Shown: positions 1 through 44,911 of the stretch, in pieces
Numbering within the stretch: position 1 is the stretch's first letter
Layout: every line of letters starts with the position of its first letter
The notes under the pieces: model-generated
Database searches by the model: none
The model's input: only the letters and a program-made list of their open reading frames with translations
Told to the model about the DNA's origin: nothing
Translations under genes and position numbers: made by a program
DNA from: Actinomycetes bacterium
GTDB taxonomy: Bacteria > Actinomycetota > Coriobacteriia > Anaerosomatales > Anaerosomataceae
Direction: 5' to 3'
DNA: 44,911 nt
Assembly (NCBI GenBank): GCA_021373175.1
Contig: JAJFTE010000011.1
Span: forward strand, 1 to 44,911

Positions 1-2
1 TC

Positions 3-116
3 GTGACAGGCAACCTGGCGCATTTCTCTCCTGAGGCACTCGCGGGTGCGATCGCACTGTCACCTGCGCGCTTCATGGAACGGTATCGGGATGCAGCGGA
101 GCGCGGAGACACCTAA
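3..116 (+). CDS. C-terminal 37 residues of an upstream cassette gene (partial)
   Basis: An open frame enters from the left edge and ends at a TAA that lies inside the inverse core of the first attC site, where integron cassette genes commonly end. The visible tail contains AHFSPEAL and a helical end with RFMERYRDAAERGD. I do not recognise the family and the start is outside the window. The frame is supported by its position relative to the attC site and by normal codon use, not by homology. Confidence 0.5.
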   Translation: MTGNLAHFSPEALAGAIALSPARFMERYRDAAERGDT

Positions 117-195
117 CAAGTGCTTCCAGGCTGACGCGCCATCCTGCGCTACACTCGGAGTCACAGGCGCGCAGCTGAAGCGCCAGACGTTAGGT
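111..195 (+). other. attC recombination site 1 (integron cassette)
   Basis: The site begins with the inverse core ACCTAAC (111-117, fits RYYYAAC) and ends with the core GTTAGGT (189-195, fits GTTRRRY). The two arms (about 111-140 and 166-195) are imperfectly complementary: GTGCTTCCAGGCTGACGCGCC on the left answers GGCGCGCAGCTGAAGCGCC on the right, with small offsets as expected for extrahelical bases. Total length is 85 bp, within the attC range. By family knowledge the crossover would fall between G189 and T190. A TACACT motif lies in the central spacer; whether it acts as a promoter is unknown. Confidence 0.8.
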
Positions 196-268
196 AGGCC
201 TGGCGCTCGCGTGTCCGACCGTTGGGCTACACTCGGGTTGCGGCCATAGTCGTCGTTTGGGGGATTCG

Positions 269-1048
269 ATGGCAGTCTACCAGGACAAGGCGCTCGAACG
301 GGTCGCGAAGGGTCTTCGCAAGTACAAGAGTGTCGCGCAGAAGGCGCGAGCGAACGGAGCCCAGGAGAGCGACACCCGCATGATCGTGTCGTCGATCGTG
401 AGCGATGCTCTCGGGTGGGATGCGTTCGACAATCTGACCGGTGAGTTCCGCATCAAGGGCAGCTATGCCGACTTCGTCATCCGTAAGGACGACAAGCACT
501 TCATCATCATCGAGGTGAAGTCGGTAGCGACCACCCTGAACGACAAGCATCTCTACCAGGCGGTGTCGTACGCGGCCAACCAGGGTGTCGAGTGGGTCAT
601 CCTCACCAACGGGGCGGAGTGGCGCCTCTATCGCGTACTCTTCAACAAGCCGGTTGAACACGAGCTGATCTTCGAGGTGAGCCTGCTTGACGAGGCGCTG
701 AAGCCTAAGGAGAAAGCGGGACTCATGTATCTGCTGACGCCGGAAGCGCAGCGGAAGGATGAGTTGGAGACCTACTACCAGCGCATGAAGGCTCTGGCGG
801 GGTCCAATATCGCGAAGTTGCTTCTCAGTGAGTCAGTGCTGACTCGTCTGCGCGCGGAGATCAAGGCAGACTCTGGTAACCGCATCGCACTGGATGAGCT
901 CGGTCAGATCCTGGTTGATTGTGTGATCAGGCCTGAGGCTCAGGGCGATCCCGTCAACAAGCAGCTCAAGCGCGTACAACGTGCGGCAAAGGCGGCGCCG
1001 CGGAAGGCTACTGCGCCCTGTGCGCCTCCGGGCGAAGCTGCTAAGTAG
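269..1048 (+). CDS. Cassette-borne PD-(D/E)XK nuclease-domain protein (HsdR N-terminal-like)
   Basis: A 259-residue protein read from ATG 269; GGGGGA lies just upstream, so this start is preferred over an in-frame TTG at 257. Residues about 25-130 match the type I restriction R-subunit N-terminal nuclease fold (HSDR_N families): an early E near ESDTR, then YADFVI with its Asp, then IIIEVKS giving the D...ExK pattern, followed by a QAVSYA segment with a possible QxxxY motif. No helicase motor follows, so this is a stand-alone nuclease-like domain with a helical C-terminus ending in a basic, Ala/Pro-rich tail. The gene lies between two attC sites and is therefore a mobile cassette. Defence or DNA processing is plausible, but the substrate is unknown. 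Confidence 0.8.
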   Translation: MAVYQDKALERVAKGLRKYKSVAQKARANGAQESDTRMIVSSIVSDALGWDAFDNLTGEFRIKGSYADFVIRKDDKHFIIIEVKSVATTLNDKHLYQAVSYAANQGVEWVILTNGAEWRLYRVLFNKPVEHELIFEVSLLDEALKPKEKAGLMYLLTPEAQRKDELETYYQRMKALAGSNIAKLLLSESVLTRLRAEIKADSGNRIALDELGQILVDCVIRPEAQGDPVNKQLKRVQRAAKAAPRKATAPCAPPGEAAK

Positions 1049-1071
1049 GACTCAACGGTTCTGAACGACCT

Positions 1072-1171
1072 ACCTAACCCGGGCGTCGAGCAGAAAGCGC
1101 GCCCATGCACGGCGGATTCGGGCAGGGGAGTGAACGGGGCGCGCTTCAGCTCACGCCCAAAGACGTTAGAC
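1072..1171 (+). other. attC recombination site 2 (integron cassette)
   Basis: Inverse core ACCTAAC (1072-1078) and core GTTAGAC (1165-1171) bound a 100-bp imperfect palindrome. GGGCG and AAAGCGCGCCC on the left pair with GGGGCGCGCTT and CGCCC on the right. The right arm ends AGACGTTAG, exactly as in the first attC, which suggests both belong to one array. Together the two sites define a circularisable cassette of about 976 bp carrying the nuclease-domain gene. Confidence 0.8.
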
Positions 1172-1186
1172 ACAGGGGAGGAAGTC

Positions 1187-1457
1187 TTGGATCAGGGGGC
1201 CCGCTCCAGCGAAGAAGCCATCGCCCAAAGCGGTGGTCTTCTTCGGCATCCTCGTGCTTCTCTTCACGGTCCTGCCTACGCTTCAAACCATCGGTTTGGG
1301 GTTCATGCTTGGGTTCGACTCTGAGCTCTTCGTAATCCGACTCTGGTCCACGGGGCTTGTCTGGCTTGCGCCTGCAGGGTTGGTGCTCGTCATGGCGCCC
1401 ATGCTTGCACCCCTGAACACAAAGCTGCTCTTTCGTGTTCGTCTGGTGTGCGCGCCC
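1187..1457 (+). pseudogene. Frameshifted, 3'-truncated small membrane-protein gene
   Basis: GGGGAGGAAG (1175-1184) precedes TTG 1187, but that frame fails quickly. The frame one base over encodes a Pro/Lys-rich lead followed by hydrophobic segments (VVFFGILVLLFTVLP and LVWLAPAGLVLVMAP). Removing one G from the GGGGG run at 1195-1199 would join start and body into a two-to-three-helix membrane protein. The C-terminal part of the frame after about 1457 is the antisense of a dioxygenase remnant, so the original 3' end appears lost. GTG 1233 is an alternative start without a frameshift. No family recognised. The gene lies in what would be the next cassette, but no third attC follows. Confidence 0.35.
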
Positions 1458-1567
1458 CTGGGAACGCCACACGCGCGTCCGAACCGGTGCCACGCCTCGG
1501 TGTAGCGGTTGCGTTCGATCGCGTTCATCGGGCTCCCGTGGCCGAGAAACGCGGCTGGCATCGTCAT
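1457..1567 (-). pseudogene. 5' remnant of a DODA-type extradiol dioxygenase gene (YgiD family)
   Basis: On the minus strand an ATG at 1567 with GAGGAG upstream starts a reading frame whose first 37 residues match the N-terminus of 4,5-DOPA extradiol dioxygenases: PAAFLGHGSPMNA, then NRYTEAW and a GVPR turn. In intact proteins the next segment is a hydrophobic strand ending in SAHW. Here the frame continues into unrelated sequence after about 1457. The gene has therefore lost most of its length at the same point where the neighbouring plus-strand membrane gene loses its 3' end. This looks like a recombination junction between the cassette array and chromosomal DNA. Confidence 0.65.
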
Positions 1568-1679
1568 GGCGGTCTCCTCGCGTCGGCGTTCAGATGACTC
1601 TTCCCGTAATTCGCGGCGTTCGTGTCGTGGCCGGAGTATTCTCGGCATGTGCACGCACACGCCAGAAAGAGGTCTCATC

Positions 1680-2189
1680 ATGGAGGACACCGCACGCTCG
1701 GCGCTTGAACAGTCGCGCGCCGAGACACGCTCGGCGTTCGAGAACCGGGCGCTCATGTACGCATACATCTACGACGAGCTTGAGGCGGAGATCGGTGCCG
1801 AGCGCGCCACAGCGCTCATGAAGCGCGCCATCTTCCGGCGTGGGCTGGAGATCGGGCAGAAGTACCGCCCCGCCGCCGAGGCAGGCGACCTGGCGGAGGT
1901 GGGCCGCCTCTTCGTGGAGGGCTCGCCTGCCGAAGGGGCGCTCTTTGAGCCGGCCGTTGAGGAGTTCTCGCCGGACAGCGACACGATCCTGCTGCGTATG
2001 ACCGCCTGCCCGCTCAAAGACGCGTGGCTGGCGGCCGGCTACTCGGCAGAGAAGGCCGATCTGCTCTGCGACATCTCGGCGGCCGTCGACGAGGGTACCT
2101 TCCAGGGTGCCGGGCTCGACCTGCGATTCCTCGATCGCCAGGCGTGCCCCGGTTCCGAGAAGTGCCTGCTGGAACTCAAGCTGCGCTAG
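1680..2189 (+). CDS. L-2-amino-thiazoline-4-carboxylate hydrolase-family protein
   Basis: A 169-residue protein from ATG 1680 with AGAAAGAGG upstream. The N-terminal half is a helical ATC_hydrolase-type domain (RSAFENRALMYAYIYDEL, IGAERA, AIFRRGLEIG). The C-terminal part has the family's Cys-containing motifs CPLKDAW and LLCDISAAVDEG and ends with a Cys-rich segment (QACPGSEKC). Family members are named after a Pseudomonas enzyme that opens the thiazoline ring on the way to L-cysteine, but most homologues in anaerobes have no proven substrate, so the exact reaction is uncertain. It stands alone, before a strong hairpin that separates it from the converging rubrerythrin gene. Confidence 0.7.
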   Translation: MEDTARSALEQSRAETRSAFENRALMYAYIYDELEAEIGAERATALMKRAIFRRGLEIGQKYRPAAEAGDLAEVGRLFVEGSPAEGALFEPAVEEFSPDSDTILLRMTACPLKDAWLAAGYSAEKADLLCDISAAVDEGTFQGAGLDLRFLDRQACPGSEKCLLELKLR

Positions 2190-2213
2190 CTGCGGCGGGG
2201 TCACTCGAAGACA

Positions 2214-2251
2214 GGAGCACCCGCACAGCCGGCTGGCCATGCGGGTGCTCC
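2214..2251. terminator. Bidirectional hairpin between converging genes
   Basis: A perfect 12-bp stem (GGAGCACCCGCA / TGCGGGTGCTCC) encloses a loop that contains its own small palindrome (CAGCCGGCTG). It lies 25 bp after one stop codon and 25 bp before the stop of the opposing rubrerythrin gene. There is no long T-tract, so intrinsic termination strength is uncertain. Confidence 0.75.
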
Positions 2252-2275
2252 CCGGTTGCCGATGGATGTTCGCGC

Positions 2276-2848
2276 TTAGTAGTTCTCGACGAAGAGCTCG
2301 TAGTACGCCTGCGGGTGCTTGCAGGCCGGGCACTCCAGCGGTGCCTCGGCGCCCTCATAGACGTAGCCGCAGTTGCGGCACTTCCAGAAGACGACGCCGT
2401 CCTTCTTGAAGACCTTGAAGCCGTTCACGTTGTCCAGCAGTTTGCGATACCGCTTCTCGTGATGCGTTTCGACCTGGGCGATCTCGCGGAACGACCTGGC
2501 CACATCGGCGAAGCCTTCCTCCTCCGCGATGCGTCCGAACTCTGGATACAGCGTGCTCCACTCCAGAAGCTCTCCTTCTGCGGCTGCAAACAGGTTCTCG
2601 GCGGTGGTGCCGATCTTGCCGGCCGGATAGCTGGCGGTGATTTCGGCGTCGCCACCTTCGAGGTACTTGAAGAAGACCTTTGCGTGCTCCTTCTCGTTAC
2701 CAGCGGTCTCGAGGAAGATGCCGCTGATCTGCTCGAAGCCTTCCTTCTTGGCCACGCTCGCGAAGTACGTGTACCGGTTGCGTGCCTGTGACTCGCCGGC
2801 AAACGCCTTCAAGAGGTTCTGCTCGGTACGGGTTCCCTTGATGCTCAT
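2276..2848 (-). CDS. rbr: Rubrerythrin
   Basis: A 190-residue non-heme iron peroxidase that reduces H2O2 with electrons from rubredoxin/NADH in anaerobes and microaerophiles. The ferritin-like diiron domain occupies residues about 1-145, with ligand motifs in GESQARNRY, TAGNEKEHAK, GELLEWSTLYPEF and QVETHHEKRY. The C-terminal rubredoxin-like domain has CRNCGY and CPACKH, giving a Cys4 iron site. GAGGAGG sits just upstream of the ATG. Length and domain order are standard. The gene is transcribed alone, divergently from a membrane-protein gene. Confidence 0.97.
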   Translation of the reverse strand: MSIKGTRTEQNLLKAFAGESQARNRYTYFASVAKKEGFEQISGIFLETAGNEKEHAKVFFKYLEGGDAEITASYPAGKIGTTAENLFAAAEGELLEWSTLYPEFGRIAEEEGFADVARSFREIAQVETHHEKRYRKLLDNVNGFKVFKKDGVVFWKCRNCGYVYEGAEAPLECPACKHPQAYYELFVENY

Positions 2849-2992
2849 GGGCTGCCTCCTCGGTTCTCGGTTTCTTCATCTGTACTGCTACCCGAATCGT
2901 GGTTGATGCTCACACATGGCCGTGACCCCGCCTGGCCGTCAGTGTCGCATCTCTTCGGTGGCCTCCTCCAGCGTCCGGGCCTGAATGCCGAT

Positions 2993-3640
2993 ATGTTCCG
3001 CATGCAGACCGGCCACCCCGATGACATGCCGCTTCCTCAGACCGGCGCGCGAACCGGTCGCGTGTGGGCCGACACCGTGCGCCCTATGCTGCTCTCGGCA
3101 CTGGTGATCACGCTTGCGATCGCATCGGTACGCGGGCATGGCTGGGTGCCGCTCGTCTCGCACGTGGACCTTGGCATCCACGAGCTCGGGCATCTTCTGG
3201 CGGCCTGGACGCCGCCGATCGGGGCTGCGATCGCTGGCTCGGCGTTGCAGGTGCTCGCGCCGGCGGCGCTGGCCGCGTACTTCTGGTTCGTGCGTCGCGA
3301 TGCTTCGGCCTCAACGCTGCTGATCGCGTGGCTTGGCGTGTCGCTTCGCAATGTGAGCGTCTATATGGCCGATGCGAACGCACGGGTGTTGCCGCTCCTC
3401 GGCGCTCAGGACGGTCACGACTGGGCGTTCGTCTTCAGCACATGGGGTGTGCTCGATCATGCCGAAAGGATCGCGCGCGTCGTCTCGGCATCAGGATTGC
3501 TCGCGTTTGCTGCGGCGATCGCACTGGCGGTCGCAACCTTTGCGAATCCGCGCGTGCGAGCGCGTCGCGACCGCGACCGGGAGGCGCGCCTGGCGACGCT
3601 GCCGGTTCGCGAGCCGAGGAATCGCCCGCCGGTAGCGTGA
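2993..3640 (+). CDS. Membrane protein with HELGH motif (M50-like, unassigned)
   Basis: A multi-helix membrane protein of about 215 residues from ATG 2993; the start is uncertain because none of the ATGs at 2906, 2993 or 3026 has a good ribosome-binding site. A GIHELGHLLAAW segment gives an HExxH zinc-peptidase-type motif beside a membrane helix, as in M50 site-2 proteases. Further hydrophobic segments lie around APAALAAYFWF and LLAFAAAIALAVATF, and the tail is Arg-rich. A second M50 signature (NxxPxxxxDG) is not evident, but a WGVLDHAERIAR segment could supply other ligands. It could be a membrane metallopeptidase or an uncharacterised membrane protein. It is followed closely by another small membrane-protein gene. 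Confidence 0.5.
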   Translation: MFRMQTGHPDDMPLPQTGARTGRVWADTVRPMLLSALVITLAIASVRGHGWVPLVSHVDLGIHELGHLLAAWTPPIGAAIAGSALQVLAPAALAAYFWFVRRDASASTLLIAWLGVSLRNVSVYMADANARVLPLLGAQDGHDWAFVFSTWGVLDHAERIARVVSASGLLAFAAAIALAVATFANPRVRARRDRDREARLATLPVREPRNRPPVA

Positions 3641-3678
3641 TATCCTGCTGCCTGACCGTCTCGAGAGAGGACCCGCGC

Positions 3679-4122
3679 GTGGCTGAGTGCGCGTTTCACC
3701 CCGGGGTGGACACGAACGTCCGTTGCACCGAGTGCGAGCGTCCCATCTGTCCGAAGGACATGGTGGAGACGCCGGTCGGCTACAAGTGCCGGGAGTGCGC
3801 GCGGCCGGTGAAGGCCGCCACGCAGCTGGTCAAGCCCCGGCAGTGGGCGATCGGAGCGATTGTCGGGCTGGTCGCCGGGCTCGGCGGCGGCATCCTGCTT
3901 GGCAGGGTGTTCTTCATCGGATTCTGGATAGCGTACCTGCTCTTCGGGTTGCTTGTGGGTGAGGTGGTCCGCCGCGGCACCGGCGGGCATCGGACGCAAG
4001 GCGTTGCCACACTCGCCGCGGTGTGCGCGCTTCTCGGGGCGCTCGCCGGCGGATTCAGCATCTTCGGCCTCGCGCTGGGAACGGGTGCGGCGGCCGTCTA
4101 CGTGATGTCGAACCGCTGGTAG
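3679..4122 (+). CDS. B-box-type zinc-finger membrane protein
   Basis: A 147-residue protein from GTG 3679 with GAGAGAGG upstream. The N-terminus is a Cys/His zinc site (CAFHPG, VRCTECERPICPKDM, YKCRECAR) of the B-box-like type often found at the front of small bacterial membrane proteins. Three or four hydrophobic segments follow (IGAIVGLVAGLGGGILLG, FFIGFWIAYLLFGLLVG, VATLAAVCALLGALAGG). The role is unknown; homologues are often annotated only as B-box zinc finger proteins. It follows the HELGH membrane protein by about 40 bp, with a TATCCT motif between, so it may have its own promoter. Confidence 0.7.
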   Translation: MAECAFHPGVDTNVRCTECERPICPKDMVETPVGYKCRECARPVKAATQLVKPRQWAIGAIVGLVAGLGGGILLGRVFFIGFWIAYLLFGLLVGEVVRRGTGGHRTQGVATLAAVCALLGALAGGFSIFGLALGTGAAAVYVMSNRW

Positions 4123-4182
4123 AGGCATCGTATCTGGCACGGTGTTTGCGAGTTTCACGGCGTCCGCTCGACGGGAGGCAGC

Positions 4183-4605
4183 TTGCCAGTGAAGTTTGGC
4201 ACCGGCACATTCGGCGTCTTCGCGCCGGTTCTGCTAGCCGCGGTGCTCATCATGACCGCGGTGCCGGGCTGCGTGATGCCGTCATGCATCGCTGCGCGTG
4301 GCAGCGCCGTGAGCGCGTGCCAGGCGCCCCAGCCGCAGCAGTTCTACGCTGCCTGCCAGTCCGATAGCCAGCGCGTTGCGATGAACGTACCGTGCAGCGG
4401 CGACACCTGCGACGACAGCACGATGTCGCATGGGGCACCGGATGCGATTGTTGCTCCGGGCGCCGACGTGCCAGTGCCGGCGGCAGCCACCGTCGTACGC
4501 ACGCCGGTTATGCCGGCAGTCGTGCTTTCCGGGCGTACGGGCACATCGGTCCTCTTCCCCGACGTCCATCCACCCGGCCCGCTCGGGGTCCGGCTCCTCG
4601 TCTAG
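4183..4605 (+). CDS. Cys-rich putative lipoprotein preceding the copper module
   Basis: About 140 residues; TTG 4183 or GTG 4189 could start it, both downstream of GGGAGG at 4173-4178. The N-terminal hydrophobic stretch ends in AVPGC, a lipobox-like site, followed by several cysteines (MPSC, VSAC, YAAC, VPC, DTC). The C-terminus ends HPPGPLGVRLLV, a short tail seen in some small exported proteins near metal genes. I do not recognise a domain. It precedes the SafE/cupredoxin gene on the same strand by about 70 bp, so a metal-related envelope role is inferred from position only. Confidence 0.5.
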   Translation: MPVKFGTGTFGVFAPVLLAAVLIMTAVPGCVMPSCIAARGSAVSACQAPQPQQFYAACQSDSQRVAMNVPCSGDTCDDSTMSHGAPDAIVAPGADVPVPAAATVVRTPVMPAVVLSGRTGTSVLFPDVHPPGPLGVRLLV

Positions 4606-4675
4606 ACGCTCCTTGCGTACCCGGTCGCTTCAACGCGCCCGGTATTTGGCCGTTCCCAGACCGCAAGGAGTATCC

Positions 4676-5716
4676 GTGAACTTGTTTCTGCCCATGCTTG
4701 GCGTGGGACTCGTCACCAGCATCCACTGTGTGGCGATGTGCGGCCCGCTCGTCCTCACCTATGCCGTAAAAGGCGCCGAGGAGGGCCCGCTCGTTAAGCG
4801 CATGCTGCCACACGTGGCATACCAAAGCGCGAAGATTTTGAGCTATGTGCTCGTGGGCTTCATCCTGGGCAGCATCGGATCTGTACTGAATCTCGGAGGC
4901 CTGCGTGGCTGGGTCACCGTGTTTGCCGGTGCCTTCATGGTCTTTCTTGGCCTACAGATGACCGGCAAGATCCCGGCCCTGAACCGCTTCGCGATACGGC
5001 CGCCAAAAGCTCTCGGGAAGGCGATCGGTTCTCTTCGTAAGAAGGCCGTCGCCGACGAAGCGGCCGGCCACGTGAGCATCGCCACCCCAATCACGTTCGG
5101 GCTGTTGACCGGGCTTATGCCGTGCGGCCCGCTCATCACCGCGCAGGTCGCGGCGGCCGGCACCGGCGCGCCGGTCAACGGCGCGCTTGCGATGCTCGGC
5201 TTCGGCCTTGGCACTGCGCCGCTCATGCTAGGCTTCGGTGCCGTGTCGGGCGTACTGTCGGTGACCTTCAAGCGCCGCATGATGGTCGTGGCGGCGCTGG
5301 TGGTCGCGGTGCTCGGCGTCGTCATGCTGAACCGCGGGCTCAATCTCGTTGGCTCGCCGGTGACCGCACAAACGATCGAGCGTGGGATCGTCGGCGCACC
5401 CGCGCCCAAGGCCACTGACGCGCGATACGCCACCGGCACCGACGGCGTCGCCGAGATCACGCTCGTTATCGAGAACACGCGGTTCGTACCGGCCGTCGTG
5501 AGTATCCCGGCCGATAGACCCGTGCGGCTCATCGTCGAGCGGCGTGAAGCGAACGCGTGCTCCGATCAGATCGCACTTCCACAGCTCGGTGTGCTCAAGG
5601 ACCTTGCTCCCAATGCCACGACCGTCGTGGATCTTCCGGCCGCCAAGGCCGGCAGGTACACGCTCACGTGCGGCATGGGCATGATGGATGGCCTGCTGCA
5701 GGTGAGCGGCCGCTAG
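4676..5716 (+). CDS. SafE/DsbD-like membrane protein with C-terminal cupredoxin domain
   Basis: A 346-residue protein from GTG 4676, with AAGGAG five bases upstream. The N-terminal 220 residues form a sulfite exporter SafE/DsbD_2-type membrane domain with the paired motifs IHCVAMCGPLVL and GLMPCGPLI. These Cys motifs are typical of members next to copper pumps, where they are thought to move copper or reductant across the membrane. After the last helix a cupredoxin-like beta domain follows (ITLVIENTRFVPAVVSIPA... CGMGMMDG), with Cys/Met copper-ligand candidates in the last 30 residues. The next gene has a related cupredoxin domain and CopA follows, so copper handling at the cell surface is likely. 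Confidence 0.85.
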   Translation: MNLFLPMLGVGLVTSIHCVAMCGPLVLTYAVKGAEEGPLVKRMLPHVAYQSAKILSYVLVGFILGSIGSVLNLGGLRGWVTVFAGAFMVFLGLQMTGKIPALNRFAIRPPKALGKAIGSLRKKAVADEAAGHVSIATPITFGLLTGLMPCGPLITAQVAAAGTGAPVNGALAMLGFGLGTAPLMLGFGAVSGVLSVTFKRRMMVVAALVVAVLGVVMLNRGLNLVGSPVTAQTIERGIVGAPAPKATDARYATGTDGVAEITLVIENTRFVPAVVSIPADRPVRLIVERREANACSDQIALPQLGVLKDLAPNATTVVDLPAAKAGRYTLTCGMGMMDGLLQVSGR

Positions 5717-5750
5717 GTATCAGACAATGACCTCACTGAAGGAGAATGCA

Positions 5751-6308
5751 ATGACTGAGAAAAACACCAACCTCACCCGCAAGCCCGCGCGCAAGGCGAA
5801 CGGAACCGCGCGCTACCTCATCATCGCTGCCATCATCCTCGCCGCGTTCCTCGGCTCCTACGGCATCGCTGTCGCCAAGGGCAAGGCGAACGCCGGGACC
5901 GTGCAGGCGGCGGCGCCCATAGCGGCGCCCGCGACGACGGCGGCGCTGAGCGGGCGCCCGGGCGCGACGGGCGGCACTGCGTGCGCGTGTTGTGGCGCTA
6001 CGGGCTTGGGTTCAAGCGCGCCAACCGAGGGAAGCGCGGTCACCGAGGGCGGCGTGCAGAAGGCGTCGGTCGATCTTTCCACCGGCTCGTACAACCCGAG
6101 TACCATCAAGCTGAAGGCTGGCGTTCCCGCCGAGATCACGTTCGGCCAGAGCTCCGGCTGCACCGCGCAGGTCCAGTCGCAGGACCTTGGCTTCTTCGAG
6201 GACCTGACGTCAGGTCCCGTCACCGTGAACCTCCCGGCGCTTAAGGCCGGCACGTACAGCTTCAGCTGTGGCATGCAGATGGTGTTCGGCAGCATCATCG
6301 TTGAGTAG
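5751..6308 (+). CDS. Membrane-anchored cupredoxin-domain protein
   Basis: A 185-residue protein from ATG 5751 with AAGGAG six bases upstream. A basic N-terminus is followed by one membrane helix (YLIIAAIILAAFLGSYGIAVA), an Ala/Pro/Thr-rich linker with a Cys cluster (ACACCGAT), and a C-terminal cupredoxin-like domain (YNPSTIKLKAGVPAEITF, SGCTAQ, CGMQMVFG). Candidate copper ligands are the Cys residues and the CGMQM motif. It closely resembles the C-terminal domain of the preceding gene, suggesting duplication or a two-component relay. It sits 34 bp after that gene and just before the CsoR-like site of copA. Confidence 0.8.
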   Translation: MTEKNTNLTRKPARKANGTARYLIIAAIILAAFLGSYGIAVAKGKANAGTVQAAAPIAAPATTAALSGRPGATGGTACACCGATGLGSSAPTEGSAVTEGGVQKASVDLSTGSYNPSTIKLKAGVPAEITFGQSSGCTAQVQSQDLGFFEDLTSGPVTVNLPALKAGTYSFSCGMQMVFGSIIVE

Positions 6309-6335
6309 CGGGTCAAGAAGGCCTATAGCCGCGCA

Positions 6336-6349
6336 TACCCTACGGGGTA
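6336..6349. promoter_or_regulatory. CsoR-like operator dyad upstream of copA
   Basis: TACCCTACGGGGTA is a near-perfect inverted repeat (TACCC - tac - GGGTA with one extra G). It matches the G/C-tract dyads bound by CsoR-family copper repressors, and lies 26 bp before the copA start. No csoR gene lies in the window, so the regulator is inferred. Confidence 0.6.
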
Positions 6350-6374
6350 CATAGTGAGGCACAGAGAGAAACAG

Positions 6375-9080
6375 GTGAGTACAACGAGCGATACACAGAC
6401 ATTCCGCGTCGCCGATGAGGTAGCTGATCCCACATCGGCCGCTGTCGCACAGGAGCCGTCGCCCGAGACGGGCGCCTGCCCGGTGATCCCGGACGACACC
6501 GTTGTGCCGCTGGCGCCCGCGCCGGCGGATGCCAGCGCCGCCCTCGCTGAGTCGGCGTTTGCCGTCTCCGGCATGACGTGCGCATCGTGCTCGGCGGTCA
6601 TCGAGAAAGTCGTCGGCCGCTTGCCGGGCATCGCGGCCGCCAACGTGAACCTTGCGATGGAGCGCCTCGACGTACGCTTCGACCCGCAAGCGACGAGCGT
6701 CGAGGCCATCGAAGCTGCGGTGGAAGGCGCCGGCTATGGTGCCACCCAGATCGCGGCTGCCAAGCACGACACGAGCGGCAAGATCACGCTCGCGGTCACC
6801 GGCATGACGTGCGCTTCGTGCGTGATGGTCGTGGAGAAGACGCTCGCCAAGGTGCCGGGTGTGAAAAGCGCGGTCGTGAACCTCGCGCTTGAGACGGCAA
6901 CCGTTGAGATCGACCCGGCGATCGCCGGTCCCGACGAGCTCATCTCGGCCATCGAGGGCGCCGGCTATCACGCGACGCTCAAGGTGGAGACGGCCTCGTT
7001 CGCCGACCGCGGGGCCGAGCAGCGCGCCGATCAGGAGCGCTCGTTCAAGGCGGAGCGCCGCATGTTCTACTTCGCGCTTGCGTTCGCGGTTCCGGCGTTT
7101 CTCATCGCGATGGTCCCGCCGTTCATGGAGATCGTGCCGATGGCCGTGGCGAACTGGCTCACGAGCACGTTCGGCGTCACCTACGAGCCCATGATGGTTG
7201 GCAAGTACATCACGTTCGCGCTTTCCACGCCGGTCCAGTTCATCGCCGGAGCTCGTTTCTACCGGGGCTTCTGGCACGCGATCAAGAACCGCACCGGGAA
7301 CATGGATACGCTCATCGCCATCGGCACCTCGGCGGCGTACTTCTACAGCGTGGCCGCGACGTTCGTCCCGTCGCTTGCAGGCGAGCCGGTCTTCTACGAG
7401 ACCTCCGCGCTGCTCATCACGTTCGTGATGCTTGGCAAGCTACTCGAGTCCCGCGCGAAGGGACGGACCTCGGACGCCATCAAGACGCTCATGGGGCTCG
7501 CCCCCAAGACGGCGCGAGTGGTGCGTGGCGGCGACGAGATCGACGTCCCGGTCGAGCAGGTCGTGGTGGGCGATGTCGTCGTCGTGCGTCCGGGCGAGAA
7601 GGTGCCGGTCGACGGCGTGCTCGTGGAAGGGCACTCAGCGGCGGACGAGTCGATGCTCACCGGTGAGTCCATTCCGGTCGAGAAGAATGTGGGCGACACG
7701 GTCATCGGTGCGACCATCAACAAGCTCGGTTCGTTCAGGTTCCGGGCGACCAAGGTTGGAGCCGACACCGCGCTTGCGCAGATCGTGAAGCTTGTTGAAG
7801 ACGCGCAGGGTTCGAAGGCGCCCGTGCAGCGCTTCGCCGACCGCATCAGCGCGGTCTTCGTCCCGGCGGTCGTGGGCGCGGCCGTGCTGACGTTTCTCGT
7901 GTGGCTGCTCATCGTCCCGGGCTTTGTTGACGCCGCATTCTATGCGACCGCCACGCCGTTTGTGAAGGCGCTTCTTGCGGGCACGGCGGTCATCGTCGTC
8001 GCGTGCCCCTGCGCGCTTGGCCTCGCAACGCCGACCGCCATCATGGTGGGCACCGGCAAAGGTGCCGAGAACGGCATCCTCATCAAGACCGGCGAGGCGC
8101 TCGAGACTGCATACAAGCTCCAGGCCATCGTCTTCGACAAGACGGGCACGCTCACGCACGGCAAGCCGGTCGTGACCGATGTCGAGCCGGTAGACGGACA
8201 CGACACGACGCGCCTCTTCATGCTCGCAGCTGCGCTCGAACGCAACTCCGAGCACCCGCTTGCCGAGGCGATCGTCGCCCACGCGAAAGCGACCGGCGTC
8301 GATTTCCCAAGCGTCGAGGGCTTCTCGGCGGTTCCCGGGCACGGCGTGGAAGGGACGGTCGAAGGCGCGCGCGTGGCGTTCGGCAACCGCAAGCTCATGG
8401 CGCGTGACGGCATCGACATCTCGAAGTTCGAGAAGCGCATCTCGGCACTTGAGAGCGAGGGCAAGACCGTCATGCTTGTTGGTGTGGGCGGCGACCGGCT
8501 CGCGGGCATGATCGCCGTGGCCGACACGCTCAAGGACAACTCGAAAGAGGCCGTCGAGCGGCTCACGGAGATGGGCGTCGAGGTCTTCATGATCACCGGC
8601 GACAACCGCCGCACCGCCGAGGCGATCGCCTCGCAGGCCGGCATCGCGCCGGATCACGTGCTTGCCGAGGTGCTCCCCGAGCACAAGGCCGCCGAAGTCG
8701 CGAAGCTGCAGGCGCGTGGGCTGAGTGTAGGGATGGTCGGCGACGGCATCAATGACACGCCCGCGCTTGCGCAGGCGGACGTGGGTATCGCGATGGGTGC
8801 GGGCACCGACGTGGCGATGGAGACGGGAGGCATCGTGCTCATCAAGAACGATCTGCGCGATGTCGTCACCGCCATCGAGCTTTCGCGGGCCACGATGGGC
8901 AAGATCCGCCAGAACTTCTTCTGGGCGCTCGGCTACAACACGCTCGGCATTCCGGTGGCAGCGCTCGGCCTGCTCCGCCCGGAGCTTGCCGGTGCCGCCA
9001 TGGCGCTCTCAAGCGTGAGCGTGGTGACAAGCTCGCTTCTGCTCCGGCGCTTCAAGCCGAGCATGAGCAAAGCGGCGTAG
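6375..9080 (+). CDS. copA: Copper-exporting P1B-type ATPase
   Basis: A 901-residue heavy-metal ATPase from GTG 6375, preceded by AGAGAGAA. It exports Cu(I) using ATP. Two N-terminal heavy-metal-associated domains carry GMTCASC at about residues 66 and 143. The membrane CPC motif ([11 protein letters not shown]) is at about 543, the phosphorylation loop DKTGTLTHG at about 588, and the hinge motif GDGIND at about 789. An acidic/Pro-rich leader of about 60 residues precedes the first metal domain. The CsoR-like dyad upstream and the two cupredoxin genes before it make copper the likely substrate. A hairpin terminator follows the stop. Confidence 0.95.
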
Positions 9081-9097
9081 GAAGAGTGGCTTGGCGT

Positions 9098-9129
9098 ACG
9101 GGGGTGGCATCGGCTGATGTCGCCCCCGT
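9098..9129 (+). terminator. Terminator hairpin after copA
   Basis: ACGGGGGTGGCAT and ATGTCGCCCCCGT form an imperfect 13-bp stem with a short loop, 18 bp after the copA stop codon. Only a short T-poor tail follows. Confidence 0.6.
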
Positions 9130-9166
9130 CGTGTCCGCCGAGGACCTTCGGGCCGTCTGCGCGTGG

Positions 9167-9172
9167 TATAGT
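9167..9172 (+). promoter_or_regulatory. -10 box for the HgdB-like/activase operon
   Basis: TATAGT lies about 35 bp before the start region of the first HgdB-like gene. No convincing -35 box is visible at the proper distance, so this is a partial call. Confidence 0.4.
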
Positions 9173-9206
9173 CCCCGGTACGTAGTGTGCACCTGAGGGG
9201 ATGAGC

Positions 9207-10163
9207 ATGACCGAGGGTCGCCGCATAGGGCTGCCGCGCTCGCTGCTCTATCACACGTTCCATTCACTGTGGACGACGTTCTTCGAGGAACTCGGGTGGC
9301 GCACCGTGACGAGTCCGCCGACGAACCGTCGCGTGCTTGAGCGAGGCGTAGCGCTCGCGGTCGATGAATCCTGTCTGCCGATGAAGGTCTTTCTCGGCCA
9401 CGTCGAGTCGCTACGCGGCCACTGCGACGCGGTCTTCGTGCCGCGGATCGAGTCGCTCAACGAGACCGAACACGTTTGTGCGAAGTTCATGGGCGCGTAC
9501 GACATCGTCCGCAACACCATGCCAGACCTGCCGCTCGTCACCTACGATGTCGACGCCGCGAACGGGGTACAGGAACGGGCGAGCATGCTGGCGCTCGCGC
9601 GCGAGCTTGGCGCGGGGCCGCTCGTGGCGCGCCGCGCGTACGCACGAGCGAAGGCGGCGCAGCGGGCGCACGACCTCGAGATGGTGCGGCTGCAAGAGTC
9701 GCTGCTCGACGTGGGGTCGGCAGAGCGGGATCACACCCGCATCCTCGTGGTCGGCCACTCGTATAACCTCGCTGACGAGCTCATCGGCAAACCGATCCTG
9801 GAATTCTTGCGCTCGCTTGATGTGGAGGTCGTCACCTCCGCCGAGGTCGACAAGCCGCAGGCGCGCGCCCTGTCCAAGCGCCTCTCGCCGAGCATCAAGT
9901 GGACGTACAACAAGGAGCTTCTCGGCGCGGTCGAGCTCTACCGCGAGGTCGTCGACGGCATCATCCTCGTCGTGACGTTCCCTTGTGGTCCCGACTCGCT
10001 CATGGCCGAACTCTGCCAGCGGCGCGTCGAGGACGTGCCGGTCGCGACGCTCATCATTGATGAACTGCAGGCCGAGGCGGGCATGCGCACGCGACTTGAG
10101 AGCTTCGTGGACATCATCGAGGCGAAGCGGCATGCGGCGCATAAAGCGGAGGTGGAAGCATGA
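9207..10163 (+). CDS. Acyl-CoA dehydratase activase-related protein (DUF2229/HgdB-like component)
   Basis: 318 residues from ATG 9207, chosen over ATG 9201 because GAGGGG ends directly at 9200. The conserved cysteines of the family are visible in DESCLPMKVFLGH, EHVCAKFMG and TFPCGPDSL; these are likely Fe-S ligands. The protein belongs with the 2-hydroxyacyl-CoA dehydratase/benzoyl-CoA reductase superfamily, in which an ATP-driven activase sends low-potential electrons to a partner. In many bacteria this domain is fused into a single very large protein with the HgdB and activase parts; here all three are separate, overlapping genes. The actual substrate is unknown. Confidence 0.75.
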   Translation: MTEGRRIGLPRSLLYHTFHSLWTTFFEELGWRTVTSPPTNRRVLERGVALAVDESCLPMKVFLGHVESLRGHCDAVFVPRIESLNETEHVCAKFMGAYDIVRNTMPDLPLVTYDVDAANGVQERASMLALARELGAGPLVARRAYARAKAAQRAHDLEMVRLQESLLDVGSAERDHTRILVVGHSYNLADELIGKPILEFLRSLDVEVVTSAEVDKPQARALSKRLSPSIKWTYNKELLGAVELYREVVDGIILVVTFPCGPDSLMAELCQRRVEDVPVATLIIDELQAEAGMRTRLESFVDIIEAKRHAAHKAEVEA

Positions 10164-11239
10164 GCCGCCGACGCGTGACGTTCCCACATATGGGCGAGTA
10201 CTGGATTGCGTTCGAGACGCTCGTGGAGCTTCTCGGCGCGCAAGCAGTCGTCCCGCCGAGGATGACGCGTCACACCCTGGAGGCTGGCGCGCATGTCAGC
10301 CCCGAGTTCGTGTGCGTGCCGTTCAAGTACAACATGGGCAACTTTCTGGAAGCGCTTGAGGGTGGCATCGATGTCATCGTGCAAGCCGGCGGCGGGTGCC
10401 GCTTCGGCTACTACGGCGAAGTGCAAGAAGCGATCCTTCGCGACATGGGATACGACTTCGATCTCGTGAATCTCGTGGAAACCACGAACCTTCCGATGCT
10501 CGTCCGAGAGCTCCGGCGCATCCAGCCGGGCGCGTCGTATCCGCGCGCCGTGAAGGCGTTCTTGATAGCGTACCGGCAGGCGCAGGCCATCGAGGCGGTC
10601 GAGGACTTCGTGCGCAAGAACGTCGGCTTTGCGGTCGACCGCGGCGCGATTGACCGCGTCACCGCACGCTTTCTGCGCGAGCTCCGAGGCGCGCGCACGC
10701 TACGCGCGGTGCGCGACCTGCGGTCGACGACGCTGGCCGCGCTTGGCGCCATCCCGCTCGCAAAGCCCGAGAACCCGCTGCGGGTGGGCGTGGTGGGCGA
10801 GCTCTACGTGCTCATGGAGCCGTTCGCGAACCACAACATCGAGCGCCGACTCGCTGAGAGCGGCGTTGAGGTGCACCGCTTCGTCACGCTCACCTCGCTC
10901 ATCGAGCACGGCCTCGCCGGGCGCACGTTCGTACGCAAGACGATCGCCGCGGCAGGCCCGTGGCTGGAGTTTCATCTCGGCGCAGACGCGACCGAGAGCG
11001 TCGCGAAGACCTGGGAACTCATGAACGAGGGCTTCGATGGCATGGTGCACGTGAAGCCGTTCGGCTGCATGCCTGAGGTGAGCGCGATGTCGGTGCTCCA
11101 GCGTATATCGCGCGAGTACACGTTCCCTATCATGTTCATGAGCTACGACGCGCAGACCGCCGAGGCCGGCGTCGACACGCGCGTCGAGGCGTTCTGTGAC
11201 ATGCTCCAGATGCGGAGAAGGCGACAGAGCGGTGCGTAA
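10160..11239 (+). CDS. 2-hydroxyacyl-CoA dehydratase (HgdB/D)-like component
   Basis: 359 residues, starting with an ATGA overlap of the previous stop. Fe-S ligand cysteines appear in FVCVPFKYNMGN, QAGGGCRFGYYGE and HVKPFGCMPEVSAM, the pattern of HgdB/HgdC-type double-domain reductases. It probably forms a complex with the preceding component and receives electrons from the activase encoded next. No enoyl-CoA or amino-acid fermentation genes lie nearby, so a role in classical hydroxyglutaryl-CoA dehydration is not supported by context; related stand-alone sets include the double-cubane cluster proteins that reduce small molecules. Confidence 0.8.
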   Translation: MSRRRVTFPHMGEYWIAFETLVELLGAQAVVPPRMTRHTLEAGAHVSPEFVCVPFKYNMGNFLEALEGGIDVIVQAGGGCRFGYYGEVQEAILRDMGYDFDLVNLVETTNLPMLVRELRRIQPGASYPRAVKAFLIAYRQAQAIEAVEDFVRKNVGFAVDRGAIDRVTARFLRELRGARTLRAVRDLRSTTLAALGAIPLAKPENPLRVGVVGELYVLMEPFANHNIERRLAESGVEVHRFVTLTSLIEHGLAGRTFVRKTIAAAGPWLEFHLGADATESVAKTWELMNEGFDGMVHVKPFGCMPEVSAMSVLQRISREYTFPIMFMSYDAQTAEAGVDTRVEAFCDMLQMRRRRQSGA

Positions 11240-12215
11240 GGGCTATCTCGGGGTCGACATCGGCTCGATCTCCACGAAGGCCGTAGTGATCGCCGAGGAC
11301 CATACGATCCTTGCGAGTGAGTACCTCTGGACCGAGGGCAATCCCATCGCCGCGGTCAAGCGGGTGCTCGCCGCATTGGAGCCGCAGCTGGCGGGCGCCG
11401 ATGTCGAGGTCGTTGCGGTGGGCACGACGGGGTCAGCGCGTGAGCTGATCGGCTCGGTCCTGGGCGCGCAGGTCGTGAAGAACGAGATCACTGCGCACGC
11501 GATGGGAACGCTCTCGCTTCACGCTGACGTGCGCACGATCTTTGAGATCGGCGGGCAGGACTCCAAGATCATCGTGCTGCGCGATGGCGTCCCGGTCGAC
11601 TACGCGATGAACACGCTCTGCGCCGCGGGCACGGGCTCCTTCCTGTCGTCGCAATCACGACGGCTCGGCATCCCGGTCGAGGAGTTCGGTGATTACGCGC
11701 TGCGCTCCACGCGTCCCACGAGGATCGCGGGCCGCTGTACCGTCTTTGCCGAGTCGGATCTCGTGCATAAGGCGCAGATCGGCTATGCGATCGAGGACAT
11801 CGTGGCGGGGCTTTGTGACGCGATCGTGAACAACTACCTCAACAACGTCGGCAAGGGCAAGGAGATTGAGGCACCCGTCGTCTTCCAGGGCGGCGTGAGC
11901 AAGAATGTCGGCGTGGTCGAGGCGTTCAAGCGCATCACAGGCCACGATGTGATCGTCGATGACTGCGGGCATCTGATGGGTGCCCTGGGAATCGCGCTTC
12001 TCGCACAGAACACCGGTGCCGAGGAGCGCTTCGACTTCGGCGTTCGCGACCTCACGTTCGAGACGATGGGCGACGAGTGCGGCGGCTGCCCGAACAACTG
12101 CGAGGTCGTGTTCGTCCTGCGCGACGGCGAGTTCATCGACGGCTGGGGCAATCGCTGCGCGACCGGTATCGAGCGCGTGCGCCGCGCCGCCGAAGGTGCG
12201 CCCACAGTTGGCTGA
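11232..12215 (+). CDS. Acyl-CoA dehydratase activase (HgdC/BadF family ASKHA ATPase)
   Basis: 327 residues from GTG 11232, overlapping the previous stop by 8 bp. ASKHA ATPase motifs are GVDIGSISTKAV (phosphate 1), EIGGQDSKII (phosphate 2) and a later FQGGVSKN. The two cysteines that hold the dimer-bridging 4Fe-4S cluster in this family are in NTLCAAGTGSF and AGRCTVFAESDLVHKAQ. An extra Cys-rich C-terminus (DECGGCPNNCEVV ... GNRC) extends beyond the minimal activase and could bind another cluster. The protein would reduce the two upstream components with ATP hydrolysis. Confidence 0.88.
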   Translation: MRKGYLGVDIGSISTKAVVIAEDHTILASEYLWTEGNPIAAVKRVLAALEPQLAGADVEVVAVGTTGSARELIGSVLGAQVVKNEITAHAMGTLSLHADVRTIFEIGGQDSKIIVLRDGVPVDYAMNTLCAAGTGSFLSSQSRRLGIPVEEFGDYALRSTRPTRIAGRCTVFAESDLVHKAQIGYAIEDIVAGLCDAIVNNYLNNVGKGKEIEAPVVFQGGVSKNVGVVEAFKRITGHDVIVDDCGHLMGALGIALLAQNTGAEERFDFGVRDLTFETMGDECGGCPNNCEVVFVLRDGEFIDGWGNRCATGIERVRRAAEGAPTVG

Positions 12216-12225
12216 ACGTTTTCGC

Positions 12226-12270
12226 TTGCATCCGTGACGTCGCCGGACCTATACTTCGAGGAGTGTCGAA
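12226..12270 (+). promoter_or_regulatory. Promoter and candidate ArsR operator
   Basis: TTGCAT (12226-12231), an 18-bp spacer and TATACT (12250-12255) form a good promoter. A dyad TTCGA-ggagtg-TCGAA (12255-12270) begins in the -10 box and would place a bound ArsR dimer over the transcription start, consistent with autoregulation. The operator call is inferred from position and symmetry. Confidence 0.6.
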
Positions 12271-12295
12271 CTATGTGTGCCCGAGGAGGCATGAC

Positions 12296-12619
12296 ATGAG
12301 CGTTACGCAGGTCCGTCCTTTGACCGCCGAGCAAGTGGGCGCCGCCTTCAAGGCGCTCGCCTCCGAGCAGCGTCGTTCGATTCTCCGGATGCTCGCGACC
12401 TGTCCGCTTGAGCCCGGGGCGCCGTGCGGGACGACAGGCGAGGTCTGCGCCTGCAAGATTTCCGAGCGGCTCAACCTGGCGCCTTCTACGGTCTCGCATC
12501 ACATGGGGATGCTGCGCGCGGCGGGGCTTGTCTCGGCACGAAAAGAAGGCACCTGGGTGCACTACAGGCTCAAGCGCGACGTCATTGAGCAGGTGGCGTC
12601 CGAGCTTCTGGGCTTCTGA
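12296..12619 (+). CDS. arsR: ArsR-family metalloid-responsive repressor
   Basis: 107 residues from ATG 12296 with GAGGAGGC upstream; an ATG at 12291 is out of frame. Winged-helix ArsR fold: FKALASEQRRSILRML, then a Cys-rich loop (CPLEPGAPC ... EVCACKISERL), the recognition helix APSTVSHHMGML and wing VSARKEGTWVHYRL. The CxC in EVCACKI occupies the position of the ELCVCDL As(III) site of classical ArsR, and two extra cysteines are close by. It leads a long same-strand run of metalloid and thiol genes and converges, at the far end, with acr3. Confidence 0.9.
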   Translation: MSVTQVRPLTAEQVGAAFKALASEQRRSILRMLATCPLEPGAPCGTTGEVCACKISERLNLAPSTVSHHMGMLRAAGLVSARKEGTWVHYRLKRDVIEQVASELLGF

Positions 12620-12703
12620 ACGTTGGTCGCATCGCACCAGGAAGCTCTGTGTGTGCTTGGTTCGACGGGCATCGAAGTATGAGACAGGAGAGGAAGGTCA
12701 CGC

Positions 12704-12946
12704 ATGATCATCAAGATCCTGGGTTCGGGATGCGCGAACTGCCAGAAGCTCGAGAAGCGAGCCCGCGAGGCGGCCAAGAAGGCGGGCATTGACGCGGAGA
12801 TCGTGAAGGTCCAGGACTACGTCGACATCATGGGCTACGGCGTCATGTCCACACCGGGGCTCGTCGTCGATGAGGCAGTGAAGGTCTCCGGCCGCGTCCC
12901 GTCAGTGGAGGAGATCGCTACAATCCTGCGCGCAAGCAACAGCTAA
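12704..12946 (+). CDS. Small thioredoxin-like protein (redox-active disulfide protein 2 type)
   Basis: 80 residues, ATG 12704 after GGAGAGGAAGG. Thioredoxin fold with the active-site GCANC near the N-terminus (C10 and C13) and the cis-Pro region MSTPGLVVD. Members of this family commonly sit next to ArsP-type permeases. It could deliver thiols or reduce a metalloid substrate; this is inferred from context. Confidence 0.88.
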   Translation: MIIKILGSGCANCQKLEKRAREAAKKAGIDAEIVKVQDYVDIMGYGVMSTPGLVVDEAVKVSGRVPSVEEIATILRASNS

Positions 12947-12973
12947 GACCCTCACACCAACAGGAGTGCCCCG

Positions 12974-13942
12974 ATGGACCCGTTCTACCCGCTGCAACTG
13001 CTTGCCGACTGGCTCACCTTCGATCTCATCGGACTCGCTCCGACGAGCAAGGCCGGCCTGGCGGTGGACTTCTTCCTCTTCGACGTCCCGAAGGTCCTCA
13101 TCCTGCTCGCCGTCGTCATCTTCTTCGTGGCCATCATCCGGTCGTTCTTCCCGCCCGAGAAGACCCGCAAGATGTTGTCGCACTCGCGCTTGTACGCAGG
13201 CAACGTGGCGGCCGCCCTTCTGGGCATCGTCACGCCGTTTTGTTCCTGCTCGGCGGTGCCGCTGTTCATCGGCTTCGTCGAGAGCGGCGTCCCGCTCGGG
13301 GTGACGTTCTCGTTCTTGGTGGCAAGCCCGATGATCAACGAAGTCGCGATCATCCTGCTCTTCGGACTGTTCGGCTGGAAGATCACCGCGCTCTATATCG
13401 TGTCGGGGCTCTTGATCGCGATCACGAGCGGCATCATCATCGGGAAGCTGGGTCTGGAGAGCTGGGTCGAGGAGTACGTCTACCAGATCCGCATGGGCGA
13501 CGCCGGCGAGCTGCCGGAGCAGACGTGGGCCGAGAAGCTCCGCTACGCGCGCGGCTACGTGGGCGAGATCGTCGGTAAGGTATGGCCGTACGTGATCGTT
13601 GGCATCGGCATCGGCGCGGTCATGCACGGCTACATCCCGGATGACTTCCTCGTGAAGTACGCCGGACCGGGCAACCCGTTCGCGGTGCCGATCGCGGTCC
13701 TTATCGGCGTGCCGCTGTACAGCAACGCCGCCGGCGTCATCCCGCTCGTGAGCGTGCTCACCGAGAAGGGCATGGCCATGGGCACCGTGCTCGCCTTCAT
13801 GATGGCCGTTGTCGGGCTGTCCCTGCCCGAGGCGATCATCCTGCGCAAGGTGCTCAAGCCCAAGCTCATCGCGGTGTACTTTGGCGTGAACGCCGTCGGG
13901 ATCATAGCGATCGGCTACCTGTTCAACGCGGTGCTGCACTAG
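12974..13942 (+). CDS. arsP: ArsP-type permease
   Basis: 322 residues with about eight to ten membrane helices. It carries the family's Cys motif (GIVTPFCSCSAVPLFIG) in the first half and the mirrored VPLYSNAAGVIPL in the second, typical of the PF03773 permease family that includes the organoarsenical exporter ArsP. GGAGTG lies before the ATG. It stands 27 bp after the small thioredoxin gene. The substrate could be methylated or organic arsenic, or another metal; the symbol is given because of the ArsR/Acr3 context. Confidence 0.8.
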   Translation: MDPFYPLQLLADWLTFDLIGLAPTSKAGLAVDFFLFDVPKVLILLAVVIFFVAIIRSFFPPEKTRKMLSHSRLYAGNVAAALLGIVTPFCSCSAVPLFIGFVESGVPLGVTFSFLVASPMINEVAIILLFGLFGWKITALYIVSGLLIAITSGIIIGKLGLESWVEEYVYQIRMGDAGELPEQTWAEKLRYARGYVGEIVGKVWPYVIVGIGIGAVMHGYIPDDFLVKYAGPGNPFAVPIAVLIGVPLYSNAAGVIPLVSVLTEKGMAMGTVLAFMMAVVGLSLPEAIILRKVLKPKLIAVYFGVNAVGIIAIGYLFNAVLH

Positions 13943-13978
13943 GCCGCGAGGCGAACTCCACTACCGAGGAGCATGACG

Positions 13979-14374
13979 ATGACTGACAATGCATCACCCA
14001 CCGCCGATCAGGTTCTAGATAAGATGACCGCCGAGATGGGCAAGACGCCCGAGGTAATGGCGATGCTGGCCAAGATCAAGCCGTCGATGGTCGTCGAGCA
14101 GGCGCGCAGCAAGCGCTTCGCGAACGATGACAGCTCCATCCCCGACAAGTACCGTCAACTCATCTCGATCGCAGCCGTTGCGGGCGCGGGCAGCCCGTCG
14201 TGCCTGAAGACGCAGATCGGCCAGGCACTCCGCCAGGGCATCGAGCCCGCGGAAATCGTCGACGCGCTTGTCGTCGCGCGTTTCGCCCTTGCATCCACGG
14301 TCTTTTCGAACTCCGCCGAGGGCCTACGCATCCTTGTGGACTCTCTCGCGGAAGCAGACCATGGCGATGCCTGA
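13979..14374 (+). CDS. Carboxymuconolactone decarboxylase/AhpD-like protein
   Basis: 131 residues; ATG 13979 has better spacing from GAGGAGC than ATG 13973. Helical CMD fold with KYRQLISIAAVAGAGSPSCLKTQIGQALRQG. AhpD-type members have a CxxC at this position; here only one Cys (SPSC) is present, so classical disulfide chemistry is doubtful. Similar proteins occur beside permeases and thioredoxins in metalloid clusters. It overlaps the next gene by 14 bp. Confidence 0.8.
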   Translation: MTDNASPTADQVLDKMTAEMGKTPEVMAMLAKIKPSMVVEQARSKRFANDDSSIPDKYRQLISIAAVAGAGSPSCLKTQIGQALRQGIEPAEIVDALVVARFALASTVFSNSAEGLRILVDSLAEADHGDA

Positions 14375-15296
14375 GGCGCATGCTCACACGCACACCGCGC
14401 CCGAGACACTCGGCGCGAAACTGCTTGCTGGCGTGGTCATCAATCTGTTCATCGTCGCGATTCAGGTTGTTGGCGGCTTGCTCTCCAACAGCCTCGGTCT
14501 GCTCTCAGATGCCGCCCACAACATGAGCGACGTGGTGTCGCTGCTTCTAAGCTACGGGGCCAACCGGATCGGAAAGCAGCCGCCGACACCGCAGCGCACG
14601 TTCGCCTTTCGTCGGGCCGAGGTGCTCGTCGCCTTCGTGAACGCCGGCGGTCTAATCGCCGTCGCCATCTTCATCGCCTACGAGGGAATCGGACGTCTTC
14701 TGCACCCTGTCGAGGTGGGAGGTATTCCGGTCATGCTGATCGCCGGCCTCGGCATGGTCGCCAACGCCGGCTCCGCCTGGATGCTGAGGGGGCACGATGA
14801 CCTGAACGCGCGCAGTGCCTTCCTGCATCTCATGGCCGACGCGGTCACCTCGCTTGGCGTCGTTGTCGGGGGCGCACTTGTCTGGGCGTTCCACATCAAT
14901 GCCGCGGACTCGATCGTGTCGATAGCGCTCGCGGGATGGATGGTCAAAGAAGCGTGGAGCATCCTGAGGGAGAGCGCGAACATCCTGCTTGAAGGCGCTC
15001 CCGATGCTATCGACTTTTGGGAAGTGACCGAAGCCATCATGGCCGAGGAAGGCGTGCTCGATGTACACGAGCTCCACGTATGGGCCATCTCGTCCACTGA
15101 ATTCGCGCTCTCGGCGCACATCGAGGTTGACGACGAGCGGCTTTCGGACCTTGCCGTGGTGGTGCGCCGGGTGAAACAGATGCTGCAGAGCCGGTTTGCC
15201 ATCGCGCATCCCACACTAGAGGTTGAGTGCGCGACCGGAGGCTGTTCCCAGGGCCTGTGCGCGGCGCCCATCGCGCGTGATGGGGACCGCGCATGA
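14361..15296 (+). CDS. Cation diffusion facilitator metal efflux transporter
   Basis: 311 residues from ATG 14361. CzcD/ZitB-type exporter that trades divalent metal (Zn, Cd, Co) for protons. His-rich start (EAHAHTHT), then the HxxxD/DxxxD-type metal sites in LLSDAAHNMSDVV and ARSAFLHLMADAVTSLGV, six membrane helices, and a C-terminal cytoplasmic domain (VLDVHELHVWAIS ... LSAHIEVDD). The tail carries a Cys-containing stretch (ECATGGCSQGLC) that may bind metal. Confidence 0.92.
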   Translation: MAMPEAHAHTHTAPETLGAKLLAGVVINLFIVAIQVVGGLLSNSLGLLSDAAHNMSDVVSLLLSYGANRIGKQPPTPQRTFAFRRAEVLVAFVNAGGLIAVAIFIAYEGIGRLLHPVEVGGIPVMLIAGLGMVANAGSAWMLRGHDDLNARSAFLHLMADAVTSLGVVVGGALVWAFHINAADSIVSIALAGWMVKEAWSILRESANILLEGAPDAIDFWEVTEAIMAEEGVLDVHELHVWAISSTEFALSAHIEVDDERLSDLAVVVRRVKQMLQSRFAIAHPTLEVECATGGCSQGLCAAPIARDGDRA

Positions 15297-15775
15297 CCGT
15301 CACCGATAGTGCGATCCTAGGGGTGGCCGGGGCGCTTCTCGTCGTGTCCGGCTTCCTAAACCGCCAGAAGACGGTCAAGGCCGTGAAGATCGGCCGCAAG
15401 CAGTTCGGCAACACGCTGGTGTTCTTCGTGGCCATCTTCGCGGCGATCGGACTTCTTGAAGCGCTCGTTACGCCCGCGCAGATCCAGGCGGTGCTTGGCT
15501 CCGGTCGCGGGATCTTCGCGCCGCTCGTGGCGGCGCTCATCGGCGGGCTTGCGGCCGGTCCGCCTGCGGCAGTGTATCCGCTCGGCAAGTACCTGTTGGC
15601 GCAGCATGCCAGCACGGCGGCCGTAGGCACGCTGCTCATTGCATGGGTGGCCGTCGGCACGATCTCGCTTCCTGCCGAGGTACGTTTCTTCGGCGCGCGG
15701 TTCGCGTTCACGCGGTGGGGTGCGACGCTCGTGCTCTCGATCGTCGCCGGTATCGTGATGGGGTGGCTCCTGTGA
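15293..15775 (+). CDS. Permease half A (ArsP_1-like)
   Basis: 160 residues, four to five membrane helices, starting 4 bp before the previous stop. Contains LLEALVTPAQIQAVLG and a Gly-rich LIGGLAAGPPAAVYPLGKYLL motif resembling one repeat of the PF03773 permeases. It lacks the Cys pair seen in the full-length ArsP of this operon. It joins the next gene by a GTGA overlap, so the two halves are probably made together and form a heterodimer. Confidence 0.75.
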   Translation: MTVTDSAILGVAGALLVVSGFLNRQKTVKAVKIGRKQFGNTLVFFVAIFAAIGLLEALVTPAQIQAVLGSGRGIFAPLVAALIGGLAAGPPAAVYPLGKYLLAQHASTAAVGTLLIAWVAVGTISLPAEVRFFGARFAFTRWGATLVLSIVAGIVMGWLL

Positions 15776-16317
15776 GACGCCTCGAGAAGTGGCTCGCGAA
15801 GAACTGGCTGGTGGTTCCGGTGGGCCTCGTCTACGCGTGGCTCGCCGTGACGCGTCCCGCGACCGCGGCGCGCGCCCTCAAGCTGGCGGCAACGACCTTC
15901 ATCGACACGCTTCCCACGCTCATCGCCGTCTTCGTGCTCGTCGGATTGCTCGCCGTCTGGGTCGAGCAGCGGTTCGTGGTCAAGCACCTCGGCGAGGGGA
16001 GCGGTCTTAAAGGAATCGCGATCGGGGCCGGGCTCGGGACGGTCCTTCACGGACCGCTCGTCGGCGTCTTCCCGCTCCTCGAGGGCCTGTTGAGGAAGGG
16101 CGCGCGTCCCGCGGTAGCGATCGCGATCGTCTCGACGTGGGCCATCAAGCTGCCGATGATCCCGCTTGAGCTGCAGCTCTTCGGCTGGAAGTTCACCATT
16201 GTGCGCGAGGGACTGCTCTTCGCCTCGGCGTTCGTGCTCGCGCCACTCATCGAGCTGGCGATCGGCAAGCACTGGATCGAGCGGTTCCGCGAACCGGCCG
16301 AGGAGGGGGCGCTATGA
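15772..16317 (+). CDS. Permease half B (ArsP_1-like)
   Basis: 181 residues from GTG 15772 inside the stop of half A. Membrane segments begin at WLVVPVGLVYAWLAV and include the repeat motif GLGTVLHGPLVGVFPLLEGLL, mirroring the other half. The two genes together have the size of one PF03773 permease. Substrate unknown; a metal or metalloid is likely from context. Ends in an ATGA overlap with the next gene. Confidence 0.75.
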   Translation: MRRLEKWLAKNWLVVPVGLVYAWLAVTRPATAARALKLAATTFIDTLPTLIAVFVLVGLLAVWVEQRFVVKHLGEGSGLKGIAIGAGLGTVLHGPLVGVFPLLEGLLRKGARPAVAIAIVSTWAIKLPMIPLELQLFGWKFTIVREGLLFASAFVLAPLIELAIGKHWIERFREPAEEGAL

Positions 16318-16793
16318 CAGACGAACCAGCGCGCTTGAGCGGTCGGGCCCGCGTCCTTATCGGGGTGGCGATTCTCGTTGTCTTCGCCGTCATTCTCGGC
16401 GTCAAGTTGGCCGCACCTCAGACTCCTGCCGGGGCTCCGGCCGAGGCCGCGGTGAAGCCGTCCCAGGTGCGCGACGATCCGGTGGCTGCGTACGATGCGG
16501 CCCTCTCGGCGGGTAAGCCCGTCTACGTCCTCTTCCACTCCCTCACGTGCGACCCGTGCATCGAGATATCGGCGGTGGCGGACCAGGTCATTCCCGAGTA
16601 CACGGACACAGTGACCTTCGTGAACGCCATCACCGATGACCCGGCGGGCCAGCAGCTGGCGGCCCGGTTCTCCTTTGAGTACATCCCGACTTCGTTCTTC
16701 GTGCTCCCGGATGGCACCGTCGCCGACTCCTACACCGGCGTCCTTGCTGCCGAGGAGATGCGCGCCCGCCTCGACGCGCTGGTGGCCAAGTGA
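16314..16793 (+). CDS. Membrane-anchored thioredoxin-like protein
   Basis: 159 residues. A single N-terminal helix (VLIGVAILVVFAVILGVKLA) anchors an extracytoplasmic thioredoxin domain with the active site LTCDPC and cis-Pro region EYIPTSFFVL. It overlaps the previous gene (ATGA) and the following ccdA-like gene (GTGA), so electrons passed by CcdA through the membrane would reduce this protein, which could in turn reduce a thiol or metalloid outside. Confidence 0.88.
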   Translation: MTDEPARLSGRARVLIGVAILVVFAVILGVKLAAPQTPAGAPAEAAVKPSQVRDDPVAAYDAALSAGKPVYVLFHSLTCDPCIEISAVADQVIPEYTDTVTFVNAITDDPAGQQLAARFSFEYIPTSFFVLPDGTVADSYTGVLAAEEMRARLDALVAK

Positions 16794-17494
16794 TCTCGAT
16801 CGCGACACTCGCCTCGGAGTTGGGCACCGGTGTGATCGCGGGTCCTGCGGCGTACGGGGTCGCTCTGCTCGGCGGTCTGGTCGCGGGATTCGGTCCGTGC
16901 ACCCTGCCGATGCTGCCGGCCGTCTTCGGCTACGTCACCGGCACGGTTGCGGGAGGTGACGGCGTCGCGTGGCGCCGCGCGCTCGTGCTTTCGTCGGTCT
17001 TCGTGCTTGGCACAAGCCTGGTGTTCGCGGCTATTGGCGCTCTCGCGGGCGCGCTTGGCCGAGCAGTGCTCGTCGACGTCTGGGCGTCGTACGCGGTCGC
17101 ACTGCTGTGTCTCCTCCTCGGCCTGCACTTGATCGGTGTGATCAGCCTGCCATTCGATGCGCTCAACCGGTTCGTGCCGACGAAACGTCCGGAGCGTCGT
17201 GGAGTGCTCGGAGCGTTCGTCTTCGGCATGCTCTTCGGCCTTGTGGCGTCGCCGTGCTCAACGCCGATCCTCGCGGCGATTGCCACGATGGCGGCTGCGC
17301 GCGGTTCGGCCGTTCACGGTGCGGTGTTGCTCTTCGTGTACGGTCTCGGCAAGGGGCTTCCGCTGCTGATGCTGGGGCTGGCATCGGGCTCGCTCGCCAC
17401 AGCGCGGTGGTTGTCTCGGGCAACGTCAGCGCTTACGAAGGTTGGCGGCGTCGCCCTGCTCGGCGCGGCGGCGTATCTTGTTTGGACGGCGTAG
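16790..17494 (+). CDS. ccdA: CcdA/DsbD-type transmembrane thiol reductant carrier
   Basis: 234 residues, six membrane helices, with the paired half-site motifs GFGPCTLPMLP and VASPCSTPIL that give the two redox cysteines of CcdA. It carries reducing equivalents from cytoplasmic thioredoxin to exported thiol proteins. Placed directly after the anchored thioredoxin and before the Cys-rich and selenocysteine genes, it most likely serves this metalloid/thiol module rather than cytochrome c maturation, for which no genes are present. Confidence 0.9.
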   Translation: MISIATLASELGTGVIAGPAAYGVALLGGLVAGFGPCTLPMLPAVFGYVTGTVAGGDGVAWRRALVLSSVFVLGTSLVFAAIGALAGALGRAVLVDVWASYAVALLCLLLGLHLIGVISLPFDALNRFVPTKRPERRGVLGAFVFGMLFGLVASPCSTPILAAIATMAAARGSAVHGAVLLFVYGLGKGLPLLMLGLASGSLATARWLSRATSALTKVGGVALLGAAAYLVWTA

Positions 17495-17532
17495 GAGAAG
17501 ATGGTTCGGTCAACGAGCGCAAGGAGAACGAC

Positions 17533-17721
17533 ATGACCACGTGGGTATACCGATGCACCGAATGCGCGACGACCTTCGCGGTCGAGGTAGAGACCGGAGC
17601 CGAGGCACCCGAGACAGCGACGTGCTCGGAGTGCGCCGATGGCGTGGCGGAGCGCGCGTTCGCACTGCCCGAGCCTTCGGGCGGTTGCGGTTGCAGCTCC
17701 GGGAGCGACTGCGGCTGCTGA
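17533..17721 (+). CDS. Small zinc-ribbon protein with Cys-rich tail (FmdB-like)
   Basis: 62 residues, ATG 17533 after AAGGAGA. N-terminal zinc ribbon (YRCTECATTF ... TCSECADG), then a Gly/Cys tail SGGCGCSSGSDCGC that could bind metal or metalloid. The FmdB-type family is of unknown function and often sits beside redox genes. It ends at TGA; the next gene has its own ribosome-binding site 41 bp later and happens to be in the same frame. Confidence 0.8.
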   Translation: MTTWVYRCTECATTFAVEVETGAEAPETATCSECADGVAERAFALPEPSGGCGCSSGSDCGC

Positions 17722-17772
17722 ACTTTGGCACGATGCGCGATGGGATCTGGACGCAAACGGCAAGGAGACACC

Positions 17773-18120
17773 ATGGATGAGATCGTCGTATACGTCGTAG
17801 ACGAACCCTGCGGTTGAGGCGGCGATAGCTGCGGCGACGACATGGCACTGCTTCTCGGCACAGAGCCCGAGAGCACGTCATGCGCGGTCGTGCTGCAGGA
17901 TCCTCTCCAGGTCCTGGAGAGTGCGCTGGAGTCCGCGAACGAGCGACCCGTCACCATCATCTCGACCGACATCTACGGCGTGGCCGGCGATGCGCGTCAC
18001 ACGGCCCTCGACGCGCTCATCGAAGGCGCCGTGCTCCCCTATGTGATCGTGGACGGCGCGCTCGTGAGCTCCGGCGGAATCGACGTCGCGGCGACTGTGG
18101 CGCGCGTGCGAGCGCTGTAA
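17773..18120 (+). CDS. Putative selenoprotein, thioredoxin-fold (YuzD/DUF1462-like), Sec at codon 15
   Basis: Reading from ATG 17773, which has an ideal AAGGAG six bases upstream, the frame gives EIVVYVVDEPCG, then TGA at 17815-17817, then GGDSCGDDMALLLG and continues open to TAA 18120. With TGA read as selenocysteine the protein is 115 residues with a CGUGG...C motif at the usual thioredoxin active-site position and the cis-Pro strand VLPYVIVDGALV near the end. This is the layout of YuzD-type disulfide oxidoreductases. Without readthrough, the downstream ATG 17842 has no ribosome-binding site and the fold would lose its first strand and active site. A weak stem (AGC-TGC with GCA-ct-GCT) places a GG-starting loop about 16 nt after the TGA, compatible with a bacterial SECIS. 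Sec genes are not in the window. Confidence 0.7.
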
Positions 18121-18131
18121 GCGGAGCGGCG

Positions 18132-19301
18132 TCAGGCCTCGTGGTCTGTGCGTCCGCCGCTGTCGGCTAGCAGGTCACTCGCCAGACAGGTGTCCTCGAT
18201 CCGCGCGACAGCATCGTCCGCCTCGGCCAGCATCTCGGCGCCGGTCGGCGAGAGTTCGTCGGGAAAGTAGCGGCGCCGGAAGGCGAGCGCCACGTTCACC
18301 AGGCCGATGAGCACCGGCACCTCCACGAGTGGCCCGATGACGGCCGCGAACGCTGCGCCGCTGTTGATGCCGAACACCGCGATACATACGGCGATAGCGA
18401 GTTCGAAGTTGTTGGATGCGGCTGTGAACGACAGCGTCGTCGTCTTCGCGTACTTCAGGCCGATGGCTTTGGCCACGAAGAACGTGAGGAAAAACATGAT
18501 TGCGAAGTAGAAGAGCATCGGCACGGCGACCCGCACGACGTCGAGCGGAATCTGCAGGATGAGATCGCCCTTGAGCGAGAACATGGTGAAGATCGTGAAC
18601 AGCAGCGCTACCAGCGTGACCGGCCCCACGCGGGGCACGAATACCTCGTCGTACCAGCAGGCACCTTTGAGCTTCCGCAAGCCGAACCGCGACACCAAGC
18701 CGGCGAGGAACGGTATGCCGAGATAGACCCCGACTGTGCCGGCGATCTGGCCGATGGAGACATCGATGACGGCACCCTTAAGCCCGATTGCGGGCAGCAG
18801 CACCGTGATGAACGCCCATGCGTATACGCTGAAGAAGAGCACTTGCATCACGCTGTTGATGGCGACGAGTCCGGCGGCGAACTCGGTGTCGCCCTTCGCC
18901 AGCCCGTTCCAGACGATCACCATCGCGATGCACGGCGAGATGCCGATGATGATGAGCCCTACCATGTACTCGGGATAGCCGCGCATGAACGTGACGGCGA
19001 GGGTGAACATCACGAGCGGCGCGACGATCCAGTTCATGAGCATCGCGAGACCAAGGGCCTTCTTGTCGCGCATGGCCTTCGGGAGCTCCTCGTAGTGCAC
19101 CTTGGCGAGCACCGGGTACATCATGGCGATGAGCCCGATCGCGATGGGGATGTTCGTCGTTCCAACCGCGAACTTGCCGATGAACGCCGGAATGGCCGGC
19201 AGGAACGCGCCTGCGCCCACGCCGACGCCCATCGCGAGGAAGATCCATAGCGTGAGGTACCGATCGAGAAACGAGAGCCGCTTGCTCACGGAGTCGGGCA
19301 T
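18132..19301 (-). CDS. acr3: Arsenite efflux transporter, Acr3 type
   Basis: 389 residues, ten membrane helices, antiparallel and 11 bp from the end of the ArsR-led operon. Acr3 signatures include [12 protein letters not shown], the [13 protein letters not shown] segment with the essential Cys of this family, and [15 protein letters not shown]. It exports As(OH)2O- using membrane potential. AAGGAG lies upstream of the ATG on the minus strand. An extra 40-residue cytoplasmic tail follows the last helix. Its convergent placement suggests a separate promoter near 19310-19340. Confidence 0.95.
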
Positions 19302-19346
19302 CGCTCACTCCTTCGCCATGACACGCATGTCAGGGACCGAATGCAC

Positions 19347-20900
19347 TCAGTTTACATTGATGAGCGAGTCAGTCGGCGCGAATGCGTCGGAAAGTTCCGG
19401 CACGTCCGCAACCGGCACGACCTCAGTCCAAAGGTCGGCCCCGTACTTCTCGAAGCCGGGGATCTGCACCCGGCCATCGAGCCGACTCTCGATCCTGTCG
19501 AGAAGCGTCTCGCGCGACACGTTAGCGTCGCTCGCGAGCACGATGATGTTGCGGTTCGCTTCGCTCGTGGAATCGGCGCTGATGCCGATCGGGAACGACC
19601 ATACATGGTCCCAGACGCCGCTCGCCGTGCGGTACATGCTGCGGAACAGGTCGCTCTTGGCGCCTTGCACGGGCGAGATCACGTTGTAGGCCACCACGCC
19701 GTCCGGCGCGAGTAGGGCCTTCGTCTCTCGGAAGAACTCCGTCGTCGTGAGATGGAACGGCAGCGAGTCGGCGTAGTACGCGTCCACGATGATGACGTCG
19801 TACGCTTCTTTCGTAGTTTGCACGTAGCGCCGCGCGTCGGCGACGCTCACGCGCAGCCGGGGATCCTCGGGCAAGCCGAAGTAGCGCCTGGCCACATCGA
19901 CGACGACCGGGTCGATCTCCACCGAGTCTATCCGCATCTCGGGGTAGTCGTGCCACATGCGCTTGGTGACAGCGCCCGCGCCCAGGCCGAGCACGAGCAC
20001 GCGCTTTGCGTCTGGCTTCACGGCAAGCGCGAGGTGCAGGTAGTTCGGGTACGCGATGAGGCTGCTGTAGCCGTCCGAGAGGTCGATCACCGACTGCTTG
20101 CTCTTGTCGAAGCGCAGCGAGCGGGTACCGTCGGCTTCCGTGACGGTGATGCGGTGGTACTGGGTGTCGGCGCGGAAGAGCACCTGTTCGCCGTCGGCGT
20201 TCACAGGCGCGGGCTCGTTCACGACCATGAACATCGCGAAGCTCGCCACGCAGCCCGCGATCGCCAGCACGAGCACCGCATTCGTGGAGCGCAGGCCCAG
20301 CTCGCGCGGAGCGAGCTCCGGCTCCTCCTCGGCGGAAAGGCCGAGGGTGAGGAGCGCCGTCATCGCGAGGAGCGCGCCGATGCCCACGATGAGCGGCTCG
20401 ACCTGCAACAGCGGGATGAGCCAGAACGACGTCGCGAGCGTGCCGACGATGCTGCCGGCGGTCGAGACCGCGTAGAGGCTGCCTGCCGAGCGGCCGATGT
20501 GCGCGATGCCGCGTGCGGCGGCCAGCCGCACGCCCATCGGCGAGACCATCGCCAGCAGAAGCGCTGGGCCGAAGAAGATGAGCGTTGTTGCCACGAGCGG
20601 CCCCAGCCGCGGTCCGAGGCCCGCCGACCACTCAAGGCACGCGTTAGCGGCGAGCGGACACAGTGCCGTCCAGATGCCGGCGGCCGCGATGACCACGCCG
20701 AGGCTTCTTGGCGCGCCGTACCGATCCGCGACTCGCCCGCCGAGCCAGTAGCCGACCGAAAGCGCGATCATGAAGCTTGAGATGACGCTGCCCCACACGA
20801 AGATCGAGTTACCCATGGTGGGTGCGAGCACGCGTGCGCCAAGGAGCTCGAGGCCCATAAGCGCCGCACCGCACAGGAAGACGATCGCGTTGAGGATCAT
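19347..20900 (-). CDS. Fused membrane/spermidine synthase-like protein
   Basis: 517 residues. The N-terminal 220 residues have about seven helices with an MFS-like start (FLCGAALMGLELLGARVLAP, SVGYWLGGRVADR). The C-terminal half is a Rossmann methyltransferase-type spermidine synthase fold (VLVLGLGAGAVTKRM, DSVEIDPVVVDVARRYFGL, DVIIVDAYYADSLPFHLTT). The usual D/E pair of aminopropyl transfer is partly visible (IDPVV, DAYYAD), but membrane-fused members have unproven substrates. It is transcribed divergently from the RACo-like gene; a good ribosome-binding site is not obvious. Confidence 0.85.
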   Translation of the reverse strand: MILNAIVFLCGAALMGLELLGARVLAPTMGNSIFVWGSVISSFMIALSVGYWLGGRVADRYGAPRSLGVVIAAAGIWTALCPLAANACLEWSAGLGPRLGPLVATTLIFFGPALLLAMVSPMGVRLAAARGIAHIGRSAGSLYAVSTAGSIVGTLATSFWLIPLLQVEPLIVGIGALLAMTALLTLGLSAEEEPELAPRELGLRSTNAVLVLAIAGCVASFAMFMVVNEPAPVNADGEQVLFRADTQYHRITVTEADGTRSLRFDKSKQSVIDLSDGYSSLIAYPNYLHLALAVKPDAKRVLVLGLGAGAVTKRMWHDYPEMRIDSVEIDPVVVDVARRYFGLPEDPRLRVSVADARRYVQTTKEAYDVIIVDAYYADSLPFHLTTTEFFRETKALLAPDGVVAYNVISPVQGAKSDLFRSMYRTASGVWDHVWSFPIGISADSTSEANRNIIVLASDANVSRETLLDRIESRLDGRVQIPGFEKYGADLWTEVVPVADVPELSDAFAPTDSLINVN

Positions 20901-20959
20901 GATAGTTCACCATTGTGCACGATTGCGGCGTTCCCCGCGATGCTCGGCCAATACGCGGC

Positions 20960-20965
20960 TACAAT
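20960..20965 (+). promoter_or_regulatory. -10 box before the RACo-like gene
   Basis: TACAAT, 30 bp before the ATG; the -35 region is not clear. The same hexamer appears before purC and the ubiquitin-like gene. Confidence 0.45.
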
Positions 20966-20994
20966 GAGGGTGACACCCGGCGCCGGGAGGATGC

Positions 20995-22602
20995 ATGGAC
21001 GACATCGAGGTCCGGTTCGAGCCGCACGGCGCGGTCGTTCGCGTCGTTTCAGGGACGACAGCGCACGCCGCCTCGATCGCCGCCGGTGTCGCGATGGATG
21101 CTCCGTGCGGAGGGCTCGGCCGGTGCGGGCGCTGTGTCGTTCGCGTCCAAGGCGAGGTCTCCCCGCCGACGGTGGACGAGGTCGAGCTGCTGGGTACGCC
21201 ACAGGTCGCCCGCGGCCTTCGTCTCGGTTGCCGCGTACGGCTGCTCGGCAATGCCGTCGTCGCGCTTACCGCGCCCGGGTCCATCAGGGTCGTCGGCGAG
21301 GGTGTCTCGGCGGGCTTGGAGGTGGAGGCTCCCTGGGAGCGGGGCATCGAGGCCGTCGAAGGACGGCCGTACCTGCTTGGCGCGGTCGTCGACATCGGCA
21401 CGACCACGATCGTGGCGGCGCTCGTCGACCTGGACAACGGCGACGAGCTTACGCGCGGCGGCGCGCTGAACGTGCAGTACCCGTGGGGTGCCGACGTCAT
21501 GACACGCATCACAATGGCCGCGCACGACGGTGCCGAGATCTTGCATCGGCCGCTCGTGAGGCAGGTTGAGCGTATGCTGCTCGCGCTCCTCGAGCCGCTC
21601 GGGGCGCTGCCCGAGGACATCCGCGAGATCGCCGTCGCCGGCAATACGGCGATGACGGGTTCGTTCATGGGCGCGGACCTCGCCCCGCTTGCCTCGGCGC
21701 CGTACGAGGGCGCCATGACGGAGGCGGTGTACAGCTCTGCACGGCGGCTTGGCATGGAGCGCCTGACGCAGGCGAAGTGCTACGTGCTGCCGGGCGTCTC
21801 GGCATTCGTGGGCGCCGACGTCGTCGCCGATCTGCTGGCGACCGCGCCCGACCCGGCTGACGGGCCGGTGCTGCTCCTTGACCTCGGGACGAACGGCGAG
21901 ATCGTGCTCGTGACCGCTGACGGGATGCTCGCGGCCTCGGCGGCGGCGGGGCCCGCGCTCGAGGGTGCCGGCATCGAATCGGGGATGCGCGCGGAGCCGG
22001 GCGCGGTGGAGCGCGCGTGGATCGAGGGCGGCGAACTCGTCGTCGCCACCATCGGGGGCTTTCAGCCGGTGGGCATCTGCGGGAGCGGCGCGCTTGACCT
22101 GGTCGCGGCGATGCTCGACGCGGGCGTGCTCGACGCGAGCGGGCGCATGCACGACGACATCGGCGGCGCCATCGGCCGTCGGGTCTTCGAGCGCGACGAC
22201 GTGCGCGCATTCGTGGTGGACGCGGAGTTCCTGGTGGTCATCACGCAGAAGGACGTGCGCCAGATCCAGCTCGCGAAAGGCGCGATCCGCACCGCTATCG
22301 ACCTGCTGCTGGCCGAGGCGGGACTCGATGCCGCCGACGTGCGCGACGTGCTTGTGGCCGGCGGTTTCGGCTTGCATGTGGACGGGCGCGTCCTGGCGCG
22401 TCTCGGCATGATTCCAGCCGTGTGGGCCGACCGGCTCACGTTCGTTGGCAACACCGCGAAGGAAGGCGCACGCGTGGCGCTCGTGAGCAGCGCGGCACGG
22501 CGCCGTGCCGAGGAGATCGCCGAGCGCGTGCGCACGCTCTCGCTGGCCACGCATCCGGACTTCCAGCGCCGCTATATCGCGTCGCTCGACTTCCCGGCGT
22601 AG
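20995..22602 (+). CDS. RACo-like ferredoxin-ASKHA ATPase (corrinoid protein reductive activator family)
   Basis: 535 residues, ATG 20995 after GGGAGG. N-terminal 2Fe-2S domain with CGGLGRCGRC and a later LGCRV (residues about 38-78), a linker, then the DUF4445-type ASKHA ATPase beginning VVDIGTTTIVAALV, with LLLDLGTNGEIVL and GICGSGALDLVA phosphate motifs and the C-terminal VAGGFGLHVD. In acetogens and methylotrophs such proteins use ATP to re-reduce the cobalt of corrinoid proteins. No corrinoid protein or methyltransferase gene is nearby, so the partner is unknown. Confidence 0.9.
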   Translation: MDDIEVRFEPHGAVVRVVSGTTAHAASIAAGVAMDAPCGGLGRCGRCVVRVQGEVSPPTVDEVELLGTPQVARGLRLGCRVRLLGNAVVALTAPGSIRVVGEGVSAGLEVEAPWERGIEAVEGRPYLLGAVVDIGTTTIVAALVDLDNGDELTRGGALNVQYPWGADVMTRITMAAHDGAEILHRPLVRQVERMLLALLEPLGALPEDIREIAVAGNTAMTGSFMGADLAPLASAPYEGAMTEAVYSSARRLGMERLTQAKCYVLPGVSAFVGADVVADLLATAPDPADGPVLLLDLGTNGEIVLVTADGMLAASAAAGPALEGAGIESGMRAEPGAVERAWIEGGELVVATIGGFQPVGICGSGALDLVAAMLDAGVLDASGRMHDDIGGAIGRRVFERDDVRAFVVDAEFLVVITQKDVRQIQLAKGAIRTAIDLLLAEAGLDAADVRDVLVAGGFGLHVDGRVLARLGMIPAVWADRLTFVGNTAKEGARVALVSSAARRRAEEIAERVRTLSLATHPDFQRRYIASLDFPA

Positions 22603-22664
22603 CATGCCATTGACCGGAGTGATGTCCGCACGCCTTCGACCTTACTCCCTGCCCCCGTATCGCC

Positions 22665-22670
22665 TACAAT
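22665..22670 (+). promoter_or_regulatory. -10 box before purC
   Basis: TACAAT, 75 bp before the purC start. CTTACT at 22641-22646 could be a weak -35 (18-bp spacer). No purine riboswitch fold was evident in the leader. Confidence 0.4.
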
Positions 22671-22744
22671 GCACCCAGAGCCGCGCGGAAAAGCACACCG
22701 AGCGCCGCCGCGGCTGTCCGCCACAACCCCCCGGGAGGAATCAC

Positions 22745-23629
22745 GTGCAGCTGCCCGAACTGAAGCCCGACACGCAGGGCAAGGTCCGCGACATCTTCGA
22801 CCTGGGCGGCGAGCTGCTCATCGTGGCGACCGATCGGATCAGCGCATTCGACGTGGTGCTCCCCGATCCCGTCCCGTACAAAGGCCAGGTCCTCACGCGG
22901 ATATCGCTCTTCTGGTTCGATCAGCTTGCGGGCATCATCCCGAACCATCTCATCTCGGCGGACGTTGAAGATCTGCCGGAAGAGTACTCGGCGTATGCGG
23001 AGTCGCTGGCCGGCCGCTTCATGCTCGTGCGCAAGGCCGAGGTCTTCCCGGTGGAGTGCATCGTGCGCGGGTATCTTGCGGGGAGCGGCTGGAAGGAATA
23101 CCGGGAGCGCGGCACCGTGTGCGGCCAGGCGCTGCCGGCGGGTCTCGTTGAGTCGCAGAAGCTGCCCTCGCCGATCTTCACGCCCTCGACCAAGGCTGCG
23201 CTTGGCGGTCACGACGAGAACATCAGCTACGAGCGCATGGCGGAACTCCTTGGGGAGGGGAACGCTGCCCGCCTGCGTGACGCTTCGCTCGCCCTGTACG
23301 CACGAGCAGCCGAGCACGCCGGACTCGCTGGCATCATCATCGCCGACACGAAGTTCGAGTTCGGCCTCATAGACGGCGAGATCGCGCTCGTCGACGAGGT
23401 GCTCACGCCCGATTCCTCGCGATTCTGGCCGGCGGACACGTATGAGCCGGGACACGGTCAGCCCTCGTTCGACAAGCAGTTCGTCCGTGACTGGCTCGAA
23501 GCGAGTGGCTGGGACAAGCAGCCCCCGGCCCCATCGCTTCCGGAGGACGTCATCACCATCACTGCCGAGAAGTACATAGAAGCGTACGAACTGATCACGG
23601 ATGAACCATTCATCCCGGAAGGTGACTGA
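22745..23629 (+). CDS. purC: SAICAR synthetase
   Basis: 294 residues from GTG 22745 with GGGAGG upstream. Joins aspartate to CAIR with ATP in de novo purine synthesis. Typical motifs: GKVRDIFDLGGELLIVATDRISAFDVVLPD at the N-terminus (about residue 12 on), VECIVRGYLAGSGWKEY, and near the C-terminus DEVLTPDSSRFWP. Length matches the long bacterial form. It opens the purine gene run. Confidence 0.96.
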   Translation: MQLPELKPDTQGKVRDIFDLGGELLIVATDRISAFDVVLPDPVPYKGQVLTRISLFWFDQLAGIIPNHLISADVEDLPEEYSAYAESLAGRFMLVRKAEVFPVECIVRGYLAGSGWKEYRERGTVCGQALPAGLVESQKLPSPIFTPSTKAALGGHDENISYERMAELLGEGNAARLRDASLALYARAAEHAGLAGIIIADTKFEFGLIDGEIALVDEVLTPDSSRFWPADTYEPGHGQPSFDKQFVRDWLEASGWDKQPPAPSLPEDVITITAEKYIEAYELITDEPFIPEGD

Positions 23630-23631
23630 AC

Positions 23632-24084
23632 ATGGCACATCGCTCCGCCTTGAACGAACGCTATCAGAAGCAGAACGCGCATGCGGGTTCCACACGCAAG
23701 AGCGCGTCCTCGGCCAAGCCCAAGCGCGAAGCGGGCACGCATGCGAGCGCACCCGCCAAGAAGGCGCCCGAAAAGAAGAAGAAGTCGAGCTGGTCCGAGA
23801 TGGTGCCTACCACGCCTGAGATCAAGAAGTGGCGACGGGTCTGGTACGTCCTGCTCGCCGTGGCGCTCGTCGCCTTCGGGATCGCGTACTGGGGCCAGCG
23901 CATCGGGAACACGCTTATGTCCGGCATCGGGTTCGTCGTCGAACTCATCGCCGTGGGTGTCGCTATCGCGATCGACCTCATCATCATCCGCAGACTGCGG
24001 ACGCAGGAGATCAAGGACCGGGCCGCCGCGAAGAAGGGCAAGCCCGGCAGCGGGAAGAACGGTTCGGGGAAGGACGTATCGTGA
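23632..24084 (+). CDS. Basic small membrane protein in the purine operon
   Basis: 150 residues, starting 2 bp after purC. The first 60 residues are Lys/Ala/Ser-rich (KKAPEKKKKSSW), then two hydrophobic segments (VWYVLLAVALVAFGIAYW and IGFVVELIAVGVAIAIDLIII) and another basic Gly/Lys-rich tail. No family recognised. The tight spacing says it is co-transcribed with purC. It resembles small two-helix proteins of actinomycetes involved in envelope or DNA-proximal roles, but that is only analogy. Confidence 0.7.
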   Translation: MAHRSALNERYQKQNAHAGSTRKSASSAKPKREAGTHASAPAKKAPEKKKKSSWSEMVPTTPEIKKWRRVWYVLLAVALVAFGIAYWGQRIGNTLMSGIGFVVELIAVGVAIAIDLIIIRRLRTQEIKDRAAAKKGKPGSGKNGSGKDVS

Positions 24085-24374
24085 ACCTGAAGAACGTGCC
24101 GCCGCACGTTCGCCGCTACATGTACATCACGTGGACGGGCATGGCCGTTGGCGCGCTCGGCATTCTCGGCTTCATCCTGTCGTTCTGGCAGGTCGGAAGT
24201 CCGGCGCAGGCGACCGTTGACGTTCATACCGACACGCCGTGGGGCGCGTACATCTCGATCGTCGCGTGGGTCGTCGGTTTGGCGGTCGCGTGGTACGGGC
24301 GTCGGCGGCTTGACGCGGCGGTACGCGAGCGCAAGAAGGAGCTCGCCGCGGCCGCGCGTGTGGAACTCGACTGA
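24081..24374 (+). CDS. Small two-helix membrane protein
   Basis: 97 residues from GTG 24081, overlapping the previous stop by 4 bp. Two hydrophobic segments (YITWTGMAVGALGILGFIL and YISIVAWVVGLAVAWYG) with a short polar link and a charged tail. No recognised family. Its position between purC and purS suggests it is a paired partner of the preceding membrane protein. Confidence 0.65.
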   Translation: MNLKNVPPHVRRYMYITWTGMAVGALGILGFILSFWQVGSPAQATVDVHTDTPWGAYISIVAWVVGLAVAWYGRRRLDAAVRERKKELAAAARVELD

Positions 24375-24387
24375 AGGAGCGGCGCGC

Positions 24388-24630
24388 ATGGCACGGTTCC
24401 AGATCTTCGTGACGTACAAGAAGGGCATTTTCGATCCGCCCGGCGCAACGGCCGAGCGTGCGCTTGTGAGCCTGGGATACGACGAGGTCTCCTCGGTCAA
24501 GATCGGCACGTTCATCGAGCTCGAGGTCGAAGACGGCACGCCCGAGGCTCGCATAGCCGAGATGTGCGACAGGCTGCTCGCCAACCCGGTCATCCAGGAC
24601 TACCGCATCGAGCTGGTCGGGGAGGCGTAG
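24388..24630 (+). CDS. purS: FGAM synthase subunit PurS
   Basis: 80 residues, ATG 24388 after GGAGCGG. PurS fold with VTYKKGIFDPPGATAERAL and KIGTFIELEVE. In bacteria with the short PurL, PurS bridges PurL and the glutaminase PurQ. Directly precedes purQ by 2 bp. Confidence 0.96.
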   Translation: MARFQIFVTYKKGIFDPPGATAERALVSLGYDEVSSVKIGTFIELEVEDGTPEARIAEMCDRLLANPVIQDYRIELVGEA

Positions 24631-24632
24631 GC

Positions 24633-25331
24633 ATGCGCTTCGGCGTCGTCGTCTTCCCCGGCAGCAACTGCGAGCAGGACGTCGTCCACGCCGTGGAGGT
24701 GCTCGGCTTTGAGGCCGGATACATCTGGCACGGCGACACCGACATCTCCGGCTACGGCGCGATCGTGCTTCCCGGCGGCTTCAGCTACGGCGACTACATC
24801 CGCTGCGGCGCCGTGGCGCGCTTCTCGCCTGTGATGGCCGAGGTCGTCCGCTTTGCCGAGCGGGGCGGGCCGGTCATCGGCATCTGCAACGGCTTTCAGA
24901 TTCTCACCGAGGCGCACCTGCTGCCAGGCGCACTCCTGCGCAATCGCGGCCTGAAGTTCATCTGCCGCGAAACGACGCTGCGCGTGGAGGAAAGCGCCTG
25001 CCAGTGGATGGACGCCGAAGCTGGGACGGTGCTTCGCATCCCGATCAATCACAATGAGGGTAACTACATCTGTGACCCGGCCGCGCTCGAGCGTATGCAG
25101 TCCGCAGGGCAGATCGTGCTGCGCTACTGCGAGCCGGACGGTTCACGTGCCCCGGGGGGAAGCGCCCCCAACGGTGCGCTCGACGACATCGCGGGCATCT
25201 GCAACGAGGGCGGCAACGTCTTTGGCCTTATGCCTCATCCGGAGCGGGTCGTCGACCCGGTCGTTGGCGGTACCGATGGCCAGGGCGTGTTCGAGAGTAT
25301 TGCTCGCCGGATTCAGGAGGTGGCAGGTTAG
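24633..25331 (+). CDS. purQ: FGAM synthase glutaminase subunit PurQ
   Basis: 232 residues from ATG 24633. Class I glutamine amidotransferase that feeds ammonia to PurL. Nucleophile Cys in VIGICNGFQIL, catalytic His and Glu in LMPHPERV, and the N-terminal FPGSNCEQDV typical of PurQ. Lies immediately after purS. Confidence 0.97.
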   Translation: MRFGVVVFPGSNCEQDVVHAVEVLGFEAGYIWHGDTDISGYGAIVLPGGFSYGDYIRCGAVARFSPVMAEVVRFAERGGPVIGICNGFQILTEAHLLPGALLRNRGLKFICRETTLRVEESACQWMDAEAGTVLRIPINHNEGNYICDPAALERMQSAGQIVLRYCEPDGSRAPGGSAPNGALDDIAGICNEGGNVFGLMPHPERVVDPVVGGTDGQGVFESIARRIQEVAG

Positions 25332-25718
25332 ATGCAGACGATCTCGCTCGTTGGTCCGCTCGCGGTCTTCCTCATCGCTCTCGCGTTTGGGCTTGTGGTC
25401 GCGGCGCTCGTGGTGGTCGTGCATGCACTCGGCCGTCGGGCGGACCGTTGGAAGCATCCGTGGATGCGCTGGATCTGGGTGGCGTTGGCTGCCGAGTACA
25501 TCCTCGCCTTCGCCGTAGCTTTCATGGTCAGACAGGATGTGACAGCCACCATCTTCGGGTTCTCGTACGTGGTGGCCCTCGTCGCGGACATCACGTATCT
25601 GCTGCGGGTCGTCTTCCCGGCGACGCCGGTACCGGAGCGCACGCCTCCTCAGTCGTCGGCGCCTGATGCCACCGTGATGTCAGACACGACTCCAGGGGAG
25701 CAGTCGCCGGATGCGTGA
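25332..25718 (+). CDS. Small three-helix membrane protein between purQ and purL
   Basis: 128 residues, ATG directly after the purQ stop. Hydrophobic segments LAVFLIALAFGLVVAALVVVV, WIWVALAAEYILAFAVAFMV and FGFSYVVALVADITYLLRVVF, then a Pro/Thr-rich cytoplasmic-type tail. It ends overlapping the purL start by 8 bp. No family recognised; its insertion between two subunits of the same enzyme is unusual. Confidence 0.7.
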   Translation: MQTISLVGPLAVFLIALAFGLVVAALVVVVHALGRRADRWKHPWMRWIWVALAAEYILAFAVAFMVRQDVTATIFGFSYVVALVADITYLLRVVFPATPVPERTPPQSSAPDATVMSDTTPGEQSPDA

Positions 25719-27960
25719 GGACCTCGCTCCTGAAGTGGCGCCACGGCTTGCCGAGGAACTTGGCCTCAAGCTTGCCGAGTACGAGAAGGTCGTGGAGATC
25801 CTCGGCCGCACGCCGTCTCTGACCGAGCTCTACATGTACTCGCTCATGTGGAGCGAACACTGCAGCTACAAACACTCGCGCAAGGCGCTTCGCATGTTTC
25901 CGAGCGAAGGTGAGCACGTGCTCCAGGGTCCCGGCGAGAACGCGGGCGTCATCGGCGTGGGCGACGGTTGGGCGCTTGCGTTCAAGATGGAGTCGCACAA
26001 TCACCCCTCGGCCATCGAGCCGTACCAGGGCGCGGCCACCGGCATTGGCGGCATCATCCGGGACATCTTCACGATGGGCGCCCGCCCGATCGCCAGCCTG
26101 GATTCGCTGCGCTTTGGCACGCTCGGCAAGCCGCGTCAGCGGTACCTGTTCGAGGGTGCCGTGGCCGGCATCGGCGGCTACGGGAACTGCCTCGGCGTGC
26201 CCACGGTGGGCGGCGAGGTCTACTTCGACGACGCATACGAGGGCAACTGCCTCATCAACGCCATGTCGCTCGGGATCATGCGCGAGGAGCGCCTCATGCG
26301 CGCGGTGGCCGCAGGACCCGGCAACCTCGTGCTGCTCATCGGCTCGACGACCGGCCGGGACGGCATCGGCGGCGCGTCCACGCTGGCCAGCCAGGAGTTC
26401 GACGAGAAGGCCGAGGACAAGCGCCCCAGCGTCCAGGTGGGCGACCCGTTCGAAGAGAAGCTGCTCATCGAGGCATGCCTCGAGCTGCTCGACGAGGAGC
26501 TGCTCGTTGGTCTCGGCGACCTTGGTGCCGCGGGGCTCACGTCCTCGGCAAGCGAGATGGCAAGCCGCGGCGGCGTGGGCCTCGACATCGACGTGACCAC
26601 GATCCCCGCGCGCGAAGAGGCGATGAAGCCGTTCGAGTTCATGGTCTCCGAGAGCCAGGAGCGCATGCTGGCCGTGGTCGAGCCCGAGAAGCTTGCGGCG
26701 GCGCAGGCCGTGTGCACCAAGTGGGGCCTACGCTCCACCGTCATCGGCACCGTCACCGACACCGGGCGGTTCGTGGTGCGCGAAGGCGACGAGGTCGTGG
26801 CCGACATGCCGGCCGTCACGCTCGCGCACGACGCGCCCATCTACGACCCTGCCATGACGCGTCCGGCGTACCTCGACGAGGTCCAGGCGTTCGATCCGGT
26901 CACGCTTGGGCATCCGGAGACGCCCGGGGCGCTTTCCGACATGCTGCTGCGGCTGCTGGCGAGCCCCAACATTTGCTCCCGGCGCTGGATCTGGCAGCAG
27001 TACGATCACCAGGTGATGCTCAACACGGTGGTGCTCCCCGGCTCCGACGCAGCGGTGCTGCGCATCGGCGACACGGGTCGCGGCGAGGTGACCGGGCGCG
27101 GCATCGCCGTCTCAAGCGACTGCAACGGCCGCTACTGCTACCTCGATCCATACCTGGGCGCGCAGATCGCCTTCGCCGAGGCGGCGCGTAACGTCGCGTG
27201 TTCCGGCGGTCATCCGGCGGCCATCACCGATTGCCTCAACTTCGGCAATCCCGAGAAGCCCGAGGTCTTCTGGACCTTCCACGAGTCGGTCCGCGGACTC
27301 TCGGACGCATGCCGCGCGTTCGGCGTGCCGGTCATCTCGGGCAATGTGAGCTTCTATAACGAGAGCTTCGGCCAGCCGATCTACCCGACGCCGACGGTCG
27401 GCCTCGTGGGTGTGCTCGACGACGTCTCGAAGCACTGCACGCTGTCATTCAAGGCCGAAGGCGACGTGATCGTGCTGCTCGGTGAGACCGAGAACGAGAT
27501 TGGCGGGAGCGAGTACCTGAAGCTGGCGCACGGCATCGTCTCGGGTCGTCCCCCGGCCCTCGACCTTGAGCTGGAGCAGGCCGTGCAACACAGTGTGCTT
27601 GCCGCCATCGACGCGGGTATTCTGCGCTCGGCGCATGACTGCTCGGAAGGCGGGCTCGCGGTGACGCTCGCCGAGTGCTGCATCGCCGGAGGGCTTGGTG
27701 CCGACGTCCACCTGGGTGATGAGCTTCCGCTGTACGGCGCGCTCTTCTCGGAGACGCAGAGCCGGGTGGTGGTGACCACGCTGCCGCAGGACGCCGAGCG
27801 CTTGATCGAGCTCGCCCTCGTGCACGAGATCCCGTACGCCGTCATCGGAACGGTGGGCGGCGGCTCGCTTCGTGTGGAGGACGCGGTGGACGTGACTCTC
27901 CAACAGATGCGTGAGGCCTGGGAGCCGGCGCTTGAAAGAGCGCTTGAGGACGTTACCTAG
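25711..27960 (+). CDS. purL: FGAM synthase large subunit PurL (short form)
   Basis: 749 residues, the size of the PurS/PurQ-dependent short PurL. Conserved motifs: LYMYSLMWSEHCSYKHSRK near the N-terminus, FKMESHNHPSAIEPYQGAATGIGGI (ATP/Mg site), GDLGAAGLTSS and DCSEGGLAVTLAEC. Converts FGAR to FGAM. Starts inside the preceding membrane-protein gene. Confidence 0.98.
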   Translation: MREDLAPEVAPRLAEELGLKLAEYEKVVEILGRTPSLTELYMYSLMWSEHCSYKHSRKALRMFPSEGEHVLQGPGENAGVIGVGDGWALAFKMESHNHPSAIEPYQGAATGIGGIIRDIFTMGARPIASLDSLRFGTLGKPRQRYLFEGAVAGIGGYGNCLGVPTVGGEVYFDDAYEGNCLINAMSLGIMREERLMRAVAAGPGNLVLLIGSTTGRDGIGGASTLASQEFDEKAEDKRPSVQVGDPFEEKLLIEACLELLDEELLVGLGDLGAAGLTSSASEMASRGGVGLDIDVTTIPAREEAMKPFEFMVSESQERMLAVVEPEKLAAAQAVCTKWGLRSTVIGTVTDTGRFVVREGDEVVADMPAVTLAHDAPIYDPAMTRPAYLDEVQAFDPVTLGHPETPGALSDMLLRLLASPNICSRRWIWQQYDHQVMLNTVVLPGSDAAVLRIGDTGRGEVTGRGIAVSSDCNGRYCYLDPYLGAQIAFAEAARNVACSGGHPAAITDCLNFGNPEKPEVFWTFHESVRGLSDACRAFGVPVISGNVSFYNESFGQPIYPTPTVGLVGVLDDVSKHCTLSFKAEGDVIVLLGETENEIGGSEYLKLAHGIVSGRPPALDLELEQAVQHSVLAAIDAGILRSAHDCSEGGLAVTLAECCIAGGLGADVHLGDELPLYGALFSETQSRVVVTTLPQDAERLIELALVHEIPYAVIGTVGGGSLRVEDAVDVTLQQMREAWEPALERALEDVT

Positions 27961-28076
27961 ACCCCCTCGGCCAGCTCCCGCACGCGGCGCGGCCCGTCTC
28001 GGCGTGCTCCGCGCTCTTCGTGCAATCGTGGTATGCTACCGCGCATCGGCCGCTTCAAGCAGGAGTCCCTCGACGC

Positions 28077-29552
28077 ATGCACCTCGATTCTTGCGTTCCC
28101 ACACATCAGTGCGCTGACGAATGGCTCGCGGACGAGCGGCCGGATCGCCCTGAAGAAGCATGCGGCGTGTTCGGCGTGTACGCTCCCGGCGAAGACGTCG
28201 CGCGGCTCACGTATTTCGGCCTCCATGCACTCCAGCATCGCGGCCAGGAATCAGCGGGCATCGCGGTCGCGGACGGCCACACACTCACGGTCGTGAAGAG
28301 CCTCGGACTGGTGTCGCAGGCGTTCAAGGAGAGCGACCTGGTCACGCTGCAGGGGCATCTCGCCATCGGGCATACGCGGTACTCAACGACCGGATCCGGC
28401 AATGCCTGGGAGAACGCGCAGCCGATGGTCTCCTCGATCGGAGCGACTACCATCGCGCTTGCGCACAATGGCAACCTGGTGAACACCATCGAGTTACGTG
28501 ACGCCCTCAAGCACCGGGGCATCCGCTTCCGGTCGACAACCGATTCCGAGGTCATCACCACCCTCGTGGACCATTTCACGCAGGAGCACAGCTCGATTCG
28601 CGGCGGCATTCGCGAGACGATGAAGTACATTCGCGGCGCCTACTCGGTCGTGCTCATGTCCGAGGAAGCGCTCTATGCGTTCCGCGATCCGTACGGCGTG
28701 CGCCCGCTCGCGCTCGGCAAGCTTGGCGAAGCGTGGGTGGTGGCGTCCGAGACCTGCGGCTTTGACATCATCGGCGCCCAGTACGTGCGCGATGTCGCCC
28801 CCGGCGAGATGATCAAGATCGGTCCCGCCGGTCTGGAATCCGAGCAAGCGGTGCCTGCCGAGAAGCCGAGCCTGTGCGTGTTCGAGTTCATCTACTTCGC
28901 GCGCCCCGACAGCGTTCTGAACGACTGCGGCCTGTACGAGGCGCGCATGCGCATGGGAGCGGCCATGGCTCGTTCGGCGGCTGTAGACGCCGACATGGTC
29001 ATCGGCGTGCCCGACTCGGGCGTTCCCGCCGCCGTCGGCTACGCCAAAGAGAGCGGGATCCCGTACGGCGAGGGGCTCGTGAAGAACCGCTACGTGGGGC
29101 GCACCTTCATCTCGCCGAGCCAGTCGCTCCGCCAACAGGGTATCCGCCTCAAGCTGAATCCGTTGCGCCACGTCATTGCCGGCAAACGCCTCATCGTGGT
29201 CGATGACTCGATCGTCCGGGGGAACACGTCGCGCCAGCTCGTTGCGCTGCTCCGCGATGCGGGCGCGGCCGAGGTGCACATGCGCATCACGTCCCCGCCC
29301 GTGAAATGGCCGTGTTTCTACGGCATCGATACCGACACGCGAGAGCAGCTCATCGCCGCGAGCAAGTCGGTCGAGGAAGTCCGCGACTTCATCGGCGCTG
29401 ACTCGCTCGCGTATCTCTCGGTGCCGGACATGTTCGCTGCTACTCGAGGGGATGCCGCGGAGTACTGCGCCGCCTGCTTCACCGGCGAGTACCCGGTAGA
29501 GATTCCCGAGTCCGTCAAGCGTGGCAAGCTCGGCCTGGAGCCGGTGGGGTGA
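28077..29552 (+). CDS. purF: Amidophosphoribosyltransferase (Fe-S, propeptide form)
   Basis: 491 residues from ATG 28077 with AGGAG upstream. First committed step of purine synthesis (PRPP + Gln to phosphoribosylamine). The N-terminal nucleophile Cys is in EEACGVFG, preceded by a propeptide of about 25 residues that must be removed. Fe-S ligands of the Bacillus type are visible in LCVFEFIYF, WPCFYGID and YCAACFTGEY. The PRPP loop is LIVVDDSIVRGNTSRQ. A TATGCT at 28032 may be a -10 box. Confidence 0.97.
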   Translation: MHLDSCVPTHQCADEWLADERPDRPEEACGVFGVYAPGEDVARLTYFGLHALQHRGQESAGIAVADGHTLTVVKSLGLVSQAFKESDLVTLQGHLAIGHTRYSTTGSGNAWENAQPMVSSIGATTIALAHNGNLVNTIELRDALKHRGIRFRSTTDSEVITTLVDHFTQEHSSIRGGIRETMKYIRGAYSVVLMSEEALYAFRDPYGVRPLALGKLGEAWVVASETCGFDIIGAQYVRDVAPGEMIKIGPAGLESEQAVPAEKPSLCVFEFIYFARPDSVLNDCGLYEARMRMGAAMARSAAVDADMVIGVPDSGVPAAVGYAKESGIPYGEGLVKNRYVGRTFISPSQSLRQQGIRLKLNPLRHVIAGKRLIVVDDSIVRGNTSRQLVALLRDAGAAEVHMRITSPPVKWPCFYGIDTDTREQLIAASKSVEEVRDFIGADSLAYLSVPDMFAATRGDAAEYCAACFTGEYPVEIPESVKRGKLGLEPVG

Positions 29553-30010
29553 GCCTAGCGGCGCTCACGACAGGCGTCGCCCGGGCACTGTGGCAGGGCG
29601 TGCGGCTCGGCATGGCGTACAACCCTGTGTTCGGCATCGGTGGAGCCCTCGCCGCCGCGGCGCTTCTCGGCTATCCCCGCGCGCCTCGCGAGCGCCGGTT
29701 TTGGGCGGGTGCGGTGCTCGTCGTGGCGTGGCTCGCCGGTGACGGGCTGCAGGTCCTCGGCCGCACGCGCGACGTGGTCGACGGCGTTGGCGCGTTCGCG
29801 CACGTCGCGCCGGCCTGGGCGGCGTACGTGCTGCTCGCCGCGTGGGCGCTCATCTCGCTTGGGCTGGGGTACCTCGCACCGGCGTGGGCGGGCATCGTCG
29901 TGGGCCGCCGCGTCACGCATGGCACCGGCTGGCTTGCCGCGATGGCGATAGCCGTGGGAGTCTCGCTCGGCATCTCGACGCTCGTGGCGTCGCTGGCGGC
30001 GCTCGGGTAA
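29549..30010 (+). CDS. Small membrane protein between purF and purM
   Basis: 153 residues from GTG 29549, overlapping the purF stop by 4 bp. Four hydrophobic segments (GIGGALAAAALLG, WAGAVLVVAWLAG, WAAYVLLAAWALISLGLGYL, GWLAAMAIAVGVSLGIS). No recognised family. The fourth unknown membrane protein within the purine gene run. Confidence 0.65.
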   Translation: MSLAALTTGVARALWQGVRLGMAYNPVFGIGGALAAAALLGYPRAPRERRFWAGAVLVVAWLAGDGLQVLGRTRDVVDGVGAFAHVAPAWAAYVLLAAWALISLGLGYLAPAWAGIVVGRRVTHGTGWLAAMAIAVGVSLGISTLVASLAALG

Positions 30011-30035
30011 CGGCTGGCGTGTCGCGCTTCCCTGC

Positions 30036-30041
30036 TAGAAT
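30036..30041 (+). promoter_or_regulatory. -10 box before purM
   Basis: TAGAAT, 31 bp before the purM ATG, in the only sizeable gap between purF and purN. TGGCGT 15 bp upstream is a weak -35. Confidence 0.35.
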
Positions 30042-30072
30042 GGCAGTGCAGCCCGCCGAACGGGAGGATCGC

Positions 30073-31128
30073 ATGACCGACACGCCCGATAAGCCCATCT
30101 CGTACCGCGACGCCGGCGTCGACATCGACGAGGGCGCGCGCGCGGTCGAAGGCATCCGCGAGGCCGTGCGCTCCACCTACCGGCCCGAGGTCATCGGCGA
30201 CATCGGCGGCTTCGGCGGGATGTTCTCGGCGGCGGCGTTCAAGGAGATGGCCGAGCCGGTCATGGTGAGCGGGACCGACGGCGTGGGCACCAAGCTCAAG
30301 CTCGCGCAGCTGCTCGGCAAGCACGACACCGTGGGCATCGACCTGGTCGCGATGTGTGCGAACGACATCCTGGTGACTGGCGCCGAGCCGCTCTTCTTCC
30401 TCGACTACATCGCTGTCGGCAAGCTCGACGCCGCGCGCACGACCGCGATCGTCTCGGGCATCGCCGAGGGGTGCCGGCAGTCCGGCTGCTCGCTTATCGG
30501 CGGCGAGATGGCCGAGCACCCCGGCGTCATGGACCCGGATGACTACGACCTCGCCGGCTTCTGCGTGGGCGTCGTCGACCGGCCGAAGGCGATCGACGGC
30601 TCGGCGATCGTCCCTGGTGACGTCGTGCTCGGCCTCGGTTCCAGCGGCGCGCACAGCAACGGCTTCTCGCTCATCCGGCGCGTGCTTGTCGAAGGCCACG
30701 AGGACGAGCTCGCGCTCCCGAGGGTTGACCTTGGCGGCGCATCGCTTGGCGACGTGCTGCTCGAGCCGACGCGGCTGTACGCACGCTCGATTCTGCGGCT
30801 GGCGCGCTCCGGCGCCACGGTGAAGGGCATGGCCCACATCACCGGCGGCGGCATCACCGAGAACCTCAACCGCACGCTCCCGGACACCTGCGACGCACGC
30901 GTTGTGCGCGCGTCGTGGAAGGTACCGCAGGTGTTCGGTCTCGTCCAGCAGGCCGCGTCCCTCTCGGATGATGAGATGTACCGGACGTACAACATGGGCA
31001 TCGGCTTCGCGATCGTGCTCTCGGCCTCCGAAGCGCCCGAGGCAGCGGTCACGTTGCGTGCCGCAGGCGAGACCGTCTCCGAGATCGGCGAGATCGTGAG
31101 CGGAAAGGGGGAGGTCGTCTATGGATGA
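30073..31128 (+). CDS. purM: AIR synthetase
   Basis: 351 residues, ATG 30073 after GGGAGG. Closes the imidazole ring of FGAM. Motifs: VSGTDGVGTKLKLA, VGIDLVAMCANDILVTGAEPLFFLDY, LIGGEMAEHPGVM and AHITGGGITENLNRTLP. Normal length. Overlaps purN by 8 bp. Confidence 0.98.
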   Translation: MTDTPDKPISYRDAGVDIDEGARAVEGIREAVRSTYRPEVIGDIGGFGGMFSAAAFKEMAEPVMVSGTDGVGTKLKLAQLLGKHDTVGIDLVAMCANDILVTGAEPLFFLDYIAVGKLDAARTTAIVSGIAEGCRQSGCSLIGGEMAEHPGVMDPDDYDLAGFCVGVVDRPKAIDGSAIVPGDVVLGLGSSGAHSNGFSLIRRVLVEGHEDELALPRVDLGGASLGDVLLEPTRLYARSILRLARSGATVKGMAHITGGGITENLNRTLPDTCDARVVRASWKVPQVFGLVQQAASLSDDEMYRTYNMGIGFAIVLSASEAPEAAVTLRAAGETVSEIGEIVSGKGEVVYG

Positions 31129-31789
31129 CGTCGCAGTTCCGGGTAGCGAGCTCTTCAAGCCGCGTGGCGACGCCGACCGTCTGCGTGTGGGCGTGCTCAT
31201 CTCGGGCAGCGGAACGAATCTCCAGGCGCTCATCGACGCCGTGCAGCGCCACGAGCTGGACGCGAGCATCGCCGTTGTGGTCTCCAACAAGCACGACGCT
31301 TTTGGACTTGAACGCGCGCGCCGCGCCGGCATCCCCGCGCTGTTCGTCGACCGCACCGCGTTCACGACGATCGCGGCGTACAACCATGCGCTCGCCGAGG
31401 CGCTCAAGGCGCACGCGGTGGAGCTGGTGGTGATGGCGGGGTACATGCGCCTTCTCGGGCAGGAAGTGCTCCGCGAGTTCTCGCATCGCGTGATGAATCT
31501 TCATCCCGCGTTGCTGCCCGCCTTCGCCGGTGCATCGGGGATCAGAGACGCGTTCGAGTACGGCGTGAAGGTCACTGGCGTCACCGTGCACTTCGCCGAC
31601 GAGCGGTTCGATCGCGGTCCCATCATCGTGCAGGAGCCCGTCCGCATCGCCGAGGACGACACCGTCGAGTCCCTCGAGGCGAAGATCCATGATGTGGAGC
31701 ACCTGCTCATCGTCAAAGCGGTCCGGCTGTACGCACAGGGACGGCTGGTGATCGAGGGTCGCCGGGTGCGGATCCTGCCCGGCGAGTAG
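31121..31789 (+). CDS. purN: GAR formyltransferase
   Basis: 222 residues from ATG 31121, with about 20 extra residues before the core VGVLISGSGTNLQALID. Formyl transfer from 10-formyl-THF to GAR; catalytic Asn/His in VMNLHPALLPAF and Asp in FADERFDRGPII. Translationally coupled to purM. Confidence 0.96.
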   Translation: MDDVAVPGSELFKPRGDADRLRVGVLISGSGTNLQALIDAVQRHELDASIAVVVSNKHDAFGLERARRAGIPALFVDRTAFTTIAAYNHALAEALKAHAVELVVMAGYMRLLGQEVLREFSHRVMNLHPALLPAFAGASGIRDAFEYGVKVTGVTVHFADERFDRGPIIVQEPVRIAEDDTVESLEAKIHDVEHLLIVKAVRLYAQGRLVIEGRRVRILPGE

Positions 31790-31893
31790 CGTTCTTCGCG
31801 TGCGGAAACCCCGTCTGAGCAGCCGGTCTAGATTCAGTTGAGTGCGGCATGCCATGATGATGCCGGGCCGCCGTGAGGGGGCGGGTCGCGGTA

Positions 31894-31912
31894 GGCCCCC
31901 CTTCGGGGGGCT
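31894..31912 (+). terminator. GC hairpin with TTC loop between purN and purH
   Basis: GGCCCCCC-TTC-GGGGGGCT is a compact, very stable stem. It divides the 243-bp gap, so purH probably has its own promoter downstream (CACAAT at 31993-31998 is a possible -10). Confidence 0.65.
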
Positions 31913-32032
31913 GCGGAGCGGTGCGCGTTGTGGCCGAGGCGGACCCCGCGATTCCTTCCCCTGCCGGCTCACACGTCTGACCCGTTGTGTTGCACAATGG
32001 TTCGTACATGTCGTCTGGGAAGGGGCACTCTC

Positions 32033-33595
32033 GTGGATCTCGTCAAGGTCAAGCGCGCACTCGTTTCGGTCACCGACAAGACAGGCGTTGTGGCGTTCTG
32101 CCAGACGCTCTCCGAGGAGTTCGGCGTGGAGATCGTCTCCACCGGCGGTACGGCGAAGGTGCTCGCCCAAGCAGGCGTGCCCGTACGTCCCATCGACGAG
32201 TACACGGGCTTCCCCGAGATGATGGACGGGCGGGTGAAAACGCTCCACCCGCGCGTGCACGGAGGGCTACTCGCGCGCCGCGACCTTCCCGAGCATATGG
32301 CAGCCGCCGAGGCGCATGGCATCGGCATGATCGACATGGTCGTCGTGAACCTCTACGCCTTCGAGGCCACGGTCGAGCGCGAAGGTGTGACCGAGGAAGA
32401 GGCCATCGAGAACATCGACATCGGCGGGCCCAGCATGCTCCGCTCGGCAGCGAAGAACTTCGCGAGCGTTGCCGTGGTGACCGAGCCCGGCAGCTACGAT
32501 GCGATCGCCGAGGAGATGCGTGCGAACGCCGGCGCCACGACGTTTGACACCCGGCGCGCGCTTGCCGTGGACGTGTTCGCGAAGACGAGCGCGTACGACA
32601 ACGCCATCTGGATGTACCTGTCCGGCTACAAAGGCCAGGCATTTCCCGACGAAGTGCGGTTCCGCCTGAAAAAGGCTCAGGACCTGCGCTACGGCGAGAA
32701 CCCACACCAGATGGCGGCATTGTACCGCTTCATCGACGCGAAGCCAGAGACGCTCGCCCGTGCCGAGCAGCTCCAGGGCAAGGAGCTGTCGTACAACAAC
32801 TTCCTCGACACCGACGCCGCGTGGACGGCGGTGCGCGAGTTCACTGATGAGCCCGCGTGCGTGATCGTGAAACACATGAATCCGTGCGGCACCGCGGTGG
32901 CACACGACATCGTGGTCGCGTATTCGCGCGCTCACGGCGCCGACTCCGTGAGCGCGTACGGCGGCGTGATGGCGTTCAACCGGCCGGTCCCCGGCTCGCT
33001 CGTGGAGGCGATCTTTGAGAACGGGCAGTTCGTGGAGGTCATGATCGCGCCCGAGTTCGAGCCGCGCGCACTTGAGCTGCTCGCGACCAAGCCCAAGCTT
33101 CGCGTGCTGCGCACCGGTCGTATGCGCCCCGTTGTCGGCCACTACGACAGCCGCAGCGTTGAGGGCGGCATGCTCATCCAGACGAGCGACAGCGTTGCGG
33201 AGACTCCGGCCGAGTTCAACGTCGTGACCCGCCGGAAGCCGACCGCCGAGGAGATGCAGCAGCTGCTTTTCGCCTGGAAGGTCGCCAAGAGCGTGAAGAG
33301 CAACGCCATCCTGCTTGCGAAGGACTTTGTGAGCGTGGGTGTGGGCGCTGGTCAGATGAACCGCGTGAACTCGGCGCGCATCGCGGTGGAGGCCGCGGGC
33401 GACAAGGCGTCCGGCGCGGTGTGCGCGAGCGACGCGTTTATGCCGTTTGCGGACTCGCTCGAAGTGGTTGCCGCTGCCGGGGTCACCGCGGTTATCCAGC
33501 CGGGAGGCTCGATCCGAGACGGGGAGGTCATCGCGAAGGCCGACGAGCTCGGCGTGGCGATGGTCTTCACCGGGTACCGCCACTTCCGGCACTAA
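32033..33595 (+). CDS. purH: Bifunctional AICAR transformylase/IMP cyclohydrolase
   Basis: 520 residues from GTG 32033 with GGGAAGGGG upstream. N-terminal IMP cyclohydrolase domain (VSVTDKTGVV, EIVSTGGTAKVL, MMDGRVKTLHPRVHGGLL), C-terminal transformylase domain with catalytic KHMNPCG (about residue 280) and the ending AVIQPGGSIRD. Completes the pathway to IMP. Convergent with mscS. Confidence 0.98.
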   Translation: MDLVKVKRALVSVTDKTGVVAFCQTLSEEFGVEIVSTGGTAKVLAQAGVPVRPIDEYTGFPEMMDGRVKTLHPRVHGGLLARRDLPEHMAAAEAHGIGMIDMVVVNLYAFEATVEREGVTEEEAIENIDIGGPSMLRSAAKNFASVAVVTEPGSYDAIAEEMRANAGATTFDTRRALAVDVFAKTSAYDNAIWMYLSGYKGQAFPDEVRFRLKKAQDLRYGENPHQMAALYRFIDAKPETLARAEQLQGKELSYNNFLDTDAAWTAVREFTDEPACVIVKHMNPCGTAVAHDIVVAYSRAHGADSVSAYGGVMAFNRPVPGSLVEAIFENGQFVEVMIAPEFEPRALELLATKPKLRVLRTGRMRPVVGHYDSRSVEGGMLIQTSDSVAETPAEFNVVTRRKPTAEEMQQLLFAWKVAKSVKSNAILLAKDFVSVGVGAGQMNRVNSARIAVEAAGDKASGAVCASDAFMPFADSLEVVAAAGVTAVIQPGGSIRDGEVIAKADELGVAMVFTGYRHFRH

Positions 33596-33707
33596 GGAGT
33601 CGCCTGGAGGGTTGAGCCGGTCTCAGGCCCGGTTTGGCCGCATCTTCGACGATGAGCACGTCGTATTGGTTGAACACATCGACCGGCCTCGCTGAGCGGT
33701 TCGCTCT

Positions 33708-34736
33708 CTACGCCTGTCGCACGATCCGCTGCGGGAAGGGGAACTCGATCCCTTCCTCGGCAAAACGGGCGTGCAGGCGCTTGATGAACTCGCTCTTGAG
33801 CGCGTACTGGTCGCTGTAGTCGAGCACGCGCAGGATAACGCCAGCCTGCACCTGTGACTCGCCGAAGCCCCGGAAGCGCACGACTGGCTCCCAGTCCTCG
33901 ATCTCCGGCTGCAGCTCGGCCATCACGCTCTTGGCGGCCTCGAGCGCGACCTGCTCCACTCGGCCAAGATCGCTGGCGTATGAGACGCCGAACTCGACCG
34001 TGACGGAGAGCGGCTGCTCGGGGAGTTGAAAGTTAGTGACGATCGCCTGGCCGAGCTTGGCGTTGGGGATGACGACGAGGTTGTTCGACTGCGTCCGAAG
34101 CGTTGTGTAACGCCACGCGATGTCCTCGACGGCACCCTCCTGCCCGGTCTCGAGCAAGAGGTAGTCGCCGGGCCGGACCTGTTTGGACGCCACGATCTGC
34201 AGCCCGGCGAACAGGTTGCCCAGCGTGTCTTGCAGCGCGAGCGCCACGGCCAGGCCCCCGACGCCGAGCGCCGTGAGCACGGGGGTGATCGAGATATTGA
34301 GGGCGTTCAGAACGATGAGCGCGCCGAGCAGCACGACGGCGACGCGTGTGAGGTTGATGAAGATGCTCGTGGAGGGCAGCGGCCCGCTTGCCGAGACAGC
34401 GTAGTTGCGCACGAACCCGGTGGCGATCCGCATCGCGGCATAGGTGACCGTGATGCCGGCGAGCATCACGAGCGTGCGATCCGCGAGTATTGAGAGACGG
34501 GGGCTCACAGTACCGTCCTGGAGTCCGAAGGCGGCTCCCGCCAGCGCAAACCACCACACGGGCATGTGGCCGAGGCCCTTGAGCGTGAGCGACCAGGGCA
34601 GCCAGCCGTGCGTACGCGCTAGACTGCGAAGACCGCCGAGCACCAGCCAGTCGACCAGCCAGCCGACGGCGAGACCGGCGGCAACATAGAGCGCGAACAC
34701 GCCCAGATCGATAGCTTCGGTCCCCAGGATCGTCAT
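33708..34736 (-). CDS. mscS: MscS-family mechanosensitive channel
   Basis: 342 residues. N-terminal helices (VFALYVAAGLAVGWLVDWLVL and others), then the MscS pore helix region (SITPVLTALGVGGLAVALALQDTLGNLFAGLQIV) and the cytoplasmic beta domain (VRPGDYLLLE... GAVEDIAWRYTTLRT... NNLVVIPNAKL). Opens under membrane tension to release solutes. GAGGAGGGC precedes the ATG on the minus strand and a TATAAT lies about 30 bp upstream. Confidence 0.95.
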   Translation of the reverse strand: MTILGTEAIDLGVFALYVAAGLAVGWLVDWLVLGGLRSLARTHGWLPWSLTLKGLGHMPVWWFALAGAAFGLQDGTVSPRLSILADRTLVMLAGITVTYAAMRIATGFVRNYAVSASGPLPSTSIFINLTRVAVVLLGALIVLNALNISITPVLTALGVGGLAVALALQDTLGNLFAGLQIVASKQVRPGDYLLLETGQEGAVEDIAWRYTTLRTQSNNLVVIPNAKLGQAIVTNFQLPEQPLSVTVEFGVSYASDLGRVEQVALEAAKSVMAELQPEIEDWEPVVRFRGFGESQVQAGVILRVLDYSDQYALKSEFIKRLHARFAEEGIEFPFPQRIVRQA

Positions 34737-34765
34737 GCGTGCCCTCCTCGGCGGTTGCTCAATCG

Positions 34766-34771
34766 ATTATA
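34766..34771 (-). promoter_or_regulatory. -10 box of mscS
   Basis: TATAAT on the minus strand, 30 bp before the mscS start; no clear -35. It lies back to back with the tRNA promoter. Confidence 0.55.
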
Positions 34772-34792
34772 CGGTACAGGCGGCTTGGCGCG

Positions 34793-34822
34793 TTGACCCT
34801 CGGTTCCGGCGTGGGCTACACT
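34793..34822 (+). promoter_or_regulatory. Promoter of the tRNA pair
   Basis: TTGACC (34793-34798), 18-bp spacer, TACACT (34817-34822), 58 bp before the first tRNA base. A strong match for a stable-RNA promoter. Confidence 0.8.
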
Positions 34823-34880
34823 ACGCCTTGCGCTTTCTGGCCGGAAAGGCCGTGCGTGGGCACGCAGCGTGCTCGAATGC

Positions 34881-34956
34881 GGGCCGTTAGCTCAGTCGGT
34901 AGAGCAGGGGACTTTTAATCCCAAGGTCATAGGTTCGATCCCTATACGGCCCACCA
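34881..34956 (+). tRNA. tRNA-Lys (anticodon TTT)
   Basis: 76 nt with encoded CCA. Acceptor GGGCCGT pairs with ACGGCCC; D-arm GCTC...GAGC; anticodon loop CTTTTAA with TTT at 34914-34916; T-arm with GTTCGATC. The last anticodon-stem pair (27-43) is G-A, a minor departure; all other stems are sound. Confidence 0.97.
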
Positions 34957-34968
34957 CATACTTCACAG

Positions 34969-35044
34969 GCCCCCATCGTCTAGCGGCCAAGGACTCCGCC
35001 CTTTCAAGGCGGCAACAGGGATTCGAATTCCCTTGGGGGCACCA
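34969..35044 (+). tRNA. tRNA-Glu (anticodon TTC)
   Basis: 76 nt with encoded CCA. Acceptor GCCCCCA pairs with TGGGGGC; anticodon stem CCGCC/GGCGG with loop CTTTCAA and TTC at 35003-35005; T-loop ATTCGAATT. Only 12 nt after tRNA-Lys, so both come from one transcript. It marks the left border of the accessory island. Confidence 0.97.
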
Positions 35045-35051
35045 AATTTCG

Positions 35052-35083
35052 ATAAGCCGCAGGTCAGATGACCTGCGGCTTAT
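35052..35083 (+). terminator. Terminator of the tRNA transcript
   Basis: A perfect 15-bp stem (ATAAGCCGCAGGTCA / TGACCTGCGGCTTAT) with a GA loop, followed by a T-rich stretch (TAGCTTTGTAG), 7 bp after tRNA-Glu. Confidence 0.9.
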
Positions 35084-35138
35084 TAGCTTTGTAGCCCAAA
35101 TGCGGGGCACTTGTCCGCTCCCGCCTCCGAGTGCGCCA

Positions 35139-35738
35139 TCACGCGGTGATTCCGCACGGCTCGATTCTATCGGGATTGTTCGCGACGCAGATGTCTTTGA
35201 AGCCGGGGTTAGTAATCGCCATGGCGCGCGTTGAGGTCAGCTTGCGTATCTTCACCTTCCTTGAAAGCAAGTCACGGTACGGCACCTCGAATGGGGTAGA
35301 CGCACCCGTGTGCCCTCTTGCGGGAATGAAGTGGGCGTATTGCTCGTCGGCCTCGATGATGTCGCACTCGACATCGCCGGGTCTGGCGGCGCTGTCGGGT
35401 TCGACGCCTTCTGGCATCTGATCTCCGAAGGAGACAACTACTCGTGAGGCTCGCTCAAGCTGTCTTCGGACGCGATCCTTGGCAATCTCTTCAGCACGGA
35501 TATCGGTGGCGGAGCGGTAGAACGCCACAAGCTTCTCTTCGGTGAATGCCGGATTCGCTCGGGCTTCTTCGGCAAGCGCCTGATTGAAGTCATCTGCTCC
35601 GGTCAGCGTCTGCCAGTACCGGTCGAGCAGGTGCTCGGCGGCCGCTCGACCAACTGGCCGGGAGTGCTCCTCGAGGTACTCGCTGTTGCGGCTGACCGGG
35701 TGGAACGTTGGAGAGTGACCCAGGGTGGCTGCAGCCAT
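35139..35738 (-). CDS. Hypothetical protein at the island border
   Basis: 199 residues from ATG 35738 on the minus strand; an upstream in-frame TTG at 35849 is less likely and neither has a strong ribosome-binding site. A helical first half (EYLEEHSRPVGRAAAEHLLDRYW, ADDFNQALAEEARAN, AKDRVRRQLERASRVVV) is followed by a beta-rich second half (ECDIIEADEQYAHFIPA, VPYRDLLSRKVKIRKL). No hydrophobic segments and no recognised family. It is divergent from the modification operon and shares its intergenic region, so it may be a regulator or immunity partner, but this is only positional. Confidence 0.55.
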   Translation of the reverse strand: MAAATLGHSPTFHPVSRNSEYLEEHSRPVGRAAAEHLLDRYWQTLTGADDFNQALAEEARANPAFTEEKLVAFYRSATDIRAEEIAKDRVRRQLERASRVVVSFGDQMPEGVEPDSAARPGDVECDIIEADEQYAHFIPARGHTGASTPFEVPYRDLLSRKVKIRKLTSTRAMAITNPGFKDICVANNPDRIEPCGITA

Positions 35739-35834
35739 TCTTGAGCTGCCTGTGGGGCCTAAAGCACCACGAGGCTGGAACCGTGCCGAGGCCCTTGGTA
35801 CGACGGCCGGAATTTCGTGCCTATGAACCGCAAC

Positions 35835-35863
35835 TTGGTTGAAGAACAAACGTTCGCTACAAT
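35835..35863 (+). promoter_or_regulatory. Promoter of the base-modification gene set
   Basis: TTGGTT (35835-35840), 17-bp spacer, TACAAT (35858-35863), 75 bp before the ATG of the thymidylate synthase-like fusion. Confidence 0.65.
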
Positions 35864-35937
35864 CAATTGACCTAACTCACGAGACTTGAGCCTGCAATGA
35901 TGCCCGCGGAGAACCTCAGCTCTGGAGGAATACGACG

Positions 35938-37512
35938 ATGGCAGAGCCGGTCTACAGGAACGCCGCGGACGCCTTTTGCGGTCAGCTATCTCGCATCATG
36001 AGCAAAGGTTCCCTGGTAGACCCGCGGGGGAAGGTCACCAGAGAACTCGTGGGGGAGAGCTTTACGATCTATGCGCCGCTTGAGCGGTTCATCATCGTGC
36101 CTCATCGAGCGAACAACCCCTTTGCGACCGTCGCCGAGAGCATCTGGGTGTTGAACGGTCGCAATGATATCGGCTTTCTAGAGCCGTATCTGCATCGTGC
36201 GGCGCAGTTTTCCGATGATGGCACCACCTGGCGAGCCGCTTATGGGCCGAGGCTCCGCGGGTGGAATGGTGTTGACCAGATACGGGCAGTTGTCGACTTG
36301 CTCACCGAAAACCCATCGAGCCGGCGTGGCGTGATGGCGATTTTCGATCCAGATCAGGACTTCGTTGAGAGCAAGGACATCCCCTGCAACAACTGGCTGC
36401 ACTGGATGGTGCGGGATGGATCCCTGGATCTCTCCGTAGCCGTAAGAAGCAACGACATCGTTTGGGGCTTCTCAGGGATCAACACGTTTGAGTGGAGCAT
36501 GCTCCAAGAATGCATGGCGCATTGGCTGGGCGTGGCAGTGGGGCGCCAGCACTGGCTTGTCAGCTCCATGCATATCTACGAGCGTCACTGGGAGAAAGCC
36601 GAGAGGATACTGGCCTCGTGGGCGAGCTACTCAGGTATCTATGCGTCCGCCAGACGGCGAATCGCATTTGACACTGATCTCGAGCGGTTCGATGCAGTTC
36701 TTCAGACTTGGTTTGAACTGGAGAGCCAAGTGCGAACGGATCCCGACGCGGTTACTGACGTGGGGCTCTCTGAGTGTCCTGACCCTCTGCTGCGCGCGTT
36801 TCTCGTCATGCTGCATGCCTACTGGCTCGCCGAGTCGGGGAGCGGTCTAGGGTCTGCTCTGAGAGCACTGGCCCCACTCGAAGGGACCGATATCCATGCG
36901 GCGGCCACATATTGGCTGCGAGAGCATCACGCGTCGGAGCAAGCAGGACAGCAGGTTCCAGGCATCACGCACGTTGACCAAGCCTGGTCATGCGGACTGA
37001 ACGCCTCGATCGCTGCTTTGCACGCCGAGAAGGACGCGGGGTACACGGACAGCTGGAAGAAGCGAGGTGAGCTGATCTCTATCCTCGCGAACATCGCTCG
37101 CAAGGTTGACCGGCTCGGCAACTTGCTGGCCGGTGCGCCTGAGGGGGCGGAGCCGCTGTACGAAACCGCGGTCGATTCCTTCGTTTACTGCCTCAAGTAC
37201 CGGACATATCTTCTCGACCAAGATGCCGAGTTGAGACAGCGTGAGCTTGGGGCGGAGTGGCTGGGCTCGAGCGCCAGCGACGGCACTGCGGGTTTCGACG
37301 CCTTGCTGGCTCACTACCGGCCGCCCCTGCCGACCAGAACCGTGAGCGACGTGGGCGGAGACCTCGTTCTGTCGTTGTCCGTAGCCGAGGCTCTCGCTTC
37401 GGATGGAGCGGCGTTGGAGGAGAGGTACGAGATGGCCGGGCGCCTAAGTGACTTGGCATACGAGCTTACTGTGCTTTGCGCATCGCCTGACCTGATCGTG
37501 GACCAGGCCTGA
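35938..37512 (+). CDS. Thymidylate synthase-like protein fused to an Nmad1 (DUF1599) domain
   Basis: 524 residues, ATG 35938 after GGAGGAA. Residues 1-240 have the thymidylate synthase/pyrimidine hydroxymethylase fold: the Cys150 motif KDIPCNNWLHW, the dUMP-phosphate segment AVRSNDIVWGFSGINTFEW, and SSMHIYERHWEKA. These align with PC, RSxDxxLGxxxN and HIYxNH of ThyA. A poorly conserved helical part follows, then at about 355-430 a domain with YTDSWKKRGELISILANIARKVDRL and TAVDSFVYCLKYRTYL, the signature of the nucleotide-modification-associated domain Nmad1. Such fusions occur in DNA base-hypermodification gene sets described by comparative genomics. Likely job: adding a one-carbon group at C5 of a pyrimidine nucleotide. 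It opens the island operon. Confidence 0.8.
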   Translation: MAEPVYRNAADAFCGQLSRIMSKGSLVDPRGKVTRELVGESFTIYAPLERFIIVPHRANNPFATVAESIWVLNGRNDIGFLEPYLHRAAQFSDDGTTWRAAYGPRLRGWNGVDQIRAVVDLLTENPSSRRGVMAIFDPDQDFVESKDIPCNNWLHWMVRDGSLDLSVAVRSNDIVWGFSGINTFEWSMLQECMAHWLGVAVGRQHWLVSSMHIYERHWEKAERILASWASYSGIYASARRRIAFDTDLERFDAVLQTWFELESQVRTDPDAVTDVGLSECPDPLLRAFLVMLHAYWLAESGSGLGSALRALAPLEGTDIHAAATYWLREHHASEQAGQQVPGITHVDQAWSCGLNASIAALHAEKDAGYTDSWKKRGELISILANIARKVDRLGNLLAGAPEGAEPLYETAVDSFVYCLKYRTYLLDQDAELRQRELGAEWLGSSASDGTAGFDALLAHYRPPLPTRTVSDVGGDLVLSLSVAEALASDGAALEERYEMAGRLSDLAYELTVLCASPDLIVDQA

Positions 37513-37809
37513 TGAAACGCGAGATCCTCGCCAAACTCCTCGACGACGTCCTCCAAGAGTCCTACAACGGTTTGCAGAGTCTAGCTGTTATCGGCCGAGC
37601 AGCCGATGTGCTCAGCGGCCCACGCGGCCATTGAGGCAGTGGTCGACAACACCGTTATCGGTGGCGCGATTGTGCTGGACCACTTCACTGACGAGCAGAG
37701 ATTTCGCTATACGCTTGGTGAGAGGATGGCAGCCAAGGAATTGCTGGTTCCGGATTCTCGGTATTTCGACCTTCAGGGCACGGGCGTCTTCCTCAGGTGC
37801 GAGTCCTAA
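37512..37809 (+). pseudogene. Frameshifted small gene between the two modification genes
   Basis: An ATG overlapping the previous stop (ATGA-type) starts a 40-codon frame with ILAKLLDDVLQESYNGLQSLAVIG that stops at 37634. One base over, a frame open from about 37585 to 37809 encodes AAIEAVVDNTVIGGAIVLDHFTDEQRFRYTLGER and ends GVFLRCES. Dropping one base near 37610 (GATGTGCTC) would give a single protein of about 98 residues reading ADVSAAHAAIEAVV. No family recognised. It may be a true frameshift, a sequencing error, programmed frameshifting, or two overlapping genes. Confidence 0.45.
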
Positions 37810-37836
37810 TGAGAGTCACGGGAGTATAATAGGAAC

Positions 37837-38808
37837 ATGACAAGAACTCCGATTCCTCGTCCGGGCGTCTATGAGACGTACTGGTATTTTGCGGCCGAAC
37901 GCCAAGCGATCTTTGAGCGCAGACTAGCGGGACAGCCCGGTCCATGGACCGATGATCCTATACTTCAGGAGTTCAAATTCTGCAACGTCTTTCGCGCGAC
38001 GGATCGTGTCAGTCAGTACATGATTCGCACAGTCTGCTACCCCGAAACACCAGTGGCTCCTGCCGATGCCGTGTTTCAGATCGTGGCTTTTCGCACCTTC
38101 AGCTGGCCTCCGACCTGGGAAGCAATCAAGAAAGCGCTTGGTCGGTATCCGACCTTAGACGACTTGGCCGACGGTTCATTCGAGAGGGCTCTGACGTTGC
38201 TGCATGCCACTGGCACTAAGCTGTATACGGGAGCATTCATCCTGTGCGCAAACGATGCCTTTGGCCGAGGCCTCAAATACCTCAATCACGTCGAACTCTT
38301 CCGCTACATGTTCCTGAAAGACGGGGCCAGTCAAAGGATCCTGTCGGCTAGTGGCCTCAGCGAGGTATTCGACGTTTTGAGGAGGTACCCGCTGTTCGGC
38401 GACTTCATGGCATATCAGACGGCGATCGACTTGAACTACTCGCCCTACGTGAACTTCTCAGAGAACGAGTTCACCAAGGCCGGTCCCGGGGCGCTGCGCG
38501 GAATCCAGAAGGTGTTTGTGTCGACGAATGGGCTGTCGCCGTCGGAGATCATCATGTGGATGGTCGAGAACCAAGCGAAGGAGTTCGAGCGACTAGGCCT
38601 GGTGTTCGACGGACTCTGGGGCCGCCGCCTCCACGCAATTGATGCTCAGGGTCTGTTTTGCGAAACCGACAAGTACTGCCGGTTGGCCTTTCCCGAATTG
38701 GCCAGTCAGCGCAAGCGAATGAAGGCGAAGTTCTTTGAGACGCCCAAGCGAATCGACTTCTTCCTTCCGCCGAAATGGGAGCTCGAGGAACGCGTGCGCT
38801 CCAGCTGA
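37837..38808 (+). CDS. DNA base hypermodification protein (HMUDK_hel / aGPT-Pplase-like)
   Basis: 323 residues. The N-terminus YETYWYFAAERQAIFERRLAG, then PWTDDPILQEFKFCNVFRATDRVSQYMIRTV, and a late GPGALRGIQKVF match the helical, glycosylase-like domain found in 5-hydroxymethyl-dU DNA kinases and alpha-glutamyl/putrescinyl-thymine pyrophosphorylases of hypermodifying phages, and in bacterial conflict islands. By family knowledge it acts on hydroxymethyl pyrimidines already in DNA, for example by activating the 5-hydroxymethyl group. Next to the thymidylate synthase-like/Nmad1 fusion it suggests a DNA modification pathway. A TATAAT at 37825-37830 lies just before the ATG, but no -35 or good ribosome-binding site is seen. 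Confidence 0.75.
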   Translation: MTRTPIPRPGVYETYWYFAAERQAIFERRLAGQPGPWTDDPILQEFKFCNVFRATDRVSQYMIRTVCYPETPVAPADAVFQIVAFRTFSWPPTWEAIKKALGRYPTLDDLADGSFERALTLLHATGTKLYTGAFILCANDAFGRGLKYLNHVELFRYMFLKDGASQRILSASGLSEVFDVLRRYPLFGDFMAYQTAIDLNYSPYVNFSENEFTKAGPGALRGIQKVFVSTNGLSPSEIIMWMVENQAKEFERLGLVFDGLWGRRLHAIDAQGLFCETDKYCRLAFPELASQRKRMKAKFFETPKRIDFFLPPKWELEERVRSS

Positions 38809-39143
38809 ACGGGTCCAGTCGACTGAAGGTCCTAGCATGGATCGCACGACTGTCTGAGGCCGCGCGAGGCACGTGGGTGTGATGTTCCGCCCGTGGGCGT
38901 GGCGCTCGCACAAGTGGCGAGAGGTGAAGTCGCTCGGATCGCTCTGAGGCTGTCGCAGAGTCTATCGGGTTATCGTGCGCCGACTGCCGGGCATCCGGCG
39001 TGGATCCTCGGTCGGGAGACGGCCCTTTCACTCCAGACTGTGCGAATTCGCCACAGACGCGTCACGCGGGTGTTTGACTTTCTAACACCAGGGGCATAGA
39101 TTGTTGTCGGGATATCGGACAACGTCTGTAAGAAGGAACGACG
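38809..39143. other. 335-bp non-coding gap before the ACP/protease operon
   Basis: No supported gene. The first 265 bp show no convincing structure. The last 70 bp hold the promoter and dyad described separately. Confidence 0.5.
39074..39122 (+). promoter_or_regulatory. Promoter with operator-like dyad for the ACP/protease operon
   Basis: TTGACT (39074-39079), exactly 17 bp, TAGATT (39097-39102): the best promoter in the island. Immediately downstream TTGTC-(9 nt)-GACAA (39104-39122), with GATATC in the spacer, overlaps the expected transcription start, a typical place for an XRE repressor. The XRE gene of the same operon is the obvious candidate. Transcription would start about 35 bp before the first gene. 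Confidence 0.7.
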
Positions 39144-39416
39144 ATGACGGAGGATGAGATCAGAGTTCGCTTCTTGGAAGAGTTGGCCTACGTCGCTGGC
39201 AAACCCCTTGAAGACATCTCGTATTCAATCGAGTTCGATGGTGACTTCAGAATCGACTCACCTCAAGCCGCTGCGATGATGGGCTGGGCCCAGGGCGTGC
39301 TTCGAGCTGCGAAGTTCGATCTCGCGGACATCGATCGGCGAGCGCTCACGAGCGCAGTCGCCCTACTTGCGTGCGTGATTGCCCATACTCCGCACTTGGT
39401 TGGAAGCGAATCGTAG
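39144..39416 (+). CDS. Acyl-carrier-protein-like protein
   Basis: 90 residues, ATG 39144 with AAGAAGGAAC upstream. Four-helix carrier-protein pattern: a first helix (EIRVRFLEELAYVAG), acidic loop 1 (DISYSIEFDGDF), then IDSPQAAAMMGWAQGVL, where Ser39 follows Asp as in the DSL phosphopantetheine site with Pro in place of Leu, and a final helix (TSAVALLACVIAHTP). Two genes later an AcpS-type phosphopantetheinyl transferase is encoded, which strongly supports a carrier role. There are no fatty-acid, polyketide or peptide synthase genes around it, so the cargo is unknown. It is followed without gap by the thymidylate synthase-like gene. Confidence 0.72.
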   Translation: MTEDEIRVRFLEELAYVAGKPLEDISYSIEFDGDFRIDSPQAAAMMGWAQGVLRAAKFDLADIDRRALTSAVALLACVIAHTPHLVGSES

Positions 39417-40214
39417 ATGGCGACCTTCATTTCTGCACCGGATATCTCAGAAGGATGGATTCGCGCTGTTGAGCAGCTTCTCAAGGAGGGCGGGCGCCTT
39501 CACAATCTCGTCGTAAGTATCGACAATCCGCTGACGGAAGACCTCTCGGTCCGATCGGAGGTTGAGGCCCTCATGGTATCCGCGGCCGCGGGATCGGCGC
39601 GGGTTAGCTCGATTGAGACAGTGGCTAACACCATCTTCCCTCGGAGTCTGTATCAAGGGAAGGGGACCGCGCAGCGTTTGTACGATCTCTACGAACTCTC
39701 GCTTCCGGTTCTGCGCACCTGTCCCAAGAACAGCTGGGGCCTCTACTTCGAGCGAATGGTGAGGTGGCCCGAGCCGGATCGCAAGGGAGAGTATAGAAAT
39801 CAGCTCGACACGGCGATCTCCAGCATTCGCAGCAACATCCCGCGCGAGGCGCACAACAGTCGCCACGCTCTTGAAATCGGTACCTCCCTGCCTGAAGACT
39901 TCGTGGTCTCAGACGTCCGAGTCGAGGATTCGGCGCGAGATGCGAAGAAGCGGCTTGGTTTTCCCTGTCTTAGTCACATCAGCCTCACGCTCGAGAATCG
40001 TACGCTCCATATGGCAGCCACATACCGAAGCCACTTCTTCGTCGAGAGAGCGTACGGCAACTACGTCGGCCTCGGACGCCTTCTTGGGTTTCTGTGCGAA
40101 GAGACCGGTGCGCACGTCGGAGAGCTGGTCTGCATCTCGTCATCTGCCCAGATCGAGCGCGCCAAGACGGAAGTCCGGCGGTGCGTTCAGAGTGTCCGCG
40201 GGAGAGAGTCATGA
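39417..40214 (+). CDS. Divergent thymidylate synthase-fold protein
   Basis: 265 residues, ATG immediately after the previous stop. The C-terminal half carries a degenerate thymidylate synthase core: RLGFPCLSHISLTLENRTL, with Cys184 at the nucleophile position, followed by AATYRSHFFVERAYGNYVGLGRLLGFL, which matches the YxRSxD...N...LL phosphate/nucleotide segment, and a late GELVCISSSAQIE in place of the GDxHIY strand. The N-terminal half contains IFPRSLYQGKGTAQRLYDLYE and a WGLYFERMV segment in place of the folate-loop region. It is shorter than ThyA and far from the Nmad1 fusion upstream. Inference: C5 chemistry on a pyrimidine or analogue, with the carrier protein supplying or receiving a group. 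Confidence 0.65.
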   Translation: MATFISAPDISEGWIRAVEQLLKEGGRLHNLVVSIDNPLTEDLSVRSEVEALMVSAAAGSARVSSIETVANTIFPRSLYQGKGTAQRLYDLYELSLPVLRTCPKNSWGLYFERMVRWPEPDRKGEYRNQLDTAISSIRSNIPREAHNSRHALEIGTSLPEDFVVSDVRVEDSARDAKKRLGFPCLSHISLTLENRTLHMAATYRSHFFVERAYGNYVGLGRLLGFLCEETGAHVGELVCISSSAQIERAKTEVRRCVQSVRGRES

Positions 40215-40624
40215 GAGCCTTTTCCCTGAATGGAATCGGTATTTCGCTCGGAATTGACATAGTCGACCTCCGAGAATTTGAGCGTGTGGTCAGTGAACCC
40301 GGAGCGGCAGAACTGATCTTTACGCCAGCGGAGCTTGGTGAGTGCGTGGGCCGAATTGAGTCCCTTGGTGGGCGATTTGCAGCCAAAGAAGCGGTTTCCA
40401 AGGCGATGCGTACCGATCTGAAGGACATCGATCTGCACGAACTTCAGGTGCTCACTGGTGGGGTTGGCGCGCCGATCGCGACAGTCGATGGGGATTTGGA
40501 ATCTCGGCTAGCGCTGAGTGGCGCGGAACACCTGGGTGTGTCGATTACCCACAAGTCGGGCTACGCGATAGCGCTCGCATGGCTGGTGACCGAAGATGAA
40601 AGGACCGGGAGCATAGATGGCTGA
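40211..40624 (+). CDS. AcpS-type 4'-phosphopantetheinyl transferase
   Basis: 137 residues, ATGA overlap with the previous gene. Holo-ACP synthase motifs: SLGIDIVDLREFERVV (Mg-binding Asp), FTPAELGEC, GGRFAAKEAVSKAM (catalytic Glu/Lys) and the C-terminal VSITHKSGYAIALAW. It would attach phosphopantetheine from CoA to Ser39 of the carrier protein two genes upstream. A dedicated AcpS outside a lipid or polyketide locus signals a private carrier-protein pathway. Confidence 0.9.
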   Translation: MRAFSLNGIGISLGIDIVDLREFERVVSEPGAAELIFTPAELGECVGRIESLGGRFAAKEAVSKAMRTDLKDIDLHELQVLTGGVGAPIATVDGDLESRLALSGAEHLGVSITHKSGYAIALAWLVTEDERTGSIDG

Positions 40625-40994
40625 GACCAACAAGATTGGCGACGAGCGTGATGAGCAGCTGCTCGCTGCAAGGCTGAAAGCAGCACGGGAGTTCCTTGGT
40701 CTTTCCCAGGAGGCTGTTGCAAAATGGATGGGCATCCCTCGTGCATCTGTATCCGTCATTGAGTCCGGCAAGCGACGGGTGAGCGCGGTGGAGCTCGCAC
40801 GATTCTCGACGCTGTACCGGGTGTCAGTCGGCGACCTGCTCAGTCCGAATCCAGAAACGGCGGCCGACGATGAGACGATAGCCGCGCTGTTCCGAACAAC
40901 GCGCGCGCTTCCTGACGAGGATCGTCAGCAAGTGCTGCAGTTCGCTCGATTCCTCAAGGCGGGGGCGACTCAAGAGCCGGAGAGCCGCGACTAA
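40617..40994 (+). CDS. XRE-family transcriptional regulator
   Basis: 125 residues, ATG 40617 within the end of the AcpS gene. Helix-turn-helix at about residues 18-70: LKAAREFLGLSQEAVAKWMGIPRASVSVIESGKRRVS, then a linker and a helical tail with LPDEDRQQVLQFARFLK. Followed 10 bp later by an ImmA/IrrE peptidase gene, the usual two-gene pair in which the peptidase cuts or controls the repressor. The dyad at the operon promoter is its likely target. Confidence 0.9.
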   Translation: MAETNKIGDERDEQLLAARLKAAREFLGLSQEAVAKWMGIPRASVSVIESGKRRVSAVELARFSTLYRVSVGDLLSPNPETAADDETIAALFRTTRALPDEDRQQVLQFARFLKAGATQEPESRD

Positions 40995-41004
40995 GGGGGC
41001 GTGG

Positions 41005-41979
41005 ATGCCATACGATGATTGGGCCGCGGAGCGCCTCCAGGGTATGGCGACGGCTGCCCAAGAGTTGACAAGACTAGGGCTGGACAGATCCCGCAGGATT
41101 GACGTCTACCGAGTCATCGAAGATGTCGGCATCTCTCTCATGTTCCAGCCAATGCGCGAGCTATATGGGGCCCTAATTCGCGAGGGCGCGCAGACCGGAA
41201 TAATGGTCAACAGCCAGCATCCGGTTGGGTTGAGACGGTACACGGCGGCTCATGAGCTTGGACATTGGGCGCTCGGCCACGAGACCCTCTTAGACACGCA
41301 AGAGCAGGTCGAGAATCACGGGATGGACCCTAGGGAGATTGCTGCTCAGGCGTTTGCCGGCGCATTCTTGATGCCTGCGCCGCTTTTGAATTCGATACGG
41401 AAGATCGATCTGACCAGTCCCGATGAGCTCTACCAGGCCGCCGTGAGATTTGGCGTCACATACTCCGCGCTTCTCACCCAACTCACGACGGTGGGCCAAA
41501 TCACATGGTCGGATCGCGATCGACTGGCCTGCAAGACCCCGAAGCAGCTGAAGACACGAGCGACTAATGGTCGCCAACTGTCAAATCCTTGGCGTGATGT
41601 CTGGGTCGTCAGGCAGAAGGAAGACCTGCGGGATCTTTGTCTGTCCGAAGACGACGAGGTCCACCTGTATCTTGAGGAGATGCCATCCTCTGGCTACATC
41701 TGGTGGACAACCGGCGCGGGCGCGAGTGCGATGTTCGTCGATGAGTACATCTCAGGCGACACGGGCGACGCTATTGGCTCTCGATGCGTCCGCCATTTTG
41801 GCGCGCGAGCGACTCGCGATGGTAAGCGCATCACACTCACGTTGAGTCGCGCAGCACTCGGAGATGAAGCGGCGGGGAAGCTTGTCGTTCCAACAGCGAC
41901 GTCTGACGAGGCGCTCCTTGGTGATAAACGGGGTCTGGCGCCCCGTGACCAGAGGCTGCTTCTCGCAGCGAGGGCGTGA
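41005..41979 (+). CDS. ImmA/IrrE metallopeptidase with C-terminal chagasin-like (I42) inhibitor domain
   Basis: 324 residues, ATG 41005. Residues 1-180 are an ImmA/IrrE (COG2856) domain: RRYTAAHELGHWALGHE with zinc ligands His83 and His87 and catalytic Glu84, and a third ligand candidate Glu111 in REIAAQAFAGAFLMP. Residues about 195-290 resemble proteinase inhibitor I42: an extended strand DEVHLYLEE, the GYIW loop MPSSGYIWW (as NPTTGYxW of chagasin), a Gly-rich second loop, GSRCVRHFGARAT and DGKRITLTLSRA. I42 proteins block papain-family peptidases, and a papain-like peptidase is encoded by the overlapping next gene. This suggests an inhibitor of the effector built into its regulator. The I42 assignment is from motifs only. 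Confidence 0.78.
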   Translation: MPYDDWAAERLQGMATAAQELTRLGLDRSRRIDVYRVIEDVGISLMFQPMRELYGALIREGAQTGIMVNSQHPVGLRRYTAAHELGHWALGHETLLDTQEQVENHGMDPREIAAQAFAGAFLMPAPLLNSIRKIDLTSPDELYQAAVRFGVTYSALLTQLTTVGQITWSDRDRLACKTPKQLKTRATNGRQLSNPWRDVWVVRQKEDLRDLCLSEDDEVHLYLEEMPSSGYIWWTTGAGASAMFVDEYISGDTGDAIGSRCVRHFGARATRDGKRITLTLSRAALGDEAAGKLVVPTATSDEALLGDKRGLAPRDQRLLLAARA

Positions 41980-42626
41980 CCGTGGGCGTCGATCTGCGGA
42001 GTGAGTTGCCGCCCGTGCGTGACCAGGGGCAGAGTCCCTTCTGCGTAGCTTTTGCGCTGACGGCCGTTCACGAGAACGGCGCATCCGTCGAGAGGCTGAG
42101 CGAAGCGAGCTTGTTCGACACGTGCAAGAAGGTCGACGGGCTACCGGTCGACAGTGGCACGACTATTGATGCAGCCACTTGGGCCCTTGAGGCTTGGGGA
42201 CAATGCCGTGCCGAAGACTGGCCGTTGGACAGTACCCCTCCGGCCGCACTGCGTTTCGCCGCTGGGCTGGATTTCCCCGATGGCAGCAGACGGTGCCTAT
42301 TGAAGCCGCATGCGACTTCGACAAGCAGCTTGATCGCCGCGCTCGATGCGAGGAAGCCGATTGGGGTAGTCGTTCAGCTGACCCGGGAGTTCTACCGCGC
42401 GCAGAAGGGGAGGGTGGCTCTTACCGCAGGCGACGAGGCAATCCCCGCCCGGCATGCGCTCGTGCTGGTCGGATATGACCTCACTGGGTCGACGTCAGGC
42501 GGCGCGTTCATCTTTCGGAACTCATGGGGTTCTGCTTGGGGGGAGCATGGCTACGGCCGCGCCACCTTCGAATACCTCGAGCGCTGGGTCGCGCCGAGAG
42601 GAGTGGTGTTCGATTGCACGCTCTGA
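41976..42626 (+). CDS. Papain-like C1-family cysteine peptidase
   Basis: 216 residues from GTG 41976 (GTGA overlap). The C1 catalytic set is complete: Gln17 in PPVRDQGQS (oxyanion hole), Cys23 in SPFCVAFALTAV, His160 in PARHALVLVGYD and Asn182 in FRNSWGSAWGEHGYG. LSEASLFDTCKK matches the LSEQxLxxC helix of papain. There is no signal peptide and no propeptide, so it would be active in the cytoplasm unless held by an inhibitor; the preceding protein carries an I42-like inhibitor domain. The usual CGSCWAF is changed to SPFCVAF. Last gene of the overlapping operon. Confidence 0.88.
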   Translation: MTVGVDLRSELPPVRDQGQSPFCVAFALTAVHENGASVERLSEASLFDTCKKVDGLPVDSGTTIDAATWALEAWGQCRAEDWPLDSTPPAALRFAAGLDFPDGSRRCLLKPHATSTSSLIAALDARKPIGVVVQLTREFYRAQKGRVALTAGDEAIPARHALVLVGYDLTGSTSGGAFIFRNSWGSAWGEHGYGRATFEYLERWVAPRGVVFDCTL

Positions 42627-43072
42627 GTCCGTGAGGAAAGCCTTAGCCGAGTGTGTCCCTGTGGTCTCACCGACGAGTGTGAACCCAGCGGCGTGCTGGG
42701 CCGGGACCGCCGCTTGTAGGTGATTGGTGCGGGCACGACGCGAAGCGGAGCGGCGGCCTCAGTTGGGTGGCCGTTGGGAGACGCGCGAGGCGTTGAGCGG
42801 ACTGGACAACAGGCGCAGCGGTAAGGACGTCGGGTTACTGAAGGCGCGTCGCGGGCTCGACCGTGCCTTGGGTTAGTTGCGTCAGCCCCGGGATCACGTT
42901 GAAGTCCGACCAGGACTCAACCCGGTTGATCCGTTGAGACCGCTCGCATGTCAGATCCACGTGATAATAATGGAGCTGACGCCGACGCACGCGAGCCGGG
43001 ACCGAACACCACTTCTAACTGCGGTTATATGCCGATTGGTACAATGCGTGGGAAGTGACTGAAGGAGGAGCT
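42627..43072. other. 446-bp non-coding region between the protease operon and the ubiquitin-like cluster
   Basis: No gene is supported. A short hairpin CCCAGC-ggcgt-GCTGGG occurs near 42683 and the stretch to about 42980 is G-rich with no codon bias. It may be a decayed gene or mobile-element remnant. The end holds a TACAAT (43040-43045) and GGAGGAG ribosome-binding site of the next gene. Confidence 0.45.
43040..43045 (+). promoter_or_regulatory. -10 box of the ubiquitin-like cluster
   Basis: TACAAT, 28 bp before the ATG, same hexamer as other promoters in the window; the -35 is not clear. Confidence 0.5.
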
Positions 43073-43321
43073 ATGACGCACGACGACCATGTCAAGACAT
43101 ATCGAATCTACATAAATGGAGTCGAGAGGACTGTCGATCACGACGTACTCACGTACGGTGAGGTCGTGAGTCTATTCGTCGCTCAGCCCGTCGAGGGCAC
43201 CATCTATGCGGTGAGTTTCGAGCACGCCAAGGACCCCAAGGAGGGAGAGCTGGTCGAAGGTGGGTCTGTGACGATCAAACAGAACACGGAGTTCGATGTC
43301 GATGACACTGGTCGATCGTAG
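43073..43321 (+). CDS. Ubiquitin-like (multiubiquitin-family) beta-grasp protein
   Basis: 82 residues, ATG 43073 after GGAGGAG. A single beta-grasp domain in the multiubiquitin (PF14452) style: KTYRIYINGVERTVDH, LTYGEVVSLF, a YAVSFEHAKDP strand and the closing EGELVEGGSVTIKQNTEFDVDDTGRS. It ends TGRS with no Gly-Gly, as in several bacterial Ubl families whose conjugation is non-classical. The next two genes are an E1-like enzyme and a DUF6527 protein, the standard neighbours. Confidence 0.85.
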   Translation: MTHDDHVKTYRIYINGVERTVDHDVLTYGEVVSLFVAQPVEGTIYAVSFEHAKDPKEGELVEGGSVTIKQNTEFDVDDTGRS

Positions 43322-44471
43322 TCCCGACTTGTCGCGGCTCGTCGAAGATGGGTACGACATTGAGATCCGCGACGGAAACCTGCTCGTACACCATGTGCCA
43401 TACGTGACAAGCGAGGGTCACGTCGACTACTGCATCCTCGTATCTGAGCTGACCCACAACGGTACAACCACCATCGCGCCAGGCAATCACCAGGTGTGGG
43501 TCGTGGGCGGCATTCCACATGACCACCTAGGCAACCGCGTCAAGATCGTGCTAGACCAACCTCACAATTACGGCGAAGGTCTCCAAGCGAGTTGCAGCAT
43601 GTCCGGCAAGCCCGGCGGGGGTATGCCGCGCGACTATCATCACAAGATCAGCAACTACGTCATCAACGCGCTCGGACCCTATGTGCGGGCAATAGACCCC
43701 TCCGCCACTCACACGAACTACCCACCGCGAGAATCAAACGCCGAGGAGTCGGTGTTCAGGTATCACGATGCAGCAACGAGCCGGGCGGGGCTGAGTGCAA
43801 TCGCCGCGAAGCTGAAGCTCGGCAAAGTGGCAATCGTTGGTCTCGGTGGGACGGGCTCATACATTCTCGACCTGGTCGCGAAGACCCCCATCAGCGAAAT
43901 TCATCTGTTTGACGATGACGTTCTGTATGCGCACAACGCCTTTCGCGCTCCTGGCGCCGCATCACTTGCGGAGCTTGAAGCGTCGCCGCTGAAGGTTAGC
44001 TACTACGCCGAGAAGTACGACCACATACGAAGGGGTATTGTCGCGCATCCCGTTTGCATTACGGACGAGAACGTCAACGAACTCCAAGCGATGGATTTCG
44101 TATTCCTGTCGATGGACGCGGGCCCCATGAAGCGTGCAATTGTCGAGGCTCTCCAGGGCTGGGGTGTCCCATTCATCGACTGCGGTATGGGCGTCCGGCG
44201 ACAGGATGACTCTTTGCTTGGCACTCTCCGAGTCACTGCCGGAACCAATGGTCACTACGACCATCTGTCGCGACGCATCTCCTACACGGACGTCAATGCA
44301 AATGAGTACGATTGGAACATTCAGACCGCGGACCTGAACATGCTCAACGCCGCGATGGCGGTGCTGAAATGGAAGAAGTCCGTCGGCTACTACGCTGACA
44401 GCAAGAAGGAGTTCAACACTACATATAGCGTTGCTCGCAACCAGTTGATGAGCGGGGAGTTCGAATCATGA
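43296..44471 (+). CDS. E1-like ThiF enzyme with N-terminal DUF6791 domain
   Basis: 391 residues, overlapping the Ubl gene by 26 bp. Residues 10-145 are a DUF6791-type domain (LVEDGYDIEIRDGNLLVHHVPYVTSEG, DYHHKISNYVINALGPYVRAIDP). From about residue 175 a ThiF/E1 adenylation domain follows: KVAIVGLGGTGSYILDLVAK, ISEIHLFDDDVLYAHNAFRAPGA, FVFLSMDAGPMKRAI and PFIDCGMGV, whose Cys could be the thioester residue. It would adenylate the C-terminus of the Ubl. No separate E2 gene is seen; the DUF6791 part may do part of that work. It is coupled to the next gene by an ATGA overlap. Confidence 0.85.
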   Translation: MSMTLVDRSPDLSRLVEDGYDIEIRDGNLLVHHVPYVTSEGHVDYCILVSELTHNGTTTIAPGNHQVWVVGGIPHDHLGNRVKIVLDQPHNYGEGLQASCSMSGKPGGGMPRDYHHKISNYVINALGPYVRAIDPSATHTNYPPRESNAEESVFRYHDAATSRAGLSAIAAKLKLGKVAIVGLGGTGSYILDLVAKTPISEIHLFDDDVLYAHNAFRAPGAASLAELEASPLKVSYYAEKYDHIRRGIVAHPVCITDENVNELQAMDFVFLSMDAGPMKRAIVEALQGWGVPFIDCGMGVRRQDDSLLGTLRVTAGTNGHYDHLSRRISYTDVNANEYDWNIQTADLNMLNAAMAVLKWKKSVGYYADSKKEFNTTYSVARNQLMSGEFES

Positions 44472-44656
44472 GACAGGATTCGTTTGTTCCCGAGTACGTG
44501 GAAGCCATGCCCCAAACTCTTGAACCTGGACGGCTGTACATCTCGAAACGGTTCCGGACGGCGGCGCACCTGTGTGCGTGCGGATGCGGTGGTCGCGTCG
44601 TGACTCCGCTGAAGCCTGCGAAGTGGCAACTTACCGAAGTCGGTGGACTTGGTTAA
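44468..44656 (+). pseudogene. DUF6527 gene truncated by insertion sequence
   Basis: The frame begins with VPEYVEAMPQTLEPGRLYISKRF and AHLCACGCGGRVVTPLKPAKWQL, the N-terminal signature of DUF6527 proteins (Cys-rich CxCGCG motif). The family normally continues with a Ser-rich PSIGNW segment and a further Cys-containing core, but here the frame stops 62 residues in, at a TAA inside the IS256-like left end. The remainder should lie beyond the insertion, outside the window. This gene normally completes Ubl/E1 operons, so the system is probably impaired in this strain. Confidence 0.8.
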
Positions 44657-44911
44657 CGTCCCCGGAAGTGGTGTACGAAGGCCCGGTCGCCTGACATGAG
44701 GCGGCCACTGCTCCATCCTCGAGGGTGATTGAAGCCCGAGACCGAGGAGGAGACAGTGACCAAGGACAAGATGGACCGACTGACGTGGCTGCGCAAGACG
44801 CTTGAGGACGCCGACATCGACCTGATGCGCGAGATGCTCAAGGTCTTTGCCGAAGAGCTCATGGGTGCCGAGGCCGATGCGCTGTGCGGCGCCGGCTTTC
44901 GCGAACGGAGT
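44645..44911 (+). mobile_element. IS256-family insertion sequence, left end (partial)
   Basis: From about 44645 coding similarity to DUF6527 is lost and sequence typical of IS256-type termini appears (GTCCCCGGAAGTGG near 44658), followed by a transposase gene. The right end and the target duplication are outside the window, so the exact left boundary is approximate. Confidence 0.75.
44756..44911 (+). CDS. IS256-family (mutator-type) transposase, N-terminal fragment
   Basis: 52 residues from GTG 44756, with GAGGAGGAG upstream, running off the right edge. The segment LMREMLKVFAEELMGAEADALCGAGFRERS is the conserved N-terminal region of IS256 transposases. The DDE catalytic residues lie outside the window. 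Confidence 0.9.
   Translation, partial: MTKDKMDRLTWLRKTLEDADIDLMREMLKVFAEELMGAEADALCGAGFRERS

Follow-up and report, generated by a model that had tools for sequence, protein, structure and literature searches.

The window, by which we mean the whole stretch of 44,911 nucleotides that was analysed, is contig C122 of a source genome of 2.15 Mb that is 99% complete. It was found to contain a small gene with an in-frame TGA at codon 15, lying among arsenic and thiol genes (Table 1). An unannotated selenoprotein had been proposed here in the first-pass annotation, and re-reading of the sequence confirmed the ribosome-binding site, the start and the in-frame TGA 17815, as well as the open frame beyond it, which was observed to run uninterrupted for 100 codons up to the TAA at 18118-18120. 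The sequence around codon 15 reads MDEIVVYVVDEPCG-U-GGDSCGDD, with the TGA inside a C-G-U-G-G motif. No signal peptide was visible in the 115-residue protein.

The ATG 17842, preceded by gatagctgcggcgacgac-ATG, was found to be without a ribosome-binding site, as had been claimed, and its Met is replaced by Ile in each of the three closest relatives (sister species), which therefore lack this internal start. The sequence AAGGAGACAMC precedes the ATG of the gene in all three sister species, the ribosome-binding site and the start thus being kept. In three pairwise comparisons with the sister species, the codon differences 5' of the TGA were 15 synonymous and 2 non-synonymous, with 2, 0 and 15 substitutions at codon positions 1, 2 and 3, respectively. 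The synonymous pattern, together with the kept ribosome-binding site and start, indicates that the stretches before and after the TGA are translated in one frame.

Table 1. Positions of the genes and features of the locus within the window
Feature	Position	Strand	Evidence or remark
ArsR-family regulator	12278..12619	+	PF01022 1.2e-10
ArsE/MTH895-type thioredoxin	12704..12946	+	TIGR00412 108 bits, above cut-off
ArsP_1/SaoE-like permease	12974..13942	+	PF03773 1.6e-76; NF040736 134 bits, below cut-off
ArsP_1-type permease, split over two ORFs that overlap	15293..16317	+	PF03773 matched by each half, below cut-off for the first
Membrane-anchored thioredoxin	16314..16793	+	PF00085 5.9e-8; hydrophobic N-terminus in the sequence
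CcdA/DsbD-type electron transporter	16790..17494	+	PF02683 1.9e-30
FmdB-type zinc ribbon protein, small, just upstream	17533..17721	+	PF09723 2.8e-8, TIGR02605 1.5e-5, neither reaching cut-off
Ribosome-binding site AAGGAG, 5 bases 5' of ATG 17773	17762..17767	+	
Selenoprotein gene, 115 aa, Sec15, TAA end	17773..18120	+	Conserved in 30/69 genomes of the order
Cys13 codon of the C-G-U motif	17809..17811	+	Cys in 27/29 members
TGA, codon 15, read as Sec15 (site 1)	17815..17817	+	TGA column in 29/29 members compared
Hairpin GCGGC-GATA-GCTGC right past the TGA	17819..17832	+	Paired in four of four species of the genus
Cys20 codon, possibly for a third ligand or a resolving Cys	17830..17832	+	Cys 5-7 residues past Sec15 in most members
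Cys37 codon (site 2); most relatives have TGA/Sec	17881..17883	+	21 TGA, 6 Cys, 1 Trp, 1 Glu (29 members)
Hairpin CTCTCCA-GGTCC-TGGAGAG past the Cys37 codon	17903..17921	+	Place of the site-2 SECIS in two-Sec relatives
Acr3 arsenite efflux transporter, convergent	18132..19301	-	TIGR00832 415 bits, above cut-off

The setting described at first pass, with CcdA, thioredoxins, ArsR and Acr3, was found as stated except that the Acr3 gene is convergent on the opposite strand and is therefore a neighbour outside the transcript of the selenoprotein gene. The halves of the split permease (15293-15775 and 15643-16317) resemble half-size pairs in relatives (L093, L104, L114, L115), and because such pairs recur the split appears to be normal and not an error. 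Genes of the CoA-enzyme-activase type (DUF2229, BcrAD_BadFG) occupy 9201-12215, upstream of the arsenic cluster. Reading of the upstream FmdB-like gene through a TGA into the selenoprotein was considered and dropped; sister species use other stops there.

The link with arsenic genes was observed at 27 of 28 loci of the family, where one or more genes of arsenic or thiol chemistry (ArsR, ArsE, ArsP, Trx, CcdA, Acr3 or DUF2703) flank the member or are fused to it. In two genomes (G621, G745) a distant relative, with Sec in one and Cys in the other, has arsA on one side and acr3 on the other, the clusters also including arsR and arsD. No ArsA match was found near the window gene; the distant relatives L164 and L167 do adjoin arsA. 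DUF2703 is a thioredoxin-like domain that occurs in ars clusters (PMC3091736, PMC6514093), is assigned together with ArsD to the thioredoxin-like clan (PMC3091736), and is represented in Rhodococcus by an arsenate-induced gene (PMC6514093). It was found fused in frame at the N-terminus of many relatives; the window protein lacks it. Just downstream of DUF2703-fused members, a large B12-dependent aminomutase (Lys-AminoMut_A, OAM_dimer, B12-binding) was seen repeatedly (L096, L098, L099, L100, L101, L103), the call being made on L096 and on 7 of the 60 neighbour proteins scanned.

In-frame TGA codons of the family

Homologues were searched for in 398 genomes of the class, and a profile search covered 69 genomes of the order. 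About 30 species were found to keep the TGA at site 1, many with a second TGA, and in the profile search of the order, which involved no selection for TGA, the codon was present in every full-length match. When 29 members were compared codon by codon over 100 codons, all 50 in-frame stops were TGA and stood in two columns only; the shifted frames of the same members contain TAA and TAG too. The 29 members were chosen by their site-1 TGA, and the full count at that site is partly by construction, but the site-2 counts (Table 1) and the lack of TAA and TAG are not products of this selection. As judged from the aligned sequences, conservation of the in-frame TGA, which recurs at the same family column, is far more than chance would give. 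Homologues with a plain stop and no conservation upstream of it would have refuted the proposal; the upstream part was conserved instead.

The window protein is a one-Sec form, its genus having Cys37 at site 2. The Cys two residues before Sec is conserved (Table 1), as is one near the C-terminus (26 of 29; Ser99 in the window protein). The expectation that homologues would carry Cys in place of Sec was met at site 2 and in distant relatives (e.g., L149, L142), but not at site 1 within the family, where no such exchange was found.

The source genome was found to have another member of the family, in which both TGAs are present (CGUGS...GSTUVMP; L062; L109; G000:C137:46393-46554, minus strand). 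This copy lacks the middle ~45 residues, lies beside ArsR, ArsP and CcdA genes, and is probably decaying. In the long members L033, L034, L043, L046 and L047 the C-termini end with Cys-Cys immediately before a TGA that may be either the stop or a third Sec, and a Cys paralogue turned up in a genome search. A search with the motif pattern gave no match in viral contigs, and a query with the fused form gave only one weak match in a plasmid collection, covering the DUF2703 part.

Decoding of the TGA codon

The source genome was found to contain all of selA (586 bits), selB (378 bits), selD (371 bits) and tRNA-Sec (68 bits, above the family cut-off; tRNA-SeC(tca) by ARAGORN, anticodon TCA), the absence of which would have refuted the selenoprotein. 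Its selD itself has an in-frame TGA, read ...SSKSGUAAKWG, followed by a hairpin with its loop ~16-20 nt downstream, which served as a positive control.

The strict rules for a SECIS element were a loop of 3-14 nt with G in loop positions 1-2, a loop start 16-37 nt from the UGA and a stem of at least 5. Under these rules a hairpin of -5 kcal/mol or lower followed 22 of 22 site-2 TGAs vs. 34% of 987 random in-gene positions, and at -7 kcal/mol the proportions were 91% and 20%, respectively. The site-2 hairpins differ between two lineages, with loops at +21 and +29, and GU is present in nearly all loops (GGUCU in L024). The L024 hairpin is retained after a Cys codon in L028, which indicates that it owes something to the protein sequence and to codon use. 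No enrichment of hairpins was found at site 1 under the strict rules; several lineages have GGU-loop hairpins near +28. For the excess of structure against synonymous recodings, beyond that of control stretches of the same genes, p was 4e-5 (site 2) and 0.001 (site 1), though these p values are optimistic because the sequences are related.

In the window gene itself, the bSECIS search suggested for the region after TGA 17815 yielded no convincing element, either by the strict rules or by the recoding test, and Rfam gave no SECIS match. The hairpin at 17819-17832, in which base changes in L023 preserve pairing, is a possible but atypical SECIS, its apical loop lying closer to the UGA than the standard model allows. 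Atypical bacterial SECIS elements exist (PMC12013277).

Both selA and tRNA-Sec were undetected in five family-positive genomes (G047, G051, G073, G105, G145), selB and selD being outside this check. Four of the five are 93-98% complete. Assembly gaps that lose clustered sel genes would explain the missing machinery, but this does not sit easily with G047, which is 98% complete in about 10 contigs. Both were missing from 5 of 30 family-positive vs. 7 of 39 family-negative genomes of the order; within the order, presence of the family is not tied to the Sec machinery (selA, tRNA-Sec).

The lack of a clear SECIS in the window gene and of detectable Sec machinery in some relatives' genomes would suit a real stop at TGA 17815, with a 14-codon leader or decay product before it and a protein that starts at ATG 17842 or is dead. 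Such a stop is hardly tenable against the replacement of the internal Met in sister species, the synonymous pattern upstream of the TGA, and the use of TGA, never TAA or TAG, at both sites. Even less credible is the insertion of a different amino acid (Trp or Cys) at the TGA through reassignment or suppression, which the Trp at site 2 of one member would fit but against which stand the full Sec machinery including tRNA-Sec(TCA), the termination of neighbouring genes in TGA, the Cys exchange at site 2 in six members and the confinement of TGA to two columns. The machinery, the family-wide TGA, the coding pattern upstream and the Sec/Cys exchange at site 2 all support the selenoprotein of the first-pass annotation, and we regard decoding of TGA 17815 as Sec as nearly certain.

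Likeness to ArsD and possible function

The window protein gave no match to any Pfam or NCBIfam model at E up to 1, including PF00085, PF13192 and the selenoprotein models, and the relatives tested gave none above cut-off save DUF2703 in fused members. Going by the models or motifs listed for them, we recognised the window family in none of the 119 families that the 2026 inventory of prokaryotic selenoproteins contains (PMC13188914); the new selenoprotein families of Haft and colleagues were compared only through NCBIfam and the table of the 2026 review. As far as these catalogues (Pfam, NCBIfam and the 2026 inventory) could be checked, this is a new, uncatalogued selenoprotein family of the thioredoxin-like kind found in metalloid operons, with an unusual two-Sec layout.

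With the family profile we reached distant relatives from further classes of the phylum (97%, E 2.4e-11, C-terminal 78 columns covered), which have Sec, Cys or Leu at the site equivalent to the Sec site, and the distant relatives led to ArsD (95%, E 4.7e-8, spanning the Cys motif). One distant-relative profile (A7) also matched the DUF1462 structure 1xg8 (E 9.7e-6) and thioredoxins. Direct comparison of the family with ArsD was weak (26% probability, C-terminal half only), that with ArsE-like thioredoxins being lower still at 1%, and single-sequence structure prediction of the window protein failed (pLDDT 44). For the thioredoxin fold claimed at first pass there is only this chain of profiles; no thioredoxin model matched directly and the likeness is closer to ArsD, and the fold is thus inferred from profile comparison through distant relatives. 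On this basis the protein would best be called thioredoxin-like and ArsD-like, not ArsD.

ArsD (PF06953, NF033727), of thioredoxin fold, is comparable as a small protein encoded in ars operons whose N-terminus holds a Cys cluster, CCSTGVCG as compared with CGUGGDSC in the window protein, where the five residues from Sec to Cys match the ArsD spacing; a C-terminal half with LPxxxVDGxxxxxG is also shared. In contrast to ArsD, the window family has Sec in the motif and a second Sec/Cys site 22-23 residues on, and the window protein matched neither PF06953 nor NF033727 at E up to 1. Its C-G-U-G-G-x-x-C resembles the CCxxxxC cluster, which it lacks, in spacing alone. DUF2703 (PF10865), found fused to many relatives and in ars clusters, is a separate domain. 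DUF1462 (PF07315; 1xg8), of thioredoxin fold, was matched by distant relatives with E 0.0013, below cut-off, and not directly by the window family; we know of no Sec in DUF1462.

Sec.1 (CxU), Sec.2 of PF13192, SaoT and the HUIPC selenoprotein (PMC13188914) are also small and thioredoxin-like, Sec.1 sharing the C-x-U motif. The selenocysteine-assisted organometal (SAO) system likewise has selenoproteins with a metalloid theme, and the SaoE-related permease of the window operon recalls it (Table 1); no other SAO component was identified among the window genes scanned.

Several distant relatives from other classes of the phylum (L123, L125-L131, L133, L150, L151) were found to have an in-frame TGA, with the motifs GGUGP, PSGUSSSG and RSGUGPR. 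Those tested gave no match to a selenoprotein model, and from their sequences they look like further uncatalogued Sec families. Small proteins related by profile only (L135, L136, L137, L138, L145, L147) also have an in-frame TGA, in the motifs GGUGPS, GGUAPP, SGUGPSW, GGGUGTVSW or GFGUGS. The TGA seen in the G091 ArsD (L120) was interpreted as the C-terminal stop of that protein.

For the locus as a whole, we lean towards an uncatalogued, Sec-decoded, ArsD-like family that binds trivalent arsenic and hands it on. UGA 17815 would be decoded by the genome's own SelA, SelB, SelD and tRNA-Sec to give a cytoplasmic selenoprotein of 115 residues, in which Sec15, Cys13, Cys20 and Cys37 are inferred to form a cluster of soft ligands. 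The cluster would bind trivalent arsenic or else an organic arsenical, such as a methylated one; this substrate is an inference, as is the subsequent transfer step, in which the arsenic would be passed to the efflux pumps ArsP and Acr3 encoded next to the gene. The neighbouring thioredoxins would keep the selenoprotein reduced. Among possible functions, we favour a Sec/Cys cluster that binds trivalent arsenicals and transfers them, with the balance for and against this function about level. The coexistence of canonical ArsD with the distant relative in G621 and G745 counts against such a chaperone, and no arsenic phenotype is known for the family.

The same selenoprotein could instead be a redox enzyme, in which Sec15 would form a selenenylsulfide with Cys13 or Cys37 and be fed by thioredoxins and CcdA, with arsenate, oxidised arsenicals or protein disulfides as inferred substrates. 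CcdA, the membrane thioredoxin and the ArsE-like thioredoxin flank the gene, the DUF2703 fused in many members is a proposed thiol/disulfide protein, and a redox role is assumed for most of the prokaryotic selenoproteins known so far (PMC13188914). The motif, however, is C-x-U and not the usual CxxU or UxxC, the two Sec sites and several Cys resemble a ligand cluster more, and the profile leads more strongly to ArsD than to ArsE-like thioredoxins; a redox enzyme is therefore rather unlikely, though it cannot be set aside.

Selenium and arsenic chemistry interact, and to our knowledge Sec has been proposed as a metalloid ligand for only a few proteins. With the arsenic-binding function preferred here, it may be suggested, tentatively and at somewhat less than even confidence, that the ancestral form of the family carried two Sec and served, by means of selenolates, as a chaperone or sensor for arsenic, the selenium equivalent of ArsD, and that lineages such as the genus of the window turned the second Sec into Cys. 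The annotation models tested miss the family because its TGA codons are read as stops. In this family Sec is connected with arsenic efflux across a bacterial order, and the natural one-Sec, two-Sec and site-2 Cys versions of the family allow direct comparison.
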